Made by a program: the position numbers and the translations under genes. A stretch of 32,595 nt of DNA from Bacteroidales bacterium (GTDB lineage: Bacteria > Bacteroidota > Bacteroidia > Bacteroidales > VadinHA17), in assembly GCA_027067975.1 (NCBI GenBank), contig JAMOUS010000205.1, positions 1 to 32,595 on the forward strand, given 5' to 3'. The notes under the pieces are model-generated. The model saw only the letters and a list, made by a program, of their open reading frames with translations, did no database searches and was not told the DNA's origin. This document shows positions 1 to 32,595 of this stretch, piece after piece; position 1 is the stretch's first letter; the number at the start of each line of letters is the position of its first letter.

Positions 1-1
1 T

Positions 2-253
2 TTAAGCCGCGGCGTGCGCGACACCGGCAGCGGGCGCGTGGTAGGTTCGAACGGCGGGCATCTCAAGCTCGAGCTGGTGCAGGGCGACCGCGGCAAGGCT
101 TTCCCGGCCATCGCCTTCAACCTGGCTGACAAGTTCGACATCGTGGCCGACGGCGATCCTTTTGATGTCTGTTACACCCTCGAGGAGAATGAGTTCCGCG
201 GCACCCGCACGCTTCAACTGCACATCAAGGACATCAAACCCGCAGGCGAATAA
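2..253 (+). CDS. recJ: Single-stranded-DNA-specific exonuclease RecJ, C-terminal end (partial)
   Basis: The reading frame is open from the left edge to a TAA at 251-253, so only the last 83 or so residues are present. The visible part resembles the C-terminal OB-type domain of RecJ: a beta-rich stretch with HLKLEL, AIAFNLAD, FDVCYTLEENEF and a final LQLHIKDIK, a pattern I associate with Bacteroidota RecJ. RecJ is a 5'-3' single-strand exonuclease acting in recombination and mismatch repair. The catalytic DHH region would lie upstream, outside the window. It converges on fumC and shares a bidirectional terminator with it. The assignment rests on the tail alone. Confidence 0.75.
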   Translation, partial: LSRGVRDTGSGRVVGSNGGHLKLELVQGDRGKAFPAIAFNLADKFDIVADGDPFDVCYTLEENEFRGTRTLQLHIKDIKPAGE

Positions 254-282
254 AAAAGGCCGCGCTCGTGGCGGCCTTTTTT
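252..282. terminator. Bidirectional rho-independent terminator between recJ and fumC
   Basis: A perfect 12-bp inverted repeat (252-263 with 271-282) encloses a 7-base loop. The stem is six A/T pairs followed by GGCCGC, so either strand reads as a GC stem followed by a T-run. It sits between the convergent ends of recJ and fumC and can serve both. Confidence 0.9.
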
Positions 283-301
283 GTTTGGATCTTTGTGCTT
301 T

Positions 302-1696
302 TTAATAGGGCCCGATCATCTTGGCCGGGTCGACCCATTCGTCGAACTGCTCTTCGGTGAGGAGGCCCAGCTCGACGGCCGCCTCTTTGAGCGTTTTACC
401 CTCGGCATGGGCTTTCTTGGCGATCTTGGCAGCGTTCTCGTAACCGATATAGCGGTTGAGGGCGGTGACGAGCATCAAGGAGTTGTTGAGGTGCATTTTG
501 ATACGCTGTTCGTTGGCCTGGATGCCCTCGACAGCGTTCTTGGTGAACGAGACGCAGGCGTCGCCGAGGAGGCGGGCCGACTGGAGGAAGTTGTAGATCA
601 TCACCGGCTTGAAGACGTTAAGCTGGAAGTGGCCCTGCATGCCGCCGACGTTGATGGCGGTATCGTTGCCGATGACCTGGGCGCAGACCATAGTGAGGGC
701 TTCGTTCTGGGTGGGGTTGACCTTGCCGGGCATGATGGACGATCCGGGCTCGTTGGCGGGGAGCTGGATCTCGCCGATGCCGCAGCGCGGGCCGCTGGCC
801 AGGAAGCGGATGTTGTTGGCGATGGTCATGAGGCTCACGGCCAGGGTCTTCAGGGCGCCGGAAGCCTCTACGATGGCATCGTGGGCCGAAAGGGCTTCGA
901 ACTTGTTCTCGGCGGTGCGGAAAGGATGACCCGTCAGCTCGGCGATCTTCTTCGCCACGAGCACATCGTAGCCTTTGGGGGTGTTGAGGCCGGTGCCGAC
1001 AGCCGTGCCGCCGAGAGCCAACTCGGAGATGTGGTCGAGCGAGTGCTGCAACATGCGCAGCCCATGATCGAGCTGGGCCACATAACCCGAGAACTCCTGC
1101 CCCAGTGTCAGGGGGGTGGCATCCATCAGGTGGGTGCGGCCTGTCTTGACGATGTCTTTGAACGCTTCCGATTTCTTTGCCAGGGCGTCACGCACCATCG
1201 TCACGCCGGGGATGGTTACCTCCACCAGCATCTTGTAGGCGGCGATGTGCATGGCGGTGGGGAAGGTGTCGTTCGACGACTGCGACTTGTTTACGTCGTC
1301 ATTGGGGTGGATGAAGCGTTCTCCCTCGCCCAGCTTGCCGCCGCGCAGCACATGCGCACGGTTGGCGATCACCTCGTTGACGTTCATGTTGCTCTGGGTG
1401 CCCGAGCCGGTCTGCCAGATCACCAGCGGGAACTGGTCGTCCAGCTTCCCCTCGATGATCTCGTCGGCCACCTGCATGATCAGCTTGGCTTTTTCTTCGG
1501 GCAGGACGCCCAGCTCCATGTTGGCCATGGCGGCGGCTTTCTTCAGCACCCCGAAAGCGTGGATGACCTCGATCGGCATCGAGGCGGGCTCGCCGATCTT
1601 GAAGTTGTTGAGCGAACGTTGGGTCTGGGCCCCCCAGTACTTGTCGGCGGGGACCTCCACCGTACCCATCGTATCGTGTTCGATTCGCACGTTCAT
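302..1696 (-). CDS. fumC: Class II fumarate hydratase FumC
   Basis: Predicted to interconvert fumarate and L-malate in the cytosol, in the TCA cycle or its reductive branch. At 464 residues it matches the usual FumC length (about 460-470). The superfamily signature [15 protein letters not shown] is at residues 318-332, the conserved TGRTH with the catalytic-type histidine at 185-189, SSND at 140-143 and SGTQSNMN at 98-105. Class II fumarases are iron-independent, unlike the Fe-S class I enzymes. The close relative aspartase shares the signature; the NRAH region and overall pattern favour fumarase, but substrate choice is inferred. It lies 19 bases downstream of the ArsC-family gene on the same strand and probably shares its transcript. 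Its 3' end is closed by the terminator at 252-282. Confidence 0.93.
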
Positions 1697-1715
1697 GATC
1701 GTAAGGTTTTTATGG

Positions 1716-2057
1716 TTAAAAAAGGATGTCCATCTTTTCGGGCGGGTCGGCCCACACGGCCTTGTCGTCTTTGACCACCACCGGCCGTTTGAAGAGCTTA
1801 GGGTGTTCGATGAAAGCCTGTATCCACTCTTCGTCGCTGAGTTCTCTGCCTTTGTATAGGTTTTTGTATTCGGCCTCCTGGGTGCGGACCATCTCCCGGG
1901 CGGGGAGGTCCAGCTTCCGGAGCAGGTCGCGCAGCTCCTCGGGGGTGAAGGGCTCCTTGAAGTAGTTGCGGATGGTGAACTCCACCCCCTTGCCTTCGAG
2001 GTAGGCCAGGCCGGCGCGGCTCTTGCGGCATCGCGGGTTGTGATAGATCGTGATCAT
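1716..2057 (-). CDS. ArsC/Spx-family thioredoxin-fold protein
   Basis: A 113-residue protein of the arsenate reductase (ArsC)/Spx/YffB family. It opens with a beta strand and NPRC10RKS13, aligning with the NPxC active-site loop of glutaredoxin-linked arsenate reductases; only one cysteine is in the loop (CxxS). R58 (VRTQEAEY) and R91 (KRPVVV) match two of the three arginines that hold arsenate in plasmid ArsC. The third, in the GRPPE segment, is replaced (ADPPE at 103-107). Annotation as a true arsenate reductase is therefore doubtful; a general thiol reductase is equally likely. No arsenic transporter or ArsR gene is nearby. It sits between prfB and fumC, preceded by an unusually strong Shine-Dalgarno sequence. 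Confidence 0.85.
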
Positions 2058-2063
2058 ATTCGT

Positions 2064-2071
2064 TCCTCCTT
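2064..2071 (-). promoter_or_regulatory. Strong Shine-Dalgarno site before the ArsC-family gene
   Basis: The minus strand reads AAGGAGGA, ending six bases before the ATG at 2057. It fixes this start. Such a complete SD is unusual here: most genes in the window have A-rich leaders without one. Confidence 0.7.
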
Positions 2072-2102
2072 CTTACTTACTATCCTTATGCCTTCTATTT
2101 GC

Positions 2103-2137
2103 CTTTTGCATTCTTTTGTCTTTACCCTTTTGTCTTT
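2103..2137. repeat. Short direct repeats, CTTTTGTCTTT x2
   Basis: Between prfB and the ArsC-family gene the 11-mer CTTTTGTCTTT occurs at 2113-2123 and 2127-2137, with a further CTTTTG at 2103-2108. On the transcribed (minus) strand this is an A/G-rich leader. It may be simple low-complexity sequence. Confidence 0.6.
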
Positions 2138-2147
2138 TATCTTGATC

Positions 2148-3240
2148 TCACACTTTCCCTCCATACTGCATCAGGTATTCTTTGATGAAGTCGTTGATCT
2201 CGCCGTCGAGGACGGCCTGGACGTTGGAGGTTTCGTACCCGGTACGCAGGTCTTTGACCATTTTGTAAGGATGGAGGACATAGCTGCGTATCTGGGAGCC
2301 CCATTCGATCTTTTTCTTTTCCCCTTCGAGTTTGGCCTGTTCTTCTTTTTTCTTTCGCAGTTCCAGTTCGTAGAGGTGGGATTTGAGGATGCGTAGGGCG
2401 TTCTCTTTGTTCTTGAGCTGGGAGCGGGTCTCCTGGTTCTCGATGACGATGCCGGTGGGGATATGGCGCAGGCGTACGGCGGTTTCCACCTTGTTGACGT
2501 TCTGTCCGCCGGCGCCGCTGGAGCGGTAGGTTTCCCAGACGATGTCGGCGGGGTTGATCTCGATCTCGATCTTTTCGTCGATGAGGGGGGAGACGAACAC
2601 CGAGGCGAAGGTGGTTTGGCGTTTCCCCTGGGCGTTGAAGGGTGAGATACGCACGAGGCGGTGGACGCCGTTTTCGCTTTTCAGGTAGCCGTAGGCGTAT
2701 TCGCCGTCGAACTCGAGGGTGACCGACTTGACGCCGGCCTCGTCGCCGGGGTGGTATTCCACTTCGCGCACCTTGTAGCCGTTCTTTTCGCCCCAGCGGA
2801 TGTACATGCGCATGAGCATCTCGGCCCAGTCGAGGCTTTCGGTGCCGCCGGCGCCCGAGTTGATCTTCAGCAGGGCGCCGAGGCGGTCTTCCTCACGGCG
2901 CAGCATGTTGCGCAGCTCGAGGTCTTCGACCTTCTTGAGGGTTTGCTGATATTGTTTCTCCACCTCCTCTTCGGAGGCTTCCCCCTCCTTGAAGAAGTCG
3001 GCCAGCACCTGCAGGTCGTCGACGGCAGCGGCGGCCTCGTCGTAGGCTTCGACCCATTTTTTCAGTTCGGAGATCTTCTTCAGCTGGGCCTCGGCCTTCT
3101 TGGGATCGTCCCAGAAGCCCGGCTGTTGGGTCACTTTCTCCTCTTCTGCGATCTGTGTGCGTTTGTTATCGATGTCAAAGATGCCTCCTCAGCGCATCCA
3201 GGCGCTTCACCAGCTCGTTGACTGCTTCGGGTTGGAACAT
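2148..3240 (-). CDS. prfB: Peptide chain release factor 2 (RF2), with programmed +1 frameshift
   Basis: RF2 recognises UGA/UAA stop codons and triggers peptide release. The gene is in two frames: ATG at 3240 opens 21 codons ending CAT CTT and then an in-frame TGA (3177-3175). Slipping +1 at CTT-T gives GAC (3176-3174) and continues to the stop at 2148, for a total of about 363 residues, normal for RF2. Domains: N-terminal helical bundle; SPF tripeptide anticodon-like motif at about 199-201; GGQ peptidyl-release motif at about 244-246 ([11 protein letters not shown]). An in-frame GTG at 3134 could be mistaken for the start but would cut off 35 residues. It is probably transcribed from the TACCTTTG element at 3269-3276, and the two minus-strand genes after it may share this transcript. 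Confidence 0.96.
3174..3189 (-). promoter_or_regulatory. prfB: prfB programmed +1 frameshift site
   Basis: The minus strand reads AGG AGG CAT CTT TGA C. An internal Shine-Dalgarno-like AGGAGG (3189-3184) lies three bases before the slippery CTT (3180-3178), followed by the UGA stop with a 3' C. This is the classical RF2 autoregulatory element: low RF2 slows reading of UGA and favours slippage, making more RF2. Confidence 0.95.
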
Positions 3241-3268
3241 GGTTTCTCTTTTTTTCCTGGTTTCCCTG

Positions 3269-3276
3269 CAAAGGTA
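3269..3276 (-). promoter_or_regulatory. Putative Bacteroidota promoter (-7 TACCTTTG) for prfB
   Basis: A perfect TAnnTTTG match on the minus strand, 29 bases before the prfB ATG. No clear -33 TTTG is seen. Confidence 0.55.
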
Positions 3277-3348
3277 GGAAAAAAGCGGTATACGGGGAAC
3301 AGGCCCTTCTCCGGCGAAGAGCTGTTTTTGAACAGGCGGAGGGGGTGG

Positions 3349-3822
3349 TCAGGGCGTGTTGCCGGCGATCTCTTCGGCGAGGCGTCGGGCCAGGTCGGGT
3401 TCGTAGCCGCGGCCGTAGGCGAACTGCTGCAGGCGGGCCAGCAGGTCGTAGCGGTTCTTTGCTTTGATGGTGCGGCGTTTTTTCCGGAGCTCCTCCCGGA
3501 GGGTCTGGCGGTAAACTTCTTCGTCGAGGCCGTCGAGGGCTTCTTCGATGAAGGGTTCCGGGATCTCTTTCCGCTGCAGCATCATCCGGATCTTGATCTT
3601 TCCCCATTTCCGCAACAGATGCTGTTGTCGGGCATAGGCGTTGGCATAGCGCCGGTCGTCGATGAACTTTTGTTCGGTCAGTTTCTGCAGGATCTTTTGC
3701 ACATCTTCCCCTTCCACGCCCCAGGCGGTGAGCTTGTCCCGCATCTCCCGGCTGCACATCTCCCGTCGTGCACAGAGGTTGCGCGCACGTTCGAGGGTCC
3801 GGGCGTAAGTAAGATCAGACAT
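3349..3822 (-). CDS. recX: Regulatory protein RecX
   Basis: RecX binds RecA filaments and modulates recombinase activity. The protein (157 residues from the chosen start) is a string of three-helix repeats, with the family pattern of a lone aromatic/Lys-rich helix, DKLxxWGV near 30-36 and a FIDDRRYANAYA segment near 54-65, followed by KWGKIKI and a basic third repeat. The ATG at 3822 (MSDLTYARTLER) is preferred: the longer frame needs a TTG at 3858, which overlaps a promoter-like TACCTTTA (3853-3846). RecX near RecJ and RF2 has no obvious functional link; the gene probably has its own promoter, downstream of the terminator at 3864-3889. Confidence 0.88.
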   Translation of the reverse strand: MSDLTYARTLERARNLCARREMCSREMRDKLTAWGVEGEDVQKILQKLTEQKFIDDRRYANAYARQQHLLRKWGKIKIRMMLQRKEIPEPFIEEALDGLDEEVYRQTLREELRKKRRTIKAKNRYDLLARLQQFAYGRGYEPDLARRLAEEIAGNTP

Positions 3823-3845
3823 CTCAGAGAAGTATAGCTTTACCG

Positions 3846-3853
3846 TAAAGGTA
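3846..3853 (-). promoter_or_regulatory. Possible -7 element (TACCTTTA) for recX
   Basis: Matches TAnnTTTG at all but the last position, about 24 bases before the preferred recX ATG, just after the terminator of the upstream gene. Confidence 0.4.
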
Positions 3854-3863
3854 GCCAAAAAAA

Positions 3864-3889
3864 GAAAACCGCCCAGCCGGGCGGTTTTC
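3864..3889 (-). terminator. Rho-independent terminator after the rhodanese/porin unit
   Basis: An 11-bp perfect stem (3864-3874 with 3879-3889) with a 4-base loop. On the minus strand a T-rich tract (TTTTC then seven Ts) follows, so it terminates transcription coming from the rhodanese gene and insulates recX. Confidence 0.88.
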
Positions 3890-3913
3890 CCTGTAAGTGG
3901 GTTTGTGGTTTAT

Positions 3914-4777
3914 TTATTTTTCAACGGGGTTGGATCTGTCCATTTGCCATCCCAGGTAGGCTTTGTCGTACACTTTGACATTGGGATAGTTTAAAATACT
4001 CTTCAGGGCGAAGAAGACGATACCCGCCCGCACGCTGGTCTTGCAATAGGTAATGATCTCCTTGTCGGGGGTGACCCCTTTGGCTGTGAAGAGTTTTTTC
4101 AGTTCGTCTGCGGACTTCAGCCTGCCGTCCGGGGTGAGGACCTTCTTGTATTCGATGTTGATGGCCGAGGGGATATGTCCGGGGCGAAGCCCTTTGTTCT
4201 CCTCTCCAGAATATTCGGCGGGCGATCGGGCATCTATGATCACATAAGCGGGATTGCCGATTGCTTTTTTCACCTGGGCGGTGGTGGCCAACAGTTCGGG
4301 ATGGAGATGTGGGGTGAAGACCGCCTTTTTTATGTAGGTGACCGCACTGGTCACCGGTTTCCGTGCCGCTTTCCAGGCGGGCATCTGCCCGTCTAGAATC
4401 CTGACATCGGGAGCCCCCAGGTATTTCAGGATCCAGTAAAGGCGCCCGGCATATTTTCCGGAGCCATCGTCGTAAAGTACAATGGTCTTTTTCTCCGTGA
4501 TGCCGTACTCTCCCAAGATCGCGGCGATCTCCTGCGGCGGGGCCAAGAAACCGTTGGTCACCGGTTCGCTGTACAGTTCCATGTGGTAAACGTTCACGGC
4601 GCCCGGGATGTGGACTTTGTCATAATCAGACGGCTTGCGACAAGAGACGATGATCGTGTTCTTATCCCTCAGTCTTTTGGCCAGTTCGGCCACCGTGATC
4701 AGATCGGCCGCACCGGCAGTGAAAGAGCTTAAAAGCAGAAGCCATACAAGAGTGAAGACAGATCTTTTGGTTTTCAT
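3914..4777 (-). CDS. Exported two-domain rhodanese (sulfurtransferase)
   Basis: Predicted periplasmic thiosulfate or 3-mercaptopyruvate sulfurtransferase, 287 residues. Residues 1-23 form a signal peptide (basic start, Leu-rich core, AGAA). The first rhodanese domain (about 25-140) has aspartates (DD103-104) where the catalytic cysteine would be, so it is the usual inactive half. The second (about 165-283) carries C245 in the loop CKTSVRA, after IITY, with DARSPAEY and GHIPSAINI earlier. The loop resembles neither the classic CRKGVT nor CGSGVT exactly, so the sulfur donor cannot be named. It is the last gene of a three-gene unit, 18 bases after the porin, followed by a strong terminator. Confidence 0.9.
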   Translation of the reverse strand: MKTKRSVFTLVWLLLLSSFTAGAADLITVAELAKRLRDKNTIIVSCRKPSDYDKVHIPGAVNVYHMELYSEPVTNGFLAPPQEIAAILGEYGITEKKTIVLYDDGSGKYAGRLYWILKYLGAPDVRILDGQMPAWKAARKPVTSAVTYIKKAVFTPHLHPELLATTAQVKKAIGNPAYVIIDARSPAEYSGEENKGLRPGHIPSAINIEYKKVLTPDGRLKSADELKKLFTAKGVTPDKEIITYCKTSVRAGIVFFALKSILNYPNVKVYDKAYLGWQMDRSNPVEK

Positions 4778-4795
4778 AGATATGTTTTTTTGGAA

Positions 4796-5824
4796 TTAGA
4801 ACTCAACTTGCAGTTGGACCATAAAGGCGTCGTTGGGAACTTCTTTCAGACGTTCCGAACGGTAGAGGTAGTTCACCTGGATGCGTGTCCAGTCGTTGGG
4901 GAAGTAGTTGATACCGTAGGTGATGCACTGGTCGATATTGTCGGCGATGCTGATGTCATCCCGGAAGAATTCGTATTTGATCACCGGTTGGAGTTTCCAG
5001 GGGGTCATATACATCAGCATGGCATACATTCCGTCACGGGAGACGGGGCCTTCATGGAACTCGATGGGGGAGCCGTCGCATCCGCCTCCTGTGGTATATG
5101 AGCCGGTATCTTTGCCGTAGATGTATTCGGCCTGCAGCAACAGGTCGCGCCATTTGAACTGCAACTCTCCGGCAAAGCGCGTTTTCAGGTTGTCCGATTC
5201 AGTGCCGGTAATGCCCCTGCGGAAGCTACCCCCAAAGCGGATCATCTCGGTGGGTTGGATGACCAGCCGGCCGACGATATCTTTTTCTTTGTTTTCGTCG
5301 AAGAAATTCCGCTGGTATCCGTTCATGACCGCGAAGTTATAGCTCACCACCTTGTCAAGGAGGTTTCCCCAGAGCATTAACCCGAGGTCACGGTCGGGGA
5401 GGGCCAGTTCATTGACCACTTTCGAGCGCAGGATGGTATGGAGCTTGTGGCAGGGAGTGTTCAACTCCTGCGAAAAAGGAGGTTTGAACTGGCCCAGGGT
5501 CACCCGTGCGAAGGAGAAACGGTTGTAAGAGATGAAGGCATCCAGGATATAGGTTGCCTGCGGCTTGAAGCGGGAGAAGTCGATCATGGCGTAATAGCTG
5601 AAGTCATACGGGACATTGCCCAGCACACCGATACGGGCACGATTGAAGGTGAAACTGTTTTTCCACCCGTCGCTGGGAGTTTGCCGCAACTCATATTGGG
5701 GTTGGAAGAAACCCACCACGGAAACTCCTTCCTCGCTTTTAGCTTCCATGCATCCCTGGCTGTACATCAGGGATGGGAGGAACGATAAAATGATCACCAG
5801 GATCTTTTTCATGAGAAAACCCAT
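4796..5824 (-). CDS. Outer-membrane porin, OprO/OprP-like
   Basis: 342 residues with a signal peptide (MKKILVIILSFLPSLMYS), alternating-hydrophobicity strands throughout, and a terminal phenylalanine (QVEF), the standard beta-barrel sorting signal. The FTFNRARIGV and VTLGQFKPPFSQE segments are typical of the phosphate-selective porin O/P family as found in Bacteroidota; phosphate specificity should not be assumed. The start at 5824 follows an A-rich TAAACTAA five bases after the upstream stop; a second ATG at 5812 would also give a good signal peptide. Its place between two exported rhodaneses suggests it admits an anion such as a sulfur oxyanion, which is inference. Confidence 0.85.
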   Translation of the reverse strand: MGFLMKKILVIILSFLPSLMYSQGCMEAKSEEGVSVVGFFQPQYELRQTPSDGWKNSFTFNRARIGVLGNVPYDFSYYAMIDFSRFKPQATYILDAFISYNRFSFARVTLGQFKPPFSQELNTPCHKLHTILRSKVVNELALPDRDLGLMLWGNLLDKVVSYNFAVMNGYQRNFFDENKEKDIVGRLVIQPTEMIRFGGSFRRGITGTESDNLKTRFAGELQFKWRDLLLQAEYIYGKDTGSYTTGGGCDGSPIEFHEGPVSRDGMYAMLMYMTPWKLQPVIKYEFFRDDISIADNIDQCITYGINYFPNDWTRIQVNYLYRSERLKEVPNDAFMVQLQVEF

Positions 5825-5829
5825 TTAGT

Positions 5830-6801
5830 TTATTTGGTGTCGCTCACAAGCGGCAGGTCATTGGCCGGGGGTGTCCATTTGTGCGAATGCAGGTTGTCGT
5901 AGATGATGCTGTTGACGCCAAAAAGCATACTTTTGGTGTTGTATCCCAGCACGGTTAGGTAGGCGGTTACCATTGAGGAGGTCTGGCCGGTCCAACAGTA
6001 GGTGACAATGGTCTTGGAAGGATTCAGGTACTTATACTCTTCCCCGGCCAGGGTGAGGGGTTTGATGCGATGGGCATTTGCAATGTTCCCGTATTCGGTG
6101 ACATTTTCCGCATCCCAAAAGTTATTGATGAAATATTTCCCGGGGTCGGCCAAAACATCGGTACTGGAGATTTTTTTGAATCCCTGGGAAAGCATAAGCG
6201 CCACCCTTTCCGACAACATGCCGGCACCGTCAGTGGCGGTTACCGTCAGGTCGGGGTCATCGTACTCTTCATTTTCCAGGATCGATCCGGGGGCGGCGAT
6301 CCAGTTGGGAGAGTCTTTCGTGTCCACATTGTTCTCCCAGGGGCTTGCCAGTGAGCTGGTCCAGCCGGCCATGCCCCATTTCAGCACTTTGGCATCCGGA
6401 TAACCGCTCAGTCGCAAGGCTACCACTGCATGGGCCGCAGTTTGACCGGTATAGCAAGCCACTACGATCGTCTTGCCACCGGCATCTTTGGCTGCATCCA
6501 GAACGCCTCCCAGTGTGCTGTTCACCGCACCTTCGATATGACCAGCAGCATAATCGGCGCTATTGCGAATATCGATTACATAGAAGGAACTCAGATTCTT
6601 ATAAACCGATGCTGCAGGAATGATCCAATCCGTCAGGATGTTGGAAAGATCCATCTGGTTGGACGCAAGGTAGCTTACCAGCGTCTGAAACTCCGGGTCC
6701 GTTTTGCGTTCCGGAACGTTATCCGTACTCTTCTTGCAGGCTGCAATGGACAGGAACAGCACTGCCAGTAACATCCAACTGATTCGTCTTAAGTTTTTCA
6801 T
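5830..6801 (-). CDS. Lipoprotein with two cysteine-bearing rhodanese domains
   Basis: 323 residues. The N-terminus is a lipoprotein signal with lipobox IAAC22 followed by KKS, predicting a lipid-anchored envelope protein. Two rhodanese-like domains follow. The first has VIDIRNSADYAAGHIEGAV (75-93) and a catalytic loop C116YTGQTA; the second has a loop C269WTGQTS. Unlike ordinary tandem rhodaneses, both halves keep the cysteine, and the two loops are nearly identical (CxTGQT). This suggests two active sites passing sulfane sulfur, or a scaffold binding two substrates. It is the first gene of the unit, under a TATCTTTG promoter and a palindromic operator, divergent from the FNR-like regulator. 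Confidence 0.88.
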   Translation of the reverse strand: MKNLRRISWMLLAVLFLSIAACKKSTDNVPERKTDPEFQTLVSYLASNQMDLSNILTDWIIPAASVYKNLSSFYVIDIRNSADYAAGHIEGAVNSTLGGVLDAAKDAGGKTIVVACYTGQTAAHAVVALRLSGYPDAKVLKWGMAGWTSSLASPWENNVDTKDSPNWIAAPGSILENEEYDDPDLTVTATDGAGMLSERVALMLSQGFKKISSTDVLADPGKYFINNFWDAENVTEYGNIANAHRIKPLTLAGEEYKYLNPSKTIVTYCWTGQTSSMVTAYLTVLGYNTKSMLFGVNSIIYDNLHSHKWTPPANDLPLVSDTK

Positions 6802-6830
6802 GACATTTGAGTTTTAGTTTAGAAATGTTT

Positions 6831-6846
6831 TGTGAACACATTCACA
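6831..6846. promoter_or_regulatory. CRP/FNR-type palindromic operator
   Basis: TGTGAACACATTCACA is a perfect palindrome of TGTGAA half-sites with a 4-base spacer, matching TGTGA-N6-TCACA. It lies immediately downstream of the -7 element of the rhodanese unit, where the transcript should begin, so a bound regulator would most simply repress. The divergent FNR-family gene is the obvious candidate ligand. Confidence 0.65.
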
Positions 6847-6849
6847 ATT

Positions 6850-6857
6850 CAAAGATA
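6850..6857 (-). promoter_or_regulatory. Promoter -7 element TATCTTTG for the rhodanese/porin unit
   Basis: Perfect TAnnTTTG on the minus strand, about 49 bases before the lipoprotein ATG. No -33 TTTG is visible. The palindrome at 6831-6846 starts three bases after it. Confidence 0.7.
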
Positions 6858-7004
6858 GGGGAGCAGAGAATATGATGAGTGATTTTTAAGATGTTGTGGG
6901 TCATATAAACTGGCAGGAGTTGGTCAAAAAAAATTATTCTGGAAACAAAAAAAACTTGATTTCAGCTCAAATTTTGTTAACTTGTTACCGAAAGCAGAGA
7001 AAAG

Positions 7005-7694
7005 ATGTACCGGATTGAGATAGATAAATGTCAAGGTTGTGCTTGTATTTCGACGCCGTTTCGATATTTGACGCCCGACGAATTATCGTTCATGAACAGA
7101 AACCGTGTGGACGTATTTTTCCGGCGGGGTGAGTCGTTGTGCAAGGAAGGGGTTTTTGCCTCAAGCATCTATTACATTAAAGAAGGCTTGATCAAGATCT
7201 TTACAGAAGATTTTCACGGTGCGGTGGTTCTGTCTATCGAGACGCGGGGATATTTTTTAGGGCTTCATGCCTTATCCCCTCCTCACAAATACACCTATTC
7301 TGCCACAGCTTTTGAGGATACGAAAGTTTGTACACTGGATATTAATGCTTTCCGAAAAGTATTGGTCAGCAACCCGCTTTTTTCAACGGCGATTCTCAGG
7401 CAGATGAGCAAAGATACGATGAAGAGTTTTGAGCGGATTGCCACGGTGGGAATTAAACAGTTGCACGGGCGTCTGGCTGACCTGTTGCTTTGTCTGTCGG
7501 TGCGGATCTACAGGTCGCGAAAGTTCACCACCTCGCTCTCCCGGCGGGACATGGCAGAGGTGACTATGATGTCGGGGGAGAGCCTTTCCAGGGTGTTGAA
7601 AGATTTCCGGGAAGAGGGAATCCTTTCTGTTCGTGGTAAGACCTTTGAAATTCACAACGTGGATGCCCTGCGGCGGATCAGTCGGACAGGGTGA
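7005..7694 (+). CDS. CRP/FNR-family transcriptional regulator with FNR-like cysteines
   Basis: 229 residues: N-terminal cysteine cluster, cyclic-nucleotide-binding-type beta-barrel (about 25-120), dimer helix (about 125-160) and a winged helix-turn-helix (about 170-220). C9-x2-C12-x-C14 lies just before the conserved PF, and C109 (DTKVC109) aligns with FNR C122, so an oxygen- or NO-sensitive Fe-S cluster is plausible. The recognition helix GESLSR has E192, S195 and R196 in the positions FNR uses to read TTGAT. CRP-type cAMP residues are not evident. It is divergent from the rhodanese/porin unit across a 203-base gap and its stop codon directly abuts that of prmC. Its codon use is visibly more AT-rich than that of mutL or etfBA. 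Confidence 0.9.
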   Translation: MYRIEIDKCQGCACISTPFRYLTPDELSFMNRNRVDVFFRRGESLCKEGVFASSIYYIKEGLIKIFTEDFHGAVVLSIETRGYFLGLHALSPPHKYTYSATAFEDTKVCTLDINAFRKVLVSNPLFSTAILRQMSKDTMKSFERIATVGIKQLHGRLADLLLCLSVRIYRSRKFTTSLSRRDMAEVTMMSGESLSRVLKDFREEGILSVRGKTFEIHNVDALRRISRTG

Positions 7695-8558
7695 TCACTT
7701 TTCAGCTGTGACAAATCGTTTTTTCCCGTTAATGTCGAGATGGACCGTAACGGCTGATAGTTTTTCCTTCCTAAAAAGGGAGGCTACGTCTTCGGCATGA
7801 GCGGCGTGGCATTCGACCATCAGGTAGCCGTCCGGTTCGAGGTGTTGGCGGGCGTAGCGGAGGATATGGCGGTAAAAGAGGAGCGGGTCGTCGTCGGGGA
7901 CGAAGAGGGCCCGGGAGGGTTCATGGAGGGCCACCTCGGGCTGGAGGGTCTCTTTCTCTCTTTCGGGGATGTAAGGCGGGTTGGAGACGATGCAACGGAA
8001 GGAGCTGACCGGCGGCGGGGAGGGACGGAGGATGTCATCGCGGAAAAAGTGGACGTTCACTCGGTTCTTGCGGGCGTTACGGCGGGCTATTTCGAGGGTT
8101 TCTTCGTCGATGTCACAGGCCCAGACGGTTGCTTCGGGGAGGTGGCGGGCCAGGGCGAGGGCCAGGGCGCCGCTGCCCGTGCCGATGTCGAGCAGGTGAT
8201 AGGGACCTTTTTTCTTTGTGAGCTTTTCGAGGGTTATCTGCACCAGCTCTTCGGTCTCGGGACGGGGGATCAGTACGGCGGGGGTGACTTCCAGGGAGAG
8301 GTCGTAGAAGGAGGTTTCGCCCAGCAGGTATTGTACCGGCATCCGTTCTTCTTTCATTTGCCGGAAAATGGTGTTAATTTTAGGCATCAGATCGTCGGGG
8401 AAGGGTTCGCCGCCGTCGCGCAGGAGTGCGGCGCCGCTGCGGCCGCTGACGGTGGCGACGATGAGGCGGGCCAGGGCGCGGGCCTCCCGCTCGCCATGGA
8501 GGGGTGTGAGACCGCGTGTGAGGTGGCGGATGAGGCTGTTGAAGGAGTGCTGTGGCAT
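7695..8558 (-). CDS. prmC: Release factor glutamine methyltransferase PrmC (HemK)
   Basis: Methylates the glutamine of the GGQ motif of RF1/RF2 using S-adenosylmethionine. 287 residues from the ATG at 8558 (a GTG three bases earlier is possible). N-terminal helical substrate domain, then PVQYLLG and LIPRPETEELV (about 75-106), SAM-binding DIGTGSGALAL (about 124-134) and catalytic NPPY (193-196), all diagnostic. The start almost coincides with the predicted transcription start. It is convergent with the FNR-like gene with no intervening base (TGATCA shared junction) and divergent from ribD. Its substrate gene prfB lies 5 kb away in the same window. Confidence 0.95.
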   Translation of the reverse strand: MPQHSFNSLIRHLTRGLTPLHGEREARALARLIVATVSGRSGAALLRDGGEPFPDDLMPKINTIFRQMKEERMPVQYLLGETSFYDLSLEVTPAVLIPRPETEELVQITLEKLTKKKGPYHLLDIGTGSGALALALARHLPEATVWACDIDEETLEIARRNARKNRVNVHFFRDDILRPSPPPVSSFRCIVSNPPYIPEREKETLQPEVALHEPSRALFVPDDDPLLFYRHILRYARQHLEPDGYLMVECHAAHAEDVASLFRKEKLSAVTVHLDINGKKRFVTAEK

Positions 8559-8565
8559 CACACAT

Positions 8566-8573
8566 CAAAGATA
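8566..8573 (-). promoter_or_regulatory. Promoter -7 element TATCTTTG for prmC
   Basis: Perfect TAnnTTTG on the minus strand ending only seven bases before the prmC ATG. With the usual spacing, transcription would start within a few bases of the start codon, giving a leaderless or nearly leaderless mRNA. Confidence 0.6.
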
Positions 8574-8646
8574 CGAAGGTTTTCAGGAATGAAGGGGAGG
8601 ACGATGCCGGGCGGGGAAGGAAGGATCACAAGAAAAGGGTTAGACG

Positions 8647-9711
8647 ATGGAACGAAAAGCAAGAGAAGAGGATGAGCGGTATATGCGCCGTTGTCTGGAG
8701 CTGGCGCGGCGGGGTTTGGGCACCACCTATCCCAATCCGCTGGTGGGGTCGGTGATCGTCCACGAAGGCCGGATCATCGGCGAGGGGTTCCACCACCGCA
8801 GCGGCGAGCCGCATGCCGAGGTGTTGGCGGTGCGTGCCGTGACCGACAGGCGTCTGCTGCGGCAGTCGACGCTCTATGTCAACCTGGAGCCCTGCTCGCA
8901 CCACGGCCGGACACCCCCCTGTGCCGATATGATCGTGCGGGAGGGAATCCCCCGTGTGGTCATCGGCACCCTCGACACCAGCGAGAAGGTGAGCGGCAGG
9001 GGGGTGGCCCGCCTGCGCGACGGCGGCGTCGAGGTGATCACCGGCGTGCTGGAGGAAGAGAGCCGTTACGTCAACCGCCGCTTCTTCACCTTCCACGAAA
9101 AGAAACGGCCTTATGTCCTTCTGAAGTGGGCCGAGAGTGCCGACGGGTTTCTCGACGAGGAGCGGCTGCCCGGGCAGGAGGGTCCCAACTGGATCAGCGG
9201 TCCTCTGGGCCGGCAGGCGGTACACCGCTGGCGTACCCAGGAAGAGGCCATCCTCGTCGGGCGCAAGACCGCCCTCATCGACGACCCCCTGCTGACGGCC
9301 AGGGAGTGGTGGGGGAAGAACCCCTTGCGCCTGGTCATCGACCGCGATCTTACCCTGCCTGCCACCTTGCGCATCTTCAACGATGAGGCCCCCACGATCG
9401 TCTTCAACCATCGTCTCAGCCGGCGCCATGAGCATCCCGAGCCGGTGCGGATCGATTTCAGGGAGGAGATCCTCCCCCAGATCCTTGAAGAGCTGTACCG
9501 CCGGCAGGTGCAGTCGGTGATGGTCGAAGGCGGGGCTTATACTTTGCAGAAGTTCATCGAGGCCGACCTGTGGGATGAAGCCCGTGTTTTCAAGGGGGAA
9601 CGCTATTTCCATGCCGGCGTGAAAGCTCCTGCACCGGGACGGCAACCCGCCGAAAAGATCGATCTGGGCGATTCGGTGTATTACCGTTTTTTCCGGTGTG
9701 ATCATTTCTGA
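8647..9711 (+). CDS. ribD: Bifunctional riboflavin biosynthesis protein RibD
   Basis: Deaminates 2,5-diamino-6-ribosylamino-4(3H)-pyrimidinone 5'-phosphate and then reduces the ribosyl group with NADPH, the second and third steps of riboflavin synthesis. 354 residues. Deaminase domain (about 8-150): zinc ligands in H56AE58V and PC83SHHGRTPPC92. Reductase domain (about 155-354): YVLLKWAESADGF, VGRKTALIDDPLLTAR, and VMVEGGAYTLQ near the end. The length is normal. The gene stands alone, divergent from prmC across 88 bases; no TAnnTTTG element was found in front of it and no FMN riboswitch is evident. Riboflavin supply is relevant to the flavoproteins encoded at 13.7-17.5 kb, but no operon link exists. 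Confidence 0.95.
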   Translation: MERKAREEDERYMRRCLELARRGLGTTYPNPLVGSVIVHEGRIIGEGFHHRSGEPHAEVLAVRAVTDRRLLRQSTLYVNLEPCSHHGRTPPCADMIVREGIPRVVIGTLDTSEKVSGRGVARLRDGGVEVITGVLEEESRYVNRRFFTFHEKKRPYVLLKWAESADGFLDEERLPGQEGPNWISGPLGRQAVHRWRTQEEAILVGRKTALIDDPLLTAREWWGKNPLRLVIDRDLTLPATLRIFNDEAPTIVFNHRLSRRHEHPEPVRIDFREEILPQILEELYRRQVQSVMVEGGAYTLQKFIEADLWDEARVFKGERYFHAGVKAPAPGRQPAEKIDLGDSVYYRFFRCDHF

Positions 9712-9760
9712 TCCCGCTTGCCTTGCTGAGGGACGCCGAACAAGACGTTGATATTTTTCT

Positions 9761-9768
9761 TACATTTG
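9761..9768 (+). promoter_or_regulatory. Promoter -7 element TACATTTG for the stress-protein gene
   Basis: Perfect TAnnTTTG, 20 bases before the ATG at 9789. It also argues against a longer reading frame from 9723. Confidence 0.55.
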
Positions 9769-9788
9769 AAAGAAATAAAAGCATTGTC

Positions 9789-10280
9789 ATGAATTCACTG
9801 ATCGCAGTCTATGACACGCACGAAGCAGCCTTACAGGCGCTGGCGATGCTGAAGGAGAATGATTTTCCGATGAACCAGGTCTCCCTGCTCGGTAAGGCCG
9901 AAGTGATCGACGATCATCTGCACCTTTCTTCTTCGGAAGAAGGCAAGAGCACTCCCGTCTTGTTGGGTACCGGTGGCGGGGCATTGATCGGTCTTCTTAC
10001 CGGTATCGGGGTTTTTGCCATCCCGGGTTTCGGTTTTTTGTATGGTGCCGGTGCCATTGTAGGGACCATTGCGGGTTTCGATCTGGGTCTGATCGCCGGC
10101 GGCGTGGCTTCGTTGTTGGCCTCTGCCGGTTTTGGAGAGCACCATTCCAAGAAGGTGAATGAGCATCTTCAGAAAGGCAAATACACCATCCTGGTCCATG
10201 GTTCGGCCGAAGAGATCGACCGGGCGGAAGAGCTGCTCAAGAACGAAGGAGGTTTCTTCGAGCTGGTCAGGAGCGAGTGA
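9789..10280 (+). CDS. General stress protein (YflT/DUF1269-like) with glycine-rich membrane hairpin
   Basis: 163 residues. The N-terminal part (1-36, AVYDTHEAALQALAMLKEN...VSLLGKAE) and C-terminal part (132-163, YTILVHGSAEEIDRAEELL) look like two halves of a small alpha/beta domain of the heat-induced stress protein YflT kind. They flank a long Gly/Ala-rich hydrophobic section (57-115) with several GxxxG patterns, probably a membrane hairpin. The biochemical role is unknown; family members are induced by general stress. The ATG at 9789 is chosen because of the promoter element just upstream. Single gene between ribD and the thioredoxin-fold gene. Confidence 0.75.
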   Translation: MNSLIAVYDTHEAALQALAMLKENDFPMNQVSLLGKAEVIDDHLHLSSSEEGKSTPVLLGTGGGALIGLLTGIGVFAIPGFGFLYGAGAIVGTIAGFDLGLIAGGVASLLASAGFGEHHSKKVNEHLQKGKYTILVHGSAEEIDRAEELLKNEGGFFELVRSE

Positions 10281-10363
10281 CTTCGGATGCAACATCTTTC
10301 TTTTTTCTTCGTCATTCTGGGTGACGGGAGGATAGAAGTAAAGCGAACATAAAAAAGCGGCCG

Positions 10364-10906
10364 ATGGTGTTACGTATTCTGCTTCTTTTTTTCATTTCGT
10401 TGCCAGCCTTACGGGTGGATGCCCAGGAAAAGGGGGTGGAGGTCCTCACCCTTCCGGGGGGACAGATCCTGGTGGGAGTGGGGGAGCGTTCGGCGATGGA
10501 GCAACCTCCTTTTTCGGAATGGTTTGATCGCGGATATGCTTCATACATGCCGGAGGATTCCCTCGTTCAGCTCTTGCGGCATCAATCTTTTGACGATGTT
10601 ACCGTGACGGTCGTCCTGGGCACGTGGTGTCCCGACAGTCGTCGTGAGGTGCCCCGTTTTTTCCGGGTGGCCGACGCGGTGGGGATCCCTGACGACCAGA
10701 TCCGCGTGATCTATGTGGACAGGAAGAAGGAAGCGCCGGGAATGGATCTGGCAAGCCTGGGGATTGAAAGGGTGCCCACCTTTATCTTTACACGTCAGGG
10801 TCGTGAGATCGGGCGGATCGTGGAAGTCCCCCGGGGAAGTTTCGAGGAGGAGTTGATGGAGATATTCCGTGCGGCCACGAAAGAGAAAAATAACAACAAA
10901 TCATAG
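10364..10906 (+). CDS. Exported thioredoxin-fold protein with a single active-site cysteine
   Basis: 180 residues with a signal peptide (about 1-20, ending VDAQ). From about 79 a thioredoxin fold is recognisable: VTVVLGTWC89PDS92, where the CxxC motif has become CxxS, and a cis-proline loop RVP138TF. C89 is the only cysteine in the protein, so disulfide exchange by the classical two-cysteine mechanism is not possible; a monothiol reductase, isomerase or chaperone role is conceivable. The phrase TWCxDSRREVPRF is a type I recognise from Bacteroidota thioredoxin family proteins. It starts a small run of three plus-strand genes, with only three bases before the DUF4190 gene. Confidence 0.8.
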   Translation: MVLRILLLFFISLPALRVDAQEKGVEVLTLPGGQILVGVGERSAMEQPPFSEWFDRGYASYMPEDSLVQLLRHQSFDDVTVTVVLGTWCPDSRREVPRFFRVADAVGIPDDQIRVIYVDRKKEAPGMDLASLGIERVPTFIFTRQGREIGRIVEVPRGSFEEELMEIFRAATKEKNNNKS

Positions 10907-10909
10907 CAG

Positions 10910-11422
10910 ATGGAAGAACAGAGAAACACCACTTCGGCAGGACAGGGTTTCGGCATTGCCGCCCTGGTCTTGGGGGTCATCGCCCTGCTCACGGCGTTCA
11001 TTCCCTGTGTGGGGATCCTGGCCCTCATCCCGGGTATTTTGGGGATCATCTTTGCCATTGTGGCATTGGTACAGGCGAGCCAGGGTCATGGCGCCAAGGC
11101 TTTGATCATCACCGCACTGGTCATTTCCATCCTGGCCACCTCGGTGTCGACGGTGTGGGTGCTGATGGTCTCGGCGCCCGGAATGATGATGGGGACCGGC
11201 TTGAGGAACATCACCAAGCAGTTCCACATGCTCCAGAAAAGCCTGGAGGAGATGGAAGAGGATCTTGAGGACCTCGGCCTGGACAGTACGAAAAACTATC
11301 ACATCACCATCGAGAAGACGATCAAGGTGACCGGAGGGGACAAGGAAGAACTGCTCGAGGAGCTTGAAGGAGCTGACACCGCGGCCGAAGCGCGTGACAC
11401 CACCGGCGCGGGAGTGGAGTAA
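10910..11422 (+). CDS. DUF4190-type membrane protein
   Basis: 170 residues. After a polar N-terminus come a Gly/Ala-rich hydrophobic pair (about 13-33 and 36-57) separated by IPCVG, and a third segment (about 62-87), the arrangement of DUF4190 membrane proteins. The C-terminal 80 residues are cytosolic or periplasmic, strongly acidic and probably coiled coil (about 100-125, LEEMEEDLEDL). The function is unknown. It begins three bases after the thioredoxin-fold gene and ends ten bases before the DUF2752 gene, so all three are likely co-transcribed. Confidence 0.7.
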   Translation: MEEQRNTTSAGQGFGIAALVLGVIALLTAFIPCVGILALIPGILGIIFAIVALVQASQGHGAKALIITALVISILATSVSTVWVLMVSAPGMMMGTGLRNITKQFHMLQKSLEEMEEDLEDLGLDSTKNYHITIEKTIKVTGGDKEELLEELEGADTAAEARDTTGAGVE

Positions 11423-11432
11423 GCCTCCGGCC

Positions 11433-11843
11433 ATGGATGTGAGGAAAGTTTACATTCGTGTCGATCGTTTTTTTCTGGTCCTTTTTGCGGCGATCTTCTT
11501 GTATGCGGCGGTGTATCCTCCGGCAGGGGGACATCCTGTGCCATCGTTCTATACTTTGCTGACGGGGGATCCTTCCCCGACGGCGGGATTATCGCGCAGC
11601 TTTTCGGCGTTGGTACGGGGCGAGGTGGCCCGGGCCCGGGCGCTTTCGCCTTATGGCCTCCCGCTCTTCCTTTTTTTCAGCCTCCAACTTCTGATGCGAG
11701 CCGTTGTCCTTGTCCTTTTGGTCAAGCAGAAGAAAGATCCCCGCTCGCTGCTGCGGGTCGACTTGTGGTTTTCCTTTTTCCTGTTTGCAGGATGCTATGC
11801 TCCTCTGATAGCGCTGCTTATCCAGAGGGTTTCAGGCGGATGA
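11433..11843 (+). CDS. DUF2752-like membrane protein lacking the usual cysteines
   Basis: 136 residues, about three membrane segments (12-28, 75-98, 110-130). The central motif PSPTAGLSRSFSALVRGE (47-64) matches the DUF2752 pattern CPxCGxTRAFxALxxGD, with both cysteines replaced (S48 and A51). The ATG at 11433 is used because the frame upstream of it overlaps the DUF4190 gene. In other bacteria this family often accompanies DUF4190-like or TM2 genes, fitting the operon here. The function is unknown, and loss of the cysteines suggests any metal or disulfide role is gone. Confidence 0.65.
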   Translation: MDVRKVYIRVDRFFLVLFAAIFLYAAVYPPAGGHPVPSFYTLLTGDPSPTAGLSRSFSALVRGEVARARALSPYGLPLFLFFSLQLLMRAVVLVLLVKQKKDPRSLLRVDLWFSFFLFAGCYAPLIALLIQRVSGG

Positions 11844-11852
11844 GAAGGGTTC

Positions 11853-12707
11853 TCACCCTTCCGCCAGGAACTCTTCGAGCGTGAAGATCCTGTCGGCGCG
11901 GTAACCTTTCGGCGTCTCTTTCAGGGTGCAGCATTCGTGATAGAGGTCGTGTTCGAAGAAGAGGATATACTGGTTCTCGTAAGCCTCTTTGAGGAAGGCG
12001 GCTTTCTCTTCGAGGGTGACGAGGGGTTCGATGTCGTAGGCCATGTTCCACACCAGGGGCAGGTGGGCCACCGACGGGATGAGGTCGGCCATGAACACGA
12101 TTGTGCGGTCATGGTAATGGATGAAGGGGATGATCTGGCCGCGGGTGTGGCCGTTGAAGATGCGCAGTTCGACGCCGGGGGCGAGCTCACCCTCTTCGTC
12201 CCACAGTTTCAATTGTCCGCTCTCCTGCATGGGAAGGATGTTCTCGGGCAGGAAGGCGTCCTTTTCGCGGGGGTTGGGGTGGGTGGCCCATTCCCAGTGG
12301 GCGCGGCTGATATGGTAGGTGGCGTTGGGGAAGACAGGCTCGTAGCCCGTGCCGTCAGAGGTGCGGCGTATGCCGCCGCCGCAGTGGTCGGCATGAAGGT
12401 GGGTGAGCACCATATCGGTGACCTCATCGAGAGAGCAGCCGGCCTTGCGGAGACCTCCCTCCAGCCCGTCGCCGCCATAGAGATAGACATAGCGGAAAAA
12501 TTTTTCATCCTGTTTATCGCCGTAGCCGTTGTCGATGAGGATGCGGCGGCCTCCCGTGTCGATCAGCAATGAGCGCAGTGACCAGTTGCAAAGATTGTTC
12601 TCGTCGGCAGGATAGACCTTCTGCCACAAAGCCTTCGGCACCACGCCGAACATCGCCCCTCCGTCGATCTTGAAATTGGAGATGTGGACCACATGCAGTT
12701 CCATCAT
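11853..12707 (-). CDS. Metallo-beta-lactamase-fold hydrolase (lactonase-like)
   Basis: 284 residues. The dinuclear metal-site motifs are complete: HLHADH at 103-108, H187 in NGHTRGQ, D208 in MADLIPS and H253 in FEHD. The arrangement, with LLIDTGGRRILIDNGYG before the first motif, resembles the quorum-quenching lactonase/hydrolase branch rather than glyoxalase II or RNase Z, but the substrate is not predictable. No signal peptide is seen, so it is likely cytosolic. The promoter-like TACCTTTG at 12738-12745 lies over the upstream extension of the frame, so the ATG at 12707 (or the adjacent one at 12704) is the likely start. Confidence 0.85.
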   Translation of the reverse strand: MMELHVVHISNFKIDGGAMFGVVPKALWQKVYPADENNLCNWSLRSLLIDTGGRRILIDNGYGDKQDEKFFRYVYLYGGDGLEGGLRKAGCSLDEVTDMVLTHLHADHCGGGIRRTSDGTGYEPVFPNATYHISRAHWEWATHPNPREKDAFLPENILPMQESGQLKLWDEEGELAPGVELRIFNGHTRGQIIPFIHYHDRTIVFMADLIPSVAHLPLVWNMAYDIEPLVTLEEKAAFLKEAYENQYILFFEHDLYHECCTLKETPKGYRADRIFTLEEFLAEG

Positions 12708-12737
12708 GAAAGGATTTTGCAGGTTTCTGACGGAGTA

Positions 12738-12745
12738 CAAAGGTA
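12738..12745 (-). promoter_or_regulatory. Promoter -7 element TACCTTTG for the MBL-fold gene
   Basis: Perfect TAnnTTTG on the minus strand, 30 bases before the ATG at 12707. It sits in the gap after the EamA transporter stop. Confidence 0.55.
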
Positions 12746-12753
12746 ACCAAAAT

Positions 12754-13647
12754 CTATCGTTTCCCTTTGATCATCTGTTTTCCGAGGGTGATGAGCACTA
12801 CGCCGGCGACGGTGAGGATGCCGCCCCACACTTGCCACATTTGCGGCACCAGCCCCAGGTAGATGAAAGCTCCCACCAGGACAAAAAAGCCTTTCGAGCT
12901 GGTGATGATCGAGGTGCGGGAAGCTTCGAGGTACTGGATGGCCGAATAGTTGGTGAGGCCGGCCAGGAAAGGGCCCAGGAAAGAGCCCAGGACGATGTTC
13001 AGCAGCGGCTTGGTGGGGATGGCGAGCGACATGCCGCTCACCAGCAAGGCCCCGACGGAGAAGAGCCACAGGAAGACCAGACGGTTGAGCGTGAGCAAGA
13101 AGGGGTTGAGTTGTTCGATGGAGTGCTTGGCCATGACGAACGCCACGGCATAGAGCACAGCAGAGAGAAACACCCACTCGGCCCCTTCGCGCAGCCAGCC
13201 CTCCTCGCCGCCCGGTTGGTAACTGATCATGAAGGCGCCGGCCAGCGTCAGTACAATGCCCAGGATCTCGATGGGTGCATAGCGTTCGTGAAGGAAAAAG
13301 ACGCCCATCAGGGTGATCAGCAGAGGGGTGAGGTTGCCCAGGAAGGAGACCATGGCCGGGTTCTCCATCTGTTGGATGGCCAGGAAGAAAAAGAGCGTGC
13401 CTCCCAGCTCCAGCAGGCCGATGAGCGCCAGCTGCAGACGCTGGTCACGCGGGATCTTCTTGAGCATATGCAACTGACGGCGAAGAGCGAGGTAGATCAG
13501 CAGCCACACCATCCCCAGCAGATACCAGTACACCCCGAATTGGATGATATGTACCTCGTTGAGGGCCGCCTTGCTGAAGACGAACACGTTGGCCATGGCC
13601 AGCGTGGCCGTGATGGCGAACAGGTAACCCTTGCTCCTTCCTTTCAT
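12754..13647 (-). CDS. EamA/DMT-family inner-membrane transporter
   Basis: 297 residues, about ten hydrophobic helices in two homologous halves of five, the drug/metabolite transporter (EamA) architecture. Recognisable features are the helix-1 start YLFAITATLAMANVFVFSKAAL, the end of the first repeat (PLLITLMGVFFLHERYAPIEILGIVLTL compressed, with the typical ER at the loop) and the second-half helix YLGLVPQMWQVWGGILTVAGV. The substrate cannot be predicted. The ATG at 13647 is chosen over a longer frame because a TACTTTTG promoter element lies at 13671-13678. Divergent from etfB. Confidence 0.88.
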   Translation of the reverse strand: MKGRSKGYLFAITATLAMANVFVFSKAALNEVHIIQFGVYWYLLGMVWLLIYLALRRQLHMLKKIPRDQRLQLALIGLLELGGTLFFFLAIQQMENPAMVSFLGNLTPLLITLMGVFFLHERYAPIEILGIVLTLAGAFMISYQPGGEEGWLREGAEWVFLSAVLYAVAFVMAKHSIEQLNPFLLTLNRLVFLWLFSVGALLVSGMSLAIPTKPLLNIVLGSFLGPFLAGLTNYSAIQYLEASRTSIITSSKGFFVLVGAFIYLGLVPQMWQVWGGILTVAGVVLITLGKQMIKGKR

Positions 13648-13670
13648 CTTTTTTCCCTTCCGCACTGCTG

Positions 13671-13678
13671 CAAAAGTA
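13671..13678 (-). promoter_or_regulatory. Promoter -7 element TACTTTTG for the EamA gene
   Basis: Perfect TAnnTTTG on the minus strand, 23 bases before the ATG at 13647. It shares a 117-base gap with the divergent etfB promoter. Confidence 0.55.
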
Positions 13679-13712
13679 ATCATTTTCCCCATGGAGGGGG
13701 GAGGGGGCACTT

Positions 13713-13742
13713 TTTGCCAATTGTGAAAATCCTTTATCTTTG
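13713..13742 (+). promoter_or_regulatory. Full Bacteroidota promoter for etfB (-33 TTTG, -7 TATCTTTG)
   Basis: TTTG at 13713-13716, an 18-base spacer, then TATCTTTG at 13735-13742, 22 bases before the etfB ATG. This is the best two-part match to the Bacteroidota consensus in the window. Confidence 0.75.
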
Positions 13743-13764
13743 CCTCTCAAAATTTCTGGATATC

Positions 13765-14646
13765 ATGAAGAACAAGAGTTACAGGATCATCGTGCTGGCC
13801 AAGCAGGTGCCCGATACGCGCAATGTGGGCAAGGATGCCATGAAGGCCGACGGCACGGTGAACAGGGCGGCGTTGCCGGCCATCTTCAATCCTGAGGATC
13901 TGAATGCCTTGGAGCAGGCGTTGCGTATCAAAGACCGTTTTCCGGGAAGCCGGGTGACGTTGCTGACGATGGGTCCGCCGCGGGCGGCCGAGATCATCCG
14001 CGAAGGGCTCTACCGCGGTGCCGACGACGGGGTGCTCCTCACCGACCGGGCTTTTGCCGGTTCCGACACGCTGGCCACCTCGTATGCCCTTTCCCGCGCC
14101 ATTATGAAGATGGGGGATTTCGACCTGATCTTTGCCGGCCGGCAGGCCATCGACGGTGACACCGCCCAGGTGGGTCCCCAGGTGGCAGAAAAGCTGGATA
14201 TCGCCCAGGTGACCTACGCCGAAGAGGTGCTCGAGATCAAGAAAGGGAAGGTTACCATCAAACGCCGTCTTGAGAAAGGGGTGGAGATCGTCGAGGCACC
14301 GTTGCCGCTGCTGATCACCGTCACCGGCTCGGCCCCTGCCTGCCGCCCCCGTAATGCCAAGCTCATCATGAAATACAAGCGGGCCACCACCCTCAGCGAG
14401 AGGCAGAATATTTCCGAAGATTACATCTCCATCTATGACGACCGTCCCTGGCTCAACCTGCCGGAATGGAACGTTGCCGACATCGATGCCGATCCTTCGC
14501 AGCTGGGTCTCTCGGGATCGCCCACCAAGGTGAAGAAGATCGAGAACGTCGTCTTCCAGGCCAAAGAGGCCAAGGTGCTGCAGCCTACCGATGAAGACAT
14601 CAACTGGCTGATGAAGGAGCTTATCAACAATCATACCTTGGGATGA
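13765..14646 (+). CDS. etfB: Electron transfer flavoprotein beta subunit
   Basis: 293 residues. Starts IIVLAKQVPDT, with the family's FNPEDLNALEQAL segment near 41-53 and the nucleotide-binding signature GRQAIDGDTAQVGPQVAE near 129-146. With EtfA it forms a soluble FAD-containing dimer that takes electrons from acyl-CoA dehydrogenases. The sequence alone does not show whether it is the ordinary (one FAD plus AMP) or the bifurcating type. First gene of an etfB-etfA-acyl-CoA dehydrogenase operon with a strong promoter and an 18-base or so leader. Confidence 0.96.
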   Translation: MKNKSYRIIVLAKQVPDTRNVGKDAMKADGTVNRAALPAIFNPEDLNALEQALRIKDRFPGSRVTLLTMGPPRAAEIIREGLYRGADDGVLLTDRAFAGSDTLATSYALSRAIMKMGDFDLIFAGRQAIDGDTAQVGPQVAEKLDIAQVTYAEEVLEIKKGKVTIKRRLEKGVEIVEAPLPLLITVTGSAPACRPRNAKLIMKYKRATTLSERQNISEDYISIYDDRPWLNLPEWNVADIDADPSQLGLSGSPTKVKKIENVVFQAKEAKVLQPTDEDINWLMKELINNHTLG

Positions 14647-14659
14647 TCGTCCCGCTGTC

Positions 14660-14686
14660 ATGAACCATAAAAACAGGGAACCGTGA
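14660..14686 (+). other. Eight-codon mini-ORF overlapping the etfA start
   Basis: ATG at 14660 opens eight codons ending in TGA at 14684-14686, which overlaps the GTG start of etfA (GTGA). It could couple etfA translation to upstream ribosomes, or be chance. Confidence 0.3.
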
Positions 14687-15702
14687 ACAATCTTTTCGTC
14701 ATCTGTGAAATGGACAACGGCCGTGTGGCCGACATCAGCCTGGAGCTGATCACCAAGGGCCGCAAGCTGGCCAATGAGCTGGGATGTCAGGTGGAGGCGC
14801 TGGCCATCGGTCATAACCTCGCCGGCATCGAGGAGGAGCTTTTCGCCTATGGTGCCGATACGGTGTGGGTGGCCGACGACCCGCGGCTTGAGCATTACAC
14901 TTCACTCCCTTACACCAGCATCGCCAAGGGGCTGTTTGAGGAAGAGAAGCCGCAGATCGCCCTGCTCGGGGCCACCAGCTTCGGCCGGGACCTGGGCCCC
15001 CGCGTCTCCTCAGCCCTGCACAGCGGTCTTACTGCCGACTGCACCGCCCTCGAGATCGGCGAGCATACCGACAAGAAGAAAGGCAAAACCTATAAGAACC
15101 TGCTCCTGCAGATCCGTCCCGCTTTCGGCGGCAACATCATCGCCACCATCATCAACCCTGAGAACAAGCCGCAGATGGCCACCGTCCGCGAAGGGGTGAT
15201 GAAAAAGGAGAAATGCAAGGAGCCTCGCAAGGGTACGGTCAAGAAGGTGGATGTCAACAAGTATCTGAGGCCGGCCGACTTCGTGGTGAAGGTGGTCGAA
15301 CGTCACATGGAAGAGACGAAGGTCAATCTCAAGGGTGCGCCGGTGATCGTCTCGGGCGGTTATGGGGTAGGCTCGCGGGAGAACTTTGAGATGCTCTTCG
15401 AGCTGGCCGAGCTCATCGGTGCCGAGGTGGGTGCTTCGCGTGCCGCCGTCGACGCTGGCTTTGCCGATCACGAACGCCAGATCGGACAGACCGGGGTCAC
15501 CGTCCGACCCAAGCTCTACATCGCCTGCGGTATCTCCGGCCAGGTGCAGCACCTCGCCGGCATGCAGGAGTCGGCCATGGTCATCTCCATCAACAACGAC
15601 CCCAACGCTCCCATCAACAAGATCGCCGACTATGCCATCATCGGCAACATCGAAGAGGTCATCCCGAAGATGATCAAATATTACAAGGAGAACTCCAAAT
15701 AA
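14683..15702 (+). CDS. etfA: Electron transfer flavoprotein alpha subunit
   Basis: 339 residues. The C-terminal FAD domain has the EtfA signature: VRPKLYIACGISGQVQH and LAGMQESAMVISINNDPNAPI (about 279-310), preceded by VSGGYGVGS and GASRAAVDAG. The start codon is GTG at 14683: in-frame codons upstream run into TAA at 14668-14670 with no other start, and the protein begins NNLFVICEMDNG as expected. Located 36 bases after etfB and 38 bases before the acyl-CoA dehydrogenase gene; the three products work together. Electrons normally leave EtfAB for an ETF:quinone oxidoreductase or a bifurcation partner, which is not in this window. Confidence 0.96.
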   Translation: MNNLFVICEMDNGRVADISLELITKGRKLANELGCQVEALAIGHNLAGIEEELFAYGADTVWVADDPRLEHYTSLPYTSIAKGLFEEEKPQIALLGATSFGRDLGPRVSSALHSGLTADCTALEIGEHTDKKKGKTYKNLLLQIRPAFGGNIIATIINPENKPQMATVREGVMKKEKCKEPRKGTVKKVDVNKYLRPADFVVKVVERHMEETKVNLKGAPVIVSGGYGVGSRENFEMLFELAELIGAEVGASRAAVDAGFADHERQIGQTGVTVRPKLYIACGISGQVQHLAGMQESAMVISINNDPNAPINKIADYAIIGNIEEVIPKMIKYYKENSK

Positions 15703-15740
15703 CCCACCGGAAATCTTGAATCTCTTAAAGCATTAGGAAA

Positions 15741-17480
15741 ATGGCAAACTTTTTCACCGATAATCCCGATCTGAAATTCCATCTTCATCATCCCCTGATG
15801 AAGAAGATCGTCACGCTGAAAGAAAGGAACTTCGCCGACAAGGACAAGTACGATTATGCTCCGGTGGATTTTGAGGATACGATGGACAGTTACGAGAAGG
15901 TGCTGGAGGTGGTCGGTGAGATCTGCGGCGAGATCATCGCCCCCAATGCCGAGAAGATCGACCAGGAGGGGCCGCGTGTCGAGAACGACCGGGTGATCTA
16001 TGCCAAAGGCACGGAAGAGAACCTCGAAACCATCCGCAAGGCAGGGTTGATGGGCATCACCCTGCCCCGTAAATACGGAGGGCTCAACTTCTCGGTGGTG
16101 CCTTACACCATGGCTGCCGACATGGTGTCGCGGGCCGATGCGGCTTTTGTGAACATCTGGGGACTGCAGGACTGTGCCGAGACGATCCATGAGTTTGCTT
16201 CCGAAGAGCAGAAAGACAAATATCTTCCCCGCTTTTGTAACGGCGAGACCGGTTCGATGGCGCTCACCGAGCCCGATGCCGGTTCCGACCTGCAGTCGGT
16301 GATGCTCAAGGCCACTTACGATGAGGAGAAGGACCAGTGGTACCTCAATGGTGTGAAGCGTTTCATCACCAACGGTGACGGAGACATCTCCCTCGTTCTG
16401 GCCCGGTCGGAAGAGGGTACCAAGGACGGCCGGGGTCTTTCGATGTTCATTTACGACAACAAGGCCCACAAGTCGATCAAGATCCGGCGCATCGAGCACA
16501 AGCTGGGGATCATTGGCTCGCCCACGTGCGAGATCGTCTACCGCAATGTGCCAGCCGAACTGGTGGGCTCACGGCGGCTGGGCTTGATCCGTTATGTCAT
16601 GTCGCTGATGAACGGTGCCCGTCTGGGCATTGCCGCCCAGAGCGTCGGCATCGCCGAGGCGGCCTGGCGTGAGGCGTATGAATATGCGAAGGAGCGGCGC
16701 CAGTTCGGGCGGCCCATCATCGAGTTCCCGGCCGTATATGAGATGCTCTCGGAGATGAAGGCCAAGCTGGATGCCACCCGGTCGCTGCTGTACGAGACCG
16801 CCCGCTTCGTTGATGTGTACAAGGCTTATTTCCACATCTCCAACGAGCGGCAGCTCGACAAGGAGGAACGGGCCGAGATGAAACACTACCAGCTGCTGGC
16901 CGATGCTTACACACCGCTGGCCAAGGGCATCGCCTCGGAGGCCTGCAACCGCATCGCCTACGACGCCCTCCAGATCCACGGTGGGTCGGGGTTTATGAAG
17001 GACTACCCCATCGAGCGGATCTACCGCGATGCACGCATCACCTCCATCTACGAAGGGACGACGCAGTTGCAGGTGGTGGCTGCCCTCACGGGACTGGCCA
17101 AAGGCACCTACCTCAAGCAGATCCGGGAATATGAGGAGACCCCCGTCAAGCCGGAGCTGCACACCTACCGCCGTACGTTGGTGGCCATGACCGAGGAGTT
17201 CGAGCAGGCCAACCAGAAGGTGCACGATACCGAGGACAAGGAGTTCATCGACTTCCACGGCCGGCGCCTGGTGGAGATGGTGGGCAACATCATCATGGGC
17301 TACCTCTTGTTGCTCGACACCAACCGCGAACCCTCCTACTGGAAGTCGCTCGAGGTGTTCCTGCGCAAGGCCCGTGCCGAGAACAAAGCCCATGCCGACT
17401 TCATCGCTCTCTCGAGCCTCAACGACCTGGGGCGTTTCAAACAGCAGGAAGAGGAGACTCCCGAAGAGGAGGAAGGATGA
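15741..17480 (+). CDS. Acyl-CoA dehydrogenase, long form (about 580 residues)
   Basis: FAD-dependent dehydrogenase of acyl-CoA thioesters that passes electrons to EtfAB. 579 residues against about 380 for short/medium-chain enzymes. The three-part core is present: helical N-domain, beta-domain with MALTEPDAGSDLQ (about 173-185), and C-terminal helices with ARLGIAAQSVGIAEAA, RRQFGRPI and LQIHGGSGFMKDYPIERIYRDARI. Catalytic base E438 lies in SIYEGTTQLQ, the position used by short- and medium-chain enzymes. About 130 residues follow the core, forming the extra helical domain of the long family, with a Glu-rich tail (EEETPEEEE). Chain-length preference is not predictable. Translation begins after a typical TTAGGAAA leader. 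Confidence 0.94.
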   Translation: MANFFTDNPDLKFHLHHPLMKKIVTLKERNFADKDKYDYAPVDFEDTMDSYEKVLEVVGEICGEIIAPNAEKIDQEGPRVENDRVIYAKGTEENLETIRKAGLMGITLPRKYGGLNFSVVPYTMAADMVSRADAAFVNIWGLQDCAETIHEFASEEQKDKYLPRFCNGETGSMALTEPDAGSDLQSVMLKATYDEEKDQWYLNGVKRFITNGDGDISLVLARSEEGTKDGRGLSMFIYDNKAHKSIKIRRIEHKLGIIGSPTCEIVYRNVPAELVGSRRLGLIRYVMSLMNGARLGIAAQSVGIAEAAWREAYEYAKERRQFGRPIIEFPAVYEMLSEMKAKLDATRSLLYETARFVDVYKAYFHISNERQLDKEERAEMKHYQLLADAYTPLAKGIASEACNRIAYDALQIHGGSGFMKDYPIERIYRDARITSIYEGTTQLQVVAALTGLAKGTYLKQIREYEETPVKPELHTYRRTLVAMTEEFEQANQKVHDTEDKEFIDFHGRRLVEMVGNIIMGYLLLLDTNREPSYWKSLEVFLRKARAENKAHADFIALSSLNDLGRFKQQEEETPEEEEG

Positions 17481-17514
17481 TTGCCGCGGTCTTTCCCTTC
17501 TGTATGATTTTTGT

Positions 17515-17522
17515 TATCTTTG
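17515..17522 (+). promoter_or_regulatory. Promoter -7 element TATCTTTG for the small membrane protein/mutL unit
   Basis: Perfect TAnnTTTG, 21 bases before the ATG at 17544. It rules out the longer frame from 17511. Confidence 0.6.
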
Positions 17523-17543
17523 TCATGCAGAGAGAAAGTGACC

Positions 17544-17828
17544 ATGTCTTCATTACCGACATTTTTTCAGACGCGGCGTCCGCGCGGTTTTCGTTTCACG
17601 CCCCGGTACTATGATCCGGAGAAGGAGGCGTTGGAACAGCGTATCGCCATGATCGAGCAGGAGCTGGGTCTGCATAAGGGGGAGGCGTATGTGCCGCGTA
17701 TCCGCAAGGGGATGATGACAAGTCACTTCCGGCGCACCTCGCGGCGGCGCGAGCGCTCCTCCAACCTTACCCTGATCATTGTACTGGCCGGGCTGTTGCT
17801 GCTGGCATGGTATCTTTTCTTCCGTTAA
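17544..17828 (+). CDS. Small basic single-pass membrane protein upstream of mutL
   Basis: 94 residues. A basic N-terminus (RRPRGFRFTPRYYDPEKEALEQRI in part, about 11-34) is followed by a short helix with ELGL, a very basic stretch (RRTSRRRER, 63-71) and one C-terminal membrane helix (about 75-92). I recall similar small proteins in Bacteroidota, sometimes mislabelled as a riboflavin synthase subunit; nothing here supports that label. The orientation is likely N-in with the basic part cytosolic. It ends 13 bases before mutL and shares its promoter. The function is unknown. Confidence 0.7.
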   Translation: MSSLPTFFQTRRPRGFRFTPRYYDPEKEALEQRIAMIEQELGLHKGEAYVPRIRKGMMTSHFRRTSRRRERSSNLTLIIVLAGLLLLAWYLFFR

Positions 17829-17841
17829 TCCTCCTTCCCGC

Positions 17842-19671
17842 ATGGCAGACATCATCCGATTGTTACCCGATTCGGTGGCCAACCAGATCGCCGCCGGGGA
17901 GGTGATCCAGCGTCCCGCCTCCGTGGTGAAGGAGCTGATGGAGAATGCCCTTGATGCCGGTGCCACCGCCATCACCGTCGAGGTGGTGCAGGCGGGCAAG
18001 ACCCTCATCCGCGTCACCGACGACGGTTGCGGCATGTCGGAGACCGACGCGCGTCTGGCCTTCGAGCGGCATGCCACCTCGAAGATCCGCAAGGCCGACG
18101 ACCTTTTTGCCATCCGCACCATGGGCTTCCGCGGCGAGGCCCTCGCCTCCATCGCCGCCGTCGCCCAGGTGGAGCTCAAGACCAAACGCCGCGAGGATGA
18201 GCTCGGCACCCGCATCCTCATCGCCGCCTCCCGGGTGGAGAGCCAGGAACCCGTCGTATGTCCCGACGGCAGCACCTTCACCGTGAAGAACCTCTTCTTC
18301 AACATCCCTGCCCGGCGCAAGTTCCTCAAGACCAACACCACCGAACTGAAACATATCGTCACCGAGTTCCAGCGCATTGTCCTCACCCACCCCCGTATCA
18401 CCTTTCGCCTCAAGCACAACGAGACCGAGATCTACCATCTTCCGGCCGTGGCCAACCTGCGGCAACGCATTACGGCAGTGTTCGGAAAGAACATAAACCC
18501 CCATCTGATCCCCATTGAGACGGACACCTCGCTGGTGAAGATCCGGGGCTTCATCGGCAAGCCGGAGTTTGCCCGCAAAACCTTTGGAGAACAGTTTTTC
18601 TTCACCAACGGGCGATTCATGAAGCATTCATATTTTCACAAGGCGGTCACCGAGGCGTACCAAAACCTCTTGCCCCCGGAGAGTGTCCCCTCCTATTTCA
18701 TCTATTTCGATACCGACCCCGAGCGCATAGACATCAACATCCATCCCACGAAGACGGAGATCAAGTTCGAGGACGAGCGGGCGGTGTGGCAGATCCTGCA
18801 TGCTTCGGTGAAGGAGGCTTTGGGCAAGTACAACATAGTGCCGTCGCTTGATTTTGAGGGGGGGCAGCCCATCGAGATCCCCGTGGCCCGTCCGGGGATG
18901 GAGGTGAAGCCGCCGGAGGTGCGTATCGACCCGGATTTCAACCCCTTTGAGCAGGAGGAGCGCTCGCGCCGCCGCGAGGGAGTTGGAGGAGGTGCGCCGG
19001 TATCCCGGACGGTGGTGCCGGACAACTGGGAGCGGTTGTACGAAGGCTTGCGTTCCAGTGCAAAGGAGGTGACGGAAACGCCGGAGCACGGGAAGGTCCC
19101 TGCCGCCACCGGCACAGCCTTCCTGCAGTTCAAACAACGTTATATCCTCTTTGCGGTCAAGTCGGGACTGATGATCGTCGACCAGCGACGGGCCCATGTA
19201 CGCATTCTCTATGAGGAGTATCTGCGCATGCTGGAACGGGGGCAGCATCCCGCCCAGCAGCAGCTTTTCCCGCGGCGGGTGGAGTTGGACGCTGCCGACC
19301 GGCTTGTGCTTGAAGAGATCGCCGGCGAGCTGCAACAGCTCGGCGTGACCCTGAAGATGGAAGGCGATCGAAGTGTTGAGGTGGTGGGGCTTCCTGCCGG
19401 CATTGGCCAGGATGATCCCGAGGAGTTGTTGCGCTCGTTCATCGACCAGTACAAGATCTCGGAGAACGATCCTTCCGCCCCGGCGCGGGAGCGGCTGGCG
19501 CGCGCCCTGGCCGCCGCCGCCGCCATCCCCTACGGCCGTGCCCTCGGCGGCGAAGAGATGCGCGACCTTACCGACCGCCTCTTTGCCTGCCGCGAACCCG
19601 CTTATACCCCCACCGGCAAACCGGTGTTCAGCATCCTGCCCCAAACCGACATCGAAAAGCTTTTTGAATGA
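17842..19671 (+). CDS. mutL: DNA mismatch repair protein MutL
   Basis: 609 residues. The N-terminal GHKL ATPase is intact: ELMEN at 31-35, DDGCGM at 60-65, HATSKI at 77-82 and GFRGEAL at 95-101, with the second transducer domain to about 330 (NIHPTKTEIKF). A variable linker follows, then the C-terminal dimerisation domain. The nicking-endonuclease motifs are missing: DQHA(x)2E(x)4E reads DQRRAHVRILYEEY (447-460), and the late CPHGRP metal motif reads TPTGKP (589-594). It should still couple MutS to downstream factors. The ATG at 17842 matches the family start (xDIIRLLPDSVANQIAAGEV). Confidence 0.96.
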   Translation: MADIIRLLPDSVANQIAAGEVIQRPASVVKELMENALDAGATAITVEVVQAGKTLIRVTDDGCGMSETDARLAFERHATSKIRKADDLFAIRTMGFRGEALASIAAVAQVELKTKRREDELGTRILIAASRVESQEPVVCPDGSTFTVKNLFFNIPARRKFLKTNTTELKHIVTEFQRIVLTHPRITFRLKHNETEIYHLPAVANLRQRITAVFGKNINPHLIPIETDTSLVKIRGFIGKPEFARKTFGEQFFFTNGRFMKHSYFHKAVTEAYQNLLPPESVPSYFIYFDTDPERIDINIHPTKTEIKFEDERAVWQILHASVKEALGKYNIVPSLDFEGGQPIEIPVARPGMEVKPPEVRIDPDFNPFEQEERSRRREGVGGGAPVSRTVVPDNWERLYEGLRSSAKEVTETPEHGKVPAATGTAFLQFKQRYILFAVKSGLMIVDQRRAHVRILYEEYLRMLERGQHPAQQQLFPRRVELDAADRLVLEEIAGELQQLGVTLKMEGDRSVEVVGLPAGIGQDDPEELLRSFIDQYKISENDPSAPARERLARALAAAAAIPYGRALGGEEMRDLTDRLFACREPAYTPTGKPVFSILPQTDIEKLFE

Positions 19672-19722
19672 ACGGATTACCTGACAGAAAGTCGGATGAC
19701 GGGATATCTCCCTTCCTTTTCC

Positions 19723-19730
19723 TATCTTTG
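19723..19730 (+). promoter_or_regulatory. Promoter -7 element TATCTTTG for the rhomboid operon
   Basis: Perfect TAnnTTTG in the 100-base gap after mutL, 41 bases before the first rhomboid ATG. Confidence 0.6.
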
Positions 19731-19771
19731 GCGCGGGATTTGCTACTCCTCGCAGGACTAAAAAAGATATT

Positions 19772-20593
19772 ATGAGCTATTACACACACCGGCCCAACCC
19801 CGACTTTCCGCCGGTGGTCAAGAACATTATCATCATTTCAGCGCTGATGCTGCTGATCACTTGGGTGATGGCCGGTACCTTCGGGGTCGACCTGACGAGG
19901 TACCTGGCCCTCTATTATCCGGCGTCGCCCTATTTCCGGCCTTATCAGTTTGTGACGCACCTCTTCATGCATGCCGGGATCACCCATCTGTTCTTCAACA
20001 TGTTCGCCTTGTGGATGTTCGGCAGGGTGTTGGAAAATGTATGGGGAAGCAAACGCTTTTTCATTTTTTATTTTGTCACGGGTATCGGAGCCGCGGCTTT
20101 CTACACCTTTGTCCACTGGATCGAATACACGCCGATGATCCATATGGCGAAGGTGTTGGCGGCCACGCCTACCCCCGATCTTTTCATGGAGTTCATCAAG
20201 CGTTTTGTCGACAATCCCAACCCCCAGGTATTCCGTTTCATTGAGAGCTGGCGTATGCAGCCGCATGATGCCATGATGGCACGTGAGGCGGTAGCCAAGG
20301 TGAACGAGTATGTGGCGGAGATGATCAACATTCCCACGGTGGGTGCTTCGGGAGCTGTCTTCGGCGTGTTGCTGGCTTTTGGCATGCTCTTCCCCAATAC
20401 CGAGCTGATGCTTCTTTTTCCGCCCATTCCCATCAAGGCCAAATATTTCGTGCTTGGGTACGGTGCCATTGAACTTTACTTGGCCCTGGCCCAGCCCGGC
20501 AGCCATGTGGCCCATGTGGCCCATCTGGGCGGCATGCTTTTTGGTTATTTCATGGTGAAGTACTGGAACAAGAACCGGACCTATTTCTACTGA
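19772..20593 (+). CDS. Rhomboid-family intramembrane serine protease (first copy)
   Basis: 273 residues, about six membrane helices. Rhomboid hallmarks: H67AGITH72LFFN76 in the second helix, catalytic S193 in GASGAVFG and catalytic H251 in VAHLGGMLFGY. About 75 extra residues (115-188), largely hydrophilic, separate the third helix from the GASG helix, an insertion I associate with Bacteroidota members. It should cleave transmembrane helices of unknown client proteins in the inner membrane. First of a three-gene run (rhomboid, rhomboid, endonuclease/exonuclease/phosphatase) with the second gene starting two bases after the stop. Confidence 0.94.
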   Translation: MSYYTHRPNPDFPPVVKNIIIISALMLLITWVMAGTFGVDLTRYLALYYPASPYFRPYQFVTHLFMHAGITHLFFNMFALWMFGRVLENVWGSKRFFIFYFVTGIGAAAFYTFVHWIEYTPMIHMAKVLAATPTPDLFMEFIKRFVDNPNPQVFRFIESWRMQPHDAMMAREAVAKVNEYVAEMINIPTVGASGAVFGVLLAFGMLFPNTELMLLFPPIPIKAKYFVLGYGAIELYLALAQPGSHVAHVAHLGGMLFGYFMVKYWNKNRTYFY

Positions 20594-20595
20594 CC

Positions 20596-21486
20596 ATGAG
20601 CATCTGGGAGGAGATCAAGGAATCGTTCCGGAGGGGATCGGCGCTGACGCGTCTGATCTACATCAACATCGGGGTGTGGCTGGTGCTGACTCTCATCGGC
20701 ATCATCCTGTACCTGGGTGGGGATATGCTTGCTTTTCAGCGGGTGACCCGTTGGCTGGCGGTGCCCGCTTCGCTGCCGGCCCTGCTGACCCATCCTTGGA
20801 CACCCTTTACCTATATGTTCACGCACCAGGGCTTTTTCCATATCCTTTTCAACCTCTTGTGGCTTTACTGGTTCGGGATCATCTTCCTGCAATATTTCGA
20901 CCCGCGCAAACTGGTAGGCGTATATGTCCTGGGAGGCCTTACCGGAGCTCTTTTTTATGTTGCCGGCTACAATCTTTTCCCGGTCTTTCATCCGTATCTT
21001 CCTGTTTCGGTGATGGTGGGGGCTTCCGCCGCGGTGATGGCCGTGGTGATCGCGACGGCTGTGTATGTGCCGGATTATACGGTGTATGTCTTTCTTATCG
21101 GTCCGGTGAAGATCAAGTATGTTGCGCTGGTTTCGTTCATTCTGACCACCTTGGCCGATTTCTCCACCAACAGTGGAGGGAAATTCGCCCATTTGGGAGG
21201 GGCCCTCTTCGGCTATCTCTTTGTGGTGCGTTACCGTCGGGGGCGGGACCTGACCCGTTCGTTCAACAAGATGCTCGATACCGTGGCCGGATGGTTCCGC
21301 CGTCGTCCCAAGAAGGTGCGGGTCACTTACCGTCGTCCCGCAGACGATATCGAATACAACCGGCAAAAGATTCATGAACAGAAAGAGATTGACAGGATCC
21401 TGGACAAGATCTCCAAAGGAGGTTATGACAGCCTCACCAAGAAGGAGAAGGAGATCCTTTTCCGTATGAGCAATAAAAAGCACTGA
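20596..21486 (+). CDS. Rhomboid-family intramembrane protease with C-terminal tail domain (second copy)
   Basis: 296 residues. The rhomboid core is compact (about 15-212): HQGFFHILFN (77-86), S144 in GASAAVM and H199 in FAHLGGALFGY, so both catalytic residues are kept although the serine motif is GASA rather than GASG. After the last helix comes a basic linker and a C-terminal helical unit (about 255-295, IDRILDKISKGGYDSLTKKE), the small domain often found on Bacteroidota rhomboids. The substrate is unknown. Its TGA overlaps the ATG of the next gene (TGATG), indicating translational coupling. Confidence 0.93.
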   Translation: MSIWEEIKESFRRGSALTRLIYINIGVWLVLTLIGIILYLGGDMLAFQRVTRWLAVPASLPALLTHPWTPFTYMFTHQGFFHILFNLLWLYWFGIIFLQYFDPRKLVGVYVLGGLTGALFYVAGYNLFPVFHPYLPVSVMVGASAAVMAVVIATAVYVPDYTVYVFLIGPVKIKYVALVSFILTTLADFSTNSGGKFAHLGGALFGYLFVVRYRRGRDLTRSFNKMLDTVAGWFRRRPKKVRVTYRRPADDIEYNRQKIHEQKEIDRILDKISKGGYDSLTKKEKEILFRMSNKKH

Positions 21487-22589
21487 TGGTGGCGGCAAGA
21501 AGGATGATTCGTTTCGTGGCGGGGCTCTTCACGTGGATAGCGGGTGTTTCATTGTTGATCGCTTACCTTTCGGTTTTCATCCCTCCCGATCGTTTCTGGC
21601 TTCCAGCTTTTTTCGGGTTGGCCTTTCCCTATTTGGTAGCAGGGGTTTTTCTCTTGATGCTTTTTTGGTGGATGCAACATGCCTGGCGGAAGGGGCTGGT
21701 GCTTTTTCTGCTGCTTGTGCTGGGGTGGGGGCATATGCGTCATTTTTACAGCCTGCCGCGGCGGCCGGCTCCCCGGCCTTCCGGGGGGATCACCGTGATG
21801 ACTTTCAATGTCCGCTCGTTCGACATTTTTTCAGATCATGATCGAAGGCATCCGGAAGAGGGGATCGTCTCGTTCCTGCGGAAGGTACAGCCCGATGTCC
21901 TGTGCCTGCAAGAGATCTATACCAGTCCGCGCACCGTCCCCGAAGAGAGGGTCCTTACGGCCCTCGGATATCCCTATCATTTCATCACGTACACCAAAGT
22001 CCGGGAGAACGGTTCCCGTTATGGCATTGCCCTTTTCAGCCGTTATCCCATTCTTCACCGGCAGGTGATCCGTTATGCTGGCAGCTCCAACTGTTCACAG
22101 TCGTGTGATATCCTGGCAGGCGGAGACACCTTGCGTTTTTTCAACAATCACCTTCAATCGACCCATCTGGGAGGGAAAGAGTTCCGTTTTGCCGCATTGC
22201 CGGAGGATAAGGAGGCTCTGCAGGATGTGCGCAGGATCTCGATGCGTCTGCGTACTGCCTATGCATTGCGTGCGCGGCAGGTACGGATCCTGCGCGACAG
22301 CATCGATGCATCTCCTTTCCCGGTGGTAGTATGCGGCGACTTCAACGACACTCCGGTTTCGTACACTTATCGTCATTTGAGCCGGGGTCTTACGGATGCT
22401 TTCGTGGAGAGTGGGAAAGGTTTCGGAAAAACCTATCACGGCAAGGTCCCTTCGTTCCGGATCGATTACATCTTGCATGACCCTTCGTGGCGGTCGGCGG
22501 ATTACCGCACGTTTCACAACGACCTGTCCGATCATTTTGCGGTCATGTGTACTTTATACCGGGATCGAGGTTCCCTCCCGAGAGAATGA
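21486..22589 (+). CDS. Membrane-anchored endonuclease/exonuclease/phosphatase-fold protein
   Basis: 367 residues. The first 90 or so contain three hydrophobic helices (about 8-30, 38-62, 68-82). The rest is an EEP-fold domain: VMTFNVRSFD, DVLCLQEIY, FFNNHLQS, VVCGDFNDTP and a final SDHFAV, covering the metal-binding and catalytic Asp/His/Asn residues. Family members hydrolyse phosphodiesters in nucleic acids, lipids or inositol phosphates; a membrane-anchored form with the catalytic domain outside is common in Bacteroidota and its substrate is unknown. It starts one base inside the rhomboid stop, and its last 47 bases run over the 3' end of the convergent dehydratase gene. Confidence 0.9.
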   Translation: MVAARRMIRFVAGLFTWIAGVSLLIAYLSVFIPPDRFWLPAFFGLAFPYLVAGVFLLMLFWWMQHAWRKGLVLFLLLVLGWGHMRHFYSLPRRPAPRPSGGITVMTFNVRSFDIFSDHDRRHPEEGIVSFLRKVQPDVLCLQEIYTSPRTVPEERVLTALGYPYHFITYTKVRENGSRYGIALFSRYPILHRQVIRYAGSSNCSQSCDILAGGDTLRFFNNHLQSTHLGGKEFRFAALPEDKEALQDVRRISMRLRTAYALRARQVRILRDSIDASPFPVVVCGDFNDTPVSYTYRHLSRGLTDAFVESGKGFGKTYHGKVPSFRIDYILHDPSWRSADYRTFHNDLSDHFAVMCTLYRDRGSLPRE

Positions 22590-23487
22590 TCCCCACCTTT
22601 TTCCCTTTGAATTTTTCGGGATGTTCGAGGATCACGGCCAGGGGTACGGCGGCCGAGGGTTCGATGACGATCTTCATGCGGGTGAGCACGAGATGGAGGG
22701 CGCGGATGATCTGTTCGTCGGGGGCGGTGAGGATATCGTCGACGTTATGGCGGATGAGGGTGAAGGTGCGTTCGCTGAGGGAGGTGAGGAGGCCGTCGGC
22801 GATGGTGTTTGGCTGGTAGGTAGGATGCAAGGTTCCGCTGGTGAAGGAGCGGCGGGCGTCGTCAGCGCCGGCGGGTTCGGCGCCAAAGATGCGGGACTGA
22901 GGGATCTTGGCCCGTACGGTGAGGGCGGTGCCGCTGAGAAGTCCGCCGCCCCCCACAGGTGCCAGGACAATGTCGGGATCGGGCAGTTCTTCCAACAACT
23001 CCAGGGCTGCCGTACCCTGGCCGGCGATGACATGGGGATGGTCGTATGGATGGATGAACCGGGCGCCGGTGCGACCTGCCACCTCTTCGAGGGTGCGCTC
23101 GCGTGCCTCCTGCGTGGGGGCACAAAAGGTGATGCGGCCACCATACGCCTCCACCGCCGCCTTTTTGATCGCCGGAGCGTTCTCCGGCATGACCACATAG
23201 GCGGGGATACCATGCAGGGAGGCAGCCAGGGCCAGCGCCGCCGCATGATTGCCCGAACTGTGGGTGGCAACCCCCACTCGTCGCCCCTCCCCCAGACGGG
23301 AGATGGCGTGATAAGCTCCCCGAAACTTGAAAGCACCTGCCCGCTGAAAGTTCTCACATTTGAAAAAAAGGTGCGCCCCCGTGATCCGGTCCAGTTGTTG
23401 CGAGGTCAGGACCGGCGTTCTGTGTGCGACCCCCGCCAGCAGCGAAGCGGCCGACCGTACGTCTTCAAAGGTGGGCAGATCCCTCAC
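22543..23487 (-). CDS. PLP-dependent serine/threonine dehydratase or serine racemase
   Basis: 314 residues, type II PLP fold. Lysine K54 in FKFRGA binds PLP, SSGNHAAALA (77-86) is the phosphate/substrate loop and VGGGGLLSG (about 178-186) is the glycine-rich PLP phosphate loop. There is no C-terminal ACT/regulatory domain, so it is the short catabolic or racemase type rather than biosynthetic IlvA. Dehydratase (threonine to 2-oxobutyrate) and racemase cannot be separated by motif. It overlaps the upstream secreted-protein gene by four bases (ATGA) and is therefore co-translated, and it overlaps the convergent EEP gene by 47 bases. Confidence 0.9.
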   Translation of the reverse strand: MRDLPTFEDVRSAASLLAGVAHRTPVLTSQQLDRITGAHLFFKCENFQRAGAFKFRGAYHAISRLGEGRRVGVATHSSGNHAAALALAASLHGIPAYVVMPENAPAIKKAAVEAYGGRITFCAPTQEARERTLEEVAGRTGARFIHPYDHPHVIAGQGTAALELLEELPDPDIVLAPVGGGGLLSGTALTVRAKIPQSRIFGAEPAGADDARRSFTSGTLHPTYQPNTIADGLLTSLSERTFTLIRHNVDDILTAPDEQIIRALHLVLTRMKIVIEPSAAVPLAVILEHPEKFKGKKVGIILSGGNLDPGIKYT

Positions 23488-24272
23488 TTTTCCTGCTGCT
23501 GAAGCAGTTTGTAGTTCTCGTACGAGGCCTTGATGCGCCGCAGGATATCATATTCCGACGACTTGAGGATAAAATCCTCCGGCAGTTGGCAATAATGCAT
23601 GAAGTCCTCCAGGGCCTTCCCCTTCAGTCCGGTGAGCTTGCTTACGATCGCCTTGTTGTATTTGGCGTCAATCTGTTGCTGGATCTTCTGTTGTTCCAGC
23701 ACCTTCTGGAGTTTCCGCAGGCTGCGTTCCTCGGGCGAGCGGAGCGAGAAAGAGAATCCCGTGGAGACAGCCTGGTATTTGATCGCTTCCTCAGTGAGGA
23801 TTTTGTCGTAGTATGATTGCATTTTCACCACCTCGTCATCAGAGAGATCGAGCGAGAGCACTTTCTGCTTGAACTGTTCGTAAGTGCCCAGCCCATGGAC
23901 GGTCACCCCTTCGATGTTGTATACTTTTTCTTTCAGGTAGATCACTCCGGAGAAATTGTTTGTGGGCCAGAAGGGGGGCAGGGTGAATTTTTCATCTTCA
24001 TAGCCGATGGCGGTGATCAGAAGGGTGTCGTTCCGCCGCATGGGGATGGTGTAAAAACCAAGCGTATCCGATACCGTTGCCCTGTGGAAACGGAGGTTGA
24101 GTATATGTGCGTAGGGGATCGGCTTGCCGGTCTTGAAATCCCGAAGTTGCCCCTGAACCATCACGATCGAGTCGAGTGAGGGGTGTACCGGCGAGCGGGC
24201 CTCCTCTTGGGCACGGGCCATCCCTCCTGTCAAAAAAGACAACAACAAGATGACTGTGACGAACTGCTTCAT
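23484..24272 (-). CDS. Secreted protein with carboxypeptidase-regulatory-like domain
   Basis: 262 residues with a signal peptide (MKQFVTVILLL... to MARAQ, about 1-22). Residues 37-128 form a carboxypeptidase D regulatory-like beta-sandwich (VQGQLRDFKTGKPIPYAHI, TDTLGFYTIP-type turns, ITAIGYE, NIEGVTV), the same module that opens TonB-dependent receptors. No receptor plug or barrel follows; the rest is charged and helical (LRKLQKVLEQQKIQQQI). It may be an envelope-associated protein of unknown role. The ATG at 24272 is preferred over 24296 because of the promoter-like GACATTTG just upstream. Four-base overlap with the dehydratase gene. Confidence 0.78.
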   Translation of the reverse strand: MKQFVTVILLLSFLTGGMARAQEEARSPVHPSLDSIVMVQGQLRDFKTGKPIPYAHILNLRFHRATVSDTLGFYTIPMRRNDTLLITAIGYEDEKFTLPPFWPTNNFSGVIYLKEKVYNIEGVTVHGLGTYEQFKQKVLSLDLSDDEVVKMQSYYDKILTEEAIKYQAVSTGFSFSLRSPEERSLRKLQKVLEQQKIQQQIDAKYNKAIVSKLTGLKGKALEDFMHYCQLPEDFILKSSEYDILRRIKASYENYKLLQQQEK

Positions 24273-24293
24273 GAAGACAGGATATTTAGCGAA

Positions 24294-24301
24294 CAAATGT
24301 C
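24294..24301 (-). promoter_or_regulatory. Possible promoter (-7 GACATTTG) for the secreted protein/dehydratase pair
   Basis: Seven of eight consensus positions on the minus strand, with a TTG about 20 bases upstream of it as a possible -33 element. It lies 21 bases before the ATG at 24272. Confidence 0.4.
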
Positions 24302-24430
24302 TCTCTTTTTTTTCAATTTATCAACTGTCTCTTCCTCTTCGGTCAAAGACCGGGCCAAAAGGTCAGGAAAAAATCTTCTTTCTTTGTCAAATAAAAATAC
24401 GATTTTTGCGTTCACAAAAGAACCGTTGTT

Positions 24431-25243
24431 ATGGAATACCGTGAATTGATCGAACGGGCGTGGGACGACCGTGCGCTCCTGCAGGAGGCGGCGGTGCGTG
24501 ATGCCATTTTTCATACGATTGAGATGCTCGACCGTGGGGAGGTACGAGTGGCCGAGCCGGCGGGAGAGGAGTGGAAGGTGAACGATTGGGTGAAGAAGGC
24601 TGTGATCCTCTATTTCCCGCTCCGCAAAATGGAGAAAATGGAGGCAGGGCCTTTCGAGTTCCACGATAAGATCCCCTTGAAGAAGAACTTTTCCGAGCTG
24701 GGGGTGCGGGTGGTGCCGCATGCGCTGGCGCGGTATGGGGCCTATCTGGCCCCGGGAGTGATCATGATGCCGTCGTATGTGAACATCGGGGCTTATGTTG
24801 ACGAGGGGACGATGGTAGATACGTGGGCCACCGTAGGCTCCTGTGCGCAGGTGGGCAAGCATGTCCACCTCAGCGGCGGTGTGGGGCTGGGAGGGGTCCT
24901 GGAGCCGGTGCAGGCGGCTCCCGTGATCATCGAAGACAACTGCTTTGTCGGCTCTCGCTGCATCGTCGTCGAAGGGGTGCGGGTGCGGCGCGAGGCAGTC
25001 CTCGGCGCCAATGTAGTGCTCACCCAAAGCACACGCATCATCGATGTCACAGGCCCCGAGCCCGTGGAATACCGCGGTGTGGTGCCTCCCCGTTCAGTGG
25101 TCATCCCCGGCAGCTATACCAAAAAATTCCCCGCGGGTGAGTACCAGGTGCCGTGCGCCCTTATCATCGGCAAACGGAAAGAATCCACCAATAAAAAAAC
25201 ATCTCTCAACGATGCCCTGAGAGAATATAATGTGCCTGTTTAG
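24431..25243 (+). CDS. dapD: Tetrahydrodipicolinate N-succinyltransferase DapD
   Basis: Transfers succinyl from succinyl-CoA to 2,3,4,5-tetrahydrodipicolinate, in the diaminopimelate/lysine branch that feeds peptidoglycan. 270 residues, the normal length. An N-terminal helical domain (WKVNDWVKKAVILYF, FHDKIPLK) is followed by a left-handed beta-helix of hexapeptide repeats (MMPSYVNIGAYVDEGTMVDTWATVGSCAQVG in part, then VHLSGGVGLGGVLEP, VIIEDNCFVGSRC, ANVVLTQST) and the C-terminal GVVPPRSVVIPGS. These are diagnostic for DapD. It is divergent from the secreted-protein gene and stands 26 bases before a glycosyltransferase gene. Confidence 0.96.
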   Translation: MEYRELIERAWDDRALLQEAAVRDAIFHTIEMLDRGEVRVAEPAGEEWKVNDWVKKAVILYFPLRKMEKMEAGPFEFHDKIPLKKNFSELGVRVVPHALARYGAYLAPGVIMMPSYVNIGAYVDEGTMVDTWATVGSCAQVGKHVHLSGGVGLGGVLEPVQAAPVIIEDNCFVGSRCIVVEGVRVRREAVLGANVVLTQSTRIIDVTGPEPVEYRGVVPPRSVVIPGSYTKKFPAGEYQVPCALIIGKRKESTNKKTSLNDALREYNVPV

Positions 25244-25269
25244 ACCGGCTACGTCACAATTTACTGACA

Positions 25270-26034
25270 ATGCTTTCGATCTCGGCTGTCATCATCACCT
25301 ACAACGAAGAAAAATACATCGGCAGGTGCATTGATTCGCTGCAGGGGGTGGCCGAGGAGATCGTAGTGGTCGATTCTTACAGTACCGACAGGACGCGGGA
25401 GATCTGTGAGGCGAAGGGGTGCCGGGTGGTCCTTCATCCGTTTGAGGGGTATGTGGAGCAGAAGAACTGGGCGATGAGGCAGGCGCGTCACGACTGGATC
25501 CTCTCCCTCGACGGGGATGAGATGCTTTCGCCGCAGCTGCGGGAGTCGATCCTGAAGGTGAAAGAAGAGGAGTCTGCCTGTGTCGGCTTCACGATGAACC
25601 GCCTTAACAATTATTACGGGCGGTGGATCCGGCATTCCGGCGAATATCCTGATCGTAAGTTGCGTCTGGCCGACCGTCGCCGTGCGCAGTGGGAAGGGTT
25701 GAACCCGCACGACCGGCTGGTGTTGGAAAGAGGGGTCAGGAGCTGTCATCTGCGGGGCGATCTGTTGCACTATGCCCATGACACCTATGCCGAACATCTC
25801 GCCAAGACCGAGCGCTTTGGGGCCATTGCCGGAGAGGCTCTTTTCCGCAAGCGGGGCCCTTCCTCGCCGCTGCGGGTGGTGCTGAGCCCCCTGTGGCGTT
25901 TTGTCTGGAACTACTTCTTCCGTCTGGGTTTTCTCGACGGGAAGCACGGCCTGCGGGTGTGTTATGCCAATGCCCGCCAGAGCTACCTTAAGCACCGCAC
26001 CACCCGCCGTCTGGCCCGGCCTCATACCTCGTAG
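25270..26034 (+). CDS. Glycosyltransferase family 2 (LPS-core type)
   Basis: 254 residues. GT-A fold: SAVIITYNEEKYIGRCIDSL at the start, VVVDSYSTDRT (32-42) and the metal-binding DGDE at 81-84. The sequence resembles LPS-core glucosyltransferases of the WaaE/KdtX type (QKNWAMRQARHDWILSLDGDE, then EYPDRKLRL...). It has no membrane segment; it probably acts on the cytosolic face of the inner membrane using a nucleotide sugar. Follows dapD by 26 bases and may share its transcript. It converges with the next glycan gene, overlapping its 3' end by 13 bases. Confidence 0.88.
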   Translation: MLSISAVIITYNEEKYIGRCIDSLQGVAEEIVVVDSYSTDRTREICEAKGCRVVLHPFEGYVEQKNWAMRQARHDWILSLDGDEMLSPQLRESILKVKEEESACVGFTMNRLNNYYGRWIRHSGEYPDRKLRLADRRRAQWEGLNPHDRLVLERGVRSCHLRGDLLHYAHDTYAEHLAKTERFGAIAGEALFRKRGPSSPLRVVLSPLWRFVWNYFFRLGFLDGKHGLRVCYANARQSYLKHRTTRRLARPHTS

Positions 26035-26900
26035 TCGCCGTCATCCAGGAGCTTTACTTTGGCTTTATGACCTTCATGGCGTGCCAGCCCCGGCACGGGG
26101 GTCCACAGTTTGCTGCGTCCCTCCGACCAGATGTGGGTCCACATCACATGGTCGCTCCGCTGTACATCTGCATGGTAGAGATACGGCTCCGACATCTTCA
26201 GGGCTCGGAAAGTTCCCAAAAAGGTGTGACAGGAGGAGATGGCGGTGCGCCAATGGTGTCCCGCCTCCCAGATCAGTTCAAGACGGTAGTTGATGTATCC
26301 GCGGCGTGTGCGCTCGTCGTCGCGCCCCAGACCCCGGCTGTGGAAGGGGAACGGCTTGCCCTGCAGATACAGGTCGCGGGCGTTGAGTTCCATCAACCGG
26401 TATTTTTTCGAATAACGGTCGGGATGATCGAAGGGCGAGACAAAATCGTCGCGGAAAGTGCGGGCGAAAGAAAAACACTTTTCCAGGGCGCCGGCGCGGA
26501 ACTTGTAATCATCCTCGACGAAAAACACCACATCCTCATCCCGCAGGTCCAGGGTGTCCACCAGATTGATCGACGTGATGTACAGGGTATAATGCTGGGG
26601 GGTACAGCTCGCGCCCGAAAGAAGACGTTCTTCCTGGGCCTGGCTGTTCACTTCGAGTAGTGTCGAGGCAAATGGGTAAACTTTCCGGTCGACATGTTCG
26701 GAGGTGAGGATTTCCCGCATGGCAGGGTGGAGATTGTCGCCGATGATATAGAGTTCGACCGACACATGTTCCGGATCATGGCGGTGGAAGTGCTCGAGGC
26801 TGCGCATGAAGTTGCGGTAGCTGTCGGCGATCACTTCGTTATGGTCGTGTGTGCGGTAGAGAAAGACCGCCCTGCTTTTTTTCTTCCGGAAGATCATCAT
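26022..26900 (-). CDS. Putative GT-A-fold glycosyltransferase, unassigned family
   Basis: 292 residues. An alpha/beta N-terminus (AVFLYRTHDH, VELYIIGDN) and VVFFVEDDY (124-132) resemble the nucleotide-binding and acidic metal motif of GT-A enzymes. Later segments FLGTFRALKMSEPYLYHADVQRSDHVMWTHIW in part and LWTPVPGLARHEG look like an acceptor/catalytic half. I do not recognise a numbered family. The start ATG at 26900 overlaps the stop of the upstream glycosyltransferase (TGATG), so it is a coupled member of the glycan cluster. A longer reading frame extends upstream to 27380 but there overlaps the well-supported glycosyltransferase. Confidence 0.7.
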   Translation of the reverse strand: MMIFRKKKSRAVFLYRTHDHNEVIADSYRNFMRSLEHFHRHDPEHVSVELYIIGDNLHPAMREILTSEHVDRKVYPFASTLLEVNSQAQEERLLSGASCTPQHYTLYITSINLVDTLDLRDEDVVFFVEDDYKFRAGALEKCFSFARTFRDDFVSPFDHPDRYSKKYRLMELNARDLYLQGKPFPFHSRGLGRDDERTRRGYINYRLELIWEAGHHWRTAISSCHTFLGTFRALKMSEPYLYHADVQRSDHVMWTHIWSEGRSKLWTPVPGLARHEGHKAKVKLLDDGDYEV

Positions 26901-27883
26901 CACCCGTTTTTCCCGTAAGGCAGTTCTCCGGGGTCGAGGGCCCAGCGGTGCAGGGTGGCCGCCCGGAGATAGTACCTGACCAGATAAAGATAGATAAAAA
27001 GGTATCGTCGTGCAACCCCGAGGGGGAAGAGCAGTAGGCCGGCGAGGGCGGGCAGAAGCTGTTCGATGAGGAGGTTGTTGATCACCAGGAGGGTTTGCAG
27101 CAGGATGCCCCGGAGTCCGGGATAGTGGAGCGAAAAATAGATATGGCGGGAGATCAGGACATAGGTCTTGAAGAAGGCCACTTTCCTTTTGTCGCGGCGG
27201 GTGGTGCCACCATGACGGTGCAGAACGACGGGTTCGCACAGCATTGCTATCCCGGTCCCTGCCTTGCGGGCCCGCCGGCAGAGGTCGACATCTTCGTAAT
27301 AGAGCCAGTAGCGTTCGTCCCATCCTCCCAAACGGTCGAAGAGAGTGCGTGCGATCCAGACCAGCGAGCCGGAGACCCACTCGGGATGAACGACACCATC
27401 GTCAGGACAGCGTTCGCGGTGTTGCCAGCGCCACCACATCCCGTAGAAAGGCCGTGTGAGGAAAGTGACCGACCAGGGGGAGGGGAAAGCCCGCATCACC
27501 TGCTCCTCCCGCCCGGCAAGATCACATTGCCGCAATGAGAGGATCGTCTCTTCTCCGTAATGACCGGCAGCTTTCCATAAAGCGTCCAAAGCCCCCTCGG
27601 GAAGCACCGTGTCCGGATTGAGGAAGAGCAGGTATCTGCCGCGAGCCTGGGAAGCCCCGAGATTGTTGGCCCGGGCAAAACCGGCATTGACCGCATTCTC
27701 AATGAACCGCACCGAAGGATACCGTCGCTGAAAATCCCCCAACTTACCGTCCCCGGAACGATTGTCCACGACGATCACCTCCCGTGGCAGACTTTGGTTG
27801 GATACCAACGCATCCAGACAGGCCGAGAGAGTCTCCCACCCGCGATAGTTGACGATCACCACGGAAATCTTCGGTACGGTCAT
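26900..27883 (-). CDS. Glycosyltransferase family 2 (rhamnosyltransferase-like)
   Basis: 327 residues. GT-A fold with ISVVIVNYRGWETLSACLDAL, VVDNRSGDG (38-46), NAGFARANNLG and metal-binding NPDT (89-92), then WVSGSLVWIARTLFDRLGGWDE and YYEDVDLCRRARKAG, the usual WbbL/rhamnosyltransferase-like pattern. The C-terminal 70 residues are hydrophobic (YFSLHYPGLRGILLQTLLVINN, then AGLLLFPLGVA), probably membrane-associated. The sugar donor cannot be determined. It lies four bases after the second FkbM gene and overlaps the following glycosyltransferase start. Confidence 0.9.
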   Translation of the reverse strand: MTVPKISVVIVNYRGWETLSACLDALVSNQSLPREVIVVDNRSGDGKLGDFQRRYPSVRFIENAVNAGFARANNLGASQARGRYLLFLNPDTVLPEGALDALWKAAGHYGEETILSLRQCDLAGREEQVMRAFPSPWSVTFLTRPFYGMWWRWQHRERCPDDGVVHPEWVSGSLVWIARTLFDRLGGWDERYWLYYEDVDLCRRARKAGTGIAMLCEPVVLHRHGGTTRRDKRKVAFFKTYVLISRHIYFSLHYPGLRGILLQTLLVINNLLIEQLLPALAGLLLFPLGVARRYLFIYLYLVRYYLRAATLHRWALDPGELPYGKNG

Positions 27884-27887
27884 CGGT

Positions 27888-28679
27888 TCAGCGTTTGCTC
27901 AAAAGGGTCATCATTTCATGGTCGTCCTCATGCACCGCCACATAGTTGGGCCCCAAAAAATCCTCGTGTTTGAAACGGTACGGCCGGAATTCTACCTTTT
28001 TCGGAAAGATCTTTCCGACGCGGTATCCGTGTTGGGCAAAGAACTGGTAAAAGTCGAACAAGAGTTTCTTGGTGAGGATGTTGATATAGCCATATTCGAA
28101 TTGTACGACCCGGATCTTTCCGGCCTGAAGCGTTTTATCAAAACCCAGCAGGGCGTCGTATTCTGCTCCTTCGAGGTCGAGTTTGAGGAGGTCGATCTTC
28201 TTGATCCCGTACTCATTCACGAGGTCGTCCCCCCGTGTCATGTGGATGGTGGTCGTCCCGGTTGTTGCATAGGGAACACCGGTAAGCGATACGATCGAGG
28301 CATGGGTGTGGGAGGGATAGAGGTGGATCTTTTGGGGCCCCGGGGTGTGATAGAGGCCTTTGTTGATGAAGGTCACTCTCTTTTCTCCATGAAGGTTCTC
28401 TTTGAGGAGGCGGAAGGTCTCGGGCACCGGCTCCAGGCAGAACACCCGGGCAGTGGGGCAGTGGAGCAGCGCTTCTCGGGCATACTGTCCTACATTGGCA
28501 CCTCCGTCAATGATCACCTGAGGGTTGAGTTTCCCCAGTTTTTTCAGCAGGGTCCGTTCGCCGTTGCTGTGGATACGGTGGTTGCGGTTCTCGTAGAGAC
28601 GGTAGACCGACAGTCCCAGTCCTCCGATCCATTTGAAGAGGAGGTTGTGCGAATGGCGTTTGATGAAATTCTTGATCAT
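27888..28679 (-). CDS. FkbM-family SAM-dependent methyltransferase (263 residues)
   Basis: The SAM-binding motif is VIIDGGANVGQY (55-66), with acidic loop FCLEPVPET (about 80-88) and LLKLDLEGAEYDALLG (about 164-179), all typical of the FkbM methyltransferase family, which O-methylates sugars or other hydroxyls. Here it sits among glycosyltransferase genes, so a surface-glycan sugar is the likely substrate (inference). It overlaps the larger FkbM gene by four bases and is followed by the GT2 gene four bases later. Confidence 0.88.
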   Translation of the reverse strand: MIKNFIKRHSHNLLFKWIGGLGLSVYRLYENRNHRIHSNGERTLLKKLGKLNPQVIIDGGANVGQYAREALLHCPTARVFCLEPVPETFRLLKENLHGEKRVTFINKGLYHTPGPQKIHLYPSHTHASIVSLTGVPYATTGTTTIHMTRGDDLVNEYGIKKIDLLKLDLEGAEYDALLGFDKTLQAGKIRVVQFEYGYINILTKKLLFDFYQFFAQHGYRVGKIFPKKVEFRPYRFKHEDFLGPNYVAVHEDDHEMMTLLSKR

Positions 28680-29515
28680 GGCAATACGGCTTTCAATACT
28701 CCCCGTCGCAGATAGGGAGGACGAAGTCTTTTTCGGAAGATCATATAACCGTGCGAGAAGGAGACGTGGTATCCCAGCTTTTCCAGGTGGCGGGCGAAAC
28801 GACCGGCATCCTCCTGGCGGTGATAGGTGCAGAGGGCGATCTTGCGGATGCGCTTTTCATTCAGCAGGTCTTCCATCCCTTTCAATACCTCTGCTTCGGC
28901 CCCGTCGACATCGATCTTGATGAAGTCGGAGGGACGGCGTTCCCGGAAAAAGTCGTCGAGGGCCACATGGGTGTCGTCGGTGACCGCTCCCACCATCTTA
29001 GGGATGATCTCCACCTTTTCCTTCCAGGGGGCGAAGGTGAGCCGCAAGGCCTCTTGCCAGGCGGGATCGGGTTCGAAGAGATAGATCTTGCCCGCTCTTT
29101 CCACCACGTCCAGCGAAAAATTCCCTTCGGCCGCCCCGACGTCGACCACCACATCCCCTTCCTCCACGTCGAAATCCCCGCTCAGGTAGCGGTGCGGAGA
29201 ATGCGGATCCTGTTCCAAAAAGACCGAGTTGAAATAACGCCGTGCCCGGCGTGCATTCTCCCCATCGCGGTAGTAGAGACGATGTCCCTGGTAAATGGTG
29301 TAAAAACGTTGTGCTTTTTCATCCAGACGTAATTCGATCTTGGCAGGATCGTAACGCGCTGTGAAGGAATACGGGAAGACCGAAAGCCTGTTTTTGCGCA
29401 ACCATCCGATCACCTCCTCCCACTCGGGGGTTCGCTCCTCAGGGGGCATATTTTTGTAGTGCCTGAAGATCAGTTGTTTGAGGAGTTTTTTTTGCAAGAA
29501 CTCTTTTGCTTTCAT
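28676..29515 (-). CDS. FkbM-family SAM-dependent methyltransferase (279 residues)
   Basis: First gene of the minus-strand glycan cluster. About 115 residues precede the methyltransferase core: a helical, basic N-terminal region (MKAKEFLQKKLLKQLIF) and a beta region (ARYDPAKIELRLDEKAQ). The core has VVVDVGAAEGNFS (122-134), YLFEPDPAW and FIKIDVDGAEAEVLKGM. The ATG at 29515 is preferred; the frame extends upstream to 29596 but crosses a TATTTTAG promoter-like element at 29535-29542. It ends in a four-base overlap with the smaller FkbM gene. The two copies are diverged enough to imply different acceptors or positions. Confidence 0.85.
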   Translation of the reverse strand: MKAKEFLQKKLLKQLIFRHYKNMPPEERTPEWEEVIGWLRKNRLSVFPYSFTARYDPAKIELRLDEKAQRFYTIYQGHRLYYRDGENARRARRYFNSVFLEQDPHSPHRYLSGDFDVEEGDVVVDVGAAEGNFSLDVVERAGKIYLFEPDPAWQEALRLTFAPWKEKVEIIPKMVGAVTDDTHVALDDFFRERRPSDFIKIDVDGAEAEVLKGMEDLLNEKRIRKIALCTYHRQEDAGRFARHLEKLGYHVSFSHGYMIFRKRLRPPYLRRGVLKAVLP

Positions 29516-29534
29516 CCGTTGCGGTCGTATCTTG

Positions 29535-29542
29535 CTAAAATA
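29535..29542 (-). promoter_or_regulatory. Possible -7 element (TATTTTAG) for the glycan cluster
   Basis: Seven of eight consensus positions on the minus strand, 19 bases before the preferred ATG of the first FkbM gene. Confidence 0.4.
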
Positions 29543-29628
29543 CGCAGTTCCTGTGGGATAAAAAAGCGGCAGGCGGGTGGCATGGAATTTGCGCATTGAA
29601 CTCCAATAACATACAAATCTTTCCTGAC

Positions 29629-30645
29629 ATGAAACCTTCCCCGTCTTTCCTGAGGATGATCCCTGTCATCCTGTTGTTCCTTTTATCTCCCATTGTCCTT
29701 TCAGCGCAGAAGATCTCTTCCCTCACGGTGAAGGTGAAATATGTTCGTCCACCGCTCTCTCCCCTTCCCGAGCGGATACGGACGTACCGGAGTGAGGTGA
29801 ACATCCCGCAGGTGAAGGATGATCCGACCTACCAGCATCTGCGTGTGCCGGTGGCCGGTCTGGAGAACGCTTCGCCCGGCGACCTGATCGTTGAGCTCAA
29901 TTTCCGGGACTTTGTGATGACCGATCCCCAACGGATCGAGGATCAGGTGTACCATGTGAACACCGCCAGTAAAGAGACCGGTTACTATTATCGGATCGAA
30001 TACAATTTTCCGGCCGAGCTGGTGGTGACCGACCGGCAAGAGCATGCGGTTTTGCTGAACACCGTGGTCTATCCCGATTCGGCGGCGCGTTTTGTGCAGT
30101 TCGGCAAGTGGACCTTTTCGGAGGAAGAGCTGGCGAACAAGTACAGTGGCGAGGCGGATGCCATTTCGCGTAAGGTGTTCGACGCCTGTGTGAAGTCGGT
30201 GGTCCGTCAGGCGAAGGAGGAGGTGAACAGCCGTTTTGCCTGGACGCCGGTGGTGTACCGTCAGAAGATCCTGGTCCCCAAGAGCAAGAAATCGCCGTTT
30301 TACAATGAGTTCCGTCGTGCGGCTGCGAAGGTGGAGAAAGCTTTCGAGGTGGAATCGTATGAGCCGGGCGGGTCTTCGGACAAGCTGTTGCAAGAGGCTT
30401 GGGAGATCTGGGAGGGGATCCTTTCCGCTCCGTCGCAGCGGCTGACGCCGTCGCTGCGGCTGATGGCCGCTTACGACCTGGCGGCCATAGCCCGCTGGAT
30501 GAACCGTTTCGACGAGGCGGAGAGATGGGCACAGCGCGCCGCCGAAGCGGTCACGCCCAAAACCCCTGCCCGCTACCGCACCATCGTGATGGAACTGCCC
30601 GGCGAGATCAACGACCGCCGCCAGCGCTACCCCGGAGTCCTGTGA
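29629..30645 (+). CDS. Exported protein of unknown function with helical C-terminus
   Basis: 338 residues. Signal peptide MKPSPSFLRMIPVILLFLLS... to SAQ (about 1-27). The middle is beta-rich (LTVKVKYVRPP, DLIVELNFRDFVM, YYYRIEYNFPAELVV); the end has paired helices that look like a single TPR-type unit (LRLMAAYDLAAIARWMNRFDEAERWAQ in part). I do not recognise the family; the WTPVVYR...WEIWEGIL layout faintly recalls other Bacteroidota envelope proteins with TPR ends. The start at 29629 begins with a clear signal peptide; an upstream start at 29596 is not needed. Divergent from the glycan cluster and followed by tsaC after 42 bases. Confidence 0.7.
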   Translation: MKPSPSFLRMIPVILLFLLSPIVLSAQKISSLTVKVKYVRPPLSPLPERIRTYRSEVNIPQVKDDPTYQHLRVPVAGLENASPGDLIVELNFRDFVMTDPQRIEDQVYHVNTASKETGYYYRIEYNFPAELVVTDRQEHAVLLNTVVYPDSAARFVQFGKWTFSEEELANKYSGEADAISRKVFDACVKSVVRQAKEEVNSRFAWTPVVYRQKILVPKSKKSPFYNEFRRAAAKVEKAFEVESYEPGGSSDKLLQEAWEIWEGILSAPSQRLTPSLRLMAAYDLAAIARWMNRFDEAERWAQRAAEAVTPKTPARYRTIVMELPGEINDRRQRYPGVL

Positions 30646-30662
30646 AAGTACCCTCATTTTCG

Positions 30663-30686
30663 TATTTTCGCGAAAAGGGTTTCGCG
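30663..30686 (+). promoter_or_regulatory. Promoter-like element and nested inverted repeats before tsaC
   Basis: TATTTTCG (30663-30670, seven of eight -7 positions) overlaps the perfect palindrome TTTTCGCGAAAA (30665-30676), which in turn overlaps a hairpin CGCGAAA/TTTCGCG (30669-30675 with 30680-30686), ending one base before the ATG. Confidence 0.5.
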
Positions 30687-30687
30687 T

Positions 30688-31254
30688 ATGAGCTATGAAG
30701 AGGATGTACGCAAGAGCGTGGAGGTGCTCCGCCGCGGAGGGGTGATCCTCTATCCCACCGACACCATCTGGGGATTGGGTTGTGATGCCGCCTCGGAAGA
30801 GGCTGTGGGCCGCATCCATCAGATCAAGCGGCGCCCCGCAGGGAAAAGCTACATCCTCCTGGTCACGGCGGAGATGCTGGAGCGGTATGTGCCGCATCTC
30901 TCCCCCGCTTTGCGGCGGGAGATGACCGCAGGGGATCGTCCCACTACCTATATCCTGGAGGGGGTGCGGGAGGTGAGTGAGGCGGTGCGTGCTGCCGACG
31001 GCACGGCAGCCCTGCGGGTGCCTCGCGATCCTTTTTGCCAGGAGCTCCTCGAACGCTTCGGCGGCGCGATCGTCTCCACCTCGGCCAACTTTGCCGGCAT
31101 GGCGCCGCCCGCCCACTTTGGACAGGTCGACCCTGCCCTTGCCAGCCAGGCAGACTATGTGGTGAGGTGGCGCCAGGACGACCGTACCCCCGCACAACCC
31201 TCCCGCATCCTGCGCATCCTTGGCGACGGCCGGCGCGAGGTGATCAGGGAATGA
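30688..31254 (+). CDS. tsaC: L-threonylcarbamoyladenylate synthase (TsaC/YrdC family)
   Basis: Makes threonylcarbamoyl-AMP from threonine, bicarbonate and ATP for the t6A modification at tRNA position 37. 188 residues, the short TsaC form without the extra Sua5 domain. Motifs: YPTDTIWGLGCD (22-33), IKRRPAGKSYILLV (46-59, with the KRRP nucleotide motif), and STSANFAG (130-137). All are diagnostic. Its start is immediately preceded by the nested inverted repeats at 30663-30686. It is convergent with the GIN-domain gene, with only three bases between stops. Confidence 0.94.
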   Translation: MSYEEDVRKSVEVLRRGGVILYPTDTIWGLGCDAASEEAVGRIHQIKRRPAGKSYILLVTAEMLERYVPHLSPALRREMTAGDRPTTYILEGVREVSEAVRAADGTAALRVPRDPFCQELLERFGGAIVSTSANFAGMAPPAHFGQVDPALASQADYVVRWRQDDRTPAQPSRILRILGDGRREVIRE

Positions 31255-31257
31255 ACC

Positions 31258-31974
31258 CTACTCTTTTACCAGATTTCCGCTGCCGGTGATGTCCGCATCG
31301 ATGATCGCCGGCCCCCGGTAATGAAGAACCCCACTGCCGGTGATGTTGACTTTCAGGTTTTCTTCTGCCCGTACATATGCGTTGCCCGAGCCCGTAATGA
31401 CGGCTTTGACATTTCTTGCAGGCAGCTCTTCGGCACGGATCTGCCCCGAGCCGGTGACCAGGACGTACAGATCCTCCACGCTCCCTTTTCCGCCAAGACG
31501 GATCGTCCCCGAACCGGTGACGCTGGCTTTGACCGAAGCGGCCTGCAACTCTGGGATCAACATCTGGCCGCTGCCGGTCACACCCGTCTTGAGATCCCCT
31601 TTCGTATGGAGTGGGGTGACCGCCTTCACCACCGCCGAGCCGGTGACATATATCCGTTCCATGTGGGGTGTGGTGATGAAGATGCGGATGCGTCCTTTCG
31701 GGGCCCTGTTGCCGGAGTATTTTTTGTAGAACCGGATCTTCAGCATCCCTCCTTCGACCGTGGTCTCCACCTTTTCCAGAAAGCTTTCAGGGCCTTCGAG
31801 TATCACCTTGGTAGCGGGTCCCTGCCGCAGTTCCACATCCGCCGAGAGGACAATGCTGATACCGTTGAAAGAGCGGACGCTGCGTTCTTGCCGCACAGAT
31901 GCCCCGGAGAGGGTCGTGCCGGTCAGGAACAGCATCATGGCCGCAACGGAGGATAAAACGTTTTTCTTTTTCAT
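31258..31974 (-). CDS. Secreted GIN-domain (DUF2807) beta-helix protein
   Basis: 238 residues. Signal peptide about 1-25. The rest is a putative right-handed beta-helix of the DUF2807/head-GIN type: a short RSFNGISIVLSADVELRQG opening and then TGS turns at residues 111, 133, 153, 174, 194, 212 and 230, spaced 18-22 residues, one per coil. The family is abundant in Bacteroidota and labelled a putative auto-transporter adhesin head, but no autotransporter barrel is present. The function is unknown. It converges with tsaC and has no visible terminator. Confidence 0.85.
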   Translation of the reverse strand: MKKKNVLSSVAAMMLFLTGTTLSGASVRQERSVRSFNGISIVLSADVELRQGPATKVILEGPESFLEKVETTVEGGMLKIRFYKKYSGNRAPKGRIRIFITTPHMERIYVTGSAVVKAVTPLHTKGDLKTGVTGSGQMLIPELQAASVKASVTGSGTIRLGGKGSVEDLYVLVTGSGQIRAEELPARNVKAVITGSGNAYVRAEENLKVNITGSGVLHYRGPAIIDADITGSGNLVKE

Positions 31975-32063
31975 GGTGCATGGGGTCTTTGTTCACGTAT
32001 AAGACGTCGGTCGTGCCGGAATGTTGCCTGGATCCGGGGATTTTCTCACCATTCCTTCTTCGG

Positions 32064-32102
32064 GAATCCAAAACTTTCGGCAAAGTGTGACGAATAGGAT
32101 TC
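32064..32102. repeat. Inverted repeat GAATCC/GGATTC in the intergenic region
   Basis: GAATCC (32064-32069) and GGATTC (32097-32102) could pair around a 27-base loop; a competing ATTCC/GGAAT pair (32051-32055 with 32063-32067) overlaps it. Between the GIN-domain and rimM genes. Confidence 0.35.
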
Positions 32103-32140
32103 AATAAAACAAAGACAGTCAAGTAAAAACATGGCACATG

Positions 32141-32178
32141 CTACGTAGAGAGCTACGTAGCCAACTGCGTAGTTGGCT
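32141..32178. repeat. CTACGTAG palindrome pair plus hairpin after rimM
   Basis: The palindrome CTACGTAG occurs at 32141-32148 and again at 32153-32160, directly followed by an 8-bp perfect hairpin (AGCCAACT at 32159-32166 with AGTTGGCT at 32171-32178, loop GCGT). It lies about 50 bases past the rimM stop. There is no immediate T-run, so it is not a standard terminator, though TTTTT follows later on the minus strand. It could be a REP-like element or a structured mRNA end. Confidence 0.55.
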
Positions 32179-32230
32179 GTTTGGCGTATGGGAGGTGTTG
32201 AGTAACAGCAGGGTGTGAGGAGGGGAGGGA

Positions 32231-32595
32231 TCAAGTCTCCTCGGGGTTGAAAAGGCCTTCGGGGAGGGCAAAGCGGACGTGGTTCGATTTGCGGTCGATC
32301 CGGGTGATGAACGCTTCCCGTGCGGGGATCATGTAAGTGGCCTGACCGGAAGTGGCTTCAAAGAGGGGATTTTCGGGGATATCGAGGAAGCCCGTGATCG
32401 TTCCCGTGATGCCGGAAGTGGTGTCTTCAAAGGTATATCCCGTGAAAGAAAAGGGATCATGGTTTCCGGCGGGGAGGTATTTGGGTTCGAGGAGCACCTC
32501 GGCGCCGCGGTAACGCAGCGCCCGGTCGCGGGTGGTGACATCCTCGAAGAAGAAAAGGTATGAGCAGGGGCCGAACTCACCGGCCTCTTCGACGG
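32231..32595 (-). CDS. rimM: Ribosome maturation factor RimM, C-terminal part (partial)
   Basis: The frame is open to the right edge, so the 5' end is missing; about 121 of perhaps 175 residues are visible. RimM assists 16S processing and assembly of the 30S head by binding S19. The visible part contains the end of the N-terminal domain (FEDVTTRDRALRYRGAEVLLE) and the PRC-barrel C-terminal domain (GITGTITGFLDIPENPLFE, MIPAREAFITRIDRKSNHVRF, LPEGLFN), which is diagnostic. It ends at 32231, and the hairpin cluster at 32141-32178 follows. Confidence 0.9.
   Translation of the reverse strand, partial: VEEAGEFGPCSYLFFFEDVTTRDRALRYRGAEVLLEPKYLPAGNHDPFSFTGYTFEDTTSGITGTITGFLDIPENPLFEATSGQATYMIPAREAFITRIDRKSNHVRFALPEGLFNPEET

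Follow-up and report, generated by a model that had tools for sequence, protein, structure and literature searches.

A rare rhodanese-porin module of Bacteroidota with a predicted Rex-type operator and a possible role in envelope sulfur transfer

The described proteins closest to those of the locus reported here appear to be their homologs ExtH and ExtI of the Geobacter extHIJKLMNOPQS cluster. The ExtHI system comprises a rhodanese lipoprotein, a porin, a divergent LysR regulator and cytochromes, and it has been associated with selenite and tellurite phenotypes (PMC6148476, PMC5877670). Transfer of sulfane sulfur in the periplasm is represented by Sud of Wolinella succinogenes, which, as summarized in a later paper, is a periplasmic polysulfide sulfurtransferase that serves polysulfide reductase (Klimmek et al. 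1998, cited in PMC3397948). Sulfur disproportionators possess the YTD cluster, composed of YedE, TusA and DsrE (PMC12998232). For the redox-responsive repressor Rex, the operator consensus in S. aureus is TTGTGAAW4TTCACAA (PMC2883068).

Layout of the module and features of its products

The window, i.e., the whole stretch of 32,595 nucleotides of Bacteroidales DNA that was analysed, harbors between positions 3861 and 7694 the genes rhoA, for an ExtI-like porin and rhoB, followed by a strong terminator, together with a divergent gene for an FNR-like regulator. The features are as follows.

3861..3892, minus strand: intrinsic terminator of the operon, a 14-pair stem followed by a T run
3914..4777, minus strand: rhoB, exported tandem rhodanese (PF00581, 136 bits, two rhodanese domains)
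4796..5824, minus strand: ExtI-like outer-membrane porin of the Porin_O_P family (PF07396, 55 bits)
5830..6801, minus strand: rhoA (Pfam PF00581, two stretches)
6830..6847, no strand: predicted Rex-type operator TTGTGAACACATTCACAA, with no second exact match in the genome
6850..6857, minus strand: Bacteroidota -7 promoter element TATCTTTG, recognized by sequence
6956..6970, no strand: second conserved element TTGATTTCAGCTCAA, kept in three genomes
7005..7694, plus strand: CRP/FNR-family regulator (PF13545, PF00027)

The intergenic gaps are of 5 bases between rhoA and the porin gene and of 18 bases between the latter and rhoB, and the terminator has an 11-bp perfect GC-rich stem. Housekeeping genes flank the locus, with fumC, arsC, prfB and recX on one side and prmC and ribD on the other. 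The parts listed by an earlier, sequence-only reading (three genes with these two gaps, terminator, promoter element, palindrome and facing regulator gene) are all found where it had placed them, and the domain calls (PF00581, PF07396 and a lipobox) agree with its description of the products as a two-site rhodanese lipoprotein, an OprO/P-like porin and an exported rhodanese. In the flanking prfB gene, AGGAGGCATCTTTGAC lies shortly before the start of the ORF as listed (about 3172-3190, minus strand), and we take it to be the usual RF2 programmed-frameshift site.

RhoA has the lipobox LSIAAC, with C22 as the lipid cysteine. Each of its rhodanese domains has one cysteine in the active-site loop, C116 in CYTGQT and C269 in CWTGQT. 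All of 12 homologs keep C22 and C116, and 11 of them keep C269. The predicted structure of RhoA, of low confidence (pLDDT 49) and used solely for placing the cysteine loops, positions the loop cysteine of each domain at the junction of a strand and a helix, which is its place in known rhodaneses. In several RhoA relatives the lipid cysteine is followed by K-(D/E)2-like residues, a possible mark of surface lipoproteins in Bacteroidota, and the window protein (CKKSTDN) has no clear fit to this pattern. RhoB is a normal tandem rhodanese, kin of 3-mercaptopyruvate sulfurtransferase and thiosulfate sulfurtransferase, with matches to 1uar, 1e0c and E. coli MST. Its N-domain loop is degenerate, the cysteine being replaced (YDDGSGK), and its C-domain active-site cysteine, C245 in CKTSVRA, is invariant in seven proteins. 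Five RhoA-like matches in tandem were observed in one genome (G613:C15:253560-258734).

The best named relative of the porin is ExtI (NF040900 porin_ExtI, 56.6 bits, below the cut-off of 150). OprP and OprO are the nearest solved structures, a distant match with approximately 140-190 residues aligned; the structure prediction for the porin itself (pLDDT 39) was set aside. Three cysteines, C25, C125 and C249, are invariant in seven orthologs, which is unexpected in a porin. Among 40 relatives, the ExtI model has matches in the seven module genomes and in one other only, G029, in which the ExtI-like porin has no rhodanese neighbour. Carriage of the porin on plasmids was ruled out, as the plasmid search yielded relatives of 23-29% identity only.

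Distribution and genomic surroundings

The module is found in about a dozen Bacteroidota species. The order rhoA-porin-rhoB is present in 10 genomes of five families, i.e., the window genome, G005, G017, G008, G014, G028, G033, G211, G316 and G387, including G008 even though its genes are split over two contigs, and the order rhoA-rhoA-porin occurs in two more (G431 and G679). A CRP/FNR regulator gene usually adjoins the module in its carriers. A class-wide survey of Bacteroidia returned a strong RhoA match in 6 of 395 genomes, showing that the module is rare.

In the window genome and its congener G005, the four-gene module with its regulator is bracketed precisely by recX and prmC. The GC content of the module is 50.6% vs. 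58.6% for the flanks. The same two genes are adjacent in five module-free genomes (G001, G002, G006, G010 and G011). Because recX and prmC adjoin each other where the module is absent and enclose a lower-GC unit with exact boundaries where it is present, there is strong evidence that the four genes represent a discrete cassette that has been gained or lost, acquisition being the likelier of the two. This adjacency in module-free relatives and the gene order kept in other families also argue that the arrangement is not a product of chance. The four genes had been proposed to form a linked, self-contained unit, and a survey of their co-occurrence in Bacteroidota had been suggested; the recurrence of their order across families and the exact recX/prmC boundaries bear this out, and linkage in relatives was seen in the survey.

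The neighbours of the module in relatives include several genes of sulfur metabolism, in keeping with the link to sulfur compounds initially proposed. A gene for a PhsA/PsrA-type reductase adjoins it in G387 and G431, and in G017 and G008 such a gene lies no more than a few kb away on the contig of the module. The module forms part of a TusA-YeeE-rhodanese operon in G014 and G316, and this operon also includes DsrE in G014. A type III SQR and DsrC are encoded beside it in G008, an SQR in G017 and an SQR-like protein in G387. As for cytochromes, an ExtM/P/Q-like cytochrome accompanied by a Rieske protein is encoded nearby in G017 and G008, and an ExtM-like cytochrome gene adjoins the module in G211 and G387. 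Fusions of about 910 residues that join a cytochrome b (ExtP/Q-like) to an 11-haem ExtM-like part were also observed (L031:9069-11822, L034:4281-7037, L106:6661-9384).

At the window locus, no phs or cytochrome genes are found next to the module. In the window genome, phsA, YeeE and rhodanese genes form a cluster on contig C265, away from the module; the PhsA-like protein of this cluster scores below the PhsA cut-off, and the contig ends within its gene. An 11-haem ExtM-like protein is encoded on contig C126. No close SQR homolog was found in the window genome or in G005, and a close SQR was thus ruled out as a partner in the former. PhsA homologs are present in 9 of the 11 module genomes tested, window genome included, and in 11 of 23 module-free genomes. 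The p-values for co-occurrence with the module, 0.08 for PhsA (Fisher), 0.014 for the ExtM-like cytochrome and 4e-7 for the ExtI-like porin, the last partly restating the definition of the module, are only indicative, since related genomes are not independent samples; the co-occurrence signal as a whole is moderate.

Distant RhoA homologs adjoin cytochromes of the octahaem tetrathionate-reductase family, and others are found in Psr-like operons. Elsewhere in the phylum, in classes other than Bacteroidia, a decahaem cytochrome is encoded beside the RhoA homolog at 17 of 17 loci examined. At L144-L160, also in other classes, the cytochrome is of approximately 450-480 residues, and a small conserved gene (MSEMLGNQ..) often comes next; this rhodanese-decahaem cytochrome pair looks undescribed. 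These contexts of RhoA homologs and of the module, independent of one another, are all indicative of envelope chemistry of respiratory sulfur (or chalcogens).

Operator elements and regulators

The perfect palindrome TTGTGAACACATTCACAA follows the -7 element TATCTTTG after a spacer of 2 bases, and no other site of the 2.79-Mb genome matches TTGTKAANNNNTTMACAA exactly (shuffle p = 0.001). The palindrome is identical to the S. aureus Rex consensus at the conserved positions (PMC2883068). Two divergent rex genes, which score over the NCBIfam cut-offs, are present on contig C46 of the window genome. Among the sites of the genome with one mismatch are one between the divergent rex genes and one just before a gene for GAPDH, a known kind of Rex target. 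The Rex-like box between the rex genes is TTGTTAATTTTTAAACAA (L053, G000:C46), and several genomes of the same genus have such a pair; another Rex-like site was noted upstream of a further CRP/FNR gene beside HdrA/MvhD-type genes (L054/L069, G000:C62).

A Rex-type site occupies the same place in G005, and TGTTA-N6-TAACA versions of it are found in G014, G017, G008 and G211. No Rex box was found at the module in G028, G033, G316, G387 or G431, and G033 has no rex match either. The sequence TAnnTTTG precedes rhoA at the corresponding place in G005 and G017; a TTG at -33 was not observed in the promoter of the operon. An FNR box was ruled out for the palindrome in view of the exact Rex match and of the lack of TTGAT half-sites, and its sequence is that of a textbook Rex (NADH/NAD+) operator. 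The palindrome covers the position where transcription is expected to begin, which is suggestive of repression by Rex that is relieved at high NADH. The palindromic operator proposed at the promoter stands as a perfect palindrome that fits Rex (NADH/NAD+) rather than FNR, and redox control of the module is plausible.

The closest NCBIfam model to the divergent regulator is Fnr (63 bits, below the cut-off of 228). Its cysteines C9, C12, C14 and C109 are kept in the closest orthologs (L030 and L031; three orthologs counted). In the alignment, C109 falls on the fourth of the FNR cluster ligands (Fe-S), and the N-terminal spacing, C9-X2-C12-X1-C14, differs from that of FNR. The regulator has an ExxSR-type recognition helix (GESLSR), and the conserved element of the TTGA..TCAA type has an N5 spacing. 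The latter element, TTGATTTCAGCTCAA, is a unique exact match in the genome, and on account of its TTGA half-sites and of the ExxSR helix it is a likelier candidate operator for the local FNR-like regulator than the palindrome. A canonical FNR box (TTGAT-N4-ATCAA) was not found upstream of the operon in the window genome (G000), G005 or G017. In G008, the divergent regulator is reduced to its first 45 residues or so, with the CENCEC motif kept (L033:1420-1779), and has two further CRP/FNR genes as direct neighbours.

Possible roles and relation to described systems

The reading that we favor, with a probability of roughly 0.6, is that of a transferable envelope module that supplies sulfane sulfur to anaerobic sulfur respiration. 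The genes and their order, conservation and boundaries, the match to a Rex site, and the rex and phsA-like genes of the genome are observed, and transport, sulfur transfer, partner enzyme and direction of regulation are inferred. The anion-type porin would let a sulfur compound (thiosulfate, polysulfide or colloidal S0) pass across the outer membrane, and RhoA, a double rhodanese with a lipid anchor, would together with RhoB take up its sulfane sulfur as a cysteine persulfide. The two proteins might then hand sulfur, in the manner of Sud, to a periplasmic PhsA/PsrA-type reductase or to a multihaem cytochrome encoded elsewhere in the genome. Rex would repress transcription when NAD+ is plentiful and release the operon at high NADH, i.e., when electron acceptors are in short supply, and the FNR-like regulator, which moves along with the three operon genes, would probably tune transcription. 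An exported rhodanese with an active-site cysteine and a Psr/Phs-type reductase are both encoded in the window genome, and the data lend support to a relay of sulfur in the envelope, similar to that of Sud, that would serve the respiration of thiosulfate, polysulfide or S0. This reading is weakened by the lack of phs or cytochrome genes beside the module at the window locus, by the frequency of PhsA homologs in module-free genomes, by the low score of the PhsA-like protein and by the missing Rex box in five module carriers. A bolder and decidedly tentative version is that of an outer-membrane sulfane-sulfur conduit, in which the three-cysteine porin and a possibly surface-exposed RhoA would pass sulfur, as persulfide, from extracellular polysulfide or S0 on to reductases of the periplasm, the whole being a mobile cassette under Rex and FNR-like control.

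The module could instead be the Bacteroidota counterpart of ExtHI, devoted to the reduction of selenite, tellurite or other oxyanions or to extracellular electron transfer. Deletion of extI impairs selenite and tellurite reduction (PMC5877670), and the near-confinement of ExtI model matches to module genomes, the similarity of RhoB to ExtH (77 bits) and the ExtM/P/Q-like cytochromes adjacent in relatives all speak for this possibility. Nevertheless, every match is under the equivalog cut-offs, the neighbours are sulfur genes (PhsA, YeeE, TusA, SQR, DsrC) and the window locus itself is without a cytochrome, which makes such a role unlikely. That the rhodaneses carry persulfide made by SQR or YTD proteins outward or to acceptors, in sulfide or thiosulfate oxidation, disproportionation or detoxification, appears less likely still: SQR and DsrC at the G008 locus, SQR at that of G017 and the SQR-like protein at that of G387 would fit, as would the G014 and G316 operons, which resemble part of the YTD cluster (PMC12998232), but close SQR homologs are missing from the window genome and G005, and Rex control and the Phs association are more easily reconciled with reduction. 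Finally, Rhodanese and Porin_O_P are broad families and OprP/OprO are the solved structures closest to the porin, which would fit a generic envelope set for cyanide or thiol handling or phosphate-type anion uptake, unrelated to respiration; the Rex-type operator, and the fact that genomes with no close relationship repeatedly have multihaem cytochromes and genes of sulfur respiration linked to it, render this the least probable of the alternatives.

To our knowledge, little is understood of the passage of respiratory sulfur compounds through the outer membrane, above all that of S0 and polysulfide, which are poorly soluble. The literature searched yielded no described porin dedicated to such compounds, no paper on a rhodanese with a phosphate-selective porin and thiosulfate or on Rex and polysulfide in Bacteroides, and, among sources that included few subscription papers, no publication on this cassette in Bacteroidota. 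The module offers a concrete and portable four-gene candidate for outer-membrane passage of sulfur compounds in this phylum. It also ties in with the Geobacter ExtHI proteins, in which the role of the rhodanese is unexplained, and suggests a Rex/FNR-like control circuit open to testing.

As in the Rex regulon (PMC2883068), an exact TTGTGAAN4TTCACAA operator is found at the promoter and rex is present in the genome; here, however, the predicted target is a sulfur envelope operon. The modules of G014 and G316 lie within operons akin to the YTD cluster, whereas YedE, TusA and DsrE are all absent from the window module. The likeness to Sud lies in an exported sulfurtransferase from which a molybdenum reductase of the Psr/Phs type would receive sulfane sulfur. 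RhoA differs from it as a double-domain lipoprotein and RhoB as a tandem rhodanese, a dedicated porin is added, and the function of the module is inferred.

The initial view named no described system of this composition, but one with a rhodanese lipoprotein, an outer-membrane porin and a divergent regulator exists in Geobacter ExtHI (PMC6148476, PMC5877670). Both systems have a gene for a rhodanese-family lipoprotein adjacent to that of a homologous porin, with a regulator upstream on the opposite strand, and ExtM/O/P/Q-like cytochromes and a Rieske protein are encoded nearby in some Bacteroidota relatives. In contrast with ExtHI, the module has two rhodanese genes that flank the porin gene and a CRP/FNR regulator with a Rex box instead of LysR, and it is often cytochrome-free and is mobile between contexts, with sulfur genes beside it in relatives. 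No multihaem cytochrome gene is present in the window cluster, the ExtM-like 11-haem gene being on another contig. RhoA has no match to the ExtH model NF040901 at an E value of 0.001, and RhoB reaches 77.5 bits for a cut-off of 200. Since the window proteins fall below the ExtHI family cut-offs, the module is, judging from these scores, a related variant of ExtHI rather than a member of that family.
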